Source of the DNA: Agrobacterium tumefaciens
GTDB lineage: Bacteria > Pseudomonadota > Alphaproteobacteria > Rhizobiales > Rhizobiaceae
DNA length: 64,000 bases
Reading direction: 5' to 3'
Assembly (NCBI RefSeq): GCF_013337285.1
Contig: NZ_SUPW01000006.1
Location: forward strand, 124,001-188,000
Below, piece after piece: positions 1-64,000 of the stretch. Position 1 is the first letter of the stretch. Each line of letters begins with the position of its first letter. The translations under genes were made by a program, and so were the position numbers. The notes under the pieces were generated by a model that ran no database searches, was not told the DNA's origin, and saw only the letters and a program-made list of their open reading frames with translations.

Positions 1-365
1 TGAATGATCGGCTCGGCGATTTGCGCGCCGATCCTGTAGAGAGGATCGAGCGAGGTCATCGGCTCCTGGAAAATCATGGTGATTTTCGCACCCCGAATAT
101 TGTTGAGCTCGCTGACCGGCAGGCCGATCAACTCGCGTCCACGATATTTTGCCGAACCCTCGACAATGCCGTTGGATGCAAGCAGTCCCATGATGCCCAT
201 CATGGTCTGGCTTTTGCCGGAACCGGATTCTCCGACGACGGCAAGCGTTTCACCCTGTTTGACATCGAGCTCGATGCCCTTGACGGCATTCACCGTGCCA
301 TCGGGCGTTGTGAATTCAACCTTGAGGTCACGGACGGTGAGGATGGTTTCAGATGTCGTATTCAT
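1..365 (-). CDS. Opp/Dpp peptide ABC transporter ATPase, N-terminal part (cut by window edge)
   Basis: Only about the first 121 residues are inside the window; the gene continues beyond position 1. The start is ATG at 363-365, two bases after the permease gene upstream ends. The visible part begins MNTTSETILTVRDLKVEF and contains a Walker A motif, GESGSGKS, followed by the Q-loop region IFQEPMTSLDPL, typical of OppD/DppD ATPases. It should energise uptake through the permeases encoded at 367-2413. OppF presumably follows outside the window. The family assignment is firm; the transported peptide or other ligand is unknown. Confidence 0.93.
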   Translation of the reverse strand, partial: MNTTSETILTVRDLKVEFTTPDGTVNAVKGIELDVKQGETLAVVGESGSGKSQTMMGIMGLLASNGIVEGSAKYRGRELIGLPVSELNNIRGAKITMIFQEPMTSLDPLYRIGAQIAEPII

Positions 366-366
366 G

Positions 367-1497
367 TCAACGATCCTTGGGATCGAGTGCATCACGCAAC
401 CCGTCACCCACAAAATTGAGCGAAAACAGGGTCAGCACGAAGAAGATCGCCGGAAATATCAGCAGCCACGGGGCCGACTGGATATTGTTGGCACCTTCGG
501 AAATCAGCGCCCCCCAGCTCGTCAGCGGCGCCTGCACGCCAAGGCCGAGGAAGGAGAGGAAGCTTTCCAGAAGAATGACCTTGGGCACGACAACCGTGAC
601 GAACACGACGACAGGCCCGATCGTATTGGGAATGATGTGACGGCGGATGATCTGCCAGTCGCTCAAACCCAAAGCCTGTGCGGCACTCACAAATTCCCGC
701 CGTTTCAACGCAAGCGTCTGGCCACGGACGATACGCGCCATATCCAGCCATTCGACTGCACCGATGACCAGGAAAATCAGGATGAAGCTGCGGCCGAAGA
801 AGACCACCAGAACGACCACCAGAAAGACGAAGGGCAGCGAATAGAGGATTTCGACGAAACGCATCATCACATTGTCGACGCGCCCGCCGATATACCCCGC
901 AGTTGCGCCGTAAAAAACGCCGATCCCGAGCGAAACGAGGCTGGCCAGAACGCCGACGGCGATCGAGATTTGCCCACCCAGCATCACGCGCGCCAGCATG
1001 TCGCGACCGTTGGAATCGGTGCCGAAGAAGAAGTATTCGCGGTTGACGTCGCCTTCCAGCTTCAGCGTTCGACCATCGTCTTCCGTTGCAACGACCTTCG
1101 TGTTTTCGAATTCGTTGGCGCGGTCGAAATAGCGTGTCGTGCGTGGGTCGATCTGGCTGCTGGAGGTAACCGTTGCGGTGAAGTTTTGCCCTTCGACGGC
1201 AAATTCTTTCAGTTCGACGCGCGCGCGGCCTGCCACACCTTCCATGACGCCCTGAAGGTTGTTTACGTCCGGTCGTGGCTCGAGGCTTGGCGGGACGGAG
1301 ACATAGGACGAAAACACCTGATCATAGGTGTGTGTCAGGAAATGCGGACCAATGAACGAGAAAAGCGTGATCAGCAGCAGCATGACGGACCCCGCCATGG
1401 CGGCCTTGTTTCGTCTGAAACGCAGGGCTGCCAGCTGGAACAGGCTTCGGCTTTTCACCGGTGGTTTATCGGCAATGTTCCGGGAAATATCAGTCAT
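367..1497 (-). CDS. Opp/Dpp-type peptide ABC transporter permease (OppC-like)
   Basis: Inner-membrane subunit of the peptide importer, 376 residues. The start MTDISRN (ATG 1495-1497) is chosen because it overlaps the end of the upstream permease by 8 bp, as in translationally coupled operons. A longer frame reading has no support. One N-terminal membrane segment (about residues 35-55) is followed by an unusually long stretch, about 55-165, rich in charged residues and predicted periplasmic. Then come FGTDSNGRDMLARVMLG and a five-helix permease core with the EAA-type loop (AQALGLSDWQIIRRHIIPN). OppC proteins are usually about 300 residues, so the inserted domain explains the extra length. Confidence 0.93.
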   Translation of the reverse strand: MTDISRNIADKPPVKSRSLFQLAALRFRRNKAAMAGSVMLLLITLFSFIGPHFLTHTYDQVFSSYVSVPPSLEPRPDVNNLQGVMEGVAGRARVELKEFAVEGQNFTATVTSSSQIDPRTTRYFDRANEFENTKVVATEDDGRTLKLEGDVNREYFFFGTDSNGRDMLARVMLGGQISIAVGVLASLVSLGIGVFYGATAGYIGGRVDNVMMRFVEILYSLPFVFLVVVLVVFFGRSFILIFLVIGAVEWLDMARIVRGQTLALKRREFVSAAQALGLSDWQIIRRHIIPNTIGPVVVFVTVVVPKVILLESFLSFLGLGVQAPLTSWGALISEGANNIQSAPWLLIFPAIFFVLTLFSLNFVGDGLRDALDPKDR

Positions 1498-2413
1498 GTC
1501 TGACCCTCGGATCAAGCAGGCCGTAGAGAATATCGACCACGAGATTGAACAGGATGACAAAAATGGCGACGAGAACGACGGTTCCCATCACCAAGGTATA
1601 GTCACGGTTGATCGCGCCAAGAACGAAGTAGCGGCCAACACCCGGAATAGTGAAGATCGTCTCGATGACAGCCGAACCCGTCAACAGCGCTGCGGCGCAG
1701 GGAGCCAGATAGGAAACGACCGGAAGCATCGCTGCGCGCATGGCGTGGAACACCACCACGTTGCGCGCCGGAAGACCGTAAGCCTTGGCGGTGCGGATAT
1801 GGTCCATCCGCAAAGCCTCGATCATTGCACCGCGTGTCAGACGCGCGATAACCGCAAGCTGCGGTAAAGCGAGCGCGATCATCGGAAGGATGAGATATCG
1901 CAGTGATCCGTCTCCCCAGCTGCCGGCGGGCAGAAGCCCGAGCAAAACGGCAAAGACGAGCGTGAGAACAGGGGCGACAACGAAGTTCGGCACGGTAACG
2001 CCGACCGTTGAAATGGACATGATCGAAAAATCAAAGGCACTATTCTGCCTGAGCGCGGCCAGGGTGCCGGCAAGAACGCCGCCCACCAACGCCAGCAAAA
2101 GAGCATAGCTGCCGAGTTCCAGCGAATAAGGCAGACCCTTGCCGATCAACTGCGCGACGGTATTGTCCTTGTAGACGTAGCTCGGCCCGAAATCGCCGGT
2201 GACGGCATTGCCGAGGTAGATGAGATACTGGCGCCATAACGGCTCATCCAGATGATAGGTTCTCATCAGGTTTTCCATCGTCTGCGGCGGCAGGGGACGT
2301 TCAAGATTGAACGGACCACCCGGTGCGAAACGCATCAGGAAAAACGAAATCGTGACGACGATAAACAAAGTCGGCACCGCACTCGCCAAACGGCGCAGGA
2401 TAAACGAGATCAT
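1490..2413 (-). CDS. Opp/Dpp-type peptide ABC transporter permease (OppB-like)
   Basis: Inner-membrane permease of 307 residues, normal length for OppB/DppB. It begins MISFILRRLASAVPTLFIVV, the hallmark first membrane helix. It contains FAPGGPFN near the N-terminus, the cytoplasmic coupling loop (HIRTAKAYGLPARNVVVFHAMR), and ends in LLDPRVRHD as family members do. It pairs with the OppC-like permease, whose start codon it overlaps. A strong stem-loop lies between it and the binding-protein gene upstream, so expression may be lower than that of the binding protein. Confidence 0.95.
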   Translation of the reverse strand: MISFILRRLASAVPTLFIVVTISFFLMRFAPGGPFNLERPLPPQTMENLMRTYHLDEPLWRQYLIYLGNAVTGDFGPSYVYKDNTVAQLIGKGLPYSLELGSYALLLALVGGVLAGTLAALRQNSAFDFSIMSISTVGVTVPNFVVAPVLTLVFAVLLGLLPAGSWGDGSLRYLILPMIALALPQLAVIARLTRGAMIEALRMDHIRTAKAYGLPARNVVVFHAMRAAMLPVVSYLAPCAAALLTGSAVIETIFTIPGVGRYFVLGAINRDYTLVMGTVVLVAIFVILFNLVVDILYGLLDPRVRHD

Positions 2414-2433
2414 GGTTTTTCAGGCTCCGGCAT

Positions 2434-2459
2434 GGCACGGTGGGGTGAGCCACCGTGCC
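2434..2459 (-). terminator. Intercistronic stem-loop between oppA-like and oppB-like genes
   Basis: A perfect 10-bp inverted repeat (GGCACGGTGG / CCACCGTGCC) around a 6-base loop occupies the gap between the binding-protein gene and the permease gene. There is no strong T-run right after it on the minus strand. It is better read as a partial terminator or mRNA-stabilising hairpin, which would keep binding-protein mRNA in excess over permease mRNA. Confidence 0.6.
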
Positions 2460-2467
2460 GACGCTGC

Positions 2468-4063
2468 TTATTCGGAAACGCTCAGGAAGCGGCTGAGGTG
2501 TGCGTTAGCAGCATTGTCGACCCAACCCTTGACGCGGTTGGAAACCAGCCAAAGATCGGCCTGCGTCAAAAGCGGAACAACCGGCTGTTCCTTCATGAGG
2601 ATGGTTTCTGCCTCATGCAGCAGCTTGGAGCGAGCTGCGGGATCCTTCTCGTCGTAGGATTTCTGCATCAGCGCGTCATATTCGGCGTTGTTGAACTTGG
2701 AATAGTTGAAGGTCTTGTTGGAAGATACCGAAAGCGCCAGGAAGTTTTCGGCGTCGGCATAGTCAGCAACCCAACCGGCACGCGCCACGTTGAATTTGCC
2801 GCCTTCCTGAAGGTAGCCATAGTGCGAGGCGACGTCGAGGTTCACCAGCGACACCTTCGCGCCGAAGGTGTTCTTCCACATATCAGCGATAGCCGTCGCG
2901 ACACGTTCATGGTTCGGGTTGGTGTTGTAACGGATTTCGATGGAAAGCGGCTTGCCGCCTTCACCGTAACCAGCCTCCTTCATGAGCTTGAGGGCTTCGT
3001 CTTCACGATCAAGCTGCGACAGCGTGGCAAAATCTGCCTTTGCCGGCTCTTTGTAGGAATCCATGCCCGGAGGAACCATGGAGTAGGCCGGAATCTGAGA
3101 ACCGCTATAGATTTCCTTGGCGAGGAAATCACGGTCCACTGCCATGGAGAGCGCCTGGCGGACACGGACATCGTTATAAGGCGCTTCGCGGGTGTCGAAG
3201 GTGTAGTAATAGGTGGCAAGCGTCGGCGAAACGTGAACCTGTTCGCCGTAGGCCTTGCGCAGACGGTCGATCTGGTCTGCGGAAAAGTTGTAGGCGAGGT
3301 CCATTTCCTTTGCTTCGAAACGACGAACGGATGCGGCCTGATCATCGATTGGGTAGAAGATGACCTTGTCGATCTTGGTGTTGGACGCATCCCAGAAACT
3401 GGTGTTCTTGACGACGGTCAAACTGTCATTGGGAACATGCGCTTCGAGCTTGTAGGCTCCATTCGAGACCATGACGCCGGGCTTTACGAAGTCGGTGCCA
3501 TTCTTTTCGTAGCTTGCCTTTGAGATCGGCAGAGCCGCCTGGTGAGAAAGGAGTTCAAGGAAGAAAGGTGTCGGGCGCTCGAGTGTGATCTCAAGGGTTT
3601 TGTCATCCACCGCCTTGACGCCGAGTTGGTCAACCGGAACCTCGCCCTTGTTGATCTTTTCGGCGTTCTTGATCGGATAGAGAATATTTGCGTATTTTGC
3701 GGCGGTCTTTGGGTCTTCGACACGCTGGTAGGAGAAAACAAAATCTCCGGCCGTTACCGGGGTGCCATCCGACCACTTCGCATCCGCACGCAGTTTGAAC
3801 GTGTAGACAGTGCCATCCTCAGACAGCGTCCAGCTTTCGGCCGTGCCGGGGACGATCTTGCCGGCGGCATCGTAAATGGTGAGACCTTCATAAAGGTCTT
3901 TCAGGATAAAGGCTTCGATGTTGATGGAAGTCTGGGCCTGATCGAGCGTCTGTGGTTCGCCGGCATTGCCACGATGCAGAACTGTTTCTGCAAACGCGGA
4001 ACTGGCACCAAACAGAAGCGATCCTACCAGCAGAGTGGCGCGTGTTGTTGTTTTTATCGACAT
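2468..4063 (-). CDS. Opp/Dpp-type periplasmic peptide-binding protein (SBP_bac_5)
   Basis: Periplasmic ligand-binding protein of 531 residues. The start MSIKTTTRATLL (ATG 4061-4063) follows a purine-rich ribosome site and opens a clear signal peptide ending near ASSAFAETV. The mature protein has the family signature (LHRGNAGEPQTLDQAQTSINIEAFILKDLYEGL; WKFKLR-type region VYTFKLRADAKWSDGTPVTAGDFVFSYQRV, described here only as landmarks). It delivers ligand to the permeases encoded just downstream. It resembles OppA more than nickel- or dipeptide-specific members, but specificity cannot be assigned. Confidence 0.95.
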   Translation of the reverse strand: MSIKTTTRATLLVGSLLFGASSAFAETVLHRGNAGEPQTLDQAQTSINIEAFILKDLYEGLTIYDAAGKIVPGTAESWTLSEDGTVYTFKLRADAKWSDGTPVTAGDFVFSYQRVEDPKTAAKYANILYPIKNAEKINKGEVPVDQLGVKAVDDKTLEITLERPTPFFLELLSHQAALPISKASYEKNGTDFVKPGVMVSNGAYKLEAHVPNDSLTVVKNTSFWDASNTKIDKVIFYPIDDQAASVRRFEAKEMDLAYNFSADQIDRLRKAYGEQVHVSPTLATYYYTFDTREAPYNDVRVRQALSMAVDRDFLAKEIYSGSQIPAYSMVPPGMDSYKEPAKADFATLSQLDREDEALKLMKEAGYGEGGKPLSIEIRYNTNPNHERVATAIADMWKNTFGAKVSLVNLDVASHYGYLQEGGKFNVARAGWVADYADAENFLALSVSSNKTFNYSKFNNAEYDALMQKSYDEKDPAARSKLLHEAETILMKEQPVVPLLTQADLWLVSNRVKGWVDNAANAHLSRFLSVSE

Positions 4064-4393
4064 TGTTTCTTTCCCCGTGAATATTTTGAGTCCACAAACA
4101 AGGCCAAATTGCTCCGGAGTGCAACCACAATAAATTGTGAGTTGATGAGGAAACCACAAGTTTTACTTATGTCGAGGCACCCCCCGCTGGACCCAGCTAC
4201 TCCGTATAAAATACTTTGTTTTTGGGTCTATGCCGCACCAGGTTGTTCCATATTGAAGGTGCATACTCTCGGCGGCCGAGTGGTTCACGTCCTAACTCGT
4301 CAACGCGCTATCCCTTTGTCCCGCTCGCCGCGATATTGGAGATGGCTGCCATCGAGCCTGCGTGCGACGATCGAAATATGGCGGTACGCTCCG
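4064..4393. other. Intergenic region, nothing recognised beyond the presumed opp promoter
   Basis: About 330 bases between the binding-protein gene and the small gene at 4394-4699. Short open frames here overlap each other, lack ribosome sites and show no recognisable protein. The minus-strand promoter of the peptide transporter must lie in the part near 4070-4200, but I cannot point to convincing -35/-10 boxes. No tRNA-like fold or strong inverted repeat was seen. Confidence 0.4.
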
Positions 4394-4699
4394 TTATATT
4401 CCCGATCCATCGAGTTCGCGATCGTCCTCACCTTTCCAGGGGGATGGCATTGCGAGACCATCGGCATTGGCCGAGGGGACGGGCATCCAACACTTCAATT
4501 CCGGCTCAGCGTATTCGATAATCCGGCCTGGTAACGAGTCTGAAGCGCGCCAGCCTTCTGCACCGAACCGGTCGCTCTTCGCCCAATACGCAAGATCTAC
4601 CTGGGCTGGTCCCTGTTCTGACGAGCGTATGGTTACGAGGATCCGGTTGCCGTTTTTCGGCGCACTTGCCATTTGGCGCCATTGCTGTGCGTCGTCCAT
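4394..4699 (-). CDS. Small DUF551-like hypothetical protein
   Basis: A 101-residue cytoplasmic protein starting MDDAQQWRQMASAPKNGNR. The start ATG at 4697-4699 is six bases after a GGAGG ribosome site; an adjacent upstream ATG is too close to it. The pattern W-R-x-M-x-x-A-P-K-x-G-x-x-I-L-V near the N-terminus, with the later WMPVPSA, resembles the short DUF551-type proteins common in rhizobia and their phages. Function is unknown. The frame is open with alphaproteobacterial codon use, so I consider it real, though the family link is from memory of the motif only. Confidence 0.6.
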   Translation of the reverse strand: MDDAQQWRQMASAPKNGNRILVTIRSSEQGPAQVDLAYWAKSDRFGAEGWRASDSLPGRIIEYAEPELKCWMPVPSANADGLAMPSPWKGEDDRELDGSGI

Positions 4700-4964
4700 C
4701 ATCTTCCTCCCTGTCCATTGCTGCAAGTGTCACCTCACCACTTAAAACGGTCAACTCAAACTTTGCGCATGATGCGCTGATTGGTTTGCAAACCAGCAGC
4801 CCATTTATGCAGGGTATTTTCTCGCAACATTTTATTGGGCAGCGGTTCGCAAGTGACGAACGCCCGAGCTTGAAATCGGCCGGGAGATCGTGCTTGTTCA
4901 GGGCCAGCAGGGGGCACGGCTCGTCCTCCACCAGCAAACGGCGACCTGAAAAGAGGAATACGGC

Positions 4965-6653
4965 ATGAAGAAGCTCATCAACGACCCATCCACCGTTGTG
5001 CGGGACATGCTCGAAGGTGTGGTGACGCTCAGCCCTGCGACAGTCCTGCTTGCAGACGAGAACGTGGTTATCCGCTCTGGCCTTCCGGAAACGGAAAAGC
5101 GCAAGGTGGCGGTTCTGTCGGGCGGGGGCAGTGGACATGAGCCGGCTCATGCAGGTTATGTCGGCGAGGGCATGCTGACAGTTGCCGTGGCAGGCGACGT
5201 CTTCACATCGCCAAGCACCGATGCGGTTCTTGCCGGTATCAGGGCTGGGGCTGGACCCGCTGGCGCTCTGGTCATTGTCAAGAACTACACGGGTGACCGG
5301 CTGAATTTCGGACTGGCGGCCGAATTGGCAAGGGCTGAAGGAATTCCGGTCGAGATTGTGGTCGTTGCCGATGATGTCGCGTTAAAGGACACGGTTCCCG
5401 CTGACCGTCGCCGCGGTATTGCGGGCACGGTGTTTGTTCACAAGCTCGCCGGTGCGGCCGCGGAGCGGGGACTTTCGCTGCAAGAGGTGGCCCGGATTGC
5501 ACGCGACGCTGCCGAAAGAATATCCTCCATGGGGGTATCGCTGGGTTCCTGCACTCTGCCCGCCGTGGGCAGGCCGGGCTTTGTGCTTGGCGAAGCTGAA
5601 ATCGAAGTCGGGCTCGGCATTCATGGCGAGCAGGGCGTCCGGCGGATGCCTATTGCATCGGCGGACGAGCTTGTGAAACTGGTCCTCGAAACGATCGAAG
5701 CCGACAGCAGGCTAAAGAGCGGGGACCGGGTTGCGTTGCTGGTCAACGGGCTGGGATCGACGCCGCCAATGGAACTCGCGATCGTGGCGCGATCTGCGGT
5801 CACGCAACTGGAAGAAAAGGGCGTCGTGGTTGACCGGGCGTGGGCCGGCACCTTTCTTTCCGCTCTGGACATGCCGGGTTTTTCGTTGTCGCTCATGCAT
5901 GTCGACGAGGCAGCGCTCAGCCTCATCGATGCGCCAACCGATGCCAGCGCATGGCCACGCGGCGGTGTGGTGAGCCGCGAGCGGATACTGCCCTCGGCAA
6001 GTGCCGAGAAGAGCCTGCCTGTCGGAAACAGGATGACCGCAGCCGGCGATCGACTGCGCTCCACCGCAGATCGAATTGCCAAAGCCTTGATTGCAGCAGA
6101 GCCCAAATTAACGCAGCTGGACAGTGTTGCGGGTGACGGTGACCTTGGCGCAAGCATGGTTCGTGGTGCCGAGGCGATACTTGCACTGCCAAAGGAAAAA
6201 TTCGGAGACGTCTCCGATGGGCTGATGGCGATGGCAAACGCGATGCGCAAGGCGATTGGCGGAAGTTCCGGACCCTTTTACGCTACGGCGCTGATGCGCG
6301 CCTCGCGCCATCTTGCCGGGATTGAAAGCCCGACGTCTCAGCAGATGGCGGAAGCATTTGTAGCGGCGGTTATCGCGATCTCGGAACTTGGCGGTGCGAA
6401 GCCAGGGGACCGCACGATGATAGATGCGCTTCATCCGGCGGCAGAAACGTTTCGGGACAAACTTGCAGCGGGTGCTCCGACCGAAGAGGCCTGGTGGTCC
6501 GCAGTGGCGGCGGGCGTTGCGGGTGCGGAAGCGACGACTTCCATGAAGCCGCGCCTCGGGCGCGCGAGCTATCTCGGCGAACGGGCTGTCGGGCACCCCG
6601 ACGCGGGCGCGGTCGCCGTCAGCATCTGGCTTGAAGCAATCGGGAACAATTAG
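4965..6653 (+). CDS. Dihydroxyacetone kinase, fused DhaK-DhaL (ATP-dependent type)
   Basis: Single-chain kinase of 562 residues expected to phosphorylate dihydroxyacetone or a related short ketose. The N-terminal Dak1 domain (about 1-330) has LSGGGSGHEPAHAGYVG at about 51-67 and GLGIHGEQG with His220 in the position that binds dihydroxyacetone covalently in this family. The C-terminal Dak2/DhaL domain (about 350-562) has the nucleotide and Mg site SVAGDGDLGASM near 386-397. The fusion is typical of ATP-using enzymes rather than the PTS-dependent DhaK/DhaL/DhaM form. The start ATG follows AAAAGAGGAATACGGC. It stands alone with no glycerol or ketose transporter next to it, so its physiological substrate is open. 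Confidence 0.93.
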   Translation: MKKLINDPSTVVRDMLEGVVTLSPATVLLADENVVIRSGLPETEKRKVAVLSGGGSGHEPAHAGYVGEGMLTVAVAGDVFTSPSTDAVLAGIRAGAGPAGALVIVKNYTGDRLNFGLAAELARAEGIPVEIVVVADDVALKDTVPADRRRGIAGTVFVHKLAGAAAERGLSLQEVARIARDAAERISSMGVSLGSCTLPAVGRPGFVLGEAEIEVGLGIHGEQGVRRMPIASADELVKLVLETIEADSRLKSGDRVALLVNGLGSTPPMELAIVARSAVTQLEEKGVVVDRAWAGTFLSALDMPGFSLSLMHVDEAALSLIDAPTDASAWPRGGVVSRERILPSASAEKSLPVGNRMTAAGDRLRSTADRIAKALIAAEPKLTQLDSVAGDGDLGASMVRGAEAILALPKEKFGDVSDGLMAMANAMRKAIGGSSGPFYATALMRASRHLAGIESPTSQQMAEAFVAAVIAISELGGAKPGDRTMIDALHPAAETFRDKLAAGAPTEEAWWSAVAAGVAGAEATTSMKPRLGRASYLGERAVGHPDAGAVAVSIWLEAIGNN

Positions 6654-6792
6654 CTGGTGGTGGCGGGTCACCTGCAACAAACACGTGCCGTCTGCGCGTT
6701 ACCCTCACCCTGCGCGCTGGTGGGATTTTAATTTGAGCATTGGAGGCTGATGATGGACATTGTCTCACCTCCACTCGTAGCTGGGAGCAGTC

Positions 6793-6975
6793 ATGATTGC
6801 AGCTTATATCGACGAATTCATCATGTTCTGCGCCGGTCTGTGGATGACCGCAGTGGGTTTTGGTTATTTGCCCCTATCGAAAAACCCCAGGCAGCAGTTA
6901 CCGGTGGTTCGTCATTTCAAGTGGATGGGACCGATGCTGATCGGTATCGCGATCATTTTGACCGCTGCGTCATAG
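6793..6975 (+). CDS. Small membrane protein, hypothetical
   Basis: A 60-residue frame beginning MIAAYIDEFIMFCAGLWMTA, preceded by GGGAGCAGTC as a plausible ribosome site. Two hydrophobic segments (about 5-25 and 44-58) are separated by a basic loop (SKNPRQQLPVVRHFKW), the layout of a two-pass inner-membrane mini-protein. No family is recognised. It lies alone between the kinase and the zinc-ribbon gene, and its short length keeps confidence moderate. Confidence 0.5.
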   Translation: MIAAYIDEFIMFCAGLWMTAVGFGYLPLSKNPRQQLPVVRHFKWMGPMLIGIAIILTAAS

Positions 6976-7009
6976 GGGCATCGGCAGCTGTACTCGGGAT
7001 ATATTTAGC

Positions 7010-7306
7010 ATGAACACGATGCTGGCCTGCACCTCGTGCGGATTGGACGAGACTGAACCTGTCATCCATTTCGGTTCGTATATTCTGCGATGCGCCGCTT
7101 GCGGCCAACACGTCGTTGCAACATCGTTCATGGCAATGTTGAATTTGGATGATGAGTGTTCAGCCTTTATCGATCCGGGCCATGGAAAAAAACCTTTGCC
7201 AGAGACACTCGTCGCGCGCGGACCGCTCCGGTTGATTGCAAAAGCAATTAGTGCCGCGGCGACTGACGGAACTCTAATACGCCTGATCTTCGACCCAACG
7301 GATTGA
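7010..7306 (+). CDS. Small zinc-ribbon-like protein, hypothetical
   Basis: A 98-residue frame with two CxxC pairs, CTSC at residues 7-10 and CAAC at about 28-31. These could form a four-cysteine zinc ribbon. The rest is a mixed, moderately hydrophobic chain with no recognised domain. The ribosome site is weak (GGGATATATTTAGC before ATG). It follows the small membrane protein gene by 34 bp on the same strand, so the two may be cotranscribed. Function unknown. Confidence 0.5.
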   Translation: MNTMLACTSCGLDETEPVIHFGSYILRCAACGQHVVATSFMAMLNLDDECSAFIDPGHGKKPLPETLVARGPLRLIAKAISAAATDGTLIRLIFDPTD

Positions 7307-7542
7307 AGCCGTGGCTGACATCTGTGGAGCAAGTAGCAAATGCAATGAACCGAAAGTGCTGCGGTGCTTACAGCTTGAGCCCAAGCGCGCCCGGTCGTCA
7401 TCACCCGTAATGCGTCAAAATTTGAACGACCAGCTGCTTGCAGCAGGCCGTCGAATTCCCGTGTTTGCTTTCAGCGCAATGCGGGGGGGAACTGGCAATC
7501 GCCAGCCCCGTTAGTGGTTTACGTAACATATAGGAGGACGAC

Positions 7543-8241
7543 ATGAGCGACTTCGACCTTTATTACTGGCCAGTTCCGTTTAGAGGTCAGTTCATCAGGG
7601 GAATTCTGGCCCATGGCGGATGCTCCTGGGATGAACATGGTGTCGATGCGATAGACGATATGATGCATCGTGAGGTGGGGGGACAGCCGATAGCTTTCAT
7701 GGGGCCGCCGGTTTTGATTGATCGCGAGCGACATTTCGCAATCTCTCAGATGCCGGCAATCGCCCTCTATCTGGGTGAGCGGCTGAATATTTTGCCGGCC
7801 GCTGCCGAGGGCCGCGCGCTTAGTGCCAAAGTCGTAAACGACGCCAACGACGTCCTTGATGAGCTGACGCTCAGTGGGGGGCGCGAGATGTGGACGCCAG
7901 AAAAATGGGCGGAGTTCGGCCCTCGTTTGAAGAAGTGGATCCGTATTTTCGAGGATACCGGAGCAAGAAACGGCCTGACTGCTGATTCCGGATTTATGCT
8001 CGGATCGGAAAAACCCGGCGTCGCAGATATAGTCACCGCCCTCCTTTGGACGACGGTGGCTGAACGCTTTCCGGTCATTAAAGGCATCATCGAAGACACC
8101 TCGCCAGTCATCTGGGGGCTTTCCAAGCGGGTGGGGAATACGGCTCCGCTGGCGCTCTTGAACCGCCGGAGTTTTGAAAACTATGGTGAGGCTTATTGCG
8201 GAGGAGAGATCGAAAAATCGCTCCGAAAAGTTGCCGGCTAA
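7543..8241 (+). CDS. Glutathione S-transferase-like protein
   Basis: A 232-residue cytosolic protein starting MSDFDLYYWPVPFRGQFIRG after an excellent AGGAGG ribosome site. The N-terminal part resembles a GST thioredoxin-fold domain (PFRGQFIRGILAHGG, then FMGPPVLIDRE with the cis-proline position, then ISQMPAIALYLGERL). The last corresponds to the glutathione-contacting E/Q-S-x-A-I motif, with a Q-M-P variant. The C-terminal part (about 90-225) is helical and has the GST-type region LGSEKPGVADIVTALLW. It probably acts in detoxification or redox chemistry. Substrate unknown; it has no partner genes nearby. Confidence 0.8.
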   Translation: MSDFDLYYWPVPFRGQFIRGILAHGGCSWDEHGVDAIDDMMHREVGGQPIAFMGPPVLIDRERHFAISQMPAIALYLGERLNILPAAAEGRALSAKVVNDANDVLDELTLSGGREMWTPEKWAEFGPRLKKWIRIFEDTGARNGLTADSGFMLGSEKPGVADIVTALLWTTVAERFPVIKGIIEDTSPVIWGLSKRVGNTAPLALLNRRSFENYGEAYCGGEIEKSLRKVAG

Positions 8242-8346
8242 CGGTGAATGTATCGGACAACCCGCTGCGTGGCTCCAAGCCTTGAAGCCAAACTAGGCAA
8301 CTGGTCGCAAAAGTCTTGTGTGGCGGTCCTTCCACGGAAGCGTTAT

Positions 8347-8865
8347 TCAGTCCGCTGCGAATTCGCAAGCCAACAGGGTCTTACCGCCTAGAGCGTCACC
8401 TTCCCGGGCCACAATGGAAACTTTCCCCGGGCCAGCCAGACCTTCCGGGGGCTGCAGGTCCTGCGAAAGTTCCCGGGCGTAGCCTTTGCTGGATGTGCCC
8501 ATCAGGTCGGAGGTTTCTGGCTTCAGATTATATTTCGCCGCCAGATCGTCGGCGCGCTGGCCCTTGATCAAAACACCGACTGCGCCATTGGCGAAGAACA
8601 CTTCCTCACTTTCAAATCCATCGCGGCCGATCTGAAACGGAAGCGTGTAGATTGCGGCGCCCAGTGACGATGTATCGGGTTTTGCAAGCTTTTCCGCTGC
8701 ATCGTAAATCTCGGTCGCGGATGTCATCGAGTAAGGAGGATTGCACAACGCCGCGTCATAAAATGTGGGATCCGCTTCCGCCGCCGCAGCGCTCCCGACT
8801 TGAAGCACAGCGAAGGCGGCGCACATTACGGCCGCGCCGTGACGAAGGTGTGTGAAAGCAAGCAT
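8347..8865 (-). CDS. Secreted hypothetical protein
   Basis: A 172-residue protein with an N-terminal signal peptide (hydrophobic core AAVMCAAFAVLQVGS, likely cleavage after AAAA near residue 29). The mature part contains two cysteines (one in DAALCNPPY, one in LLACEF near the end) that could form a disulfide in the periplasm. No catalytic motif or family is recognised. It is convergent with the GST gene and stands alone on its strand, separated from the MYG1-like gene by about 145 bp with no visible structure. Confidence 0.65.
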   Translation of the reverse strand: MLAFTHLRHGAAVMCAAFAVLQVGSAAAAEADPTFYDAALCNPPYSMTSATEIYDAAEKLAKPDTSSLGAAIYTLPFQIGRDGFESEEVFFANGAVGVLIKGQRADDLAAKYNLKPETSDLMGTSSKGYARELSQDLQPPEGLAGPGKVSIVAREGDALGGKTLLACEFAAD

Positions 8866-9011
8866 AGGCGATCCTTAGAGTTTGCCTGTCGTTTATTGGC
8901 CGAGATGCGTCAGGTATCACCTTTGCTTGGAGCACCAAAGTTCCCACTTGTCGATATCCGAGGAGCCTTTTCCCAAACCATCAGAACATGACGATGCTCA
9001 TCCTATTAATG

Positions 9012-9962
9012 TCACAGCTTTGTCGCTGTCGCTTCATTGCCGAGGGAGAGTGCTTCTTTCACCGCCAACTCCGCCATGGCTAGTGCGGCATCGCGGGTTT
9101 TGGCCGCCGCGACAAACCGGCCGTTGTGGCAGAAGCTCGCGCCTTCGACGCCACAAACCGCTTCGAGATTTTTGTCTGTCAGGCCGGCCCAGGCCGCCGG
9201 CAAATCTGCCCGCAGATCGAAACCCTCATCCGCGCGGCGGATACCGGTCAGGCACCAGTCGTTGTTGCGGGGATGAACGACAAAAAGCAGATGGTCGGCA
9301 CCCGACTTCACGATGGCGGACCGAAACGGCATTCCCACCGGTAGTTCCAGAATATGCCCTTCACCGGCATCCACGATAGCCTGTTTCACAAGCGCCTCAG
9401 CCCGCAATTTTGCAGCGCTGTTGGCTATTCTCGCCTCGATGAAGCTGCGGGCAATGGCCAGCGCTGCATGGAAACTGCGATTGTCCGCGTCGGGATCTGT
9501 CTCGTCAAAAACGGGCTTCAGGGTTTCCAGCAAAACAGGCAGCGTTAGCCCGGCAAGTGGCCCAGCGATGGACGGGCTGAGCGCGCCATTGTCGACCAGG
9601 TCGACCGGCAGCACAAAGTTGGTATCGAACGATGCATGGACGGTTTCGACATGTTCTTGTGGAACGCCAGAGGCGGCAAGATAGTCCCGGCCGAAGTGCT
9701 TCCAGATCAGGCCGAATGAACTATAGGGCTGACCGTCATCCCGCAACGGTGCGCCGCGCTGGTGGTGGTCGAAGATCCTGCCCGCTGGGTCATAAGCACC
9801 ACCGACGTCGTAGATGATGCGGTCCGCGCCGGGTGTGATCCATTCGGCTGCCCTGCTGCGAACGAGGCGGGCCTGCGGGAAAAGCCGGGTCAACACGACG
9901 CTGGACAGAAGTTCGTCAGCATGGAAGCCACCGGAATGGGTGACGAGGAAGTCCGGGATCAT
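9012..9962 (-). CDS. MYG1/UPF0160-family metal-dependent hydrolase
   Basis: A 316-residue protein starting MIPDFLVTHSGGFHADELLSS. The motifs THSGGFHADE near the N-terminus, IIYDVGG near residue 50 and FDHHQRG near residue 65 define the MYG1 (UPF0160) family. This is a DHH-like fold whose eukaryotic members act as 3'-5' exonucleases on RNA. The aspartates and histidines of these motifs would bind metal. The bacterial role is not established. It is a single-gene unit with no obvious functional partner. Family assignment is strong; activity here is inference. Confidence 0.88.
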   Translation of the reverse strand: MIPDFLVTHSGGFHADELLSSVVLTRLFPQARLVRSRAAEWITPGADRIIYDVGGAYDPAGRIFDHHQRGAPLRDDGQPYSSFGLIWKHFGRDYLAASGVPQEHVETVHASFDTNFVLPVDLVDNGALSPSIAGPLAGLTLPVLLETLKPVFDETDPDADNRSFHAALAIARSFIEARIANSAAKLRAEALVKQAIVDAGEGHILELPVGMPFRSAIVKSGADHLLFVVHPRNNDWCLTGIRRADEGFDLRADLPAAWAGLTDKNLEAVCGVEGASFCHNGRFVAAAKTRDAALAMAELAVKEALSLGNEATATKL

Positions 9963-10318
9963 GTCAGGATACGCCTTGTTGCTTGCGGAAGGCCCGCTTT
10001 GGGGCTGGGCATCTGATACCCTGTGCCGGACGCCATCTCAACCCGCCATTCGCGATGGAGACCAAAAGCAATGATATGCTGTACGTTCCCGGATACTTGG
10101 TTTTCGTTTTGACCCATATGACAATGCCGTAGCGGGGGTGAAGCTTGCCGCACAACCGCTCCCAGCCCACGCGATGCGCCAACGCCCAGTGCAGAACCGA
10201 CATCTAGATCTGTGGCTTGTTTGATGCGGGCTGCGTAGATTTCCATCGCCGCGGCAAGCCTCTTCCACCTGTTGCGGCGTCTCAGAGAGGTTTTGATCGG
10301 CGTCTTTATTCAGTCTCT
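9963..10318. other. Non-coding or degenerate region, no gene supported
   Basis: About 356 bases between the MYG1-like gene and the MFS transporter. Several short minus-strand frames cover it (for example one reading MEIYAARIKQATDLDVGSAL from 10246). None has a ribosome site, a family I recognise, or an open frame across the whole segment. It could be the remnant of a gene disrupted by frameshifts, but I cannot name a parent family. No strong hairpin or repeat was seen. Confidence 0.35.
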
Positions 10319-11572
10319 TCACGACGAGCCGGTTTGGGCTATCGAGGGGCGCAGCGAGATTGCCAGGGGCAGGGCCGTCACAACCACCGGCAAGATGAGT
10401 ACCGCCCATGCCGCCCCATAGCCAAAACCATCAACCATCAGCCCGAAGAGATAGGGACCAATTGCCATCACACCCAAACAGATCGTGGACGCGAAGGCGA
10501 TTGTCGATGCGATCGAACCTTTCGGTGCGCTCTCGGCGATCTGCAGAAGGTAAAGCGGAAACCAGCCGATCCCGAATATACCCAATATGACGAGCACCAG
10601 GAGGATCACCGGCGGCGGAGTGCCGATGGGAAGAAGCGCAAGGATTGTGGCCGCGCCGGCGGCAATGACGGATACCAGGCCAAAGGATTGGCCGCGAAGA
10701 CCGGGCCGGAAACGATCGCTGAGCCATGGCAGCAGAATACGGCCGGGAATACCAGCAAGCTGTGTGGCGGCAAACATCGAAGAAGCGACAAAGAGGCCTA
10801 GCCCCAATCCATCCGCCATGAAGCCGATGATGTGTGCGGTCAGGGTGAATTGAAATGCAGACATGGCGATACCGAGCCGCAATACGGGCCAGAAGCTGCG
10901 ATCCTGTCCGACGATGCGGACGAGTTTTGCCAAAGGCAGTGGACGCTCGGTTTTGGCGGCCAAATCGCCTCCCTCACGATACAGCCCCCAGAAGAGCGCC
11001 GCGCCGGCGATGGAAATACCGCCGCAAAGCCATGCCGCGGCATGCCACCCGTAACGGACCGCCATGAATGGCAGGAGAGCGGCTGCAATCATTGTTCCGA
11101 AGGGAACGGCGGCTTGTCTGAACCCTGTGGCTATGCCGCGTTTGGCAGGCGGGAACCAGCGCATGATCGCCCGCGTGCCGCCCGGTTGAACGGCCGCATA
11201 GGTGCCGCCCAGAAAAGCGATGCAAACAAGCAGCGCGGGCAGGCTGTTTGCGAATGCCGCCGCACAGGCCATGGCGATCGCCATGCCGAGCATGGCAATG
11301 CCGACGATGTGACGTTCACCGTGAATATCAATGGCGCGGCCGAGCATGAACATTGTCGCGATCTGGACACCGTTCATGACGGTCACGGCAAGCGATGCAG
11401 ATGCAAGGGAGACCCCGAATGCTTCCCGCCAGAAGGGCACGAGAATGTAAATACCCTGCGATACGAATGAGCCTGCGGTTTGCGTTCCGACCGCCACGGC
11501 AAGGACTGCCCAGATGCGGGGATCGGTCTCGGACGCGGGTGGGGGCGAGGACAAAGAAATCTGTGACGACAC
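10319..11572 (-). CDS. Major facilitator superfamily transporter
   Basis: A 417-residue inner-membrane protein with about twelve hydrophobic segments and the loop 2-3 motif region (FMLGRAIDIHGERH, a G-R-x-x-D variant of the MFS signature). The cytoplasmic loop at about 195-225 splits it into two six-helix halves. It is divergent from the LysR gene at 11671 with a 98-bp gap, so LysR probably controls it. The family resembles metabolite or drug exporters rather than a specific sugar porter; the substrate is not evident. The start MSSQISLSSPPP leaves a polar N-terminal tail before helix 1. Confidence 0.88.
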   Translation of the reverse strand: MSSQISLSSPPPASETDPRIWAVLAVAVGTQTAGSFVSQGIYILVPFWREAFGVSLASASLAVTVMNGVQIATMFMLGRAIDIHGERHIVGIAMLGMAIAMACAAAFANSLPALLVCIAFLGGTYAAVQPGGTRAIMRWFPPAKRGIATGFRQAAVPFGTMIAAALLPFMAVRYGWHAAAWLCGGISIAGAALFWGLYREGGDLAAKTERPLPLAKLVRIVGQDRSFWPVLRLGIAMSAFQFTLTAHIIGFMADGLGLGLFVASSMFAATQLAGIPGRILLPWLSDRFRPGLRGQSFGLVSVIAAGAATILALLPIGTPPPVILLVLVILGIFGIGWFPLYLLQIAESAPKGSIASTIAFASTICLGVMAIGPYLFGLMVDGFGYGAAWAVLILPVVVTALPLAISLRPSIAQTGSS

Positions 11573-11670
11573 GAAAGGCTCCTATCAGGGTTTTCGTGCA
11601 GTAACCTTTCTGTTCAGCCGACAGAATTAGGAGCTTGCAAGTTTCAGCGATAACAGTTTGTTATGCAAGC

Positions 11671-12513
11671 ATGCGTTCATTGGATCCTGAAGCCGTCGAG
11701 GCTTTTCTTCTTGTTGCCGAATTGCAGTCGTTCACGCGGGTCGCAGGCGTTATGAATACGACGCAGGCGGCCATATCCCTGCGCTTGCGCCGGCTCGAAG
11801 ACTTGCTGGGGCATCGCCTCGTCGAGCGGACGCCACGCCGGGTGCGGTTGACGGCTGCAGGCGAACGCTTTCTGAAGCCGGCACGCGCCTATGTCGCTGC
11901 CGGTCGTCGTGCGCTTGATGTCTTTGGACAAGAGCCAACGCGTCTGGCGATCGGCGTCACCCATCATCTGATCGGGGCCGACCTGCCTCGGATACTTCGG
12001 GTGGTCAGCGAGCGCGAGACGAGCGTGACGCTTCATCTTCGTACGGCCGGCACACGAACCCTGCTTGACCTCTATGATGCCGGAGAACTCGACGCGATCG
12101 TCGTGCTGCGACACGACGATATCCGCCGGGATGGCGAGCCTCTGTTTCAGGAGAGCTTTGGCTGGTATTGCAGCGCGGATTTCGATCTGCCTTCAAACGC
12201 CCCGCTGCCGCTGGTACTTCAACCCGAACCCTGCAATTTGCGCGCCATGGCCCTTCGGGCGCTGGAGGCGGCGGATATCCAATGGCGCGAAGTGTTTGTC
12301 GGCACCGGTGCCACGGCGGTCGGAGCCGCGGCCGAAGCCGGGATTGGCGTAGCACTTCTGGCACAAAGTGCCGCCCCCGCCGGTGTGCGGCAGGTCAAGG
12401 CCCGCGCGGTGCCGGAGCTTCCGAAACTGGATGTCGTGATGATTTCGACGGTTACCGGCGACAGTGCGAACGCCGTGCTTCGACGCATCACCGGGGCATT
12501 TCGATCATCCTGA
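11671..12513 (+). CDS. LysR-family transcriptional regulator
   Basis: A 280-residue DNA-binding regulator. The ATG at 11671 (MRSLDPEAVEAFLLVAELQ) is preferred over a longer reading because it puts the helix-turn-helix at the usual residues 18-40 (SFTRVAGVMNTTQAAISLRLRRLEDLLG). The effector-binding domain follows from about residue 90. It is divergent from the MFS transporter gene at 10319-11572, the usual arrangement for a LysR regulator and its target. It is convergent with the end of the alginate-type operon and unlikely to control that. The inducer is unknown. Confidence 0.93.
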   Translation: MRSLDPEAVEAFLLVAELQSFTRVAGVMNTTQAAISLRLRRLEDLLGHRLVERTPRRVRLTAAGERFLKPARAYVAAGRRALDVFGQEPTRLAIGVTHHLIGADLPRILRVVSERETSVTLHLRTAGTRTLLDLYDAGELDAIVVLRHDDIRRDGEPLFQESFGWYCSADFDLPSNAPLPLVLQPEPCNLRAMALRALEAADIQWREVFVGTGATAVGAAAEAGIGVALLAQSAAPAGVRQVKARAVPELPKLDVVMISTVTGDSANAVLRRITGAFRSS

Positions 12514-12575
12514 TCTGGCGTGCGGTTGGCCGGAAGCGCGAAGAAATCGCCCAGTCGAGTTCTGGCCATGCAAGA

Positions 12576-13823
12576 TTACCAACGCGGCACACGCCTTTCA
12601 TAGGCGGGGTCGAAGAGCTTCATGTAGGCTGTGTCGTCACGCTCCTTCATCGCGGTCTGCTCATAAAGAGCCGCAAGTTCGGCGAGCTTCTGCCGATTAA
12701 GACTGACGCCAAGTCCGGGCGCTGTCGGCACATCCAGACGACCGTTTCGGAATGTGAAAGGGGTGCCCTCGATCACATCGACGCCTGTCCATGGGTAATG
12801 TGTGTCACAATCGAAACTAAGGTTCGGCGTTGCGGCGGCCACATGCACCATCGCCGCAAGGGTGATGCCGAGGTGGGAATTGGAATGCATGGAAACACCT
12901 AGTCCCAGTGTCTCGCAGGTCTTTGCAAGATGGGTCGAAGCGCGCAATCCGCCCCAATAATGGTGATCGGACAGCACGATCTGCACCGCATTTTTACGGA
13001 AGGCGGTGGCGATCTGGTCGAATTCCAGAACGATCATGTTGGTGGCGAGCGGGATTGAGGTTGCGGCCGCCACCTGCGCCATCTGGTCCATGCCAATGAC
13101 CGGGTCCTCAAGATATTCCAGAATATTTTCAAGCTTGCGGGCAATGTAGATGGCCGTTTCCACCGTCCAGCCGCCATTGGGATCGATCCTCAGGGGATGA
13201 TGGGGAAAAGCTTGCCGCAGCTTCAGCATTGTCTCGATCTCGAGATCGGGATGCAGCACGCCGCCCTTCAGTTTCAACGATTGAAAACCGTAAGTGTCGA
13301 CCATCCTGTGGGCTTCGCCGACCATCTGGTCAGGGGTCAGAACCTCCCCCCATTCATCCGCCGCTTCGCCGATATGGCCTGCAAATTTGAAAAAGAGATA
13401 GGCGCTGAAAGGTACGCTTGTGCGAACCGCGCCGCCGAGCAGGTCTGAAACCGGCCGCCCGAGCAGCTTGCCCTGAATGTCGAGGCAGGGGACTTCGAAG
13501 GCCGAGGCAACCACATCCGTCAGCTTGTGATCGGCGACAGCCGATTTGGCATTGATGCCGCCACCGCCCGGCAAGGCTGCGATGACACGCGATTTCAGTT
13601 CGTGAAGATGAAACGGGTCCAAGCCGATGAGGGCTGGCGCGGCGCGGCGCAACCCATCCAGCGCCTTGATGCTGCCGTAACTTTCCCCAAGCCCGATCGT
13701 GCCGTCGTCGCATATGACTTCGATGATGGTGCGCAGCGCATGGGGCTGGTGGACGCCTTTGCAGTTCAGCAATGGCCGGTCGCGAATGGCGACCGGAGTG
13801 AGGTGGATTTCGGCTATACGCAT
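12576..13823 (-). CDS. Enolase-superfamily sugar-acid dehydratase (glucarate dehydratase-like)
   Basis: A 415-residue enzyme of the mandelate racemase/enolase superfamily, closest in motif layout to the glucarate dehydratase group. The barrel shows a K-x-K-type motif (SLKLKGG, about residue 190), metal ligands in IDPNGGW (Asp, about 218), LEDP (Glu, about 245) and the NMIVLEF strand (third ligand position). It also has SDHHYWGG (about 290) and the catalytic HSNSHLG histidine (about 319). Such enzymes abstract the proton next to a carboxylate and eliminate water from an acid sugar. It is the last gene of the alginate-type operon, 1 bp after the TIM-barrel gene. This suggests it handles an aldonate or uronate made from the polymer. 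Precise substrate unknown. Confidence 0.87.
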   Translation of the reverse strand: MRIAEIHLTPVAIRDRPLLNCKGVHQPHALRTIIEVICDDGTIGLGESYGSIKALDGLRRAAPALIGLDPFHLHELKSRVIAALPGGGGINAKSAVADHKLTDVVASAFEVPCLDIQGKLLGRPVSDLLGGAVRTSVPFSAYLFFKFAGHIGEAADEWGEVLTPDQMVGEAHRMVDTYGFQSLKLKGGVLHPDLEIETMLKLRQAFPHHPLRIDPNGGWTVETAIYIARKLENILEYLEDPVIGMDQMAQVAAATSIPLATNMIVLEFDQIATAFRKNAVQIVLSDHHYWGGLRASTHLAKTCETLGLGVSMHSNSHLGITLAAMVHVAAATPNLSFDCDTHYPWTGVDVIEGTPFTFRNGRLDVPTAPGLGVSLNRQKLAELAALYEQTAMKERDDTAYMKLFDPAYERRVPRW

Positions 13824-13824
13824 G

Positions 13825-14622
13825 TCAAGAAACTCCTTGTCGCCACCAGTGGCGCGCAGCCTTCAGCGCGTCTTCCAATGGTGGCAGTTGGGGGTGCCAG
13901 TGGCGTTCCCATTCGAGGCTGAGGGGTATTTTCCGTTCGTCCGGCTTGAGCAACGAAAGCAGTTCCGCGATGGGAAAGTCGCCCTGGCCGGGCAAGACGT
14001 AGCGCCGTTTTCCGTCTCTGTCCGCCGTGCTGTCCTTGACGTGCAGGTGGACGGCGTTTTTCGCGATATGGTGCCAAAGGGTTTTGAGATCGGTGCCCCT
14101 GGCCCATGTATGATGGGTATCCCACAATATCCGGGCCGTCGGCACGTATTCCAGAAACGCGAGCAGCTGATCGAAATCGGCCAGCGCATCGTGGGTTTCG
14201 ATCATCAGCTCGACATTCAGCCCGCGTGATTGCCGCAGACCTTGCCACTCGTCCAGCAGCGCCGCTGCGCGATCCAGCTCCTCCGCCCCAATTTTTTTGC
14301 CACCGTCGAATATCCGCAGATAGGAGATGTTGGCAGCTTCCGCCCAGTCAATGAAGGGGTCGAGCTCGGAGAGACTGCTGCTGCCGAACAGCCGCATGGA
14401 TGTGTTGAGAGCGGCAATTCTGAGGTTGCGTTCGGACAGGAAGGCGGCAAATCGGGCAGGGGTGCCGAACTCGGCAACGAGCGCGGCGATCAGATCTATG
14501 GTGCCCGATAGTGCGCGCAATTCCACGCTTGTTATACCATGGCGCTCTGCCAGATCGGCGGTCTGATGCAGGCTAAGTTCGGAGCAGCCGAGGGTCGAAA
14601 AGCAATAGTTGGAACCGCTCAT
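13825..14622 (-). CDS. Sugar phosphate isomerase/epimerase-like TIM-barrel protein
   Basis: A 265-residue protein of the xylose-isomerase-like (AP endonuclease 2) TIM-barrel family, the usual length for sugar epimerases and isomerases. Likely metal-binding residues sit in ELMIETHDAL (Glu and His, about 143-148), ILWDTHHTW (Asp-x-His-His, about 173), HLHVKDS (about 200) and a C-terminal LEWERHW (Glu, about 242). It overlaps the upstream dehydrogenase gene by 4 bp, so the two are translationally coupled. It may isomerise or epimerise an acid-sugar intermediate; the reaction is not assignable by sequence reading. Confidence 0.85.
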   Translation of the reverse strand: MSGSNYCFSTLGCSELSLHQTADLAERHGITSVELRALSGTIDLIAALVAEFGTPARFAAFLSERNLRIAALNTSMRLFGSSSLSELDPFIDWAEAANISYLRIFDGGKKIGAEELDRAAALLDEWQGLRQSRGLNVELMIETHDALADFDQLLAFLEYVPTARILWDTHHTWARGTDLKTLWHHIAKNAVHLHVKDSTADRDGKRRYVLPGQGDFPIAELLSLLKPDERKIPLSLEWERHWHPQLPPLEDALKAARHWWRQGVS

Positions 14623-15653
14623 GCCATACGCTCCATATCCTGCTTGTGGACCGGGTGAAGGGGCGCAAGCCCTGCGACGAAGCGTTCAATCTCGGTAATG
14701 GCCAGATCGGAAAGTGCGCGTAATTCGTTGCCCAACGCCCCGGCAATATGAGGGGTGAGCACGACATTGGGCAGGTCATAAAACGGGCTGTCCGTTGGCA
14801 GGGGTTCGGGTTCGGGCGTGTCGATCAGGATACGCAGCCGCCCGGAAAGCGCCTCGGCCAGCAATGCCTCGTGATCGACGAGCCAACCCCGCGCGGTGTT
14901 GATGAAGATGGCATGGTCGGCCATCAGCGCCAGTTCCCGGGCGCCGATCATATGGTGCGTTTCCGGAAGGATCGGCGCGTGCAGCGAGACCACATCGGAC
15001 CATGCGAGAAGCTCGTCCAACTCCGTTTTCCTCGCGCCGAAGGAGGCTGCTTCTTCCACAGATAAGAAGGGATCGTAAACGGCAATCTCGAATGTGCCGC
15101 GCGCCAGCATCTCCATCACCAGCCGTCCGATGCGTGAGGCACCGACAATGCCGACCTTGCGGGCATGGTTACCGAGATGAGCCAGGCTTTTGCCACGCCT
15201 GCTGCCAAAAACGCCGGTGCCGCGCTCTACCCTGTGTTCATCCCGCAGTCGAAAGACATCCTTGCCGCACATGATGATCGCCGCATAGGTGAATTCGGCA
15301 ACCGGCACGGCCATGGCGGATGCGGCTGTCGTGACGAGAATATCGGACGTCTCCCAGAATTCTGCGGGTGCGACCATCCGCACTGATGATGCCGCATAGG
15401 CCAGCATTTTCAGCCGTGGCGCGCGCGAAAGGCGTTCGCGTGTGAGGGACGGCGTACCCCAGGCGGCAAGCATAATATCCGCTTCGGCGAGAGCTTCGGC
15501 ACCTTTAGCCGTGTCGAAATCCATATGCGGAAAACCCGGAATGATATCCGTTATGGCATTCAGCCGCGCCCATTCGCGCGAACCGAAGAAACCTTCGGGA
15601 AGCTCGCTGCGCATGGCGATCAGCAGGCGTGGTTTGGTCTGAGAATGTTTCAT
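14619..15653 (-). CDS. D-isomer-specific 2-hydroxyacid dehydrogenase
   Basis: A 344-residue NAD(P)-dependent oxidoreductase. The nucleotide-binding domain shows the GxGxxG variant VGIVGASRIGRLVMEML (about 167-183) with the acidic or polar end AVYDPF. Catalytic landmarks follow: NTARGWLVD (Arg, about 256), a Glu in the DTPEPEPLP region and HIAGA (His, about 304). It probably reduces a 2-keto acid or oxidises a hydroxy acid produced in the uronate pathway. It overlaps the SGNH esterase gene by 4 bp upstream and the TIM-barrel gene by 4 bp downstream, so it is firmly within the operon. Substrate unassigned. Confidence 0.9.
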   Translation of the reverse strand: MKHSQTKPRLLIAMRSELPEGFFGSREWARLNAITDIIPGFPHMDFDTAKGAEALAEADIMLAAWGTPSLTRERLSRAPRLKMLAYAASSVRMVAPAEFWETSDILVTTAASAMAVPVAEFTYAAIIMCGKDVFRLRDEHRVERGTGVFGSRRGKSLAHLGNHARKVGIVGASRIGRLVMEMLARGTFEIAVYDPFLSVEEAASFGARKTELDELLAWSDVVSLHAPILPETHHMIGARELALMADHAIFINTARGWLVDHEALLAEALSGRLRILIDTPEPEPLPTDSPFYDLPNVVLTPHIAGALGNELRALSDLAITEIERFVAGLAPLHPVHKQDMERMA

Positions 15654-16819
15654 GCGCGCACCGGGTTTGAAATGGGGCGGATGTCGATCTTGGAAACATC
15701 GATCTCGATCGGTTGCGAACCGGGCTGCAGGATCACATCGAGAAAAAGCTCAGGCCGTGTTTTGCCCGGCCGCAGTTTCAGGGGAGGGGTCCTTAACGCG
15801 CCTTGCCACTGTGCGGAAGGAAAGGAAAAGAGCCTGCCGTCATTGGCACGGAACGGTGCGAGCGCTGTTACTGACTGTCCTTCGTCTGCGACATCTTTCA
15901 GTCGCAGCGATATGCCCAGAACGCCATCATGGGCCGGCACCTCCACGTCGCAGATCGCTTCCACCCACACGCCGGTGCCGGGGTGGACAAGCTGCCCGCC
16001 AAGACGATGGTTCTGCTCACCCGTTTCGGTGACGGTCCGGGCCGAAAGATCCGATGCGAGATTGCCGGCGGGATTGTTTACCGGATCGAAGCGGTCATCC
16101 TTTGACAGCAGCCGGGCAGTCGCGCGGGGCACAATCGTTTCGAGATAATCCGCCAGCAATTGCCCGACGGCAAAGGCGCCGGGTATGGAAAAATGAGTTC
16201 CGTCATCGGAATAGCCGGGATATGGCTCGCCGAATTCGCTGTCAGGATCGACCCACGCGGCGTTCCAGTCGAAGACATGGCAATTGGCGTTGTTTGCCGC
16301 AAATTCGATGCTTCGCCGGTTGATCCAGTGCGCCTTTGCCCGCTCCGTACCGCCCGCGGGCCATTTCCCGACGCTTCGCGCCAGAATGGGAAGCAAGATC
16401 ACGGTCTTGCCGGCGGCGAGCAGGACTGAGGCGATCCTTGCCCGCGTGTCGGCAATCGTCTGGCGCGTTTCCACCATCATGTCATTGGTACCGGCATCGA
16501 CAATGACGAGATCGAAATCCGATTGCAGCAGTCGCGGCAGCCGCCGTTCGATCTCGACTGCCTTCTGGCCGGAAACCCCGAAATTGAGACCGGAAAAGAA
16601 CCGGCTGACACCGGGCCTATTACTCGGCTCCCAGCCGGGCGGCACGGATGGATCGTGGTGAACCGGGCAACAAAGCCTGCCATGCGACAGCACCTCGGCC
16701 CAGCTCATCCAGCCGCGTGCCGATGTGGCAAGCGAGCTGGCGTCGCCAATATGGTTCTGCTGGACGAGCGAGGTGCCGAGAATGGCAATCCGGCTCGCCC
16801 TTGATAACGATACGGACAT
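15650..16819 (-). CDS. SGNH/GDSL-type hydrolase, possible carbohydrate esterase
   Basis: A 389-residue hydrolase. The start ATG at 16817-16819 (MSVSLSRASRIAILGTS) is chosen because the longer frame is not plausible protein and this start lies 16 bp after the SDR gene. The four SGNH blocks are visible: ILGTSLV (nucleophile Ser, about residue 14), NFGVSG (Gly, about 82), DAGTND (Asn, about 110) and DDGTHF (Asp and His, about 210). A C-terminal beta-rich portion (about 245-389) is extra to the core. No signal peptide, so it should act in the cytoplasm. In an alginate operon a natural idea is removal of O-acetyl groups from imported oligomers; this is inference. Confidence 0.83.
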   Translation of the reverse strand: MSVSLSRASRIAILGTSLVQQNHIGDASSLATSARGWMSWAEVLSHGRLCCPVHHDPSVPPGWEPSNRPGVSRFFSGLNFGVSGQKAVEIERRLPRLLQSDFDLVIVDAGTNDMMVETRQTIADTRARIASVLLAAGKTVILLPILARSVGKWPAGGTERAKAHWINRRSIEFAANNANCHVFDWNAAWVDPDSEFGEPYPGYSDDGTHFSIPGAFAVGQLLADYLETIVPRATARLLSKDDRFDPVNNPAGNLASDLSARTVTETGEQNHRLGGQLVHPGTGVWVEAICDVEVPAHDGVLGISLRLKDVADEGQSVTALAPFRANDGRLFSFPSAQWQGALRTPPLKLRPGKTRPELFLDVILQPGSQPIEIDVSKIDIRPISNPVRA

Positions 16820-16835
16820 GGTTTTTACCGGGATA

Positions 16836-17585
16836 TCAGGAAAACAGGACGCCGCCATTAATGTCGTAGCAGGCGCCGGTGACATAGGCGGCATCGTCGG
16901 ACGCGAGGAAGGCCACCAGACCGGCGACGTCTTCGCTCGACCCTTCGCGCTTGAGCGACGTCGCGCCGGCAACCCGTTCGCGCACCTCCGGTTTGGTGAA
17001 GGTGTCGTGGAAGGTGGTCGAGATCATGCCGGGGCAAACGGCGTTAACACGGATATCGGGGCCGACTTCCTTGGCAAGCCCGCGGGTGAACGTCATCACG
17101 GCACCCTTGGAGGTCGCATAGGCAAGAGCGCCCGGGCCGCCGCCATCACGGCCGGCCTGCGACGAGAAGGTGACGATCGCCCCGCCCTTTGCCATTTTGG
17201 GCAATGCGGCCTTGGTGGTCAGGAACAGCGATGTCAGATTGACGTCGAGGACCTGATGCCAGAAGGCTTCATCCATCTCTGCAATTGTCTTGCGGGCGAT
17301 CAGGCCGCCGGCAACATGGACGAGGCCATGGATCTCGCCGAATTTGTCCGCAGCTGCGGATATGGCTGCCTCAACGTCGCTTGCATTGGTGAGATCCGCC
17401 TTGATGGCCAGAGCCGAGCGGCCAAGCTTTTCGATTTCGGTAACGGCTGTAGCCGCACCATCGGCAGCACCATTATAGGTAAGAACGACATTGGCGCCTT
17501 CCTGCGCAAAACGGATGGCACATGCCCGGCCGATATCCCGGCCGGCGCCGGCGACAACAACGGTCTTGTTGGTAAAACGCTGCAT
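16836..17585 (-). CDS. Short-chain dehydrogenase/reductase, candidate DEH reductase
   Basis: A 249-residue SDR. Cofactor site [13 protein letters not shown] (about 9-21), NAG-equivalent VHVAGG (about 88), catalytic Ser in VTFSSQAG (about 140) and the YATSK pair (Tyr and Lys, about 155-159) are all present. It lies 17 bp downstream of the alginate lyase gene. In known alginate pathways the unsaturated monouronate released by exolytic lyases opens to DEH (4-deoxy-L-erythro-5-hexoseulose uronate), which an SDR-family reductase converts to 2-keto-3-deoxygluconate. The gene position makes that the best guess; the sequence alone does not prove it. Confidence 0.83.
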
Positions 17586-17602
17586 TGGAAAACCTCGTAT
17601 GG

Positions 17603-19933
17603 TTAGAACTGCTTGGGAAGTGAGAGCTTGAAACGCTCGTCATCGACATCGCTGAAGTAGATGTCGGTGGAAAAACCCTGATCGTCGATGAAGCTGAAGA
17701 TACGCTTCGGCTCTTTCAGGCTGTAAGGGACGAGAAGGGTGACAAGGCGATGCCGGGTGGCGGCCGGAACCGTGGCGCAGACATGGTGGTGAATATCGAG
17801 CCCTTCGAATTCCTTCGGGTCTATATCGGGAAAACCTTCCACGGCGCTGATTTGCGGCGTGCCGGCCGAAGAATAGACGAACTGCCCGTAGAAGCCGGCT
17901 TTCTGGCCATTGTAGCGGAAGCTCGACCTGCCGGTCTGCGGGGCTGCGAGCGTATGGCAAAGCCATTGCAGTTCCTGGGGTTCGGAACATTCCACCTCGT
18001 CGACAATCACGAAATAGCTGTCATTGACGAAGTGGGTTTCGCGCAGAGCCTTTTGAACCAGCGGGTTTGCAACCTGATAAGCGGCCGTCGCATCGCCGAC
18101 GATACGAACATGGCCGGGCTTTTCCTCCACCGAGACGATGCGGCCGGCGGCGCGGCGCGCTAGTGCCTTGTCCTTTTCCGCATATTGTCCCTTGCCGCCG
18201 ATCAACACGGCATTTTTCGACCGTGTCTGACGCCGCCAGTTCAGATGCATCTGCGAATTGAACGCCACGTAATAGCCGGACTGGATCACCAGATCCTCAC
18301 CATGGGCATAAAGCACAAAGGCATTCTGGTCGCCGTGACTGTGGCTGAGCGAACCGTAAGGGCTGGATTTGAAGACGAATTGCAGATGCTTATCCGGGTC
18401 TTCCATATGTTTCTGGATAGTGGCCCAACCGATATCATCGAAAACGGCGAGTGCCGGCAAGTCGGCGGGCGACACGGCTTCCACCTGCCGGTAATCGTGG
18501 CGATAGACGAGATCGTCGAAGTTCAGGTCCCACCAGCCGTAATTGTAAAAGGCCATTTCCGTGCCCGTCGCATCGGCCTTGATTTGATCGAAATACCACT
18601 GGTAGTGACCGTTGCCGGTGACGCCGGCGAATTGCCGGACATTGTAGCCGAGTTTCAGGCCGGGAAAATCGCCGAGCGTGGAGTCGTCGCCGAAGTTGGC
18701 GCGACGGGTGCCGGGCGCCTTGGTGTAAAGCGGGAAGCGGCCGGTATTCTGGAAAAACGGCCGCTGATAAAGGTCGTAACCGATATAGGAGCGGATCAGA
18801 TTGGCGGCCTCGATGAGATAGGCCATGCCTGTCATCCAGTAATGCGGACCTTCCGCCCAGCCGCCGTCGGTTCCGGCCCATGGCGAATAGAGCGTGGCGA
18901 GGAATTCGACGGTATAGTCGAGCCATTCTCCGGCCTCATCGCTTTCGCCCTGAAGCGCGATGCAGGCTGGTGTCAGCACAGCCGAGAGCGAGCGCACCGC
19001 ATGGCTGTCATAGGGAAAGACGTGAATGCGGGCGTGTGCGATGACATGATCGGCAACTTCCCGCGTCCGTTCAAGAAGAACGGACCGCACGGACTTGCGT
19101 TCGTCTTCGCTCAGATGGTCGTACAGCCAGTCATAACCCCAGGCGAGGGCGACGACGACACGGAACCCCGCCTCGTCATTATAGGCGCGGGAGGTCGCAC
19201 CTTTCGGGTCCCAGGCGGCGACGGCCAGCAGCCATTTACGGGATGCATCAAGCAGATCGTCGCGCCCGAGCACGCGGCCGGCGATGGCCAGGTGCCGGAT
19301 CGCATAGATCACTTCCTGGCAATCGATGTACATCTGCCGCCAGAGCGTGGCGACACGCATGTTGTTGGGATAGGGCTGCGGTTCCGGCATGATCGGCCGC
19401 TGCAGCCATGGTTCAACCGATTTTTCGTAAAATTCGGTCCAGCCGCAATGGTTGGGGTCCTTGGCAACGGCGTCGGCGAAGGCGCTCAATTGCTCGGAGT
19501 TAAGCCACAGCCGGGGGTGGCTGGTTTGCGCGGCGGCGTGGCGGGCAGACCTGCCGGGCAGCGGCGTTTCCGGCAGTGCGGCACCGATCTCGAAACTGCG
19601 CACGATGCTCCAGTTGGAATGCGCCGTTGCGGATTTCTGATCCCAAAGCGCATAACACCAGTGATAGTGGCCCTCCGGCAGCGCTTCATCCGGTGTGAAG
19701 AAATTCCAGGCGAGATCTTCGAAGACGAGCGTTTTTTTGTCCGCAAAGCCGGGATCGGTCGAAATGCGCAGCACGTAACGCGCGCCGTCGTCGATATCGG
19801 GTAGCCATGAAAATCGCGGAGGGTTCTCCGTCGGCTGTGCTTCTTCGCTCGGCTCGTAGCCAATGGTCAATGAGCCCGGACGGGGTTCATCGAGAAGTGT
19901 CTGTCTGGAGATGGCCGGGGCAGAGGGACGCAT
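17603..19933 (-). CDS. Exolytic alginate lyase, polysaccharide lyase family 15 (Atu3025-like)
   Basis: A 776-residue cytoplasmic lyase with no signal peptide. Length and landmarks match what I recall of A. tumefaciens Atu3025, whose structure was solved. A small N-terminal beta domain (about 20-120) precedes an alpha/alpha barrel (about 140-430) and C-terminal beta-sandwich modules. Counting from the start Met, His311 lies in FPYDSHAVR and Tyr365 in EGPHYW, the residues reported as catalytic for that enzyme. A further histidine cluster, [10 protein letters not shown], lies near 530. It releases unsaturated monouronate from the ends of alginate oligomers. It sits between the AlgQ-like binding protein and the SDR in the operon, so import, depolymerisation and reduction are adjacent. 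Confidence 0.95.
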
Positions 19934-19967
19934 TGCGCTCTAACTCCTATGAAAACAGATGGGAAAG

Positions 19968-19991
19968 GATGGCGGCGATAAAGCCGCCATC
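19968..19991 (-). terminator. Intercistronic stem-loop after the AlgQ-like gene
   Basis: A perfect 9-bp stem (GATGGCGGC / GCCGCCATC) with a 6-base loop lies in the 71-bp gap between the binding-protein gene and the alginate lyase gene. A T-rich stretch on the minus strand (CTTTCCCATCTGTTTTC) follows at a distance. It probably reduces read-through or stabilises the 3' end of the binding-protein message, as for the stem-loop after the opp binding protein. Confidence 0.6.
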
Positions 19992-20004
19992 ATGCTCGGA
20001 GGGT

Positions 20005-21573
20005 TTATTGCGCCGCCTTGTACTGGCGGTCATAGGCCGATTGCATCATCTTGATGACCTCGTCGTAACCAAGGGCGGTGAGGCGCTTTTTGTAGGCGTC
20101 CCACCCGGTATCGACGTCCTGCGCGCCGAGAATCCAGGTCTGCTGCATTTCGGTCATGTAGGTGAGGATGCTCGGCCAGTAGCGGTCGAAGGTCGCCTTT
20201 TCCTCGGCGTTCAGGGAAACGCCCATGAACTCGTCCTTGAGGCAGTTGCACTTCTCGTACATGTCAATGCCTTCAAGCGCGATCTTGTTCGTCCACTGGC
20301 GCTCATATTCGTAATCCATCCAGTATCCGCGCGGGATCGCCGCACCGACTGCCCATAGCTGGGCATTGACGGGATCCTTGTTGTCGAGGATTTCCTTCTT
20401 GAACTGCGGCTTGCCGTCGACCATTTCGTAAGTGAGGCCTTCGACGCCGAAATTCGACAGGATGCGGCCCTGTTGCGAGAACCAGAAGTCGAAATATTTG
20501 ATGGTTTCGACGGGGTGTTCGTTGGTCGCCGAAATGGCCCAGCCGACGGGCTGGACACGCAGGCGGCGGGAATCTTCGAAACGCTGACCTGAAACCGTCT
20601 TGGGCGGCAGCATGGGCTTCAGTGCAAAGCCTTCGATCTTCGGTGACAGGGCGTCATTGTAAGTCGAGGTGCTGGCGAACCAGTCATGTGTCATGCCGCC
20701 GAGATTGTTGCCCAAGAGATATTCGCGCGAGCGGGCGCCGCGGGTGAATATTTCCTTGTCGATCAGCCCTTCCTTGTACCACTTGGCGACATTGGAAATG
20801 CCGGTCTTGTAGTTTTCTTCCACCCAGGGGTGACGCAGCTTTCCGTCATAAACGGCAAAGTCGCCATATCGCTCCGATCCCGAAACGCGTGCGTCCCACA
20901 GATTGATGAGGCGGACGGCATCGATTTCCTCACGGGCAAAATAAGGCACCTCATCCTTGAGGCCGTTGCCGTTCGGGTCCTTGTCGCGGAAGGCTTTCAA
21001 AACTTCGTAGACCTCTTCCGGTGTTTCCGGCTGCTTCAGGCCAAGCTTGTCGAGCCAGTCCTGGCGGATGAACCAGCCGCGCGAGAACTTGCCATCCGGC
21101 ACATAGGGAATGAAATAAAGCTTGCCGTCCGGTCCGGAGATGGCGTTGCGGATTTCCTTGTGGCTGTCGAAGAACGCCTTGAGGTTGGGGGCGTTTTCCT
21201 CGATCAGCTCATCGAGCGGAATGAACGCGCCCTCCAGCCCGTAACGGATGAAGTCCTCCTTCAAACCGCCGGTGGCGTCGCCGCCGACGATATCGGGAAG
21301 GTTGCCCGAAGCGATCAGAAGATTGAATGCATCGCGGCTGCTCGTAGTCGCCAGCGACGCCACGTTCCGGACGTGAATATTGGTGATTTCCGCGGCCTTC
21401 TGTTCCACCGGCCACTTTTCCGAATAGACGTATTTGTCGCGGAAGTGGAAATGGATCGTCAGTTCTAGCGGGTCTTCGGTGATCTTGCCCGTATCCTGTG
21501 CCAATGCCGGCAAGGACAGGGTTGCGGCTGTCATCAACGCCAGTAGGGGCGCGCCTTTTCGTAGTGCTCTCAC
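20005..21573 (-). CDS. AlgQ-like alginate oligosaccharide-binding protein
   Basis: A 522-residue periplasmic binding protein, the size of Sphingomonas AlgQ1/AlgQ2 and LipO-type proteins. The start is GTG at 21573, five bases after AGGAG, opening a signal peptide that ends near LPALAQD (residue 26). Residues 199-208, DPNGNGLKDE, form an EF-hand-like calcium loop with Asp199, Asn201, Asn203, Asp207 and Glu208, in the same arrangement as the calcium site described for AlgQ proteins. It should hand alginate oligomers to the permease pair encoded next. A specific link to alginate comes from this motif plus the adjacent lyase. Confidence 0.9.
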   Translation of the reverse strand: MRALRKGAPLLALMTAATLSLPALAQDTGKITEDPLELTIHFHFRDKYVYSEKWPVEQKAAEITNIHVRNVASLATTSSRDAFNLLIASGNLPDIVGGDATGGLKEDFIRYGLEGAFIPLDELIEENAPNLKAFFDSHKEIRNAISGPDGKLYFIPYVPDGKFSRGWFIRQDWLDKLGLKQPETPEEVYEVLKAFRDKDPNGNGLKDEVPYFAREEIDAVRLINLWDARVSGSERYGDFAVYDGKLRHPWVEENYKTGISNVAKWYKEGLIDKEIFTRGARSREYLLGNNLGGMTHDWFASTSTYNDALSPKIEGFALKPMLPPKTVSGQRFEDSRRLRVQPVGWAISATNEHPVETIKYFDFWFSQQGRILSNFGVEGLTYEMVDGKPQFKKEILDNKDPVNAQLWAVGAAIPRGYWMDYEYERQWTNKIALEGIDMYEKCNCLKDEFMGVSLNAEEKATFDRYWPSILTYMTEMQQTWILGAQDVDTGWDAYKKRLTALGYDEVIKMMQSAYDRQYKAAQ

Positions 21574-21594
21574 AGGTTCTCCTCCCTTGTGCTG

Positions 21595-22476
21595 CTACTC
21601 TTTGACCCCACCCAGCAGAATTCCTTTGGTGAAATACTTCTGCGCGTAGGGGTAGATAATAAGGACTGGAATGATCGATGCGATCATGATCGCTGATGTC
21701 ACCGTCTCGAACGAATAGTGAGCGGTGAGCAGGCTAGAGGCGAATTCGTCATTCGAGTTGAGGTCGACGATGACGCGCTTAAGATAGACCTGAAGCGGGA
21801 TTTTTTCCTCGCCGCGCAGCAGCACCATGGCCCAGAAATAACCGTTCCAGCGCGACACGATGCAGAACAGCGCGACGGTGACAATTGCGGGTTTCGACAG
21901 TGGAATGAATACCTTCCACAGCAGCTGCAATTCGCTGGCGCCATCCATCTTGGCGGCCTCTTCGAAGGATTTCGGCACGGCTTCGAAAAAATTGCGCAGC
22001 AGAATGACGTTGAAGGCATTGGCGGCAAACCCGAGGATGATGCCGAAGCGGCTGTCGAGAAGCCCGAGATCGCGCATGTTCAGGAAGAAGGGGATCATGC
22101 CGGCGTTGAACCAGAGCGTAAACGCGATAGCGATGTTGAAGAAGGTGCGGCCACGCAGGCGTTTGCGCGAAAGCGCATAGGCTCCGGGGATCATGATCAG
22201 CAGGCTCATGAGCGTGCCGCCGAAGGTGTAGATGAAGGTGTTGCCATAGGCGACCCAGAACATCCGGTCGGACAACACCCGGTCATAGGCGGCAAGCGTG
22301 ACATCGACGGGCCAGAGCGTGACGCGGCCGGCCGTGACGGCAGCGCCCGAAGAGAGCGAGACCGAGAGCACGTAGATGAAGGGATAGAGCGTCGACAGGA
22401 CGAACAGGCCGAGAAGAATGGCGTTTGCCCAGCCGAAAATCTTGTCGCCGCGGGAATAGAGATTGAAGTTTGCCAT
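21595..22476 (-). CDS. AlgM2-like sugar ABC permease
   Basis: A 293-residue inner-membrane permease of the LplC/YtcP type within the MalG family, starting MANFNLYSRGDKIFGWAN after GAGGAGCTGAAAC. About six membrane segments are visible. The cytoplasmic EAA loop reads NFFEAVPKSFEEAAKMDGASELQLLWKVFIPLSKP from about residue 165. The C-terminus KGILLGGVKE is typical of this subgroup. It pairs with the LplB-type permease whose gene ends 11 bp upstream. Confidence 0.92.
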   Translation of the reverse strand: MANFNLYSRGDKIFGWANAILLGLFVLSTLYPFIYVLSVSLSSGAAVTAGRVTLWPVDVTLAAYDRVLSDRMFWVAYGNTFIYTFGGTLMSLLIMIPGAYALSRKRLRGRTFFNIAIAFTLWFNAGMIPFFLNMRDLGLLDSRFGIILGFAANAFNVILLRNFFEAVPKSFEEAAKMDGASELQLLWKVFIPLSKPAIVTVALFCIVSRWNGYFWAMVLLRGEEKIPLQVYLKRVIVDLNSNDEFASSLLTAHYSFETVTSAIMIASIIPVLIIYPYAQKYFTKGILLGGVKE

Positions 22477-22487
22477 GTTTCAGCTCC

Positions 22488-23417
22488 TCACCACAGCGAT
22501 GTCGAAGAGACTTTTCGGCTGATGCGATTTGCCGAATAGACGAGGACGAAGGCGATGACCGCGTTGAAGAGGCCGGCGGCCGTCGCCAGATCATATTGGG
22601 TGCCCTGCAGGCCGGTGCGGTAGATGAAAGTAGAAACGACGTCCGCCGTCTCATAGGTGGATGGGCGGTAAAGCAGGATGATATATTCGAACCCGACTTC
22701 GACCAGATTGCCGATGCGGATGATCAGCATGATCACGATTGTCGGCAGGATGCAGGGCAGGGTGATGCGCCACATCATCTGCCAGCGCGACGCGCCGTCC
22801 ACCCGGGCGGATTCGTAAAGCGTCGGGCTCACGCCGGCGATGGCGGCGAGGTAAACGATGGATTCGAAGCCTGCCTCTTTCCAGACTGACGAGCCGATGT
22901 AGATGGGACGGAACCACTCCGGCTGGGTCAGGAAGTAGATCGGCTCAAACCCAAGGCCTTTCAGCATAAGATTGACGATGCCGATCGATGGCGAGAGGAA
23001 ATTGATGACGATGCCGGCGACGATCACCACCGAAATGAAATGCGGCAGGTAAACGACCGTCTGCGCCCAGCTGCGGGCAATGCCGCTTTGAATTTCGTTG
23101 AACATCAGGGCCAGAATGATCGGCACCGGAAAGGCGAAGATCAGGCCAAGGCCGCTGATGGTGATGGTGTTCCAGAAGGAACGAATGAACATGTCATTCT
23201 GGAAAAGCTCCACGAAATTCGCAAATCCGACCCAGGGGCTCTTTTCGATACCGCGAAAGATCGAGAAATCCTGAAATGCGATGACCAACCCATACATGGG
23301 TTTGTAGAGAAAAACTGCAAACCAGATGAGCATCGGCGCGAGCAGGAGGTAGAGCTGCCAGTCGCGGCGCATGTCTTCCTGAAGGTCGTGAAGGCGCCCT
23401 TGGAAATCCTGATTCAT
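22488..23417 (-). CDS. AlgM1-like sugar ABC permease
   Basis: A 309-residue inner-membrane permease of the LplB/UgpA type. The start ATG overlaps the end of the ATPase gene by 4 bp, showing translational coupling. It has a polar N-terminal tail (about 1-20) as in AlgM1, six membrane segments and an EAA loop near residue 205 (LYESARVDGASRWQMMWRITLP). With the AlgM2-like protein it should form the membrane channel for oligosaccharides bound by the protein at 20005-21573. Confidence 0.92.
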   Translation of the reverse strand: MNQDFQGRLHDLQEDMRRDWQLYLLLAPMLIWFAVFLYKPMYGLVIAFQDFSIFRGIEKSPWVGFANFVELFQNDMFIRSFWNTITISGLGLIFAFPVPIILALMFNEIQSGIARSWAQTVVYLPHFISVVIVAGIVINFLSPSIGIVNLMLKGLGFEPIYFLTQPEWFRPIYIGSSVWKEAGFESIVYLAAIAGVSPTLYESARVDGASRWQMMWRITLPCILPTIVIMLIIRIGNLVEVGFEYIILLYRPSTYETADVVSTFIYRTGLQGTQYDLATAAGLFNAVIAFVLVYSANRISRKVSSTSLW

Positions 23418-24529
23418 GGCCGCGCTCCACCCCGGTTTTTGAGCGACCTTCCCGTCGCCGCATCAAAGACGTGGACGCGTGCGGTATCGATGGAAAGCCG
23501 GTTGACGCCGTTGAGGGCATGGTCGCCATAAAGCGTTTCGGCTTTGGCGATAAATGGCTGGCCATCGGCCTTCCCATGCAGCAGCGCTTCAGCGCCCAAA
23601 GGCTCTACGAGATCGATGCTGCAATTCAATGTTTCACGACCCTCTTCAGCCTCCACCGACATGATTTCCGGTCGCAGGCCGAGCTTGACCGCCTGTCCTT
23701 GCTTTGCGTTCTTCGCGAAGGCATCGGGAATGTTGAAGCGCTGCCCGGAGCCGCCGCTCAGGACAACGGTGACGCGGCCGTCATGGCTTTCGATCGTCCC
23801 GTCCAGAAGGTTCATCGGCGGCGAGCCTATGAAGCTTGCGACAAATGTGTTTGCCGGTTCGAGGAAAACTTCCATCGGCGAGCCGACCTGTTCGATATGG
23901 CCGCCATTCATGATGACGATGCGGTCGGCAAGCGTCATCGCCTCCACCTGGTCGTGGGTGACATAGATGCTGGTGGCCTGCATCCGCTTGTGCAGCAGCT
24001 TGATCTCGGCGCGCATATGGGTGCGCAGCTTGGCATCGAGATTGGAGAGGGGTTCGTCGAACAGGAAGATTTTCGGCTGGCGCACGATGGCGCGACCCAT
24101 GGCGACGCGCTGACGCTGGCCGCCGGAAAGATCGGCCGGCTTGCGGGCCAGATATTCGGTAAGTCCCAATATCTGTGCGGCTTCTGCAACGGCCTTGTCG
24201 ATGACGGCCCGCTTCTCACCCCTGACGCGCAGGCCGAAGGCGATGTTCTCGGCCACGCTCAGATGGGGGTAGAGCGCATAGTTCTGAAATACCATGGCGA
24301 CATCGCGGTCTTTCGGGGCGACCTTGTTGACCACCCGGCCGTCCATCGAAACGGTGCCGTCCGAGATGTCCTCCAGTCCGGCGAGCATGCGCAGCGTGGT
24401 GGATTTTCCGCATCCCGAAGGCCCAACGAGGACAACGAATTCCTGCGGCTGTATGGAAAGATTGATACCGTGGACGACTTCGAGGGCGCCATAGCGCTTG
24501 ACGACGTCGTTGATTTGAACTGCGGACAT
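23414..24529 (-). CDS. AlgS/UgpC-like sugar ABC ATPase
   Basis: A 371-residue MalK-family ATPase. Walker A GPSGCGKST is at about 36-44, the Q-loop in MVFQNYALYPH at about 80, the signature LSGGQRQRVAMGRAIVR at about 134-150, Walker B FLFDEPLSNLD and the switch His in VTHDQ. A C-terminal TOBE-like regulatory domain (about 240-371) completes it. It is the first transport gene after the GntR regulator, preceded by GAGGAGGGG. Multi-sugar ATPases of this type can serve several permeases; here the genetic context ties it to alginate uptake. Confidence 0.93.
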   Translation of the reverse strand: MSAVQINDVVKRYGALEVVHGINLSIQPQEFVVLVGPSGCGKSTTLRMLAGLEDISDGTVSMDGRVVNKVAPKDRDVAMVFQNYALYPHLSVAENIAFGLRVRGEKRAVIDKAVAEAAQILGLTEYLARKPADLSGGQRQRVAMGRAIVRQPKIFLFDEPLSNLDAKLRTHMRAEIKLLHKRMQATSIYVTHDQVEAMTLADRIVIMNGGHIEQVGSPMEVFLEPANTFVASFIGSPPMNLLDGTIESHDGRVTVVLSGGSGQRFNIPDAFAKNAKQGQAVKLGLRPEIMSVEAEEGRETLNCSIDLVEPLGAEALLHGKADGQPFIAKAETLYGDHALNGVNRLSIDTARVHVFDAATGRSLKNRGGARP

Positions 24530-24559
24530 GAAAGGCCCCTCCTCAAAAGCCTTGAATGT

Positions 24560-25348
24560 TCAGTCAGGCGTCTTCGACCCCCGTGAGGCGCGCTTCCTCG
24601 TGACGCGCGTGTTGACCTGTTCGATGAACGTCCAGATCTTCGGGTTCTTGGAGAGTTCTGCGATCTTGGTTTCGAGTGAGCCGAGATGGCGCTGGACGGC
24701 TTCGCGTGCGGCCTCGATATCGCCTGACTCGATGGCGCTGACGATCGCTTCGTGCTCCTCGATCACCTTTTCAGTGCGACGAACCGCAAAAACACGCTTC
24801 AGATGGCGCATCCGGTCCATTTCGCCCTTCGCCTGATTGACGACGCTCCAGGCGCCGGGAAGGCGGGCTGCCGCGAAGATGGTGCGGTGAAATTCCTCAT
24901 CCAGCAGGAAGAAATCCGTGAATTCCTCGTCCTCGGCAGCGGTGCGCTGCTGGGAAATGCAGGTTTTCAGACGGGCTATGTCTTCCAGCGAGTGCCGCTT
25001 GGTTGCCTCGATGACAGCGCCCTCTTCCAGCTTGAACCGGATGAAGCAGGCTTCCATGTAACGCTGCACGTCGATGGGCGAAATATAGGTGCCGCCCTGC
25101 GGCACGACAGTCACGAAACCTTCTTCGGAAAGGCGAATGATCGCCTCGCGCACGGGCGTCTTGCTGACATGCAGGAGCGCTGCGATTTCCTTTTCCGACA
25201 GTGCACGCCCGGGAAGCAGCTTCACTTCGACAATCAGTTTGCGAAGCAGGGCATGGATCCGGTTTGTCATGTTTCCATCAGCCGGCAAGTCTCGCGGGGT
25301 GACGAGTTCGGATAATGGCAGCGATGGAAATTCAAGAGCGTTAGACAT
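24560..25348 (-). CDS. GntR-family (FadR/FCD subfamily) regulator of the alginate-type operon
   Basis: A 262-residue regulator. ATG at 25346-25348 (MSNALEFPSLPLSEL) is taken as the start; a TTG 12 bases upstream is possible. The winged helix occupies about 30-95 (LSEKEIAALLHVSKTPVREAIIRLSEEGFV), and an FCD ligand domain follows (about 100-240), with metal-site residues in the DEEFHRTIF and EEHEAIVSAI regions. It heads the operon, 30 bp from the ATPase gene. It most likely represses its own promoter and is released by a uronate intermediate, as KdgR- and ExuR-like members are. The latter is inference. Confidence 0.9.
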   Translation of the reverse strand: MSNALEFPSLPLSELVTPRDLPADGNMTNRIHALLRKLIVEVKLLPGRALSEKEIAALLHVSKTPVREAIIRLSEEGFVTVVPQGGTYISPIDVQRYMEACFIRFKLEEGAVIEATKRHSLEDIARLKTCISQQRTAAEDEEFTDFFLLDEEFHRTIFAAARLPGAWSVVNQAKGEMDRMRHLKRVFAVRRTEKVIEEHEAIVSAIESGDIEAAREAVQRHLGSLETKIAELSKNPKIWTFIEQVNTRVTRKRASRGSKTPD

Positions 25349-25395
25349 ATCAATTACCAAACTGAGATATCAGATTATGTAGTGACATATCTATT
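25344..25395 (-). promoter_or_regulatory. Candidate GntR operator region: two GACATATC direct repeats
   Basis: GACATATCAATT at 25344-25355 and GACATATCTATT at 25384-25395 match at 11 of 12 positions and are spaced 40 bp apart (about four helix turns). Between them lies a GATATC-centred partial dyad with CTGA/TCAG flanks at 25362-25373. The cluster overlaps the start of the GntR gene. It is a good candidate for autoregulation of the whole alginate-type operon. The role is inferred from position. Confidence 0.45.
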
Positions 25396-25449
25396 GTGTT
25401 TTTGAGAGTCAAGCGTGAATGATCGGTTGGGAAGCGCCACACCGAAAAA

Positions 25450-25477
25450 ACCGGAGCGATCCTTTGATCGCTCCGGT
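25450..25477 (-). terminator. Rho-independent terminator of the MFS gene at 25564
   Basis: A perfect 12-bp stem (ACCGGAGCGATC / GATCGCTCCGGT) with a 4-base loop. Read on the minus strand it is followed directly by a run of six T. It ends transcription from the MFS gene and insulates the GntR-alginate operon downstream. Confidence 0.9.
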
Positions 25478-25563
25478 GCAAGGGTTTTGATTTTGAAGGG
25501 AGTTTCAGCGGCGGCTAAAAGCGCCTTGTGGGCATGATAATGCCAGCTATTTTGCCGCCGTTA

Positions 25564-26790
25564 TTATTCGGCGGGCTGTGCCGCACATGCCGGATCAGAA
25601 AATCTCTGCTCTCCGGAAAGGCTGCGCTGACCGAGGCCAATGATGGCGACTGTCGAAAGGCTGGCAACAACGGACATCCAGAAGCCGTTGGTGGGGCCGA
25701 AATTGTCGATTACCCAGCCGGCGATGAAGGCGCCGAGCGCCATGCCGATACCGATGCCGGTCATCACCCAGGTCACACCTTCCGTCAGCATCGATTCCGG
25801 TACGCGGCGCTCGATCAGGCCGAAGGCGGTGATGAAGATGGGTGAGATTGCAACACCGCTGAGGAAAACCGCAAAGGCGAGCAGGGCAACGGTGGAGGTG
25901 GCAAAGAGAAGCGGCAGGGCGGTAAGCGCAAGGACACTGACTGCGATCAGCAACTGGCGATGTAACGGCATTTTCGGGTTGATCGCGCCAAGCAGCAGGC
26001 CGACTACGAAGGAGCCGATGGCATACACACCGATGACGAGGCTGGCGGCCTCCGGCTGGCCGAGTTGCTTGGTGATGGCCACAGCGCTCACCTCGGCCGT
26101 GGCGAAGGTCGAGCCGACGAAGATCAGAGCAAGTGTAATGATCTGGACCGGCCGCAGCCGTATAGCTGATTGCTGCCGTTTGTCGCCTTCAACCGGGCGC
26201 ACCTTGGGTTCCGTCGACCGCTGCAGCAGGAAGGCAAAGGTGCCGAGCGCCAGTGAGGCCGTGCTGATCATCATGCCCGCTTCCGGAAAAAGCGAGACCG
26301 CAAGCCCGACGGAAAGCGACGCGCCGGAAATATAAACCAGCTCATCCGCGGCGGATTCAAAGGCAAAAGCCGTGTTCAGTTCTGGCCGGTCGCGGAAGAT
26401 TTCCGTCCAGCGGGCACGCATCATGGCGGGGATGCTGGGCATGGCGGCGGCAAGGAAAGCTGAAAGAAACAGGGTCCAGACCGGCCACTTCTGGTTCGTG
26501 GCGAGGATCAAAACCACAAAGGCGATGACAGATATGATGGTGGCCGGGATGAGCACCTTGCTCTGGCCTTTGCGGTCCACCATGCGGGAGATCTGTGGTG
26601 CGGCTGCGGCATTGGTGAGTGCAAAGGTTGCCGAGACGGCGCCGGCAAGCCAATATTCCCCATGGGTCTGCGAAAGCATCGCGACGATACCGATCGGCGC
26701 CATCGCAATTGGCAGGCGGGCGAAGAAGCCCGCGGCGGAAAAGCCCTTCGCGCCCGGAGCCTTAAAAATTTCTCTGTATGGATTAGACAT
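25564..26790 (-). CDS. Major facilitator superfamily transporter under TetR control
   Basis: A 408-residue inner-membrane protein, about twelve membrane helices, with a central loop near 190-215 (RSTEPKVRPVEGDKRQQS). Loop 2-3 reads ISRMVDRKGQSKV, the MFS D-R-x-G motif. It is divergent from a TetR gene with three palindromic operator copies between them, the standard layout for an inducible efflux pump. The cargo cannot be named. The start MSNPYREIFKAPG is 9-10 bases after AAGAAGGTG. Confidence 0.88.
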   Translation of the reverse strand: MSNPYREIFKAPGAKGFSAAGFFARLPIAMAPIGIVAMLSQTHGEYWLAGAVSATFALTNAAAAPQISRMVDRKGQSKVLIPATIISVIAFVVLILATNQKWPVWTLFLSAFLAAAMPSIPAMMRARWTEIFRDRPELNTAFAFESAADELVYISGASLSVGLAVSLFPEAGMMISTASLALGTFAFLLQRSTEPKVRPVEGDKRQQSAIRLRPVQIITLALIFVGSTFATAEVSAVAITKQLGQPEAASLVIGVYAIGSFVVGLLLGAINPKMPLHRQLLIAVSVLALTALPLLFATSTVALLAFAVFLSGVAISPIFITAFGLIERRVPESMLTEGVTWVMTGIGIGMALGAFIAGWVIDNFGPTNGFWMSVVASLSTVAIIGLGQRSLSGEQRFSDPACAAQPAE

Positions 26791-26824
26791 CGGGATGCAC
26801 CTTCTTTAGGGAGTATCCACCACA

Positions 26825-26894
26825 CACATACGTGGCGTATGTGAATGAAATAATTGCATACGTCGCGTATGTCAACTAATATACGTGATGTATG
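26825..26894. promoter_or_regulatory. Three TetR-type operator palindromes between MFS and tetR genes
   Basis: A perfect 19-bp palindrome CACATACG-TGG-CGTATGTG lies at 26825-26843. A second copy CATACG-TCG-CGTATG is at 26857-26871. A third, imperfect copy TATACG-TGA-TGTATG is at 26880-26894. All share the core CATACG-N3-CGTATG. They fill the 121-bp divergent intergenic region, so the regulator probably represses both promoters. Confidence 0.8.
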
Positions 26895-26911
26895 TGGACT
26901 ACGGAGAAAAA

Positions 26912-27505
26912 ATGCGCAAACCCCGCAGTGAAATGATTGCCGAGACACGGGCAAAGCTGCTGTCCGCCGGTCGCAAGGCATTTGGCAGCATCGGTTATGC
27001 TGAAGCGTCGATGGACGACTTCACCGCCGAGGCGGGGCTGACCCGTGGCGCGCTCTATCACCATTTCGGTGATAAAAAGGGCTTGCTGCTGGCGGTTGTC
27101 GCTGAGATCGACGCGGAGATGACGAAAAGGCTCTGCGAGATTTCGTCGAAAGCCGCGACCCGGTGGGACGGTTTCATCGATGAGAATGTCGGTTATGTCC
27201 GCATGGCTCTTGAGCCGGAAATACAGCGGATCATGTTTCGCGATGGACCGGCCGTGCTCGGTGATCCCTCCCGCTGGCCAAATGCCAATGGCTGTATCTC
27301 CGCCGTTGCGCGAAGCCTTGATGTGCTGAAGCAGGAAGGGACGATCACCGATATTGACCCGGAGGCGTGTGCCCGTTTCATCAACGCGGCAAGCAGCAGC
27401 GCCGCCCAGTGGATCGCCAATTCCGACGATCCTGAGACGACTTCCAAACGGGCGGTTGAGAGCTTCCGCACGTTGCTTGAGGGATTGCGCATTCACAAAG
27501 GCTGA
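26912..27505 (+). CDS. TetR-family transcriptional repressor
   Basis: A 197-residue regulator. ATG at 26912 (MRKPRSEMIAETRAKLL) follows GGAGAAAA; an upstream in-frame start would lie inside the third operator copy and is less likely. The N-terminal helix-turn-helix is clear (SMDDFTAEAGLTRGALYHHFGDKKGLL, about 33-59). The C-terminal ligand domain is generic. It is divergent from the MFS gene and very probably its repressor. Confidence 0.92.
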   Translation: MRKPRSEMIAETRAKLLSAGRKAFGSIGYAEASMDDFTAEAGLTRGALYHHFGDKKGLLLAVVAEIDAEMTKRLCEISSKAATRWDGFIDENVGYVRMALEPEIQRIMFRDGPAVLGDPSRWPNANGCISAVARSLDVLKQEGTITDIDPEACARFINAASSSAAQWIANSDDPETTSKRAVESFRTLLEGLRIHKG

Positions 27506-27613
27506 TGCGCGTCCGTTCAGGCGTGCACCTCTGGACTGAAGGGAGGGCGGCGTCTTGAGCGCCCACCTCACAGCTTCCCCGTCGGCGCAAGCTTTCACGA
27601 CACGGCAATCAAC

Positions 27614-27631
27614 AAGTCATCCAACTGTCAT
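27614..27631 (+). promoter_or_regulatory. Candidate Pho box (PhoB site) upstream of alkaline phosphatase
   Basis: AAGTCAT at 27614-27620 and CTGTCAT at 27625-27631 are two 7-bp direct half-sites separated by CCAA. This is the 7-4-7 layout of PhoB sites; the second half-site is an exact match to the consensus and the first matches at 5 of 7. It lies 50 bp upstream of the phosphatase start codon. Confidence 0.65.
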
Positions 27632-27681
27632 ATGGCGGGTCTAGGAGAGGCTGTGGTTTTCACATGTCTCGTGAGGGGAAT

Positions 27682-29436
27682 ATGCGCAAAATTGTTGCTG
27701 CTTTGGTCGCTACGACCTTTCTTGCCGGCGCCGCTCAGGCTGCCGAGGTCTATCCGCTTGATCGTGCTACGATCCTGACCGGTTCGCCGTTTGATTTCAA
27801 AGCGGAATTCGACGCCGTCGTAAAGCCGGAAGACGTCAAGATCACCGTCAACGGCCAGGATTACAAGGCTGTTCTCGGCAAGGACGTCGAGTTCGTTGCC
27901 GAAGAGAAGAACAAGGACAAGGTTCTTGGTTCAGCCGTCATCCTGCGCGGCATCACGCTCGCCAATGCCGGTGACTACAAGGTTGAAGTTTCGGCCGGTT
28001 CCGAAACCAAGAACGTGACCTGGACGGTTTATGGCACGCCTGCCCAGGCGAAGGCCAAGAATGTGATCTTCCTGATCGCCGACGGTCTGTCGGTCGCACA
28101 TCGCACCGCCGCCCGTATCATGTCCAAGGGCATGACCGAGGGTAAGGCCAATGGCCGTCTCAACATGGATGACGTGCCGCCGGTTGCCTTCATCGGCACC
28201 TCCGCCACCGACGCTGTCGCCACCGACAGCGCCAACACCATGTCGGCCTACATGACCGGCCACAAGACCGCCGTGAACGCCATCGGCGTTTATGCCGACC
28301 GCACTCCGGCCTCGCTCGACGATCCGAAGGTCGAAACGCTGGCTGAAGCCCTGCGCCGCCAGACCAAGAAGTCGATCGGCATCATCTCCACCGCCGAAGT
28401 TCAGGATGCGACACCGGCTGCCGTTGTTGCCCATACCCGCAAGCGTGGCGACAAGGCCGACATCAACGGCATGCTGTTCGACGTGAAGCCGGATGTGCTT
28501 CTCGGCGGCGGTTCCGCTTATTTCCTGCCGCAGGCGACCGCCGGCTCCAAGCGCAAGGACGACAAGGACTATATCGCCCTGTTCAAGGAAGCCGGTTACA
28601 CGCTGGCGACCAGCAAGGCTGAACTCGCAACGGCTGCCGGCACCAATACCGGCAAGATCCTCGGCCTGTTCCACACCGGCAACATGGATACCACGCTTGA
28701 CCGCGAGTTCCTGAAAAAGGGCACCACGGGCAAGTTCCCGGACCAACCGGGTCTGGTTGAAATGACCAAGGTTGCGCTCGACAGCCTGTCGAAGAACCCG
28801 GAAGGCTTCTTCCTGATGGTCGAAGCGGCGAACGTCGACAAGATGTCTCATCCGCTCGACTGGGATCGCGCTGTCGTCGATACGATCGAATTCGACAAGG
28901 CTATCGGCGTCGCCCGCGAATTTGCGGCGAAGAACTCCGATACGCTGATCATCGTCACCGGCGACCATACCCACGGCGTTTCCATCATCGGTACTGTCGA
29001 TGACGACAAGCCCGGTACGGACATGCGTGAAAAGGTCGGCACCTATGCCGAAGCCGGTTTCCCGAACTACGAAGACAAGGACGGCGACGGCTATCCGGAT
29101 AAGGTCGATGTTTCGCGTCGTCTGTTCCTGAACGCCAATAACGGTCCGGATCATTACGAAACCTTCCGTCCGAAGCTCGATGGCCCGTTTGCGCCGGCTA
29201 TCCAGAACGAAAAGAAGGAATACATCGCCAACGAGCAGTACAAGGATGTTCCCGGTGCCGTGCTGGTCACCGGCATCATTCCGAAGAGCTCCGACAGCGG
29301 CGTACACGCGGTTGATGACGTCGTGCTGCAGGCCGAAGGACCCGGTGCCGAAGGCTTCCGCGGTTACATGGAACAGAGCGATGTCTACAAGGGTCTCGCC
29401 GAAGCTTTCGCTCTCGGCGCCAAGCAGACCAACTAA
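27682..29436 (+). CDS. Periplasmic alkaline phosphatase
   Basis: A 584-residue secreted metalloenzyme that should hydrolyse phosphate monoesters. ATG at 27682 (MRKIVAALVATTFLAGAAQA) is chosen since GAGGGGAAT precedes it; an upstream ATG at 27664 lacks a ribosome site. Cleavage is likely after AQA. An N-terminal beta domain (about 20-125) precedes the catalytic core. The core starts with NVIFLIADGLS (first metal Asp), then ATDSANTMSAYMTGHK with the phosphorylated Ser, later EAANVDKMSHPLDW and VTGDHTHG with metal-binding Asp and His. An acidic DKDGDGYPDKVD segment near 470 looks like a calcium loop. A Pho box upstream suggests induction by phosphate starvation. Confidence 0.93.
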   Translation: MRKIVAALVATTFLAGAAQAAEVYPLDRATILTGSPFDFKAEFDAVVKPEDVKITVNGQDYKAVLGKDVEFVAEEKNKDKVLGSAVILRGITLANAGDYKVEVSAGSETKNVTWTVYGTPAQAKAKNVIFLIADGLSVAHRTAARIMSKGMTEGKANGRLNMDDVPPVAFIGTSATDAVATDSANTMSAYMTGHKTAVNAIGVYADRTPASLDDPKVETLAEALRRQTKKSIGIISTAEVQDATPAAVVAHTRKRGDKADINGMLFDVKPDVLLGGGSAYFLPQATAGSKRKDDKDYIALFKEAGYTLATSKAELATAAGTNTGKILGLFHTGNMDTTLDREFLKKGTTGKFPDQPGLVEMTKVALDSLSKNPEGFFLMVEAANVDKMSHPLDWDRAVVDTIEFDKAIGVAREFAAKNSDTLIIVTGDHTHGVSIIGTVDDDKPGTDMREKVGTYAEAGFPNYEDKDGDGYPDKVDVSRRLFLNANNGPDHYETFRPKLDGPFAPAIQNEKKEYIANEQYKDVPGAVLVTGIIPKSSDSGVHAVDDVVLQAEGPGAEGFRGYMEQSDVYKGLAEAFALGAKQTN

Positions 29437-29447
29437 TATCTGAACGG

Positions 29448-29480
29448 GGCAAGGGCGTGCCACCATGGCGTGCCCTTGCC
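29448..29480 (+). terminator. Terminator-like hairpin after the alkaline phosphatase gene
   Basis: A 9-bp stem GGCAAGGGC / GCCCTTGCC continues through a small internal loop into GCCA / TGGC around a 3-base loop. It starts 12 bp after the stop codon. It lacks a long T-run, so it may be a strong pause or partial terminator separating the phosphatase from the following three-gene unit. Confidence 0.7.
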
Positions 29481-29550
29481 GTCATTGACGGTCCTGCATT
29501 GCCGGCCAAGACGGCTGACGATGAAAGACCTTTCAGGAAGGAAAATGGTC

Positions 29551-30015
29551 ATGAGCAAGCCAGATCCGGCGCGGTTCAATCGCCGCCAGACCCTTGGTCT
29601 CATTGCTGGGCTGCCGCTGCTGGCCGCCGGCACGTGTGCGCAGGCGAAAAGCGACATCACCTTCGATGAGCTCTATGGCAAGGTCAGCGTTCTCGGGCTG
29701 GAATTTTCCGAAAAGGTCAAGCAACTGAACGGCAAGGAGGTCGCCATGCGCGGCTTCATGGCGCCGCCGCTGAAGGCCGAGGCGCATTTTTTCGTGCTCA
29801 CCGAAATACCCATGTCGATCTGCCCTTTTTGCTCCACGGATTCAGATTGGCCGGACAATATTGTCGTCGTCTATCTCGGCGAAAAGCAGACTTTCACCCA
29901 GCCCAGCCAGACGATCGAAGTGCGCGGCACACTGGAAACGGGTTCGTGGACCGATCCGGATACCGGCTTCGTCAGCCTGCTGCGCATTCGCCAGGCAGAA
30001 TACGCGACGGTTTGA
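29551..30015 (+). CDS. Tat-exported DUF3299-like protein
   Basis: A 154-residue protein. The ATG at 29551 (MSKPDPARFNRRQTLGLIAGLP) lies 9 bases after AGGAAGG; an ATG two codons upstream is too close. The N-terminus is a twin-arginine signal (NRRQTLGL followed by a hydrophobic core ending at AGTCAQA). The mature part has KEVAMRGFMAPPLKAEAHFFVLTE followed by a C-x-x-C pair (CPFC), the layout I associate with DUF3299. The CxxC may bind metal or be redox active. It is 3 bp from the ABC ATPase gene and should act with that transporter on the periplasmic side. Function unproven. Confidence 0.78.
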   Translation: MSKPDPARFNRRQTLGLIAGLPLLAAGTCAQAKSDITFDELYGKVSVLGLEFSEKVKQLNGKEVAMRGFMAPPLKAEAHFFVLTEIPMSICPFCSTDSDWPDNIVVVYLGEKQTFTQPSQTIEVRGTLETGSWTDPDTGFVSLLRIRQAEYATV

Positions 30016-30018
30016 GAC

Positions 30019-30708
30019 ATGCTGCCTCTGAAGATAGAAAATCTTGCCGTGTCCTTTCCCGGACTGGTTGCCCCGGTTCTCGTTATCGACCATCTGGAAA
30101 TCACTGCCGGAAGCCACGTGGCGCTGACGGGTGGTTCCGGCTCGGGCAAGAGCACCCTCATCAACATCATCGCCGGCCTTGAGCGTGTTAAGACCGGCCG
30201 CGTTGTTTGGGGGGGCGAGAACATCGCGGAGCTGTCAGAGGGCCGTCGCGATCATTGGCGGGCTGCCAATATCGGCCTCGTCATGCAGGAATTTCATCTT
30301 TTTCCCGGCCTGTCTGCGCTGGATAACATCCTGTTGCCCGCCCGCCTGTCGCGTGTGGCAAATGCAGAGCTTATAAAGCGTGCGGAATCCCTGTTTGCGA
30401 CCGTCGGCCTCAAGCGCCCCGGGCAGCATGTCGAGACCATGTCGCGGGGTGAAATGCAGCGTGTTGCCATCGCCCGGGCGCTGCTGCGCAGCCCCGGCGT
30501 CATCATTGCCGACGAACCGACCGCCAGCCTCGATCTCGAAAGCGGCGAGGCTGTCGGCGACCTGCTGCTTGCCGTTGCCGCCAGCACCGGCAGCACGCTG
30601 ATTGTCGCCAGCCACGATCTGCATCTGATCGGTCGCCTTGACCGGCGTCTGACCCTCAGTGGCGGCCGTGTTGTTGCCGATACTGACGCGAAGGAGATCG
30701 CAGCATGA
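30019..30708 (+). CDS. LolD/MacB-type ABC ATPase
   Basis: A 229-residue ATPase of the LolD/FtsE class. Walker A GGSGSGKST at about 36-44, Q-loop VMQEFHLFPG at about 89, signature variant SRGEMQRVAIARALL (usually SGGE/SGGQ) at about 143, Walker B VIIADEPTASLD. It is 3 bp after the Tat-exported protein gene and overlaps the permease gene by 4 bp, so the three genes form one translational unit. The class drives extrusion or mechanotransmission in the periplasm rather than classic import. Confidence 0.92.
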   Translation: MLPLKIENLAVSFPGLVAPVLVIDHLEITAGSHVALTGGSGSGKSTLINIIAGLERVKTGRVVWGGENIAELSEGRRDHWRAANIGLVMQEFHLFPGLSALDNILLPARLSRVANAELIKRAESLFATVGLKRPGQHVETMSRGEMQRVAIARALLRSPGVIIADEPTASLDLESGEAVGDLLLAVAASTGSTLIVASHDLHLIGRLDRRLTLSGGRVVADTDAKEIAA

Positions 30709-32138
30709 TCGGCTTCATCCTGGCCGACCTGCGTCGCCTGTGGCTGGGCGGGGCCGTCGTGGTTCTGCTGGTGGCGCTGGCCACCGCGCTCGGCGTGGCC
30801 GTCACCTTGCAGGAAAGGTCTTTGCGTCTCGGCAGCGCCCGCGCCGCCGATAAATTCGACCTCGTTGTCGGTGCTGCCGGCAGCGAAACACAGTTGATCC
30901 TCTCATCCATCTTCCTGCAGGCGGCGCCATTGCCGCTCGTGGATGGTGCCGTCCTCACCAGACTTGCCGCCGATCCGCGCGTTGCCTGGGCTGCCCCCGT
31001 CGGTTTTGGAGATTCTTTCGCCGGCTATCCCATTGTCGGTACGACGACGAGCCTCGTCAGTAATACGACACCCGGTTTTGCCGAGGGCAGGATGTTTGCG
31101 CTGGAAGGCGAAGCCCTTCTTGGTGCTGCCGTCAACCTGTCCGTCGGGGCAGAGATCAAGCCGATGCATGGTTCCGCCGAAACCGGTGGCCGCACCCATA
31201 CAGAGATCGCCTACAAGGCCGTCGGCAAGCTGCGGCCGACCGGCACACCCTGGGATCGTGCCATTCTCGTGCCGATTCAGGCCGTATGGCACGTTCATGG
31301 TCTTGGCCAGGAACATGGCCATAATCACAACGAGGGCCAGAGGGAGGACCATGGGGAAGGTCACGCGGTTGCGCATGATGACGGGCATCAGGAGCACAGC
31401 CATGAAGAGGGGGCACATCATGAGGATGGCGACACGCATGTCGGAGGTGAGGACGGCCACGCCGATGCCGTTATTCAGATCGGCATGCCGCGGGAGCCCA
31501 AAGCTGCTCTTACGCCGGACGCCTCTTCGGGGCATGCCGAGTCCGATCATCATGGCAGCATCGATCCCGACGCGCCGATTGTAGAGACCTTTGGTGAGAA
31601 CATGCCCGGCCTGCCGGCCATTCTCGTCAAACCGAAGACGATTGCCGATGCCTATCGGCTAAGACAGGAATATCGCAGCGGCAATACGCTTGGCGTTTTT
31701 CCGGGCGAGGTGCTGACCGGTCTTTATGCCACGCTTGGTGATGCCAAGATGGTTCTGGGTGCGGTCGCGGCCGGCTCGCAGGGATTGGTGGCGGCAGCAT
31801 TGATGCTGGTAACGGTGATCCATGTCGGGCAACGGCGCAGGCAGATCGGCGCATTGCGGGCATTCGGCGCGCCCCGCGGCTCGGTATTCGCCATCGTCTG
31901 GCTGGAGCTTTTCTTTCTGGTGGCGCTTGGTGTCAGTATCGGTTTTCTGCTCGGATTAGGCGCTGCTCATATCGGCGCGCAGCTGTTTACCGCGAAAAGT
32001 GGTGTGATCCTGCCGGTCGGCTTCACCCGCGAAGATTTGCGTCTTGCGCTTTTCCTGCTGGGCTTTGCCGCCGTTCTGGCGGCCATACCCGCGCTGCTTG
32101 CCTATCGCCAGTCTCCCGCAGCCGCGCTCCGCGCCTGA
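30705..32138 (+). CDS. FtsX-like ABC permease with histidine-rich periplasmic loop
   Basis: A 477-residue inner-membrane protein of the MacB/FtsX/LolC type. One N-terminal membrane helix (about 12-35) is followed by a large periplasmic domain (about 40-340), then three helices (about 350-460), the standard topology. Residues 196-283 carry about 18 histidines mixed with Asp/Glu (for example EHGHNHNEG, HSHEEGAHHEDGDTH), a typical low-affinity zinc-buffering segment. Together with the Tat-exported CxxC protein this suggests handling of a transition metal, probably zinc. It resembles in composition the Zrg-type systems described in Vibrio. Substrate and direction are inference. Confidence 0.87.
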   Translation: MIGFILADLRRLWLGGAVVVLLVALATALGVAVTLQERSLRLGSARAADKFDLVVGAAGSETQLILSSIFLQAAPLPLVDGAVLTRLAADPRVAWAAPVGFGDSFAGYPIVGTTTSLVSNTTPGFAEGRMFALEGEALLGAAVNLSVGAEIKPMHGSAETGGRTHTEIAYKAVGKLRPTGTPWDRAILVPIQAVWHVHGLGQEHGHNHNEGQREDHGEGHAVAHDDGHQEHSHEEGAHHEDGDTHVGGEDGHADAVIQIGMPREPKAALTPDASSGHAESDHHGSIDPDAPIVETFGENMPGLPAILVKPKTIADAYRLRQEYRSGNTLGVFPGEVLTGLYATLGDAKMVLGAVAAGSQGLVAAALMLVTVIHVGQRRRQIGALRAFGAPRGSVFAIVWLELFFLVALGVSIGFLLGLGAAHIGAQLFTAKSGVILPVGFTREDLRLALFLLGFAAVLAAIPALLAYRQSPAAALRA

Positions 32139-32411
32139 GAACACCCATAGGTGTATCATAGGGCTACGTTTTGGGGTCTATTGACGCGTGCCAGCCCGGA
32201 TGATTGGCACGGTCGTGTCCCCTTGTTTTGATCGCCATTCCGGTAGATCGGGTTGTATCGGCGTGTAATCCGGCTTTGCACATGCCCACCGGCCCGGGCA
32301 GCGAAGAACGCATATAAAATATAGTTTTTTTACTGTGGTCGTTTTTTGTGGCAGGCTCTCCCCGACACCTGCGAAATCGTCAGGAAACTGCGTAATATTG
32401 GGGGGGGCGCG

Positions 32412-32870
32412 ATGGCTGAAAAGAAACCGGAAAAAGCTGCCAAGATCGCGGAGGCCAAGCCGTCCTTTGACGCGCCGAAGCTTCTTTCAGGCGGCAATCC
32501 ACAGATTGCCAAGGGGTATGGCGATGCACCGGTGCAGGCCTATATTGCCGCCATGCCGGGCTGGAAAAGCCCGGTTGGAGCGCGGATCGACGCGCTGATT
32601 GAAAACCTGGTGCCAGGCGTGCGCAAGGCCGTGAAGTGGAACTCGCCCCTCTACGGCATGGAGGATGGCGTCTGGTTCCTCGGCCTTCACTGTTTCGCCA
32701 GATATATCAAAGTCAGCTTCTTCAACGGGGCATCCCTTCAGCCGCTGCCGACCGGCACGTCGAAGCAGCCGAAGGTTCGTTACCTCGATATTCACGAGGG
32801 CGTTTTCGATGAGGCGCAGTTTGCTGAGTGGGTGAAACAGGCGAGCCAATTGCCGGGTGAGAAACTCTAG
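32412..32870 (+). CDS. DUF1801-family protein
   Basis: A 152-residue cytoplasmic protein. ATG at 32412 (MAEKKPEKAAKIAEAKPSF) lies after a G-rich stretch serving as ribosome site. After a Lys/Ala-rich tail comes the DUF1801 core: a helical part (VGARIDALIENLVPGVRKAVKWNSPLYGM) and a beta part (WFLGLHCFARYIKVSFFNGASL). Members are small single-domain proteins of unknown role. No operon partner: 270 bp from the upstream gene, 250 bp from the next. Those gaps show only a short 5-bp hairpin near 32146 and nothing else clear. Confidence 0.82.
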   Translation: MAEKKPEKAAKIAEAKPSFDAPKLLSGGNPQIAKGYGDAPVQAYIAAMPGWKSPVGARIDALIENLVPGVRKAVKWNSPLYGMEDGVWFLGLHCFARYIKVSFFNGASLQPLPTGTSKQPKVRYLDIHEGVFDEAQFAEWVKQASQLPGEKL

Positions 32871-33124
32871 GGAGGGGCGGTTCGTCAGGCCTTGCAGGGA
32901 AGGCAACTCCCCGGCATGGGCAGACGAATCACGTCCTGTTTTCCTCTCTGGAAAAGCCATGACGCCCGGCCGGTGATGAGAAATCGCGGGCGCCTCGATA
33001 CAGTTTTTCCGTCGTGAAGAAAAACCGGACGATCCGGCGGATTTCTGTTTACTTTTGCCGAAGTTGCACGCCATCACGCTGATTGAACTCGCTGCCAGGC
33101 GTATCGCAAACCACGGAGGATGAG

Positions 33125-34162
33125 ATGAAGGCACTGGTGCTGGAAGAAAAAGGCAAGCTCTCGCTCAGGGATTTTGACATTTCGGGTGAACTCGGACCGA
33201 AGGATGTGCGCATCCGCACCCATACGGTCGGTATCTGCGGCTCGGATGTCCATTATTATACTCACGGCAAGATCGGCCATTTCATCGTCAATGCTCCCAT
33301 GGTGCTCGGCCATGAGGCGTCGGGAACGGTCATCGAAACCGGTGCCGAGGTGACGCATCTGAAGGCCGGTGACCGTGTCTGCATGGAGCCGGGCATTCCC
33401 GACCCGACGTCGCGCGCATCCAAGCTCGGCATCTATAACGTCGATCCCGCCGTCCGCTTCTGGGCGACACCGCCGATCCATGGGTGCCTGACACCTGAGG
33501 TCATCCACCCCGCCGCTTTCACCTACAAGTTGCCGGACAATGTGTCCTTTGCCGAAGGAGCCATGGTTGAACCCTTCGCCATCGGCATGCAGGCGGCGCT
33601 AAGAGCGCGCATCCAGCCGGGCGATGTCGCCGTCGTCACCGGTGCCGGCCCGATCGGCATGATGGTGGCCCTGGCAGCACTTGCCGGCGGTTGCGCCAAG
33701 GTCATCGTTGCCGATCTCGCCCAGCCGAAGCTTGATATCATCGCTGCTTATGACGGTATCGAGACCGTCAACATCCGCGAGCGTAATCTTGCCGAAGCCG
33801 TGGCCGCCGCGACGGATGGCTGGGGCTGCGACATCGTCTTTGAATGCTCGGGCGCTGCACCCGCCGTGCTCGGCATGGCGAAACTGGCGCGGCCCGGCGG
33901 TGCGATCGTGCTTGTCGGCATGCCGGTCGATCCGGTGCCGGTCGATATTGTTGGCCTGCAGGCCAAGGAGCTTCGGGTGGAGACGGTTTTCCGTTACGCC
34001 AATGTTTATGACCGGGCAGTTGCCCTCATTGCATCCGGCAAGGTCGATCTGAAGCCGCTGATTTCCGCAACCATTCCCTTCGAAGACAGCATCGCCGGTT
34101 TTGATCGTGCGGTGGAAGCACGGGATACGGATGTGAAGCTGCAAATTCTGATGCCGCAATAA
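33125..34162 (+). CDS. Zinc-dependent polyol dehydrogenase, xylitol (D-xylulose-forming) type
   Basis: A 345-residue medium-chain dehydrogenase. ATG at 33125 ([17 protein letters not shown]) follows CGGAGGATGAG. Catalytic zinc ligands are Cys38 (GICGSD), His63 and Glu64 (GHEASG). The Rossmann motif [11 protein letters not shown] lies near 176-186. The lobe that holds four structural-zinc cysteines in many alcohol dehydrogenases has none here ([18 protein letters not shown]), as in sorbitol/xylitol dehydrogenases. It should oxidise a pentitol or hexitol with NAD. It lies upstream of the AraC gene and the ribitol-type operon, so a role in pentitol use is likely; exact polyol unknown. Confidence 0.87.
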
Positions 34163-34538
34163 ACCGATCAGGCCAATTGCCCGCTGATGACTGAGCGGCA
34201 GATGCCTTACGGAAAAGTATAAGCGCGAACTGCCGGTGATCGGTCGTACGCGCTCCAAAAATTCATCAAATCTCTCCCCGTCATGCATATTATATCGGCG
34301 TATCACGCAAAATTGCGCGAAAAAATCAGCGCAACTGCCAGCTTAATTGTCAGCGTCTGCACACAACTATTCAATTTCCGACAAAAAAGAGTCAAAAAAG
34401 TATCGGTAATTTCCCCGGTATGATGTGGAAGTAAATGCGCGGCAGGCCATATGCTCCCCGTTAACGCCTGGGACGAGCCATAAGAGGAATGGCCTTGCTC
34501 CGCAAATGCGGCGGACGTGACTGATGGGAGGAATATTG
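34163..34538. other. Intergenic region upstream of the AraC gene
   Basis: About 376 bases, lower in GC near the AraC gene, with A/T tracts around 34370-34410 that may hold the araC-type promoter. Small open frames in it have no ribosome site or recognisable product. I saw no strong palindrome and no terminator with a T-run after the dehydrogenase. Confidence 0.4.
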
Positions 34539-35423
34539 ATGCAGCCCGATCTGGAACTGGTACACATCCGCAAGGGCGAATCTTTCGCTGCCTGGCGGCA
34601 TGGCTATCCTTTCCGCACCGTGCGCTGGCATTACCATCCCGAATATGAAATCCACCTGGTCGTCGCCACCTCTGGCACGTTCTATATCGGTGATTTCGTC
34701 GGTCGCTTCAGCCCCGGTCAGCTCATCATGACCGGTCCCAATCTCCCCCAGAACTGGATCAGCGAGATCGAGCCGGACGAAATCGTGCCGACACGCTCTC
34801 TCGTGATCCAGTTTCCGGAGAGCTTTATCGAAGACGCCTGCACCTCCATGTCCGAGATGGATGTGGTGCGTGCGCTGCTGGATCGCAGCCGCCGCGGCAT
34901 TCTGTTCGATGACGAGACGAGCGACCGGGTTCGCCCGCTGGTGCTTCGGCTGATCGAAGCGCAGGGGCTGACACGTCTGGCGCTTTTCTGGGAAATTCTT
35001 GATCTGCTGGTCAACGCGCCGTCTTCAGAAGTGCTGGCGAGCCTGAGCTACGAGCTTGATCTGACCGGCATCGGCGATAGCGGCATCAACCGCGCTCTGT
35101 CGCATCTGCGCCAGCATCTGACTGAACAGGTCGAGGAAATCGATCTGGCCGACATGGTGGGCCAGAGCCCGAGTGCCTTTTCCCGTGCCTTCAAGCGCCA
35201 TACCGGCACGACGCTGGTGCGGTATCGCAATCAGTTACGCATCGATCTCGCCTGCCAGATGCTGCTGGCCGATCAGGATGTGAAGGTGGCGGAGGTCTGC
35301 TACGATGTGGGCTTTTCCAACCTTTCGAATTTCAACCGGCATTTCCTGAAATTGAAGGGAATGTCGCCGTCGAGGTTCCGAACCATATTTGCAGCCCAGA
35401 AGGCAGCGGTCATGGCGGATTAA
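34539..35423 (+). CDS. AraC-family regulator
   Basis: A 294-residue regulator. ATG at 34539 (MQPDLELVHIRKGESFAAWRHG) is six bases after GGGAGGA. A cupin sensor domain (about 15-130; WHYHPEYEIHLVVATSGTFYIGDFVG with the cupin H-x-H-x-E pattern) precedes the double helix-turn-helix AraC domain (about 190-290). The latter contains VEEIDLADMVGQSPSAFSRAFKRHTG and KVAEVCYDVGFSNLSNFNRHFLKLKGMSPSRFR. It lies 97 bp upstream of the sugar-binding-protein gene on the same strand. It is the probable activator of the ribitol-type operon. Confidence 0.92.
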   Translation: MQPDLELVHIRKGESFAAWRHGYPFRTVRWHYHPEYEIHLVVATSGTFYIGDFVGRFSPGQLIMTGPNLPQNWISEIEPDEIVPTRSLVIQFPESFIEDACTSMSEMDVVRALLDRSRRGILFDDETSDRVRPLVLRLIEAQGLTRLALFWEILDLLVNAPSSEVLASLSYELDLTGIGDSGINRALSHLRQHLTEQVEEIDLADMVGQSPSAFSRAFKRHTGTTLVRYRNQLRIDLACQMLLADQDVKVAEVCYDVGFSNLSNFNRHFLKLKGMSPSRFRTIFAAQKAAVMAD

Positions 35424-35520
35424 ACCAGCGACACATCGCCGATTTTTACCAATTCGGGCAGAGGGCTGTCCGGAAACGGGCACTTGTTGCCCCAACTTTC
35501 CAAACGGGAGGAATAGTAAG

Positions 35521-36432
35521 ATGAAAATGAAATCCAGGCTTCTGATGGCGACAGCCGCAATTGCAATGATGGCCGCTCCGGCGCTGGCGCAGGAAAAGCT
35601 GAAGATCGGCATGACCTTCCAGGAGCTTAACAACCCCTATTTCGTGTCGATGCAGGAAGCGCTGAAGGAAGCCGCAGCAAGCATCGGCGCTGACGTCGTC
35701 GTGACCGATGCCGGCCACGATGTGGCAAAGCAGATTTCTGACGTTGAAGATATGCTTCAGCAGAAGATCGACATTCTGCTCCTGAACCCGACGGACAGCG
35801 CCGGTATCGAAGCCGCCGTGCATGCTGCCAAGGCTGCCGGCGTGATTGTCGTTGCTGTCGACGCCAACGCAAACGGCCCGGTCGACACCTTCGTCGGCTC
35901 GAAGAACCGTGACGCGGGCTACAAGTCGTGCAAGCATCTCGGTGACGCGCTCGGCGGCAAGGGTGAAGTCGCGATCCTCGACGGTATCCCGGTCGTGCCG
36001 ATCCTGCAGCGCGTTGAAGGTTGCAAGGCGGCTCTCGCCGAATTCGCCGACATCAAACTGGTCGATACGCAGAACGGCCGTCAGGACCGCTCGGTCGCTC
36101 TCGGCGTCGTTGAAAACATGATCCAGTCGCGTCCGAACCTCGCCGGTATCTTCTCGGTGAATGACGGCGGTGCGATGGGTGCACTCGCTGCTATTCAGGG
36201 TTCCGGCAAGGACATCAAGCTGACCTCGGTCGACGGTGCTCCGGAAGCTGTGAAGGCGATTGCCGACGGTGGCCCTTTCATCGAAACCACCGCGCAGTTC
36301 CCGCGTGACCAGGTGCGTGTCGGCCTTGCCATGGCGCTTGCCCAGAAGTGGGGCGCTCGCGTCGTGCCGAAGGAAGTCCCGATCGACGTCATGGTCGTCG
36401 ACAGCAAAAACGCCGGCGAGTTCAGCTGGTAA
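35521..36432 (+). CDS. Periplasmic sugar/polyol-binding protein (RbsB-like)
   Basis: A 303-residue ribose-type binding protein. ATG at 35521 (MKMKSRLLMATAAIAMMAAPALAQEK) follows GGGAGGAATAGTAAG; the signal peptide ends after ALA. The mature protein starts KLKIGMTFQELNNPYFVSMQEALKEAA, the PBP1-type fold used by ribose, allose and polyol binders, with ligand-contact regions LLLNPTDSAGIEAAV and VDANANGP. With the downstream kinase and dehydrogenases, the ligand is probably a pentitol such as ribitol. A stem-loop after the gene probably raises its relative expression. Confidence 0.92.
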   Translation: MKMKSRLLMATAAIAMMAAPALAQEKLKIGMTFQELNNPYFVSMQEALKEAAASIGADVVVTDAGHDVAKQISDVEDMLQQKIDILLLNPTDSAGIEAAVHAAKAAGVIVVAVDANANGPVDTFVGSKNRDAGYKSCKHLGDALGGKGEVAILDGIPVVPILQRVEGCKAALAEFADIKLVDTQNGRQDRSVALGVVENMIQSRPNLAGIFSVNDGGAMGALAAIQGSGKDIKLTSVDGAPEAVKAIADGGPFIETTAQFPRDQVRVGLAMALAQKWGARVVPKEVPIDVMVVDSKNAGEFSW

Positions 36433-36446
36433 GAACTCCTCCCAGG

Positions 36447-36475
36447 CCCCGTCCCCATCTAGTATGGGGGCGGGG
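36447..36475 (+). terminator. Intercistronic stem-loop after the RbsB-like gene
   Basis: A 12-bp stem (CCCCGTCCCCAT / ATGGGGGCGGGG, one G-U pair) with a 5-base loop lies between the binding-protein and ATPase genes. It ends 18 bp before the ATPase ribosome site. There is no T-run, so partial termination or 3'-end protection is more likely than full termination. Confidence 0.65.
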
Positions 36476-36503
36476 TTAAATCCCGACCATTGAGGAGGGT
36501 GAA

Positions 36504-38006
36504 ATGCTGGAACTGAATGGAATAAGAAAAAGCTTTGGCAAGATCGAAGTCCTGCGCGGCGTCGACCTGCAAGCGCGCGCCGGCGAGGTGCATGCGCTTC
36601 TGGGCGAAAACGGTGCTGGCAAGTCGACTTTGATGAAGATCCTGTGCGGCATTTTGCAGCCCTCGGAAGGAACGATCCGCATTGACGGCAAGGATCGCCG
36701 CTTCGCCAATTATGACGAGGCGATTGCCGCTGGCGTCGGCATCGTGTTTCAGGAGTTCAGCCTGATCCCCTATCTCAATGCCGTTGAAAACATGTTTCTT
36801 GCCCGCGAAATTCGCGGGCCGCTGCGCCTTTTGAACAAGGGCGCCATGCGCAAGCGCGCGGCTGAGATCATGAGCCGTCTGGCCGTAGATGTTCCGCTCG
36901 ACGTGCCGGTGCATCGCCTGTCCGTCGCGCAGCAGCAATTTGTCGAAATCGCCAAGGCATTGTCGCTGGATGCCCGCATTCTCGTGCTCGACGAGCCGAC
37001 CGCAACGCTCACCCCGTCCGAGACCGAACACCTGTTCAAGGTCATGCGGGAGTTGCGGCGTCAGGGCGTGGCGATCATCTTCATTTCGCATCATCTTGAG
37101 GAAATATTCGAGATCTGCGACCGCATCACTGTTCTGCGTGATGGTGAACTGATCGGTTCCTGCCTGACTTCGGAGGTCGACAATGACCGTCTGGTGGAGA
37201 TGATGGTCGGCAGGCGCATCGAATCCAGCTTCCCGCCAAAGCCGCAGCTCGATCCTTCCGCCGCAAAGGTGATCGAAGTGGAAGAGCTGCAATTGAAAAA
37301 GGGCGGCCCCGTCTCGCGCTTTGCGCTGCGGAAAGGTGAAATACTCGGCTTTGCCGGGCTTGTCGGCTCGGGCCGCACGGAAACGGTTCTCGCCATGCTG
37401 GGCGCGCATTCCGCCTCGCGCCGAAAGATCAAGGTCGATGGCGTGGACACGCGTTTTTCCGGGCCTGATGAAGCGCTGATGCGCGGCATCGGCTTGCTTC
37501 CGGAAAGCCGCAAGGAGGAGGGGCTGATCACCAGTTTCTCCATCCTGCAGAATATTTCGCTCAACAATTATCGCAAATACCGCAAGGCCCACTGGTTCCT
37601 CGATCTCAAAAAGGAACTGGAGTACACGACAAAGGCCATGGCGCAGGTGCAGGTCAAGGCGCAGGGGCCTTACGCCCGCGTCGGCACGCTATCGGGCGGC
37701 AATCAGCAGAAGATCGTTATCGCCCGCTGGCTGAACCATGACATGCGCGTGCTGATCTTCGACGAGCCGACACGTGGCATCGATGTCGGCGCGAAGGCGG
37801 AAATCTACTCGCTGATGCGCGAATTCGCGGCCAAGGGCTATTCGATCATCATGATCTCCTCGGAGCTGCCGGAAGTGATCGGCATGTCCGACAGGGTCTG
37901 CGTCTTCCGTTCCGGCGGCATCGTCGCCACGGTCGAAGGCGACGACATCAATTCAGAAACAATAATGACAAACGCCACCACCGGGAGAGTTGAACATGTC
38001 GCTTGA
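36504..38006 (+). CDS. Ribose-type sugar ABC ATPase with two ATP-binding domains (RbsA-like)
   Basis: A 500-residue duplicated ATPase. The first domain (about 1-240) has Walker [10 protein letters not shown], signature variant [15 protein letters not shown] and [14 protein letters not shown]. The second (about 250-495) has the degenerate nucleotide site GLVGSGRTE, signature [15 protein letters not shown] and [13 protein letters not shown]. This arrangement and length are standard for RbsA/MglA/XylG proteins. The start follows GAGGAGGGTGAA. Its end overlaps the permease gene by 11 bp. It powers uptake of the ligand of the RbsB-like protein. Confidence 0.95.
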
Positions 38007-38973
38007 TGCAAACACCGGCGTTGCCGCGAAAACGGGCGGTTTCAGTCTCAGCTCCATGCTGCGTTCGCCGCTCGCCCTGCCTCTGGCGGGCCTGATTGTC
38101 GTCTCCATCCTGATGGGGCTTGCGAGCGACAATTTCTTCAGCGTCAACAACATCATGAACGTGCTGCGGCAGGTCTCCGTCGTCGGCATTCTCGCTGTCG
38201 GCATGACCTTCGTCATCCTCACCGGCGGCATCGATCTGTCGGTCGGTGCGGTCATGGCGCTTGTCGGCACATTGTCGGCCGGCCTGATGGTGAATACCGG
38301 CCTGTCGCCCGCGGTTGCCCTGCCGGCTGGCCTCTTTATCGGTCTGGGCATCGGTATCTTCAACGGGGCGCTTGTCGCCTGGGGTAGGATGCCCGCCATC
38401 ATCGTCACGCTCGCCACCATGGGCATGGCGCGTGGCCTTGGTCTGATCTATTCCGGCGGTTATCCGGTCAGCGGCATTCCGAGCTGGATTTCCTGGTTCG
38501 GCGTGGGCCGCATCGGCATCGTTCCGGTGCCTGTCATCATCATGGTGGTGATTTATGCCGTGGCCTGGGTGCTGTTGCAGCGCACCGCCTTCGGCCGCCA
38601 CGTCTATGCGCTTGGTGGCAACGAGTTGGCGGCCCGTCTTTCGGGCGTGAAGACCCGGCGCGTCAAACTTGCCGTCTATGGCATTTCAGGTGTCACGGCA
38701 GCTTTTGCCGCGCTTATCCTCACCGGCCGCCTGATGAGCGGTCAGCCCAACGCCGGTGTCGGTTTTGAGCTTGATGCCATCGCGGCTGTCGTTCTCGGCG
38801 GCACGGCGATTGCCGGGGGCAGGGGGCTTATTCTCGGTACGCTCATCGGTGCGGTGCTGCTGGGCATCCTCAATAACGGCCTCAACCTCATGGGCATCAA
38901 CCCCTATCTGCAGGATGTCATCAAGGGCGGCATCATCCTGCTGGCCATCTATATCGGACGCGAATGGCGCTGA
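37996..38973 (+). CDS. Ribose-type sugar ABC permease (RbsC-like)
   Basis: A 325-residue inner-membrane permease. ATG at 37996 ([18 protein letters not shown]) is preferred over an in-frame TTG two codons upstream; GGGAGA precedes it. About nine to ten hydrophobic segments are visible. Family motifs include [20 protein letters not shown] near residues 70-90 and [28 protein letters not shown] near 205-230. It overlaps the ATPase gene and ends 39 bp before the ribitol dehydrogenase gene. Confidence 0.95.
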
Positions 38974-39012
38974 GCCGGCCCGAAAACATCTTCATAAACG
39001 CAGGAGAATTAA

Positions 39013-39744
39013 ATGTCTGAATCGCTGCAAGGCAAGATCGCAGTCATCACCGGTGCCGCATCCGGCATCGGGCTTGCAACCACAGAAGCGCTGCTGGAAC
39101 AGGGCGCAACCGTGGTCATGGTCGACTGGAACGAGAAAGCCTTGAAAGATCTGGCCGCCAAGCTCGGCGAGCGCGCCATTCCGCAGGTTACCAACCTCTT
39201 GGATGCCGACAGCTGCAACGCCATGGTTCCCGAAATCCTGGAGAAGGTCGATCATATCGACATTCTCTATTGCAATGCCGGCACCTATATCGGCGGTGAG
39301 CTGACCGAAACGACGCCTGAAGCCATCGACAAGATGCTGAACCTCAACGTCAACGCGGTCATGAAGAATGTTCAGGCCGTCGTGCCGCATATGTCGGCGC
39401 GCAAGACGGGTGATATCATCGTCACCTGCTCGATCGCCGGCCATTTCCCGACCTATTGGGAGCCGGTCTATTCGGGCTCGAAATGGGCGATCACCAGCTT
39501 CGTTCAGGGCATGCGCCGCCAGATGATCCCGCACGGCGTGCGCGTTGCGCAGGTCTCTCCTGGTCCGGTCGTCTCCGCACTGCTGGCGGACTGGCCGGAG
39601 GAAAACCTCCGCAAAGCCAAGGAATCGGGTAGCCTTATCGACGCGAGCGAAGTGGCCGATGCGGTTATCTACATGCTGACGCGCAAGCGCACCGTCACCA
39701 TCCGCGACATGCTGGTTCTCCCGACCAACTTCGACCGCGTTTAA
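39013..39744 (+). CDS. Ribitol 2-dehydrogenase (SDR family)
   Basis: A 243-residue SDR starting MSESLQGKIAVITGAASGIGLATTEALLEQG after AGGAGAATTAA. It aligns by eye with Klebsiella ribitol dehydrogenase: shared LDI/IDILYCNAGTYIGG, the WEPVYSGSKWA catalytic Tyr/Lys region, GVRVAQVSPGPVVSALLADWPEE and the C-terminal VTIRDMLVLPTN. Few SDRs share this C-terminal part, so the call is fairly specific. It would oxidise ribitol to D-ribulose with NAD. The next gene encodes a kinase of the D-ribulose type, completing the route. Confidence 0.87.
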   Translation: MSESLQGKIAVITGAASGIGLATTEALLEQGATVVMVDWNEKALKDLAAKLGERAIPQVTNLLDADSCNAMVPEILEKVDHIDILYCNAGTYIGGELTETTPEAIDKMLNLNVNAVMKNVQAVVPHMSARKTGDIIVTCSIAGHFPTYWEPVYSGSKWAITSFVQGMRRQMIPHGVRVAQVSPGPVVSALLADWPEENLRKAKESGSLIDASEVADAVIYMLTRKRTVTIRDMLVLPTNFDRV

Positions 39745-39834
39745 AAATGTCTGGGGCGGCTGGGGAAATCGGAACCGGTCCAGCCGCTCCATATCGTTCA
39801 AGCACCGGATGATCCGCTCCGAGGAGTATCGCAA

Positions 39835-41445
39835 ATGGCTTCCTACCTTGTTGGCGTCGATGTCGGGACAGGCTCGGCGCGGGCCGGTGTCTTCGATGTC
39901 GCAGGCAAGCTTCTCGCTACCGCCAAACGCCCGATCGGCATGCATCGCGAGGATGGCGGCATTGCCGAACAGTCGAGCGGTGAGGTGTGGCAGGCGGTTT
40001 GTGATAGCGTTCGCGAAAGCGTTTCGCGCGCCGGTATCGATCCGGCCGAGGTCGCCGGCATCGGTTTTGATGCCACCTGCTCGCTCGTTGTTCGCGGGCC
40101 TGATGATGAGACCCTGCCAGTCGGCGCTGCCGATCATCCTGAACGTGATATCATTGTCTGGATGGACCACCGCGCCGTCGAACAGGCGGAGCGCATCAAC
40201 GCCGGCGAACATGCCGTCCTGAAATATGTTGGCGGCCGCATTTCCCCGGAAATGCAGACGCCCAAGCTGCTGTGGCTCAGCGAAAACAGGCCGGATATCT
40301 ATGCGCGCGCCGAGCATTTCTTCGACCTGACGGATTTTCTGACATGGAAGGCTTCCGGCGCGCTTGATCGTTCCGCCTGCACGGTCACCTGCAAATGGAC
40401 CTATCTGGCTCATGAAAACCGCTGGGATGCGGAGTATTTCAACCACATCGGGCTTGGCGATCTAGCCGAGCAGGGCTTCCGCCGCATCGGTGAAAGCGTC
40501 GTCCATCCCGGTACAGCGTTGGGCGCGGGCCTGACCGAAGATGCGGCAAAGGCCATGGGGCTGGTTGCAGGCACCGCCGTTGCCGCAGGCCTGATCGATG
40601 CCCATGCCGGTGGCGTCGGCACGGTGGCTGCCGGCGGTGATGCATCGCGATGCCTTGGTTATGTCTTTGGCACGTCCTCCTGCACCATGACCACTACTGC
40701 CGAACCCGCCTTCGTGCCGGGTGTCTGGGGTCCCTATTATTCCGCCATGGTTCCCGGCGCATGGCTCAACGAAGGCGGCCAGTCTGCCGCCGGTGCGGCC
40801 ATCGATTATCTGGTGCAATTGCACCCGGCCTTTGCCGAGGCGAAGGCGCTTGCGGACAAGGAAGGCAAAGCCTTGCCGGTATGGCTTGCCGACCGCGCTC
40901 TCAGCCTTGCCGCATCCGCTTCCGCCGCAGCTGAGATTGCCGAAGATTTTCATGTGGTGCCGGAGTTTCTGGGTAACCGCGCTCCCTTTGCCGATCCGCA
41001 TGCCCGCGCAGTCATTGCCGGTTATGGCATGGAGACCGGTGTGGATTCCCTCGTCGCGCTGTACGTCGCGGGGCTTCTCGGCCTCGGTTACGGGCTTCGC
41101 CAGATCATCGAAACGCAGGCCCGCAACGGCGCGCCGGTGGAAACCATCAGCGTCAGCGGCGGGGCAGGCGCTCATCCGCTTGCCCGGCAATTGCTGGCGG
41201 ACGCGACGGGGCTGCCTGTCGAACTGACCGAATGCGAAGAGCCGGTGCTTCTGGGGTCGGCCATGCTGGGTGCCGTTGCTGCGGAAACCTATCCGGATCT
41301 TATGGCGGCAATGCCCGCCATGTCGCGGATCGCCAGCTGTGCTTCGCCAGATCCTGCTTTTCAAAAGGTTCATCAGTGGCGTTACGACGCGTTTCTGGCG
41401 CTCCAGAATGCGGCGCGCGCCATTCGCTCAGCCAGCCATTCCTGA
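39835..41445 (+). CDS. FGGY-family D-ribulokinase (TCSLV motif)
   Basis: A 536-residue FGGY kinase starting MASYLVGVDVGTGSARAGVFD after GAGGAGTATCGCAA. The phosphate-1 loop is DVGTGSARAG (about 9-18). Residues 81-85 are TCSLV, the motif reported to mark D-ribulokinases of the FGGY/YDR109C branch. Later landmarks are FGTSSCTMT (about 280) and ISVSGGAGAHPLARQLLADATG (about 435-460) of the C-terminal domain. It should convert D-ribulose to D-ribulose 5-phosphate for the pentose phosphate pathway, using the product of the upstream dehydrogenase. Confidence 0.9.
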   Translation: MASYLVGVDVGTGSARAGVFDVAGKLLATAKRPIGMHREDGGIAEQSSGEVWQAVCDSVRESVSRAGIDPAEVAGIGFDATCSLVVRGPDDETLPVGAADHPERDIIVWMDHRAVEQAERINAGEHAVLKYVGGRISPEMQTPKLLWLSENRPDIYARAEHFFDLTDFLTWKASGALDRSACTVTCKWTYLAHENRWDAEYFNHIGLGDLAEQGFRRIGESVVHPGTALGAGLTEDAAKAMGLVAGTAVAAGLIDAHAGGVGTVAAGGDASRCLGYVFGTSSCTMTTTAEPAFVPGVWGPYYSAMVPGAWLNEGGQSAAGAAIDYLVQLHPAFAEAKALADKEGKALPVWLADRALSLAASASAAAEIAEDFHVVPEFLGNRAPFADPHARAVIAGYGMETGVDSLVALYVAGLLGLGYGLRQIIETQARNGAPVETISVSGGAGAHPLARQLLADATGLPVELTECEEPVLLGSAMLGAVAAETYPDLMAAMPAMSRIASCASPDPAFQKVHQWRYDAFLALQNAARAIRSASHS

Positions 41446-41502
41446 AGCGCGTCAAAAGCTTAGATCATCTGGCCCTATTGGCCGCAAAATAACGAGGGTT
41501 CC

Positions 41503-42228
41503 ATGCAGTTTTCCGGAAAGTCCGTCATCATCACCGGCGCAGGCAAAGGCATCGGCCGCGCCTGTGCGCAGCTGATGGCCGCACGCGGTGCGGAAGTGGT
41601 GGCGATCAGCCGCACGCAGTCCGATCTCGATAGCCTGAAAAGCGAAATTGGCGGCCGTTCGATCCGTGTCGATCTTGCCGACGTCGCTGCCACCCGTGCT
41701 GCCATGGCCGAAGCTGGTCCGTGCGATTTCCTGATCAACAGCGCCGGCATCAACGTGCTGGAAAGCGTGCTAGACATGAGCGATGCCGGCTATGAGGCCG
41801 TGCTGGGCATCAACCTGCGCGCCGCTCTCGTCACCTGCCAGGAATTTGCCCGCGCTCGTGTCGCGCAGGGTGGCGGTGGCGCCATCGTCAACATCACGTC
41901 CATCGCCGGCCATCGCGGTTTTCAGGATCATCTTTGCTATGCGGCGTCGAAGGCCGGGCTTGAAGGCGCAACCCGTGTTCTCGCCAAGGAGCTTGGCGCG
42001 CACGGTATCCGCGTTAACGCCGTTGCCCCGACGATCACGCTCACCGAACTGGCGGCGGAAGCCTGGAACGATCCCGTGAAGAGCCAGCCGATGATGGTTC
42101 GCCATCCGCTTAACCGTTTTGCCGAAGCCGAAGAGGTGGCGCAGAGCATCTCGCTGCTGCTCTCTGATGACAGCAAGATGATTTCCGGGGCCGTGTTGCC
42201 TGTGGATGGCGGTTTCCTCGCCGTTTGA
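41503..42228 (+). CDS. SDR similar to dicarbonyl/L-xylulose reductase (xylitol-forming type)
   Basis: A 241-residue SDR. Cofactor site IITGAGKGIGRA (about 9-20), NSAGIN (about 80), catalytic Ser in NITSIAGHRG (about 130) and YAASK (about 146-150). The segment TITLTELAAEAWNDPVKSQPMMVRHPLNRFAE and the ending GAVLPVDGGFLAV resemble DCXR-type L-xylulose reductases, which interconvert L-xylulose and xylitol. It closes the pentitol operon, 57 bp after the kinase. It could widen the substrate range to xylitol or L-arabitol; that is inference. Confidence 0.8.
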   Translation: MQFSGKSVIITGAGKGIGRACAQLMAARGAEVVAISRTQSDLDSLKSEIGGRSIRVDLADVAATRAAMAEAGPCDFLINSAGINVLESVLDMSDAGYEAVLGINLRAALVTCQEFARARVAQGGGGAIVNITSIAGHRGFQDHLCYAASKAGLEGATRVLAKELGAHGIRVNAVAPTITLTELAAEAWNDPVKSQPMMVRHPLNRFAEAEEVAQSISLLLSDDSKMISGAVLPVDGGFLAV

Positions 42229-42292
42229 CGTTTGGCAAACAGGCTCGGAGAATAATGAGCGGATGCGCAAGCGCGCCCGAAGGTTAAGAGAA

Positions 42293-42313
42293 CGCCCGGC
42301 AAACCGCCGGGCG
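42293..42313. terminator. Bidirectional terminator between convergent genes
   Basis: A perfect 8-bp GC-rich stem CGCCCGGC / GCCGGGCG with a 5-base loop lies between the pentitol operon on the plus strand and the PRC-barrel gene on the minus strand. The flanks are AGAGAA and ATCTAGATT. It can serve both directions; the T-runs are weak. Confidence 0.65.
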
Positions 42314-42321
42314 CATCTAGA

Positions 42322-42618
42322 TTAATGACGATGCTCGGGCATGTCCTTCAACTGGTCCTTCGTCCATGAAGTAACCGCGTGGACATCGCCGTCCTCATCC
42401 CGCATGAAATCGAGATCGCTGAGCGGCACGGCGACAGGCTTTGCGCCGATGCCGAGAAAACCACCGACATCGATGATCGCTGTGCTGCCGGCTCCAACGC
42501 CGTGCACGTGGTCAACCTTGCCGACCTTATGGTCATCCGCACCATAAACGGTCGCTCCTTCGAGCACCGAAGGCGTGAGTTCCGTTTCAACCAGACGTAC
42601 GTGATTGGTGTGATCCAT
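42322..42618 (-). CDS. PRC-barrel / DUF2171-type small protein
   Basis: A 98-residue protein. ATG at 42616-42618 (MDHTNHVRLVETELTPSVLEGATVYGADDHKVGKVDHVHG) follows an excellent AGGAGG. The pattern ATVYGADDHKVGKVDHV then STAIIDVGGFLGIGAKPVAVPLSDL is that of PRC-barrel stress-type proteins (DUF2171) common in rhizobia. It is often found near envelope or stress genes. No enzyme role is expected; partner unknown. The following about 230 bp to 42850 hold no gene I can support. Confidence 0.85.
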   Translation of the reverse strand: MDHTNHVRLVETELTPSVLEGATVYGADDHKVGKVDHVHGVGAGSTAIIDVGGFLGIGAKPVAVPLSDLDFMRDEDGDVHAVTSWTKDQLKDMPEHRH

Positions 42619-42849
42619 TGTTCTTCCTCCTGTCTTGGTTTGCAGAAAACAAACTCCCGCATCGCAAAACTGTTCCATCCAATTTTGCGGCTGGTGGAGA
42701 CGGGTTATTTCTCATCGGTGCATTGTTGGGTCCCGGGCGGATGCCCGTCAGAAGAACTGGAGGAACAGGCAGCCCTTCTGTGGGAGGCGCTTGGTCCTCC
42801 TCCCCCGGTCGACCGAAAAAGGACGGCTATTTGCCTCTACCCCGTCCGG

Positions 42850-44826
42850 TCAACTTGCGGTGGCAGGTCGTGACTTTCCTGCATTGTTGCGGGTCGCTGC
42901 GCGGCGTCCAGAAAGAAATTCATCGACATCCTCTTCTCGCAGCGGCGGCGCATAAACATAGCCCTGCACCAGAGTCGCACCGAGGCCTTCAAGGGCTGCA
43001 AGCTCTCCTGATGTTTCGACCCCTTCCACCACACATTCCAGTCCCATATCCCGGCTGAGGGTGAGAAGGGATTTCACGATCTTGTAGCTCGCCGGCTTTT
43101 CGTGCAGGTCGGTCACGAAACTGCGGTCGATCTTGATTTTGGTAAGAGGCAGGGCATGCAGCCGCGTCAGGCTGGAATAACCCGTGCCAAAATCATCCAG
43201 CGAAATCCCGCAGCCGAGACGCCGCAACAGTTCGACTGACTGTCTGACCTGTTCGAAATCATGCGCAAAGGCCGTCTCGGTAATTTCAAGGTCAAGACGG
43301 CGTGCGTCGAAGCCGCTGTTTTCGATGATGCCGATCAGGGATAGCACGCCTTCGCAGGAATTGAGATCATGGGCCGAGAGGTTGAAGGACAGCCTGAGAG
43401 AAGGCTCCCACTTCGAGGCGGAAGCCAGGGCCATCCTGAGAAGCGGCCGCGTCAGTGAACTGACGATTCCGGCCCGCTCGGCGATGGAGAAGAATTGGGC
43501 GGGTGGCACATGCCCGAGGATCGGGCTATGCCAGCGCGCCAGCGCCTCAAAACCGTCGGTTTCTCCATCGCGTATATCCACGATTGGCTGGAACACGACT
43601 GAAAGCTCGTTTTCCATATCGCGCTGCTTGAGCAGATGTTCGATGCGGGCTTCGATATTAATCTGCTTTTCGTGTTCCGCGTCGAACAGGACGGCATCGC
43701 CGCGCCGGGTCTTCTTGGCATGATAAAGGGCATAGTCCGCCCTGTCGAAAAGCTGTTCCAGCGTGGAGGCGAGATTTGGAAAGACGGCTATCCCCATCGA
43801 GGCGGAAACATGCACCGTTCCCTCCGGCATATGGTAGGGCGCTCTCAACTGCTCTGAAATTGCGTTGGCATTGGCAACGAGCTGCGCATCATCAGGTATG
43901 ATCGGAGCAACGATGGCAAATTCGTCGCCGCCCAGCCGGAACGCCTTGCTGGCTTTCAGACTGGCGGTAAGGCGTTTGCTGACATTGACCAGCAGTCTGT
44001 CGCCCACGGAGTGTCCATAGAGGTCGTTGACCGGCTTGAAGCCGTCGAGATCGATGACGCCTAACGCCAGCCGTGTTCCTGCGGCGCTGGCCTTTTCCAG
44101 CTCGACTTCCAGATGGGAAAAAAAAGCGCGGCGATTGGGCAGCTCGGTCAGGCTGTCCATATTGGCGAGCAGCAGGTTCTCGTTGCTCAGCGCTTCCGTA
44201 CGCTGCTGCGAGACGACCATACGCTCGAAATTGCGGTAGTTGGTCAACAGGATGGACATCATGCCGGCGCAGACCAGCAGAACATTGATGGCGATGGCGA
44301 TGAATGTCGGTTGCCGTGATGCCAGAAAGAAGACGATGAATGCGCCGTTGACGATGAGGGTGACAATGAAGGCGGCAGAGCGCACATACATCAGACAGAA
44401 GATGCAGGAAATCACGGTGATTGCCATGTAGAAGGCAACGTGAGACTGCATATAAGCGTCACCGTAAGGCACCAGCAAAAAAGACCAGAGCGTGAATGCC
44501 ATGGCGATGCCGACCGCCAGGCGGTTTGTGCGCTGGAGTGCGGCATGGGCCATTTTCGGCTTCGGATCGATGCCGCGCGTCTTCCACCAGAATGCGACCC
44601 TGAGGGTGCAGCCAAGGGTGAAAAGAGTGGGAACTCCAATGGTGAGCCAAAACGGCGCCAGTTGCATGTGCGTAATGGCAAGCGCCCATGTACTTGAAAG
44701 CAGTATGAAATACATCATCGGCATCTGCCGTGTGAAGGCGCGATACTGTGCTTTCAGCAAGTCCGGATTATCAGATCGAACAGACATGAAATTTTGAAAT
44801 TTTTGTTTGGCAGTTAGTATTTTCAT
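42850..44826 (-). CDS. Membrane GGDEF-EAL protein (c-di-GMP synthesis and hydrolysis)
   Basis: A 658-residue inner-membrane protein. Six or more hydrophobic segments span about residues 35-195 (MASE-like sensor). A GGDEF domain follows (about 220-380) with an intact RLGGDEF active site. The EAL domain (about 400-640) has intact FEALARW, NLSAHDL, ETAFAHD, DDFGTGYSSL, KIDRSF and VEGVET motifs. Both catalytic sites look functional, so it could make or break c-di-GMP depending on signal. The start MKILTAKQKFQNF is used; an internal Met14 is possible. It is a single-gene unit, divergent from the phosphatase operon at 45157 with 330 bp between. Confidence 0.93.
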   Translation of the reverse strand: MKILTAKQKFQNFMSVRSDNPDLLKAQYRAFTRQMPMMYFILLSSTWALAITHMQLAPFWLTIGVPTLFTLGCTLRVAFWWKTRGIDPKPKMAHAALQRTNRLAVGIAMAFTLWSFLLVPYGDAYMQSHVAFYMAITVISCIFCLMYVRSAAFIVTLIVNGAFIVFFLASRQPTFIAIAINVLLVCAGMMSILLTNYRNFERMVVSQQRTEALSNENLLLANMDSLTELPNRRAFFSHLEVELEKASAAGTRLALGVIDLDGFKPVNDLYGHSVGDRLLVNVSKRLTASLKASKAFRLGGDEFAIVAPIIPDDAQLVANANAISEQLRAPYHMPEGTVHVSASMGIAVFPNLASTLEQLFDRADYALYHAKKTRRGDAVLFDAEHEKQINIEARIEHLLKQRDMENELSVVFQPIVDIRDGETDGFEALARWHSPILGHVPPAQFFSIAERAGIVSSLTRPLLRMALASASKWEPSLRLSFNLSAHDLNSCEGVLSLIGIIENSGFDARRLDLEITETAFAHDFEQVRQSVELLRRLGCGISLDDFGTGYSSLTRLHALPLTKIKIDRSFVTDLHEKPASYKIVKSLLTLSRDMGLECVVEGVETSGELAALEGLGATLVQGYVYAPPLREEDVDEFLSGRRAATRNNAGKSRPATAS

Positions 44827-45100
44827 TGGCCGCTCATCAAGTAGAGAACGGCGTTCATAACATAAATACAGTTACATCATTGAAAATACACAGGGTTAAT
44901 CGATGGAGAACCATATCAACCTCGAGATGTGTACAATTGTCTGTCGCAACACATCATTTGCATTGATCAAAGTGCGCTGCTACGTCTTGAGTGATCCAAA
45001 ACAAGCGTTTAATTCAGCGCCAACAATTGCGATGGCCGTCCTGCACGGGCGGGATTGGCCGTGTCCGATCCGCCACAATCAATTCCTCCAAAAATCGTGC

Positions 45101-45141
45101 TTGAAAACACTGAACACGTGTGCAATATGAACACGCGTTCA
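45101..45141 (+). promoter_or_regulatory. Promoter with two LacI-type operator copies ahead of phosphatase operon 1
   Basis: TTGAAA at 45101-45106 and AATATG at 45124-45129 are spaced by 17 bp, a plausible -35/-10 pair. TGAACACGTGTGCA (45111-45124) fills the spacer. TGAACACGCGTTCA (45128-45141) covers the -10 and start region. Both are near-dyads with a central CG, as LacI-family operators have. A third copy lies at 51298, beside the lacI-type gene. The rest of the 330-bp gap (44827-45100) shows nothing clear. Confidence 0.62.
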
Positions 45142-45156
45142 CTCTAGAGGAAATGG

Positions 45157-46005
45157 TTGTTGCGCATGGACTCGATGCCTTATCCGGATACATTGACGGC
45201 TCGCGCCGAACTCTGCCGCAGCGTTATTCTTTCCGCCGGGGAACTGGTGCTGAAAGGTTTTCAGGGCGAAGCGACACGCAGCTTCTCGATGAAGGGGCCA
45301 CAGGACTTTCTGACCGTCACGGATGCTGCCTCCGAAGCGCATATTCGCGGGGCCATCGCGGCTTGTTTTCCCGATGACAGTTTTTTCGGAGAAGAAGGCG
45401 GCGGGGAGATTGGCGAGCGCGTCTGGGTCGTGGACCCCATCGACGGCACTGCGAATTTCGCCCGCGGCATTCCACATTTCTGCATCTCCATCGCTTATGT
45501 CGAAAACGGGCGAACAGAGCTTGGCGCGATCTATAATCCCGCCCTTGACGAGCTTTATTTCGCCCGTCGCGGGGAGGGGGCGACGCGCAACGGCTTGCCG
45601 CTCCGGGTGTCGGAGACGGAGCGTTTCGATGCGGCGTCGATTGAAATGGGCTGGTCGACCCGCGTGGCGAATGACGTCTATCTCGACGTCGTCAAGAACC
45701 TGCTCGATATGGGCACCAATGTCCGCCGCGCCGGCTCAGGGGCCATGGCGCTTGCCTATGTGGCTGATGGCCGCTCCGATGCCTATCTCGAATTGCATAT
45801 GAATTCATGGGATTGTCTTGCGGGGCTGCTACTCGTCAGCGAAGCTGGCGGGGATGTCTGCCCTTTCCTGGAAATCGGTAGTCTTGAAGATGGCGGGCCG
45901 GTGCTGGCGGCAGCCGGCGGTGTTGCCAAAGGTGTCAGTGAGGCATCGAACATACCTTTGGCCGAGCGGCAGCCGTCCGGTGGGCAGCGGGCCGCATCGG
46001 CCTGA
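45157..46005 (+). CDS. Inositol monophosphatase-family phosphatase, copy 1
   Basis: A 282-residue Mg-dependent phosphatase of the IMPase/FBPase/CysQ superfamily. A TTG at 45157 is taken as the start because it lies six bases after AGAGG; ATG at 45166 (MDSMPYPDT) is the alternative. Metal and catalytic motifs: DFLTVTD (about 50), GEEGGG (about 78), VDPIDGTANFARG (about 91-103) and SWDCLAG (about 222). The family dephosphorylates inositol phosphates, sugar phosphates or PAP. It opens unit 1 of the LacI-controlled system, and a homologue lies in unit 2 at 58108-59019. Substrate open. Confidence 0.88.
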   Translation: MLRMDSMPYPDTLTARAELCRSVILSAGELVLKGFQGEATRSFSMKGPQDFLTVTDAASEAHIRGAIAACFPDDSFFGEEGGGEIGERVWVVDPIDGTANFARGIPHFCISIAYVENGRTELGAIYNPALDELYFARRGEGATRNGLPLRVSETERFDAASIEMGWSTRVANDVYLDVVKNLLDMGTNVRRAGSGAMALAYVADGRSDAYLELHMNSWDCLAGLLLVSEAGGDVCPFLEIGSLEDGGPVLAAAGGVAKGVSEASNIPLAERQPSGGQRAASA

Positions 46006-46011
46006 TTTTAG

Positions 46012-46045
46012 ACGAAGCTCAGCCCGTGATGAAGGGCTGCTTCGT
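46012..46045 (+). other. Intercistronic hairpin between phosphatase genes of unit 1
   Basis: ACGAAGC and AGCCC on the left pair with GGGCT and GCTTCGT on the right to form a 12-bp stem with a 2-base bulge and an 8-base loop. It occupies most of the 57-bp gap before the ribosome site of the next gene. It lacks a T-run and may tune relative expression. Confidence 0.5.
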
Positions 46046-46062
46046 GCATGTGGAGGAATGAC

Positions 46063-46671
46063 ATGGATGGACCCGTTTATGCCCGGCCTGCGATCAGCCT
46101 GATTTCGGAAGGGCTCGGCCCGCACAATGCTGCGCTTTATATCGGCGGCAGCGACGGTGCGAGTGATCTCGGGCTCCTGCGCCGGCACGGCATCACCACC
46201 GTCGTCAATTGCGCCGTCAATCTCGACATCAATCTCGTACAGGCGGTGGCGGAAGAGGGTGATAAGCGCGCCGTGGGCTATGGCGATATCCGTTATTACA
46301 AGCTTGGCCTGATCGATGGCGAAGGCAGTCCCGACACGATGATGCTGGGAGCCTATTACATTCTCGACGGCGCGCTTCGGCAGACAATGCCAAAACGCGA
46401 AACCTATCCTTTCCCCGATGGTGGCAATGTGCTGGTCAACTGCCGCAGCGGCCGCAGCCGCTCCGTCTCGCTGGTAGCGCTTTTCCTCCACAAGCAGCAG
46501 CCGCATCTTTACCCCACACTTGACGACGCGGTTTCCGTGATCCGCACCAGGCGGGAATTGCGGCCCGATGAATGGTTCGAGACGCCGAAACCCATGCTTT
46601 ATGCCGCCGCCCGCCGTGCTTCCGGCTGGATCGACATGGTTGAAGGCAGAAAGACCGCTCAATCATGCTGA
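46063..46671 (+). CDS. Dual-specificity-type Cys-X5-Arg phosphatase-like protein, copy 1
   Basis: A 202-residue protein. ATG at 46063 (MDGPVYARPAISLIS) follows TGGAGGAATGAC. The active-site loop reads VLVNCRSGRSRSV with Cys127 and the Cys-X5-Arg spacing of protein-tyrosine and dual-specificity phosphatases. An Asn replaces the usual His before Cys. The GITTVVNCAVNLD segment near 43-55 matches the beta strand and turn of DSP folds. A general acid Asp may lie in LIDGEGSPD (about 83-91). It overlaps the next gene by 7 bp. In this setting a small phosphorylated metabolite is a likelier substrate than protein. A homologue is at 59069-59695. Confidence 0.8.
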   Translation: MDGPVYARPAISLISEGLGPHNAALYIGGSDGASDLGLLRRHGITTVVNCAVNLDINLVQAVAEEGDKRAVGYGDIRYYKLGLIDGEGSPDTMMLGAYYILDGALRQTMPKRETYPFPDGGNVLVNCRSGRSRSVSLVALFLHKQQPHLYPTLDDAVSVIRTRRELRPDEWFETPKPMLYAAARRASGWIDMVEGRKTAQSC

Positions 46672-48350
46672 CACGTGCGCTTCCTTCCGTCGCCGTCATT
46701 GCCGACGCGCATTTTCATGACACGGCCGCTGATTTCGGATTTCCGGGCATCGAGATCGATGGTGAGCGCATCACCATGCGCAGCTGGTCGGATACACGCG
46801 AATCCACCCGGGTTTTCAACGAGAGCGCCGATGCGCTGCATGCCGCACTCGAAGAGGTGAGGCAACGCGGCATTCGCCATGTGGTGCTGCTTGGCGATTA
46901 TACCGATGACGGCCAGCGGGCGACCACCGAAACGCTGAAGGGCATTCTCGAGCGTCATCGTGATGCCCACGGCACCGCTTTTTATGCATTGCCCGGAAAC
47001 CACGATATTTTCGGGCCAAGCGGCCGGCACCATACCAAGGAATTCCTGACGGAAAATGGCCGATGCCTTTCCGTTTCGAGCGATGCACGGCGGGCCGGGG
47101 AGCGGGTTGTTATCAGCGACCGGATGTATTGCGAGGGCTATCCAGTGGGCCTCGGCCCCATGGCGGCCTTCGGATATTTCCGCCAGCCGGACTATATTCA
47201 TTGGGAAACGCCGTTCGGTCTCTCCGACTTGGCGGAAGACCGCCTGTACGAGGTGCGCTCGCCCGATGGACACAATGTCTACCAGCTGATGGATGCCTCC
47301 TATCTCGTCGAGCCGGAGCCGGGTCTCTGGCTACTGATGATTGACGCCAATATTTTCGAACCGCTCGATGGTACTTTCAAGACAGGCGAAGAGGCGGCCT
47401 TCACCGACAGCACCTCCGGCGGCTGGAACGCGCTTTTGCGCTGCAAACCCTTCATCATCGACTGGATTGCCGATGTGCGTCATAGGGCAGAGGCGCTGGG
47501 CAAAACGTTGCTTGGCTTTTCCCACTATCCGGCGCTCGATCCTTTTGATGGCGCAAGCGGTGCCGAGGGCGCGCTGTTCGGCGAAACCAATGTCGTGCGC
47601 CGCACGCCGCGCAAAGCGGTGGAGGATGCGCTGCGTCACGCCGGGCTTGCCATCCATTTCAGCGGGCACCTGCATGTGGAAGGTGTGACAAGGCGCGGGG
47701 AAGGGGAGAGTTCGCTCACCAATATCGCCGTGCCGTCGCTGGTGGCCTTTCCGCCTGCCTTCAAGGTTGTCCACCCGTCGCGGCAGGAAATCACTGTGGA
47801 GACGGTGGAGATGGACGCTCTGCCGATCAACAGCCTTATTTGCCGAGGCTATGCGCAGGAAACGGTGCTGGCTGGCGAGGACGAGGACCGGGCGTTTGCG
47901 GCGGGCAACTATGGCGAGTTTCTGCTTGGTCACAAACGGGCGCTGATCAGGCACCGTTATTTCATCAAGGAATGGCCGGCCGAGGTTGTGGCGGCCATTG
48001 CGGATAAAACCGTGCAGGATGTCATTGGCCTGATTGGAAAAAAGGGCGCATCCACATCGGACGGCCTCGTGCTGGCTTCTGAATTACCGATGTTCGAGCT
48101 GATTGCCGATTGGTATTGCCTGCGTCAGGGCGCGGGTCTTGCCCTGCCGCATATCCAGCCGGAGCGGCTTTCCCTCTATCGGGTGCTTGCAGAACGCTTC
48201 GGCCGCGAGGCGGATCGCCACGACGGTTCCGTTCAAAGCTTTATCGAAATCTTCTTCGGTGCGCTTGGCCTGTTTCTGGAGCGTGCTGAAGGCAGTTCGC
48301 GTGATCTCACGCTTCAGTTCGCTCCACAATATGAGCGCGTAGCGGTTTGA
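46665..48350 (+). CDS. Calcineurin-like metallophosphoesterase
   Basis: A 561-residue enzyme. The dimetal motifs are in order: VIADAHFHD (Asp-x-His, about 11-19), LGDYTDDG (about 70), LPGNHDIFG (about 107), GFSHYPAL (about 284) and HFSGHLHVEG (about 327). The C-terminal 200 residues (about 360-561) are an extra domain I do not recognise. No signal peptide. It should hydrolyse a phosphodiester or monoester in the cytoplasm, before or alongside the two other phosphatases of the operon. Its start overlaps the end of the Cys-X5-Arg phosphatase gene. Confidence 0.88.
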   Translation: MLTRALPSVAVIADAHFHDTAADFGFPGIEIDGERITMRSWSDTRESTRVFNESADALHAALEEVRQRGIRHVVLLGDYTDDGQRATTETLKGILERHRDAHGTAFYALPGNHDIFGPSGRHHTKEFLTENGRCLSVSSDARRAGERVVISDRMYCEGYPVGLGPMAAFGYFRQPDYIHWETPFGLSDLAEDRLYEVRSPDGHNVYQLMDASYLVEPEPGLWLLMIDANIFEPLDGTFKTGEEAAFTDSTSGGWNALLRCKPFIIDWIADVRHRAEALGKTLLGFSHYPALDPFDGASGAEGALFGETNVVRRTPRKAVEDALRHAGLAIHFSGHLHVEGVTRRGEGESSLTNIAVPSLVAFPPAFKVVHPSRQEITVETVEMDALPINSLICRGYAQETVLAGEDEDRAFAAGNYGEFLLGHKRALIRHRYFIKEWPAEVVAAIADKTVQDVIGLIGKKGASTSDGLVLASELPMFELIADWYCLRQGAGLALPHIQPERLSLYRVLAERFGREADRHDGSVQSFIEIFFGALGLFLERAEGSSRDLTLQFAPQYERVAV

Positions 48351-48429
48351 TCTGAAGGTTTTGCAACGGGCTGCTGCATCGCAGCCCCGAGTGCAGACCG
48401 GCGGCGGGGACGACAGGCGAGGTGATCCG

Positions 48430-50073
48430 ATGGAATCGGTCGTTGTCAGCATCAATCTGTTCGGCGCGGTGGCGCTGCTACTTTTCGGCCTTGCGCAGAT
48501 CAAGGACGGCATGTCGCGCGCGTTTGGCGCCAGGCTTCGCACCGGTCTTGCCGCCGGCACGCGGGGCGGTTTTCGCTCCTTCGTTGCCGGTCTCGTGGCG
48601 ACGATCGCCTTGCAGAGTTCGACTGCGACCGCGCTGATGGTCGCTTCTTTCGTTGAAAAAGACCTTATCGCGCCGGCCATGGCGCAGATCGTGCTGCTGG
48701 GAGCCAATGTTGGCACCGCGATGACTGCGTGGATTGTCGCGCTCGGGCTTGGCTGGCTGTCGCCAATGCTCATCCTCGCGGGCGTCATCCTGCTACGGGG
48801 AAAATCGGCGCAGCGGCAGGGAGCGGGTGCGGCCCTTGCCGGTGTCGGCCTGATGCTGCTTTCCCTGCATCTTCTTTCCGCCGCGACCGATCCTATCAGA
48901 CAATCACCGGCGCTTGGCCTCTTCATTTCATTGCTTGGCGATGCCTGGCCGGTGGCGCTGATTTTCTCCGCCGTCCTGGCGGTGCTGGCATCTTCCAGCC
49001 TTGCGATTGTCGTTCTCATCCTGTCGCTCGCGGCAAGCGGCGGCATCGAAACGAGCCTCGTCATCGTGCTGGTGCTCGGCGCCAATCTCGGCGGTGCGGT
49101 GCCACCGGTGCTGGCAACGCTGAAAGCGCCGATTGCGGCGCGCCGGGTGACTGTCGGCAACCTCATCGTCAGGGCCATCGGCTGTCTTCTGGCCCTGCCT
49201 CTTGCCGGATATGGCGCGGTGCTTCTGGATATGTCGCCCTTTTCGCACGCCAATCTCGCGGTTGATGCGCATCTTTTCTTCAATCTGGCTGTTGCCGCCA
49301 TCGCGTGGCCGCTCTCGCCGCTGCTTTTGCGGGTAACGAAGGCAATGCTGCCGGAAAAAGAGGGAAGCGAAAGCAGCCGCAGCTATCTCGACAGTCACGA
49401 TCTCGATCAGCCGGTTGCAGCACTTGCCGGTGCAAGCCGCGAGGTGCTGCTGGTCGGCGACCTGATCGAGCGCATGCTGCGGCAGGCAAGCGAGGCGATG
49501 CGCGATAGCGACGTCGCGAAACTCAACGACATCAGCAGGCTGGAAGGCCGGGTCGACCGCATACAGCATGACATCAAGGTCTATGTCTCGAAGGTCGGAC
49601 AGGATGGGCTTTGCCGGAAAGACCAGCGCCGCGCGATGGATATCGTCGAATATGCCATCAATCTCGAACATATCGGCGATATTATCGAGAAGGGTATCCG
49701 TCCGGAAATCGCCAAGAAGATCGATCTTGGCCTGCAGTTTTCCGCTGACGGCAAGAGTGAGCTGGAGCGTCTTTTCGCCGTCACACTCGACAATATCCGC
49801 ATGGCCCAATCGGTTTTCGCGACCCGCAATGCTGATCTTGCCCGCCGGCTGGTGGAAGTGAAGGAAGATGTGCGGCGTCTCGAAAAGCAGTCTTCGGAGC
49901 GCCATTTGCAGCGCCTGCGTGATGGCCGCGCCGACAGCATCCAGACCAGTTCCGTGCATCTGGACATGCTGCGCGACCTCAAACGCATCAACGCCCATAT
50001 CGCCGCCGTCGCTCATCCGATCCTCGATGAAAGCGGCCTCCTGATTGAAAGCCGCATCAAGCAGGTGGGTTAG
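48430..50073 (+). CDS. Na/Pi-cotransporter-family protein with PhoU-like domain
   Basis: A 547-residue inner-membrane protein. ATG at 48430 (MESVVVSINLFGAVALLLFGL) follows GAGGTGAT. Two inverted repeats carry the family signatures ALQSSTATALM (about 61-71) and LASSSLAIVVLIL (about 180-195). The hydrophobic core ends near residue 310. A helical C-terminal PhoU-like domain (about 330-540) follows, as in bacterial YjbB-type proteins, which export phosphate. In an operon of three intracellular phosphatases, export of released phosphate is a sensible role. It ends tail-to-tail with the lacI-type gene, their stop codons overlapping. Confidence 0.87.
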   Translation: MESVVVSINLFGAVALLLFGLAQIKDGMSRAFGARLRTGLAAGTRGGFRSFVAGLVATIALQSSTATALMVASFVEKDLIAPAMAQIVLLGANVGTAMTAWIVALGLGWLSPMLILAGVILLRGKSAQRQGAGAALAGVGLMLLSLHLLSAATDPIRQSPALGLFISLLGDAWPVALIFSAVLAVLASSSLAIVVLILSLAASGGIETSLVIVLVLGANLGGAVPPVLATLKAPIAARRVTVGNLIVRAIGCLLALPLAGYGAVLLDMSPFSHANLAVDAHLFFNLAVAAIAWPLSPLLLRVTKAMLPEKEGSESSRSYLDSHDLDQPVAALAGASREVLLVGDLIERMLRQASEAMRDSDVAKLNDISRLEGRVDRIQHDIKVYVSKVGQDGLCRKDQRRAMDIVEYAINLEHIGDIIEKGIRPEIAKKIDLGLQFSADGKSELERLFAVTLDNIRMAQSVFATRNADLARRLVEVKEDVRRLEKQSSERHLQRLRDGRADSIQTSSVHLDMLRDLKRINAHIAAVAHPILDESGLLIESRIKQVG

Positions 50074-51056
50074 CGCGCGGTGATGCGCTCGACCATGGAA
50101 ACGGGCACGACCTGAAGCCGGGTTTCCGGCAGGTCGCTGTCGAGAGCGGTCAGGACTTTTTCGGTCAGCGCGTCGAAGGATTGGGCAACGGTGGTCAGTT
50201 GATAGCTTTTCCAGCCAGCCTGTGGAATATCGTCGAAACCGACGATCGAGAGATCTTCCGGCACCCGGCGGCCCATTTCCAGCCGCGCAGCGTCCATGAA
50301 ACCGAGCGCCAGCAGGTCGGTTACACAGAAAGCGCCATCGATCGCCTTGTCGGCCAGCAATTCGCAACCGGCCTGATAACCGCTGTCATAACTTGTCGGT
50401 CCGCCGGACCAGGGAACGACCTCGATGCCTTCGATGGTCATGCGCTGGGTGAAGGCGCCGGCGCGGCGCAATTGTGCCGGGGTCTGGCTGCCGCTGGAAA
50501 TGACCGCGACCTTCCGGCATTTCGCCGCCACAAGCCGCATGGCGGCAAGGTCGGCACCGTGGGAATCGTCGCTCAGCACCATATTCGTATCGGTGCGGTC
50601 GAGACGCTGATTGATGAGGATGAGGCGCACGCCATTGGCGATGCATTCATCGACGATCGAGGCCGGCGGTTCGCCGGAGAGAACGACGATCGCCTGGGCG
50701 CGGAACTCGAAAAGAAGCTCGATCAGCGGCGCGATATCCTTGCGCGCATCGGCCGCATTCAGCAGCAGACATTGCAGACCGCGACGCAGAAGGCCGATGC
50801 TGAGCAGGTCGAGCTGCTTTGAAATGAAGGGAGAGCTGAGATTGGCGCCGACGACCCCGATGAGGTTGGAGCGGTCATTGTTGAGGCCTTGCGCCAGACG
50901 GTTGACGCGGTAGCCAAGTTCCTGCGCGGCTTTCAGCACCTTACGCCGTACCACCTTCGAAACGCTGCCGCCGGGGGTGAAGGTGCGCGAGACGGCGGAG
51001 CGCGAAACCCCGGCCTTTTTCGCCACCTCTTCGGCTGTCACGAACCCTCTCGCCAT
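50070..51056 (-). CDS. LacI-family regulator of the organophosphate system
   Basis: A 328-residue regulator starting MARGFVTAEEVAKKAGVSRSAVSRTFTPGG. The helix-turn-helix is at about 6-27, the hinge helix at RRKVLKAAQELGYRVNRLAQGL, and a periplasmic-binding-protein-like sensor domain runs from about 62 to the end (LIGVVGANLSSPF, then VGFDDIPQAGW near 270). It lies between the two phosphatase units and is divergent from unit 2. TGAWCACGYGTKCA motifs sit upstream of both units, so it probably controls both, with a phosphorylated or dephosphorylated sugar-like effector. The controlled set is inferred from motif and position. Confidence 0.92.
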   Translation of the reverse strand: MARGFVTAEEVAKKAGVSRSAVSRTFTPGGSVSKVVRRKVLKAAQELGYRVNRLAQGLNNDRSNLIGVVGANLSSPFISKQLDLLSIGLLRRGLQCLLLNAADARKDIAPLIELLFEFRAQAIVVLSGEPPASIVDECIANGVRLILINQRLDRTDTNMVLSDDSHGADLAAMRLVAAKCRKVAVISSGSQTPAQLRRAGAFTQRMTIEGIEVVPWSGGPTSYDSGYQAGCELLADKAIDGAFCVTDLLALGFMDAARLEMGRRVPEDLSIVGFDDIPQAGWKSYQLTTVAQSFDALTEKVLTALDSDLPETRLQVVPVSMVERITAR

Positions 51057-51297
51057 TCAATTCCCCCGGTTGCGAAATCCTATGCCTGATACCACAGGCG
51101 ATGTGGCGTCGGCTATTCCAATCGAAATTTTTCAGCTGCCCGCCGCTGCGCGAGGGCAGGGAGATGACGTACACTCCTGGAAAACGTCCCATTCGTTCCA
51201 TTGCTGTCCCGCCGGGAAAAACATTCCTCCGTTCATCATGCTAAAAAAATTACAGTTTTGTGACAAAAAGACGTTTTAAAACAAATAAATAACTTAG

Positions 51298-51311
51298 TGA
51301 TCACGTGTGCA
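51298..51311 (+). promoter_or_regulatory. Third copy of the LacI-type operator motif, ahead of unit 2
   Basis: TGATCACGTGTGCA differs at one base from the copy at 45111-45124. It lies in the 519-bp divergent region between the lacI-type gene and the transporter operon, nine bases upstream of a TTGACA (51320-51325). If TTGACA is the -35 box the -10 (near ATCATG, 51344) is poor, so the exact promoter is uncertain. Confidence 0.55.
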
Positions 51312-51368
51312 TTTTTTCGTTGACAAACCGCCTTTAAAGACGGATCATGCATTCCAAGGTCGAGTGAT

Positions 51369-51390
51369 ATATGGAATTTTTATTCCATAT
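51369..51390 (+). promoter_or_regulatory. Perfect 22-bp palindrome upstream of the transporter operon
   Basis: Arms ATATGGAAT and ATTCCATAT surround TTTT, giving a perfect 9-4-9 inverted repeat about 186 bp upstream of the permease start. AT-rich arms of this type are usual for a regulator site rather than a terminator. Which protein binds is unknown. A GGGAGGAG with no suitable start codon follows at 51413-51420. The remainder of 51391-51575 shows no gene. Confidence 0.5.
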
Positions 51391-51575
51391 TCGCTTTGCC
51401 GACGATGTTTTCGGGAGGAGCTGGGATCATCGTTGTTGGCGGGTTTTGGGCACCCGCTTCTGAAGCATTGATGCATTGCTGAAGGTCACGCACGCGCCGC
51501 CTGTTTTGCAGGCTGTGCGAAGGCAGTTTTTTGCCGGCGTGTCAGGGCAGTGGTGTGGCCATACGGGGAGAGATA

Positions 51576-53429
51576 ATGGCTCTTTTAAGCGAATCAACGA
51601 AGGCGGAGGCATTGGGGCGTCCCCCGGCGACCGCGCCTTCGGCATGGCAGGCCTGGCGATATCGCCTCAAGGTCGCGCTCCGGGAGCCGACGACGCTGAT
51701 CGGCGTTCTGACGGCCCTGCTTTTCACCTATCTGATCGTCATTCCGATCATTTCGATCGTTTTCGATGCGGTGCGCGTGCAATTCGGCCACGAACGGCGT
51801 CTTGGCAAAGATGTTGGCGACCTCACGCTTTATTATCTCGACAGAGCGTTTTTCTCGCCTGTCGCGACAGACCTTTTCTGGCGACCGCTCTTCAACACCC
51901 TGACGGTAGCTTTCGGGGCGATTGCGCTTTCGCTGGTCATCGGCACCGTGCTTGCCTGGCTTATCAGCCGCACGGATATGTTCGGCCGTCGTTGGTTCGC
52001 CACCGCGCTGATCGTGCCTTATATGCTGCCGGCCTGGACCTTCGCGCTGGCATGGACGACCCTGTTCAAAAACCGCACCGTTGGCGGCCAGCCCGGCTGG
52101 TTCGAGGCAATAGGCCTGACACCGCCGGACTGGGTGGCCTATGGGCGCTTCCCGATCACCATCATCCTTGCGCTGCATTACACGCCTTTCGTCATCCTGC
52201 TGTTCGGCTCGGCGCTTCGCCGCTTCGACTCGCAGCTTGAGGATTCCGCCCGCATTCTCGGCGCACACCGTTATCAGGTGGCCTTGCAGATCATCATGCC
52301 GCTGATGCGCCCGGCGCTGCTGTCTTCCATGGTGCTGATCTTTGCGAAGTGCCTTGGCGAGTTCGGTGTGCCTTATGTTCTGGGGCTTCCCGTGAAATTC
52401 GAAGTCCTGTCGACTTCGCTGTTCCGCAGCATCGCCTCGCGCCAGACCGGCGTTGCCGGTGTCGTTGCGGCTGCGATCATGCTCATCGGCATCGTCACGC
52501 TGATGATTGACGCCCGCCTCGTTCGCGAAGCCCGCCGTTTCGTGACGATCGGGTCGAAGGGTTCGATGAACCGTCTAAGCCGTCTCGGCAAGATGCGGCT
52601 TCCGGCAACCGGCTTTGCCGCTGCCGTCTTTATACTCAGCGTCGGCCTGCCGCTTCTGACCCTGGCGCTCTCGACCGTCATGAAGATGCCGGCCAGATTC
52701 TCGCTCGATAACTTCACACTCGATTACTGGATCGGCACCAACCTCAACACGGTGGCCTTGCAGACCGGTGTTCTCTTGAGTCCCGATCTCTGGGCGGCCG
52801 CCAAAAACACGATGATGATCGTTGGCCTTGCCTCGCTGACATCAGGCGTTCTCGGTCTCTTGGTCGGCTATGTCGTCATCCGCACGCCGGTGCGCGCGCT
52901 GTCGGTCTATCTGCGACAGGTAACGTTCCTGCCTTATCTCGTGCCGGGCATCGCCTTTGCCGCCGCCTATCTGTCGCTGTTTGCCGTTCCGCGCGGGCCG
53001 ATGCCGGCGCTCTATGGCACGGTGACGATCCTTATCCTCGCACTGATTGCCGACCAGATGCCCTATGCCTCACGCGCCGGCATTTCGGCCATGACGCAGC
53101 TTGGAAAGGACCCGGAAGAGGCGGCGCAGATCGCCGGGGCCGGCTGGTTCCGCCGCATGATCTCCATCGTCATCCCGATCCAGAAGGGATCGCTGGTGAC
53201 GGGGGTTCTCCTGCCCTTCATCTCGGGCATCAAGGGCTTGAGCCTTTTCGTCATCCTCGCCGTGCCGAGCACGGACGTGCTGACCACCTACTCGCTTCGG
53301 CTGGTCGATTACCATTACACGCAGGCCGCAAACGCCGTGGTGCTGATCATCGCCGGCATCGCCTATTTCGGCACGCTGTTGGCCCAGAAACTGACCCGCA
53401 CAAATCTTGCAGAAGGACTTGGAAGCTGA
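51576..53429 (+). CDS. Fused double-permease of an AfuB/FbpB-type ABC importer
   Basis: A 617-residue inner-membrane protein of two joined permease halves. ATG at 51576 (MALLSESTKAEALGR) follows GGGGAGAGATA. Each half has an EAA-type loop: DSQLEDSARILGAHRYQVALQIIMPLMRP in the first (about residue 220) and LGKDPEEAAQIAGAGWFRRMISIVIPIQKG in the second (about 515). About twelve helices in total. This architecture is shared by ferric-iron importers (FbpB) and by AfuB, whose system carries sugar phosphates. The stop overlaps the ATPase start (TGATG). The neighbouring phosphatase genes argue for an organophosphate rather than iron. Confidence 0.92.
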   Translation: MALLSESTKAEALGRPPATAPSAWQAWRYRLKVALREPTTLIGVLTALLFTYLIVIPIISIVFDAVRVQFGHERRLGKDVGDLTLYYLDRAFFSPVATDLFWRPLFNTLTVAFGAIALSLVIGTVLAWLISRTDMFGRRWFATALIVPYMLPAWTFALAWTTLFKNRTVGGQPGWFEAIGLTPPDWVAYGRFPITIILALHYTPFVILLFGSALRRFDSQLEDSARILGAHRYQVALQIIMPLMRPALLSSMVLIFAKCLGEFGVPYVLGLPVKFEVLSTSLFRSIASRQTGVAGVVAAAIMLIGIVTLMIDARLVREARRFVTIGSKGSMNRLSRLGKMRLPATGFAAAVFILSVGLPLLTLALSTVMKMPARFSLDNFTLDYWIGTNLNTVALQTGVLLSPDLWAAAKNTMMIVGLASLTSGVLGLLVGYVVIRTPVRALSVYLRQVTFLPYLVPGIAFAAAYLSLFAVPRGPMPALYGTVTILILALIADQMPYASRAGISAMTQLGKDPEEAAQIAGAGWFRRMISIVIPIQKGSLVTGVLLPFISGIKGLSLFVILAVPSTDVLTTYSLRLVDYHYTQAANAVVLIIAGIAYFGTLLAQKLTRTNLAEGLGS

Positions 53430-54562
53430 TGCCTACCATCAACTTGCGCGGTGCGCAGAAAAACTACGGTGTGAATTCCGCAAATGCGGTTTCCGATCTC
53501 GATCTCGAAATCCGCGACGGCGAATTCATGTGCCTGCTCGGCCCTTCCGGCTGCGGCAAAACCACGACGCTGCGGATGATCGCCGGCCTCGAAAACCTCT
53601 CCGGCGGAGAAATCCGTGTCGGCGACCGGGTGATAGACTCTGTCAATGACGGCATCTTCGTGCCGCCGGAAAAGCGTGAAATGGGCCTCGTCTTCCAGAG
53701 CTACGCGCTCTGGCCGCATCTGACCATCGAGCGTAATACAGATTTCGGCCTGCGCTTGCGCAAGCTGCCGAAGGCCGAGCGTGAAGCCCGTGTGGAACGC
53801 GTCATGCAGGCGCTCGATATTGCCAAATATCGCGACCGGTATCCGTCGCAGCTTTCCGGTGGGCAGCAACAGCGTGTGGCGCTGGCCCGCATGCTGGCCG
53901 TCAATCCCGGCGTTCTGCTTCTGGATGAGCCGCTGTCCAATCTGGATGCCCGGCTGCGGCTGGAAATGCGCGCCGAGCTGAAGCGGCTGCACAAGGAATT
54001 CAAGACCACCATCGTCTTCGTGACGCACGACCAGTGGGAAGCCATGACGCTTGCCACCACTATCGCCGTCATGAACGAGGGCACGTTGCAGCAGATGGGC
54101 ACGCCGAACGATATCTATGATCGTCCGGCCAACCGCTTCGTCGCCGAATTTGTCGGCAGCCCGCCGATCAATATCCTGACCTTTGGCCAGCCCGGCGTCT
54201 CCGATGTTGCCGATAAGGGCGAAGCCTATTTTGCAGCGCGTTATCCGCAACTGCGCGGCATCGCGTCGGTCGGCATGCGGCCGGAGGCGATGGGTTACGT
54301 GATGAAGCCGGAAGATGTGCCGCAGGGCAGTTTCTCCGGTGAAATGACGGTGACGGGCGTGCTGCCGACCGGCGGCAGCTGGATTCTTGAGCTGAGAAGC
54401 GAAAACCACACGCTGTTTCTCACCACCCATTCCCTGCCGCGTATCGACAGCGGCGACCGCGTGTTTTTCCACGTGTCGCCGGAGGCCCTGCATGCTTTTG
54501 ACGCAAGGGGGCAGCGGGTCACCGAGGCGGACGCCGTTCTACGCAACAGCACCTACAACTGA
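53429..54562 (+). CDS. AfuC/PotA-type ABC ATPase
   Basis: A 377-residue ATPase. Walker A GPSGCGKTT at about 39-47, Q-loop LVFQSYALWPHL near 88, signature LSGGQQQRVALARML near 142, Walker B VLLLDEPLSNLD and the switch His in VTHDQWEAM. A TOBE-type C-terminal domain runs from about 245. The start ATG overlaps the stop of the permease gene by one base. The inter-gene gap to the first binding protein is 34 bp. It energises the fused permease. Confidence 0.93.
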   Translation: MPTINLRGAQKNYGVNSANAVSDLDLEIRDGEFMCLLGPSGCGKTTTLRMIAGLENLSGGEIRVGDRVIDSVNDGIFVPPEKREMGLVFQSYALWPHLTIERNTDFGLRLRKLPKAEREARVERVMQALDIAKYRDRYPSQLSGGQQQRVALARMLAVNPGVLLLDEPLSNLDARLRLEMRAELKRLHKEFKTTIVFVTHDQWEAMTLATTIAVMNEGTLQQMGTPNDIYDRPANRFVAEFVGSPPINILTFGQPGVSDVADKGEAYFAARYPQLRGIASVGMRPEAMGYVMKPEDVPQGSFSGEMTVTGVLPTGGSWILELRSENHTLFLTTHSLPRIDSGDRVFFHVSPEALHAFDARGQRVTEADAVLRNSTYN

Positions 54563-54596
54563 AAACGCCGGCAAAGACGGCTGAAGGAGAAGCAGT

Positions 54597-55721
54597 ATGA
54601 AGCGGACAATGACGGGTTTGAGCCGGCTGTTATGCGCAACGGCTATCGCTGCGACGTTTGGCGGCGCGGCGAAGGCGGAAGAGCCTTTCGACCTCAATGC
54701 CCTGATCGAGGCGGCCAAAAAGGAAAAGCCGATCACCGTCTATGACAGCACCGGCAAGATCGTCGAAATGGCGAAGAACTTCGCGGCGAAATATGGCGTG
54801 GGCGCCGAGGGCGCGAAGGTCAAGGCCACAGCCCAGCTGGAAATGATCATCCGCGAGGCGCGCGCCAACAATATCCAGGGCGACGTTTCGATCATCAGCG
54901 ATGCGCCGGCAGCGATGGCGCAGCTTATTCCGATGGGTTTTGTCGAAAGCTGGTTGCCGCCGGATCTGGCCGGCAATATTCCGCCGGAATATCAGGACCC
55001 GCTCACCGTCGTCACCAGCGCCAATGTCTGGGCCTATAATAGCGAGCTTTTCGAAAAATGCCCCGTTTCCAACATCTGGGAACTGACCGACCCGAAGTGG
55101 AAGGGCAAGGTGGCGATGCAGGATCCGCTCGGCAAAGCCTCCTATGTCGATTGGTTCAATCAGATGGCCAAACATGGCGATGGCGAGGTAAAGGCGGCCT
55201 ATAAGGCGCTCTACGGCAAAGACCTCGAAACAGCAGAGACGACAGCGACCGCCGCCTGGGTGAAGGCGCTTGCCGCCAACGCTCCGCTTCTGACCGATGC
55301 CGATGCGGCGGCCGCCGAAGCCGTTGGTACGCCCGGCCAGAAGGATGCGTTCATGGGCCTCATCAGCTCGGCGAAGTTCCGCGACAATGCCGACAAGGGC
55401 ATGAAGCTTGGTCTTTGCAAGGAGCTGAAGCCTTGGGCCGGCTGGCTTTATCCGGGCGTCGGCCTGATCACCAAGGGTACGGACAGCCCGAACGCAGCGA
55501 AGCTCTTCATTCACTACATCATGACCGCTGAAGGCATCGCGCCGCAGGCGATCGACGGCAAGATGTCGACCAACAAGGAGGTGAGCCTGCCCGCCGACGA
55601 GCCTTCGGGTATCGGCGCGGTTCTCGACCACATTCTGCCTTACAGCATGGCCACCAGCCTTGACGACTGGGATGCGCGCGAAACGTGGCAGGACTTCTGG
55701 CGCGTGAACTACAAAAAATAA
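54597..55721 (+). CDS. Periplasmic binding protein 1 of three, AfuA/FbpA-like
   Basis: A 374-residue extracellular solute-binding protein. ATG at 54597 follows GAAGGAGAAGCAGT; the signal peptide ends near GGAAKAEEP. The mature part begins PFDLNALIEAAKKEKPITVYDSTGKIVEMAKNF. Two cysteines (EKCPVSN near 155 and LGLCKEL near 268) are conserved in all three copies and may form a disulfide. The tyrosine set that binds iron in FbpA is not evident. The start of the fold (TVYDSTGKI) matches organic-ligand members. First of three tandem paralogues serving one permease. Confidence 0.9.
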   Translation: MKRTMTGLSRLLCATAIAATFGGAAKAEEPFDLNALIEAAKKEKPITVYDSTGKIVEMAKNFAAKYGVGAEGAKVKATAQLEMIIREARANNIQGDVSIISDAPAAMAQLIPMGFVESWLPPDLAGNIPPEYQDPLTVVTSANVWAYNSELFEKCPVSNIWELTDPKWKGKVAMQDPLGKASYVDWFNQMAKHGDGEVKAAYKALYGKDLETAETTATAAWVKALAANAPLLTDADAAAAEAVGTPGQKDAFMGLISSAKFRDNADKGMKLGLCKELKPWAGWLYPGVGLITKGTDSPNAAKLFIHYIMTAEGIAPQAIDGKMSTNKEVSLPADEPSGIGAVLDHILPYSMATSLDDWDARETWQDFWRVNYKK

Positions 55722-55737
55722 CGGGGGGACCGACGCA

Positions 55738-56883
55738 GTGACGACAATGAACCACAACCGATATGGTGGGCAGCGCGGGGGCCGAATGGCCTCCGCACTC
55801 TCCCTGATCTTCTCGCTGGCGCTTGGCACCGCCGCACATGCGCAGGACGCCTTTAATCTCGATGCGCTGATCGACGCCGCAAAGAAGGAAAAGCCTATCA
55901 CCGTTTACGCGGTGACCGGCAAGATCGTCGACACCGCGCAGGCCTTCACAGCCAAATACGGCGTGCAGGCCAGCGGCAAGAAGGTGAACGAGGCAACGCA
56001 GGTCGAGCTGATGATCCGCGAGCATCGGGCCGGCAACGTCGTCGGCGATGTCAGCGTTGCAACCGATGTCGCCTCCGCCATGGGGGAGCTTTTGCCGGAA
56101 GGCATCGCCACCAGCTGGTCACCGCCGGATATGGAAGGCGATATTCCGCAAAAGCTGCGCGATCCGCTCGTGATCGTCTCCGATCCGCATGTGTTTACCT
56201 ATAATACCGAGAAATACGACACATGCCCGGTCACCAATATCTGGCAGCTGACGGAGCCGCGGTGGAAGGGCAAGCTGGCCATGCTCGATCTCTTCGACAA
56301 GCCGCTTTACGCCGACTGGTTCAACCAGATCGAAACCCATCACGATGCGGATGTCGCCAAGGCCTACGAAGATCTCTACGGCAAGAAGCTTGAAACGGGC
56401 GAAAAAAGCGCGACGGCAGCCTGGGTAAAGGCCTTTGCCGAAAACGCGCCCCTGCTTTCTGATTCAAGCACGGTTGCGGATGCGGCCGGTGCGCCGGGGC
56501 AGGCCGATCCGTTTTTCGTCATCACCTCTGTGGCCAAATACCGTGACAATGAGACCAAGGGGCTGAAGCTCGGGCTTTGCACCGGCGTCAAACCCTTTTC
56601 CGGCTTCCTTTATCCCGGCTTCGGCCTGATTGCCGGGCAGACGAAAAGTCCGAATGCGGCAAAGCTCTTCCTGCACTACCTGATGACGGAAGAGGGCATC
56701 GCGCCACAGACCGCCGACGGCAAAATCTCCGGCAATACGAAAATCGCCTTGCCTGCGGATGAGCCTTCGAAGGTGGCAGCTCACCTCGACGAGCTGATGG
56801 CTTTCGATGCGACAACGGCTGCCGATGACCTCGACAAGCGCGAAGGCTGGCAGGATTTCTGGCGTGTGAACTACAAAAAATAA
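55738..56883 (+). CDS. Periplasmic binding protein 2 of three, divergent copy
   Basis: A 381-residue paralogue. A GTG at 55738 is taken as the start because GGGGGGA lies eight bases upstream; ATG at 55747 or the Met of MASALSLIFSLALGTAAHAQ at 55786 are possible. The signal peptide ends near AHAQD. The mature part begins AFNLDALIDAAKKEKPITVYAVTGKIVDTAQAF. It shares the two cysteines (DTCPVTN, LGLCTGV) and the ending DFWRVNYKK with copy 1. The ligand-facing segments (YAVTGKIVDTA, SVATDVASAM) differ from copies 1 and 3, so it may bind a different ligand. Confidence 0.9.
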   Translation: MTTMNHNRYGGQRGGRMASALSLIFSLALGTAAHAQDAFNLDALIDAAKKEKPITVYAVTGKIVDTAQAFTAKYGVQASGKKVNEATQVELMIREHRAGNVVGDVSVATDVASAMGELLPEGIATSWSPPDMEGDIPQKLRDPLVIVSDPHVFTYNTEKYDTCPVTNIWQLTEPRWKGKLAMLDLFDKPLYADWFNQIETHHDADVAKAYEDLYGKKLETGEKSATAAWVKAFAENAPLLSDSSTVADAAGAPGQADPFFVITSVAKYRDNETKGLKLGLCTGVKPFSGFLYPGFGLIAGQTKSPNAAKLFLHYLMTEEGIAPQTADGKISGNTKIALPADEPSKVAAHLDELMAFDATTAADDLDKREGWQDFWRVNYKK

Positions 56884-56932
56884 CGGCAAGGCGGGCGCGA
56901 GCCTGCCTTACTTTTCCTTGGGAGGGGAGACG

Positions 56933-58048
56933 ATGAAAAGAACAAATTTGACAACGGCGTCAGCCATTGCTGCGGCAATGATCGGATTGTCTGCCATGGT
57001 TGCTGCGGCCGAAGAAGCCTTCGATCTGGATACGATCCTGGCAGCGGCGAAGCAGGAAAAACCGATCAATATCTATGACAGCACCGGCAAGATCGTCGAA
57101 ATGGCCGATAAGTTCAGCGCCAAATATGGGCTGAAGGCGACAGGGGTGAAGGTCTCGGCCAACAGCCAGCTGGAGATGATCATCCGTGAAAGCCAGTCCG
57201 GCAATGTGCAGGGCGACGTGGTGCTGATCACCGACGCGCCATCGGCGCTCGCGCAGCTTCTGCCGGCGGGTTTCGTCGAGAATTACCTGCCGGGCGACAT
57301 GGCGTCTAAAATCCCGGCGCAGTTTCAGGACCCGCTGGCAATTTCCACCAATGCCAATGTCTGGGCTTACAACACCGAAGCCCATGACAAATGCCCGGTG
57401 GGCAACATCTGGGAACTGACCGAGCCGAAATGGAAAGGCAAGGTCGCCATGGTCGATCCCTTGAGCAAGAGCACCTATACGGATTGGTTCAACCAGCTTG
57501 AAGCGCACGGCAACGAAAAGGTGGCGGCGGCCTACAAGGCCCATTTCGGCAAAGAGATAGAGGAAAAAGGCGCGTCTGCCGCATGGATCAAGGCAATGGC
57601 TGCAAACGGCCCGCTTGCCACCGAAGGTGACGACCCGGTGGCGGAAGCTGTCGGTGCCCCCGGCCAGAAACAGCCATTTTTCGGCCTGCTAAGTTCCGCC
57701 AAGTTCCGCGACAATGCCGACAAGGGTTACAAGCTCGGCCTCTGCACGGGCCTCGATCCATGGGTCGGCTGGACCTACATCAAGCTCGGGCTGATCGCGT
57801 CCAAGACCAAGAGCCCGAACATGGCGAAGCTCTTTGTTCATTACATCCTGACGGAAGAGGGCATCGCGCCGCAGATGAAGGACGGCAAGCTACCGACCAA
57901 CATCGACATCAAAATGCCGGCTGACGAGCCCTCGGGGCTGATGAAGGTTGCCGACAGACTGATGGGATACGATTCCGCCACCGGCCTCGATGATTTCGAC
58001 CGCCGCGAGGAATGGCAGGACGTCTGGCGCGTCAACTACCGGAAATAA
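56933..58048 (+). CDS. Periplasmic binding protein 3 of three
   Basis: A 371-residue paralogue. ATG at 56933 (MKRTNLTTASAIAAAMIGLSAMVAAAEEA) follows GGGAGGGGAGACG. The mature part begins AFDLDTILAAAKQEKPINIYDSTGKIVEMADKF, closer to copy 1 than to copy 2. Conserved cysteines lie in DKCPVGN and LGLCTGL, and the C-terminus ends DVWRVNYRK. A short GC-rich 7-bp hairpin follows at about 58068-58086. All three copies have 16-50 bp gaps, so they are cotranscribed. Confidence 0.9.
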   Translation: MKRTNLTTASAIAAAMIGLSAMVAAAEEAFDLDTILAAAKQEKPINIYDSTGKIVEMADKFSAKYGLKATGVKVSANSQLEMIIRESQSGNVQGDVVLITDAPSALAQLLPAGFVENYLPGDMASKIPAQFQDPLAISTNANVWAYNTEAHDKCPVGNIWELTEPKWKGKVAMVDPLSKSTYTDWFNQLEAHGNEKVAAAYKAHFGKEIEEKGASAAWIKAMAANGPLATEGDDPVAEAVGAPGQKQPFFGLLSSAKFRDNADKGYKLGLCTGLDPWVGWTYIKLGLIASKTKSPNMAKLFVHYILTEEGIAPQMKDGKLPTNIDIKMPADEPSGLMKVADRLMGYDSATGLDDFDRREEWQDVWRVNYRK

Positions 58049-58107
58049 TCCCGACTGGCGCGGCTCCTGCCGCGTCGCCTCCTTCTTTGCGAACGAACAG
58101 ACTGGAT

Positions 58108-59019
58108 ATGCCGATGCAGACCTCACCTTCGACCGAACGGAACCTTGCAAATGAGGAGGCGTTTTCCCGCTCGGTGCGGCTGATGAAAATCGCCGAGACG
58201 GCGGCGCGGGCCGTGCGTGATCCGCTGCTTTCGGCATTCCGCTCTGAAATGGCGGTGGACTATAAAGTCGATCTCCACGACATCGTCACCATTCATGACA
58301 AGCGGGCTGAAGCTGCCATTCGTGCCGTCATTCTCGCAAGCGAACCCAATTCCGCGATCATGGGCGAAGAAGGCGGCCAGATCGGCAGCGGCGAGGTGCA
58401 ATGGTATGTCGATCCGATCGACGGTACGGCAAATTTCGCCCGTGGCCTTGCCTTCTGGTGCGTATCGATTGCAGCTGTCATCGACGGCGAGGCGGTTGCC
58501 GGCGTGGTCTATGATCCCGTGGCGGACCAGATGTTTTCCGCCAATCTTGAAGCTTCCTATCTGGACGGAGACAAGCTGCGCTCCCGCAGTGTTGCAGACG
58601 AGACCCGGGCGACCTTGATCACCGGTTATCCCGTCTCGCGTGATTTCCGGCTGGATGGGCGGGAAGCGGCGCTCGCCAATTTCGGCGCTCTTGTCGAGAC
58701 CTTCTCGACATTGCGCCGGCCTGGCAGCGCCGCGCTCAGCATCGCCCATGTTGCGGCGGGCTGGACGGATGCGGCCGCCGGTTTCGGTGTTAATGCCTGG
58801 GATGTGGCCGCAGCCATCCTCATTCTCAAAAATGCCGGCGGAACCTATGAGCCGCTGACCCTTGGAAAGGTGGCGGAAGGTTCTGCCGATTTCCTCTGCC
58901 CTGGTTATATCGCCACGGGTGAGGGGGCGAATTACCCGACATTAGAGCGGGTGGCGCGGTCCATATCCGAAAGCCGTATCGCAGCTATAGGACAAAGCCA
59001 GACGGCTGCGAAAGCCTGA
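58108..59019 (+). CDS. Inositol monophosphatase-family phosphatase, copy 2
   Basis: A 303-residue homologue of the phosphatase at 45157-46005. ATG at 58108 (MPMQTSPSTERNLANEEAF) is used, with another Met two codons on; the ribosome site is weak. Motifs: HDIVTIHD (about 68), GEEGGQ (about 92), VDPIDGTANFARG (about 104-116) and NAWDVAAAILIL (about 230). It lies between the binding proteins and the second Cys-X5-Arg phosphatase, mirroring the order in unit 1. It should act on the imported compound or a breakdown product in the cytoplasm. Confidence 0.88.
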   Translation: MPMQTSPSTERNLANEEAFSRSVRLMKIAETAARAVRDPLLSAFRSEMAVDYKVDLHDIVTIHDKRAEAAIRAVILASEPNSAIMGEEGGQIGSGEVQWYVDPIDGTANFARGLAFWCVSIAAVIDGEAVAGVVYDPVADQMFSANLEASYLDGDKLRSRSVADETRATLITGYPVSRDFRLDGREAALANFGALVETFSTLRRPGSAALSIAHVAAGWTDAAAGFGVNAWDVAAAILILKNAGGTYEPLTLGKVAEGSADFLCPGYIATGEGANYPTLERVARSISESRIAAIGQSQTAAKA

Positions 59020-59068
59020 ACAGATAAAAATATGACGGTGTCCACGTTGGCGCCGATGGAGACATGAC

Positions 59069-59695
59069 ATGCCACAACCGGAACAGGTCCTATCCCACGA
59101 GCAGGAAAGCGGCGAATTGCCGAAGCTCAGCCGCATCTATGAGCAGCACCCACTTTATGGCGTCGATCTGTTCATCTCGGGTAAGGAGGGTGCCAGCGAC
59201 CTCAACCTTCTGCGTCAGAACGGTATCACCACTGTCGTCAATTGCGCCGTCAATCTGGACTTCAACTTCGTGGAACAGCCACAGGTCGTTTCCGATCATG
59301 AAGGCAGCATCTATGGGCCGGGCGAAATCCGCTATTACAAGATCGGCCTGATCGATGGTGCCGGAAATCCCGATACCCAGATGGTGGCGGCCCATTATAT
59401 TCTGCGGGCGGCGCTGGAACAGGTATTGCCCGACAAGCCTTCCTATCCCCGGCGGGAGCGCGGCAGCGTACTCATCAATTGCCGGGGAGGGCGTTCGCGT
59501 TCCGTCGCCGTCGTTGCGCTCTTTCTGCACCTGACGCTGCCGGTGGAATTCCCGACGTTGGATGATGCCATCGACTTCGTTCGCGTGAAGCGCGAACTGC
59601 CGGAAAACGAATGGTTCAAAGCGCCGAAACCCGTGCTTGCGGACGCCGCCCGCCGGGCCGCCGGCTGGATCGCGATGATCGACGCCGCGCATTGA
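59069..59695 (+). CDS. Dual-specificity-type Cys-X5-Arg phosphatase-like protein, copy 2
   Basis: A 208-residue homologue of the protein at 46063-46671, starting MPQPEQVLSHEQESGELPKLSR after GATGGAGACATGAC. The active-site loop is VLINCRGGRSRSV with Cys138 and Cys-X5-Arg spacing, again with Asn before Cys. Shared blocks are GASDLNLLRQNGITTVVNCAVNLD and EIRYYKIGLIDGAGNPDTQM. Last gene of unit 2; a strong terminator follows 38 bp on. Confidence 0.8.
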   Translation: MPQPEQVLSHEQESGELPKLSRIYEQHPLYGVDLFISGKEGASDLNLLRQNGITTVVNCAVNLDFNFVEQPQVVSDHEGSIYGPGEIRYYKIGLIDGAGNPDTQMVAAHYILRAALEQVLPDKPSYPRRERGSVLINCRGGRSRSVAVVALFLHLTLPVEFPTLDDAIDFVRVKRELPENEWFKAPKPVLADAARRAAGWIAMIDAAH

Positions 59696-59732
59696 GGAGA
59701 GATTACCCCGGTGTCATTTGTTTTCGTGCGGT

Positions 59733-59769
59733 AATGGCGACGTCCTCGGCACAAAAGGACGTCGCCATT
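59733..59769 (+). terminator. Rho-independent terminator ending unit 2
   Basis: A perfect 14-bp stem (AATGGCGACGTCCT / AGGACGTCGCCATT) with a 9-base loop, followed by TTATAT. It separates the transporter operon from the convergent TerC-type gene. Confidence 0.88.
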
Positions 59770-59815
59770 TATATGCCGGGAGGTTGTTAGATGGCATCCT
59801 CTCGGCCGTTCTTGT

Positions 59816-61372
59816 TTAAGCTTCGGTCACCGCATAGTTCCACGCCCGGACCTTCTCGATGTTCCTGTCCGAGCAGGAAACGATTTCGAACGCAAAACCT
59901 TCGCCGGAAACACGCTCACCCACCTCGGGAAGGCGATTTAGACGCCACAGAATGTAGCCCGCGACGGTGGAATAACGATCGGCTTCATCCACCAGATCGA
60001 TGTCGAGAAGATAAGACGCCCTTCTGACATCGACGGCGCCGTCGATAAGCCAGGAGCCGTCTTCCGCTTTTTCCGAAATCAGCAATTCTTCGCCTTCGTC
60101 AGGGAATTCGCCGGCGATCGCCTCGAGAATATCCGTTGGCGTGGCGATCCCCTGCAGCGTGCCGTATTCGTCGATGATGACGGCCATCTGCAGCGGGGAT
60201 TTGCGCAGCTGTTCCATGACCTGCAGGGCCGTGGCGCTCTCATGCACGACGAGCGGCTGCCGCAGCGAGCTTTCGAGGTTCAGGCTTCCATCACGCAGAA
60301 GATCACGCAGCAGGTCCTTTGTGGCTGCGACGCCGAGGAAGGAGTCCAGCTTGCCCTGCGCGAGCATCAACCGGGAATGGTCGAGTTCGAGCAGACGGTG
60401 GCGCAGCGTCTCCGGGTCGGCGTCGATATCCAGCCAGTCGATCTCGGTGCGTGGCGTCATGATCGAGACGACGGGGCGTTCGGCAAGTGTCAGCACGCCG
60501 CGGATCATGTCCTTTTCTTCGGATTTGAACAGGTCGCTGAGGGTTGCCTGTTCGGCGATAAGATCGGCCGTCTCGCCAAGCGGCTGTTCACCGACCCGGC
60601 CGCCGAGAAGCCGCAGAATGGCGTTGGAGGTACGCTCACGCATATCACCGGCGGTGATGCGCCTTTCGCGGTTGCGCCTGCCAAGCTGGTTTGCCGCCTC
60701 AATGAGCACGGAAAAGCCGATGGCCGCATAGAGATAACCCTTCGGAAGATGGAAACCGAAACCTTCGACGATGAGGCTGAAGCCGATCATCAATAGGAAG
60801 CCAAGGCAGAGAATGACGACGGTCGGGTGTTTCGACACGAATGTCATCAGCGGCCTGGAGGCCGCCATCATCACGGCCATGGCCACGCAGACGGCGGTGA
60901 TCATTACCCAGAGATTGTTGACCATGCCGACGGCGGTGATGACGCTGTCGAGCGAGAACACGGCATCGAGCACGACGATCTGCACGATCACCTGCCAGAA
61001 GACCGCATGGACCACCTTGCCCTGCTTCGGCTTGTGGTCACCCTCCAGCCGCTCATGCAGTTCCATGGTTCCCTTGGCGAGCAGAAACGCACCGCCGATG
61101 ATGAGGATGATATCGCGTCCGGAGAAGGAGAAATCCGCGATTGTAAACAGCGGCCGCGTCAGCGTGACGATCCATGAGATCGAAAACAGCAGCAGGACGC
61201 GCATGATCAGCGCCAGCGACAGGCCGATGACCCGAGCCTTGTGGCGTTGGTGTGGTGGTAGCTTGTCGGCAAGGATCGCGATGAAAACGAGATTGTCGAT
61301 GCCGAGAACGACTTCGAGAACGATAAGGGTGACGAGGCCGATCCAGATGTTCGGATCTGCTAGGAATTCCAT
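59816..61372 (-). CDS. TerC-family membrane protein with CBS pair and CorC domain (YegH/YoaE-like)
   Basis: A 518-residue inner-membrane protein. The N-terminal TerC domain (about 1-235) has the signature [19 protein letters not shown] and [16 protein letters not shown] with its membrane aspartates. Two CBS motifs follow (about 300-420; [14 protein letters not shown], then [21 protein letters not shown]), then a CorC/HlyC C-terminal domain (about 435-515). TerC relatives export manganese or other metals; the CBS pair may sense nucleotides. ATG at 61370-61372. It is a single gene with a 380-bp upstream region holding two hairpins. Confidence 0.92.
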
Positions 61373-61411
61373 GTTCAGGAGCCTTTATGGGAATGGATGC
61401 GAACACGCAAA

Positions 61412-61502
61412 GCCCCGGACTGAACATCCGAGGCTGAAAGCTGTCGCGTTGATGAAAACAAGAAAATCCGAGGCTGGCTGCGCTTCACGCGAGCCAGCCT
61501 CG
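61412..61502 (-). promoter_or_regulatory. Structured leader of the TerC-type gene: terminator hairpin plus second hairpin
   Basis: On the minus strand, an 11-bp stem CGAGGCTGGCT / AGCCAGCCTCG (61469-61502) is followed by GATTTTCTTGTTTTC, an intrinsic-terminator layout. Next, a second 8-bp stem (GCCTCGGA / TCCGGGGC, one G-U pair) lies at 61412-61434, 40 bp before the start codon. The DUF1402 gene upstream already has its own terminator. The first hairpin therefore probably acts in the leader of the TerC gene as attenuator or riboswitch expression platform. The region 61503-61741 gave no recognised aptamer. Confidence 0.5.
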
Positions 61503-61741
61503 TTCGGTGTCGACTACTGTCGGTACTGTCGCCTTCGTCAGGCATAGGGCGAATTTATCCCGCTATCCGTGAATTCTTGTGCCAGCCGAATTAGCAGATT
61601 TCCGGCGGATGGAAAAGCGCTTTTTGCTTAAGGTTACATTGTGAAGGTACGGTTTGGCAATCTTTGCGTGTATACCTATGGGTTTTTACCCGAGAACATC
61701 CGATCCTGTACAATCTAGGCGATTGACTACTATTCGAAAAC

Positions 61742-61764
61742 AAAAAAGCGTTATCGCGTTTTTT
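61742..61764 (-). terminator. Terminator overlapping the stop codon of the DUF1402 gene
   Basis: AAAAAA-GCG and CGC-TTTTTT form a 9-bp stem with one bulged G around a TTAT loop. On the minus strand the loop contains the TAA stop codon (61751-61753) and the stem ends in a six-T run. Confidence 0.65.
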
Positions 61765-62767
61765 CGCCTATGTCCGAAGTCGTCCGCTGGTCGATGGCCT
61801 TGCCGTCAAGAATGCTTTTCAGGGTGTCCAAGCGGTCGTTGATCAGCCATCCATAGTAGTTTTCGACCGGCAGGCGGTTTTTTGCGCCCGCATCCACGGC
61901 TGCCCGCAGGCGTTCGGCGCGACGCCTTGGCTGGCCGACATTGTAGAGTGTGGAGGTAATGCCGGGATTGCCTGAGATGTCGAAGCCCTTTTCCCGGTAG
62001 GCGTCGATGGAATCCCTGAGGATGGCGGCGATGTAGATGATGCTGCGGTCGGGATCCATGACGTCGCGGTAGATTTCCTTCGGCCTGTCCGCCGAGAGTT
62101 TCGGCAGGCCGCTCGTCCTGTTCACGAGATCGGTGACCTGCAGCGCCGTCAGCGGGCTGATCTGGCCAAGTCCGAAGGTCTGACCGGCATAAAAGGGCTG
62201 GAAGAAGGCACGCTGGAACGAGATGGCCTCATAGCTCGCACCATCCACGACCTTGCCGCGGAAGTCCTCGTCCCACACGGTGTCGCGGCAGCTCCATTGT
62301 TCGGAGGTGGTGGCAAGCGGCTCGCATGACTGAAATTCAGGCCTTTGGAGGAAGGTCTTCAGGGAAACGCCATTATAGCTGAACTTGATATCGAGTTCGG
62401 CGTAGGAAATGGCCTTGACGTAATAGGTCTGCAGGCGATCCACGGCCGAGACGTTGAAGGTATGTTCTCCGACGATGGCGCCGACAATGTGGATCGGATC
62501 GATGCCATAGGCCGCGGCGGCCCTCTTGATCTTGCTGAGAAGGGCGGGTTCACTGTTTAGAAGATCGATCGTCTTGCCGAACTTTTCCTCGTAGGTCGTG
62601 TAGAAAGCCTTGGTCCGGATCGCCGAGGCGCGTGGTATTTCCGGCTGCTCGGCGGAGCGATTTCCGGGAGGAACGACGGTCATCTGCTGCGCGACGGCGT
62701 AAGAAGGAAGGCAGGCCAGCGTCATGATGAGGGTGGCTGTGCGGGTGATCTTCGCAAACAGGCTCAT
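61751..62767 (-). CDS. DUF1402-family exported protein
   Basis: A 338-residue protein. ATG at 62765-62767 (MSLFAKITRTATLIMTLACLPSYAVAQQ) gives a clean signal peptide; a Met nine codons upstream would spoil it. The family (DUF1402) is largely confined to Rhizobiales. Landmarks are YGIDPIHIVGAIVGEHTFN (about 88-106) and QTFGLGQISPLTAL (about 195), which recall lysozyme-like folds with a Glu (GEH) as possible catalytic residue. A role in peptidoglycan turnover is a guess. Single gene with its own terminator. Confidence 0.85.
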   Translation of the reverse strand: MSLFAKITRTATLIMTLACLPSYAVAQQMTVVPPGNRSAEQPEIPRASAIRTKAFYTTYEEKFGKTIDLLNSEPALLSKIKRAAAAYGIDPIHIVGAIVGEHTFNVSAVDRLQTYYVKAISYAELDIKFSYNGVSLKTFLQRPEFQSCEPLATTSEQWSCRDTVWDEDFRGKVVDGASYEAISFQRAFFQPFYAGQTFGLGQISPLTALQVTDLVNRTSGLPKLSADRPKEIYRDVMDPDRSIIYIAAILRDSIDAYREKGFDISGNPGITSTLYNVGQPRRRAERLRAAVDAGAKNRLPVENYYGWLINDRLDTLKSILDGKAIDQRTTSDIGEKTR

Positions 62768-62997
62768 GCAACAGTCTCTGTAACGGGGATTCATCGTGGT
62801 TGTGGGCCTTTCTTAGGCAGGCCATCCACGCATGGCAAGTTTGCCGCCGCTCACATTCCCGTTGTTGGCGATTGTGAAAGGGGTCGCACAATCCGGCGGT
62901 AACAGGTGCGCCAATTTTCGGGATCGTTAAAAGTCGAGCGGTTTGTTTCATTTGAACTCAAACCGGCAGCGATAGGTCATGTCCTCAGGAGATGGAC

Positions 62998-63666
62998 ATG
63001 ACCTATTTCAACAAATTGCTGCAGGCATGTTTTGTTCTGACCGTTGCCGGTCTGCTTTCACCGGCAGAGGCTTCGCCTTCGATGGTGACGGGCGCAATCA
63101 CCTCGCAGCCGGTGGGGCATTACGAATTCTGCCAGCGGCATTCGGCCGAGTGCCAGCCCGTGAAGGCCATGCCACCGCTTCATCTCACGCCCGACAACTG
63201 GAAAACCATGGTTTCGGTCAACAGCGCGGTCAATGTCGAAATCGACCAGCGTTCCGATATGGAAGTATGGGGTTACGAGGACTATTGGGAATATCCCTAT
63301 AAGGGCGCTGGCGATTGCGACGACCTCGTGCTGGAAAAGCGCAAGCGGCTGATGAATATCGGTCTGCCGGCCTCCAACCTGCTGATCACCGTCGTCCGCG
63401 ACGAGCGGGGGGATGGCCATGCCGTGCTCACGGTGAGGACGGATCGCGGTGATTTCATCCTCGATAATATGAAGCCGACAATCCTTCGCTGGGACGAAAC
63501 GCACTATAGCTATCTCAAGCGTCAATCCACCGAAAATGCCGGTCGCTGGGTGGATATTGATGGCTCGGGTTCGCCGGCCATCGCTGCGCGGGAGGTCGAC
63601 CGTGGCACCGCGATACCCGCGACCACCACCCGCCGCAACATCATCGATCTGTTCAGGAACCGCTGA
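62998..63666 (+). CDS. Transglutaminase-like cysteine peptidase (BTLCP family)
   Basis: A 222-residue exported protein. ATG at 62998 (MTYFNKLLQACFVLTVAG) lies six bases after AGGAG; the ATG at 62992 is too close to it. Signal peptide ends near AEASP. The catalytic triad of bacterial transglutaminase-like cysteine proteinases is visible: Cys in GAGDCDDLV (about 106), His in GDGHAVLTV (about 140) and Asp in FILDNMKP (about 155). Such proteins often act with LapD/LapG-like or cell-surface systems. No partner gene is adjacent. Divergent from the DUF1402 gene, with a 230-bp gap without obvious structure. Confidence 0.88.
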   Translation: MTYFNKLLQACFVLTVAGLLSPAEASPSMVTGAITSQPVGHYEFCQRHSAECQPVKAMPPLHLTPDNWKTMVSVNSAVNVEIDQRSDMEVWGYEDYWEYPYKGAGDCDDLVLEKRKRLMNIGLPASNLLITVVRDERGDGHAVLTVRTDRGDFILDNMKPTILRWDETHYSYLKRQSTENAGRWVDIDGSGSPAIAAREVDRGTAIPATTTRRNIIDLFRNR

Positions 63667-63673
63667 AGCGGTT

Positions 63674-64000
63674 TCACACCTTCAATGCCCCAGTTCCGAG
63701 ACCGATACCCGTTTCTTCATCGAAGAGGTGCATATCGGACGGGTTGATATCGAGGCCTATGACCTCGCCGGCCTTGACTTCGCTGCGTCCCTGCATCGCG
63801 ATGACCAGTTCTGTGGATGTTCCTGTTGTGAGGAACGTGGCTGAGCCGGTGGTTTCCACGGCGGAAACAGGCAGTGTCAATGCCGCTCCATTTGCAGTTG
63901 TGGGCCTTATATGTTCCGGCCTGATGCCGACGATCACATGTTTGCCCGGCGGCAGGGCGGCTGGATTGCTGATCGGCTGCTGCGGCTCACCTTCGCCGAA
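63674..64000 (-). CDS. MalK/UgpC-type sugar ABC ATPase, C-terminal part (cut by window edge)
   Basis: Only the last 108 residues are inside the window. They contain HVIVGIRPEHIRP, the standard start of the MalK/UgpC regulatory (TOBE) domain, and end VIGLDINPSDMHLFDEETGIGLGTG. The Walker motifs are outside. It ends 7 bp from the stop of the BTLCP gene in convergent orientation. The sugar carried is unknown. Confidence 0.9.
   Translation of the reverse strand, partial: FGEGEPQQPISNPAALPPGKHVIVGIRPEHIRPTTANGAALTLPVSAVETTGSATFLTTGTSTELVIAMQGRSEVKAGEVIGLDINPSDMHLFDEETGIGLGTGALKV

Follow-up and report, generated by a model that had tools for sequence, protein, structure and literature searches.

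What does a bacterium take up through an ABC transporter encoded among two sets of phosphatase genes? This question is raised by a locus of Agrobacterium tumefaciens (assembly GCF_013337285.1, contig NZ_SUPW01000006.1, positions 124,001-188,000; genome of 5.0 Mb), and the whole 64,000-nt stretch that was analysed is called the window here. We suggest, with a probability of about 0.6, that the cluster is an importer of inositol phosphates under LacI control, with internal dephosphorylation and export of surplus phosphate. A preliminary description of this DNA had left the substrate open, and the likely substrate is what our analysis adds. The cluster consists of the following features:

45111..45124, no strand: operator 1 of unit 1, TGAACACGTGTGCA (exact match; position kept in relatives)
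45128..45141, no strand: operator 2 of unit 1, TGAACACGCGTTCA (exact match; 17 bp from operator 1)
45157..46005, + strand: IMP1, inositol-monophosphatase-family phosphatase (Inositol_P PF00459, E 1.5e-59)
46048..46671, + strand: DSP1, Cys-X5-Arg (dual-specificity type) phosphatase (DSPc 33.1, cut-off 33.5)
46665..48350, + strand: MPE, calcineurin-like metallophosphoesterase with a C-terminal extension (PF00149, E 1.9e-8; PDB 2xmo, E 4.2e-8)
48361..50073, + strand: NaPi, Na/Pi transporter with a PhoU domain (PF02690, Na_Pi_cotrans; PF01895; TIGR01013 over cut-off)
50070..51056, - strand: LacI-family regulator (PF00356, PF13377)
51298..51311, no strand: operator of unit 2, TGATCACGTGTGCA (exact match; kept in relatives)
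51320..51348, + strand: promoter-like site TTGACA-17-GATCAT (10/12 matches; directly downstream of the unit 2 operator)
51531..53429, + strand: PERM, fused ABC permease (BPD_transp_1 twice)
53429..54562, + strand: ATP, ABC ATPase (ABC_tran PF00005, E 1.3e-33)
54597..55721, + strand: SBP1, periplasmic binding protein (SBP_bac_11 PF13531; structure model)
55738..56883, + strand: SBP2, periplasmic binding protein (SBP_bac_11 PF13531)
56918..58048, + strand: SBP3, periplasmic binding protein (SBP_bac_11 PF13531)
58012..59019, + strand: IMP2, second inositol-monophosphatase-family phosphatase (Inositol_P PF00459, E 9.4e-48)
59069..59695, + strand: DSP2, second Cys-X5-Arg phosphatase (DSPc 32.2, cut-off 33.5; 51% identical to DSP1)

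All the genes that had been described were found in their places, as two operons on either side of the LacI gene. Pfam, with DSPc just short of its threshold, backed the families assigned to unit 1 (IMPase, Cys-X5-Arg phosphatase, metallophosphoesterase, and Na/Pi transporter) and to unit 2 (fused ABC permease, ATPase, three binding proteins, IMPase, and Cys-X5-Arg phosphatase). The probable start codons are ATG 45166 for IMP1 and ATG 58108 for IMP2. Membership of the inositol monophosphatase family was borne out by PF00459 scores over the cut-off together with metal-binding motifs, read in IMP1 as GEEGG, DPIDGT, and SWDCLAG. Both DSP1 and DSP2 carry the CR[SG]GRSR motif and narrowly miss the DSPc PF00782 cut-off of 33.5 bits. 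Since the active-site motif and the fold fit despite these scores, we consider that they work like DSPc phosphatases, as a divergent branch. MPE overlaps DSP1, and NaPi is likely a phosphate exporter.

The cluster is conserved among relatives, and its window form was present in 33 of the 80 loci fetched; in S. meliloti 1021, it lies on pSymB, at about 167 kb. Another transporter accompanied the same phosphatases and regulator in five of the 80 (L104, L123, L133, L137, and L139), and the importer and the Na/Pi gene were jointly missing from five reduced loci of the 80, possibly through few events. Because most loci were retrieved through MPE, DSP, SBP, or LacI proteins, these counts of association do not come from independent sampling. 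The PGAM, MBL, and PERM queries derived from loci found through DSP or SBP. The window also holds together the fused permease, ATPase, SBP_bac_11 protein, IMPase, DSP, and LacI that make up what we call the cassette. A pdxA/Fe-ADH/DUF1537 set adjoins the cluster in four Sinorhizobium/Ensifer pieces and in L104, and our model leaves this set unexplained.

The claim that motif copies precede both units held: TGAWCACGYGTKCA occurs without mismatch only at 45111, 45128, and 51298. With up to two mismatches there were eight matches; shuffled sequences gave 3.45 on average, and eight were reached in 2 of 100 shuffles. Across all 5.0 Mb of the genome, the wider motif TGWWCACGYGTKCA has perfect matches at exactly the same three places, all in the cluster; allowing one mismatch gave six forward and five reverse matches, compared with 0 and 1 for the backwards pattern. 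Every one of the 33 window-type relatives has a site upstream of IMP1 and another upstream of LacI (at most three mismatches to TGAACACGTGTTCA, with the CG at its center retained; 5 to 6% of random pieces taken from those loci contain such a site). The view of both units and the LacI gene as one module was upheld, as they stay together across genera, have operators in common, retain phosphatases and regulator where the transporter differs, and lack importer and Na/Pi gene jointly in the reduced loci. The promoter-like site belongs to a type whose count in the region does not exceed that of shuffles.

An operator of the TGnACnnnnGTnCA type ahead of the first gene also links the window to more distant cassettes. 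Both unit 1 sites fit it, and the unit 2 site does so only when the pattern is widened to have T at position 4. In all 12 annotated loci, which include three pairs of close relatives, TGnACnnnnGTnCA was found no more than 260 bp ahead of the first cassette gene, against 0.03 places expected; the pattern was composed after the Klebsiella and Vibrio sequences and a first operator listing were known. The strict operator was not found at L300 and L302, nor at L215, L271, and L273, which have related importers.

The substrate may be read from the neighbours of these distant cassettes. On Klebsiella plasmids, the order PERM-ATP-SBP-IMPase-DSP-LacI adjoins genes for a KdgM porin and for a histidine phosphatase; among solved structures, the best relative of this phosphatase is the 3-phytase 2wnh (E 8.5e-82), which PMC11219571 gives as PhyK. 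In Vibrio, a multiple inositol-polyphosphate phosphatase (MINPP; 6rxd, E 5.1e-70; 7zgf) lies next to the same cassette, together with a porin. Counting against this reading, only three of 59 loci have a phytase close to the importer, and two of these three are closely related plasmids; the rhizobial loci yielded none, and none is annotated within 9 kb of the Erwinia cassette. In this A. tumefaciens genome, a search with PF00328 gave no match to histidine-type phytase anywhere. Histidine-type phytase was present in five of 39 genomes of the genus, and the operator-bearing cluster in none of those five.

The regulator points to the same substrate. In one K. pneumoniae and one K. aerogenes record, both labelled plasmid, the PhyK operon has the order LacI, IMPase, GlpT/UhpT-like transporter, and phytase (E 2.2e-263 to 2wnh), with TGCACACGTGTGCA starting 29 and 27 bp ahead of the annotated IMPase gene. 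Its LacI protein is 39% identical to that of the window and has an identical recognition helix, GVSRSAVSRTFT; the window cluster thus combines this helix with a TGMACACGTGTKCA-like operator. The two systems also share an IMPase gene adjoining an organophosphate-type transporter. However, the PhyK operon has an MFS transporter where the window has an ABC transporter, and lacks DSP, MPE, and the Na/Pi gene. It also has its own phytase, whereas the PF00328 search gave no secreted phytase inside the window cluster. The operon is not described as a unit in passages of PMC4642748, PMC11219571, and PMC12838507. Because two kinds of phytase adjoin cassettes and the PhyK-operon regulator is related, we favor inositol phosphates.

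The automatic annotation of relatives labels the permease an 'iron ABC transporter permease', and an importer of ferric iron or metal-citrate with unrelated phosphatase neighbors should be weighed. The SBP1 structure model (pLDDT 90) belongs to the MctA/FbpA/AfuA fold class, and metal-citrate and ferric binders match it no worse than sugar-phosphate binders do. The iron site of FbpA contains the neighboring tyrosines Tyr195-Tyr196; SBP1-3 have no such adjacent pair, though the fold match of the SBP1 model is strong. Moreover, in 54 of 59 loci, most of them fetched via one of these proteins, importers of this family have a phosphatase of the IMPase, DSP, MPE, or PGAM type within 9 kb; the related importers at L215, L217, L222, L224, and L271 have no phosphatase. 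IMPase and DSP form a single fused protein in Klebsiella and Erwinia, and LacI operators are common to both units, which makes iron or metal-citrate import very improbable. Import of another phosphorylated carbohydrate (a hexose or pentose phosphate, AfuABC-like), with the same phosphatases acting on it, is a more serious competitor, albeit an unlikely one. IMPases, histidine acid phosphatases, and DUSPs also act on other phosphate esters. In Martelella (L126), the IMPase-MPE-LacI set comes with a true AfuA-type binding protein (8x1a, E 8.3e-89; 4r72, E 4.4e-87) that retains His-Asp and CEGTGYE. AfuA-type transporters are also paired with IMPase in L080, Shinella, Pantoea, and S. meliloti pSymA loci, and the last gene of the RpiR-regulated relatives (L218-L220, L273) encodes a PGAM-type phosphatase. 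Since LacI genes related to ours also lie beside AfuA-type transporters and IMPase (L126, L298, and L302), the regulator may serve phosphate esters generally; at L299 and L301, no phosphatase was found alongside. The kinship with AfuABC that had been proposed stood as a distant relatedness (E 3.8e-5, part of the chain), but not at the binding site: passages of PMC4546632 give His205-Asp206 and Glu229 as AfuA ligand residues, and no equivalents were found by alignment in the window binding proteins, whereas AfuA-type binding proteins of other cassettes retain them. The two distinct phytase kinds and the PhyK-operon regulator also favor inositol phosphates over this reading.

Uptake of a phosphodiester (for example, glycerophosphoinositol) that the metallophosphoesterase would attack first seems rather improbable to us. 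MPE belongs to the core that is conserved in rhizobia, and related LacI genes also occur in ABC-GDPD-IMPase operons (L296, L297, and L300), which would fit glycerophosphoinositol. However, none of the pieces from Klebsiella, Erwinia, Vibrio, Thioclava, and Devosia gave an MPE match, and 35 of the 80 loci have a member of the MPE family but no cassette. UgpBAEC/UgpQ is an ABC system importing glycerol phosphate and glycerophosphodiesters, and is not known to include an IMPase, DSP, or LacI regulator; the window ATPase resembles UgpC below the cut-off only. The agrocinopine acc operon contains a GDPD-type phosphodiesterase and an IMPase-like AccG, and its transporter and phosphodiesterase families differ from those of the window. 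No GDPD (PF03009) match was found among the window proteins scanned. The acc system is likewise based on a phosphate ester taken up intact through a binding protein and then cleaved, but it is Ti-plasmid borne and has another regulator. In Agrobacterium, the sugar phosphodiester is reported to enter intact via AccA and to be cut by AccF afterwards (PMC4526662, PMC7356202).

Intact import is also the principle of AfuABC for sugar phosphates (passages of PMC4546632) and of P5PA for pyridoxal phosphate (PMC8427247), both with an Fbp-type binding protein, a permease, and an ATPase. The window differs in having three binding proteins, and its cluster also encodes a Pi transporter alongside cytoplasmic phosphatases. 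The earlier idea of intact organophosphate import with dephosphorylation inside is well supported in general, while transport, stepwise order, and phosphate export are still what we infer. Under the inositol phosphate reading, the ABC transporter with its binding proteins would import inositol mono- or oligophosphates, that is, phytate breakdown products, and possibly glycerophosphoinositol-type diesters; three binding proteins may widen the range of isomers. IMPases, Cys-X5-Arg phosphatases, and metallophosphoesterase would remove phosphate in the cytoplasm, the Na/Pi-PhoU protein would export the excess, and inositol would remain as a carbon source. Without substrate, the LacI protein would occupy the operators ahead of both units, with the substrate as putative inducer.

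Plants store phosphorus mainly in a form whose breakdown yields phosphorylated inositol, and bacterial phytases are mostly secreted or periplasmic. Among the literature matches listed, no dedicated ABC importer for phytase end products (e.g., inositol monophosphates) was described. The odds slightly favor such a dedicated family across Alpha- and Gammaproteobacteria, in which IMPase and a DUSP-type cysteine phosphatase finish phytate breakdown in the cytoplasm under related LacI regulators, with an operator common to the PhyK phytase operon. If this is true, the 'iron ABC transporter' annotation would be corrected, an unnamed DUSP-like phosphatase family would gain a role, and phytase operons would gain a testable operator and inducer. 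The conserved cluster occurs in plant-associated bacteria; it would then represent a concrete regulated pathway in root-associated bacteria, and rhizobia and agrobacteria could feed on inositol phosphates freed by the phytases of other organisms.

The preliminary description had two gene units flanking a LacI-type gene; all genes were found where it placed them, and family searches agreed. It also claimed motif copies upstream of both units, and these were recovered as three exact matches in 5.0 Mb, all in this region. Gene ends touch or overlap at DSP1/MPE and PERM/ATP, as in operons. The genes are the following:

45157-46005, + strand: IMPase IMP1, unit 1
46048-46671, + strand: Cys-X5-Arg phosphatase DSP1, unit 1
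46665-48350, + strand: metallophosphoesterase MPE, unit 1
48361-50073, + strand: Na/Pi-PhoU transporter NaPi, unit 1
50070-51056, - strand: LacI, between unit 1 and unit 2
51531-53429, + strand: fused ABC permease PERM, unit 2
53429-54562, + strand: ABC ATPase ATP, unit 2
54597-58048, + strand: periplasmic binding proteins SBP1-3, unit 2
58012-59019, + strand: IMPase IMP2, unit 2
59069-59695, + strand: Cys-X5-Arg phosphatase DSP2, unit 2

Scanning species genomes for MPE gave 115 confirmed places, and gene maps were drawn for the best 80 of them. The co-occurrence that the preliminary description proposed to look for is conserved: 33 of these 80 loci had their genes arranged as in the window, and their permeases showed 85% identity or more. 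Five others carried LacI-IMP1-PERM'-SBP'-ATP'-DSP1-MPE-NaPi as a single run, where LacI, IMP1, DSP1, and MPE were 47-76% identical and PERM, SBP, and ATP only 29-42%. Another five (L065, L067, L068, L071, and L098) were reduced loci that retained no more than IMP1-DSP1-MPE-LacI, in whole or in part. One Martelella locus (L126) had IMP1-MPE-LacI with an AfuA-type transporter, one (L078) was cut by a contig edge, and in 35 MPE stood without the remaining cluster genes. Among the 39 genus genomes, MPE was found at ≥70% in 21, DSP in 16, and SBP1 at >80% in 13.

NaPi and the importer were both missing in 5/5 reduced loci, all from one genus or near relatives; they may reflect few events. At L065 (A. 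tumefaciens B6), TerC, which follows DSP2 in the window, comes immediately after the cluster at its LacI end (91% identity); thus, this site lacks both the importer and NaPi, although the two flank LacI on different sides in the window. TerC did not turn up in the remaining four reduced loci, so their surroundings differ.

Genes for pdxA, an Fe-alcohol dehydrogenase, and a DUF1537 kinase, a set of the four-carbon sugar acid type, adjoin the cluster upstream in Sinorhizobium/Ensifer (L082, L083, L153, L154) and downstream in L104; among 110 pieces searched, these five alone gave a pdxA match. Another conserved neighbourhood (L109-L142, around 10-11.7 kb) holds an MPE paralogue, about 42-53% identical, with proteins named by eye: glycosyltransferase-like in 27/35 loci, and also deacetylase-like, methyltransferase-like, and cyclic-nucleotide-binding-like.

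Importers of this family were present in 59 fetched loci. Within 9 kb of them lay an IMPase in 43 loci, a DSP in 50, at least one phosphatase of the IMPase, DSP, MPE, or PGAM types in 54, and a histidine-type phytase in three. At E 1e-15, DSP was detected in 4/385 class genomes and 29/297 family genomes (own genome counted), and it adjoined importer, IMPase, or MPE genes in 33/33 fetched pieces (two from the window). DSP also has a second arrangement, ATP-SBP-PERM-MBL-DSP(-LacI), combining an ABC importer with an MBL-fold hydrolase. It was observed in Pannonibacter, Alloyangia, and several Rhizobiaceae (L265, L303, L228, L247-L257), with a LacI gene in several pieces.

The same transporter family has a second organophosphate-importer layout, RpiR regulator - SBP - fused permease - ATPase - PGAM-type histidine phosphatase (L218, L219, L220, L273). 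One genome (G173) holds a paralogous LacI-DSP-IMPase-SBP-ATP-PERM cassette (L216, 7572-14239) and a third transporter without phosphatases, preceded by a PhnD-like protein named by eye (L215, 5452-9565). L217 (7401-9721) holds a remnant of a related transporter, with a shortened permease and an ATPase matched in two pieces; plasmids of Agrobacterium tumefaciens strains from walnut have the same place. A 1120-residue ORF, putatively Cas9 by eye (L222, 1526-4888, - strand), has a related importer about 1 kb away.

At the regulatory level, all 33 window-type loci had a predicted operator (≤3 mismatches to TGAACACGTGTTCA, central CG kept) upstream of IMP1 and another upstream of LacI; random pieces of the same loci contained one in 4.8 and 5.6%. 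Two sites precede IMP1 in each of the five other-transporter loci. Sites before IMP1 were retained in 4/5 reduced loci (no IMP1 was seen at L068), and none of the five had one upstream of LacI. TGMWCRCGYGTKCA occurred at the cluster in 17/39 genus genomes, with one or two stray places in 10 others. Two stray places (L289/L296, L294/L297) adjoin another LacI, 50% identical to that of a Vibrio cassette, with SBP-PERM-PERM-ATP-GDPD-IMPase; eight further ones that were fetched had no related gene alongside.

Searching with DSP1 reached the same cassette in Devosia, Shinella, and Thioclava, and in the Gammaproteobacteria Erwinia, Klebsiella, and Vibrio. IMPase and DSP are fused into one protein in Klebsiella (479 residues) and Erwinia (528 residues). 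In the two Klebsiella plasmid cassettes studied, the genes in front encode a KdgM porin and a histidine phosphatase whose closest match is 3-phytase 2wnh (PhyK). In Vibrio, the cassette stands opposite a MINPP and a porin, the MINPP gene and importer diverging from one short region containing TGCACCCATGTGCA. A PhyK-type operon, LacI-IMPase-MFS-phytase, is found in two Klebsiella records labelled plasmid, L269 (whose phytase is PhyK by sequence) and L270 (whose MFS gene is annotated in pieces). In these two records, the IMPase gene as annotated begins 29 and 27 bp after the start of TGCACACGTGTGCA. The MFS protein was nearest to the PgtP/UhpC/GlpT group, with scores below all cut-offs.

Over 12 loci (224 kb), 13 copies of TGnACnnnnGTnCA were counted. 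Every locus had one copy no more than 260 bp upstream of its first cassette gene, which accounts for 12 of the 13; a Markov control gave 2.2 in total and 0.03 upstream. After thinning at 80% identity, GVSRSAVSR(T/A)FT was present in 23/23 related LacI rows whose N-terminus could be read, including those of the window and the PhyK operon, and missing from the three outgroup rows with a readable stretch.

These neighbourhoods suggest an importer of inositol phosphates. Among the matches listed, no paper described such an ABC importer in bacteria, most subscription journals being outside the search. A LacI regulon survey lists IolR-type LacI regulators for inositol, and its main text contains neither phosphatase nor phytase as a word (PMC4052901).

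That the ligand is another phosphate ester is a live alternative. AfuA-type transporters adjoin related LacI and IMPase genes, as in Martelella. Six further LacI loci (L298-L303) were picked out of two listings by visual inspection; at L298, L300, L302, and L303 an ABC importer was accompanied by a phosphatase, which was not so at L299 or L301. The L298 and L302 transporters are AfuA-type (68 and 81% identical to the Martelella one). The strict operator precedes the importer in L298 and L303, and was not found there in L300 or L302. Against inositol phosphates, this genome has no PF00328 phytase, the five genus members with one all lack the cluster, and histidine-phosphatase and MINPP queries found no phytase in the rhizobial loci. 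Thus, either agrobacteria would depend on other organisms for the substrate, or the system takes up some other phosphate ester.

If inositol phosphates are the ligand, SBP1-3 would capture phosphorylated inositol in the periplasm and PERM/ATP would import it. IMP1/2 and DSP1/2 would then release its phosphate, MPE may act on diesters or higher forms, and NaPi would export the released phosphate. NaPi is missing from its usual place in 4/33 window-type loci (L092, L093, L096, L097), which argues against a strict need for it. GlpT is an antiporter; if the Klebsiella MFS transporter is one too, it could link uptake to phosphate export without a further protein. An ABC importer would need a separate phosphate exit, which may be why the NaPi gene is present here and absent where the importer is absent.
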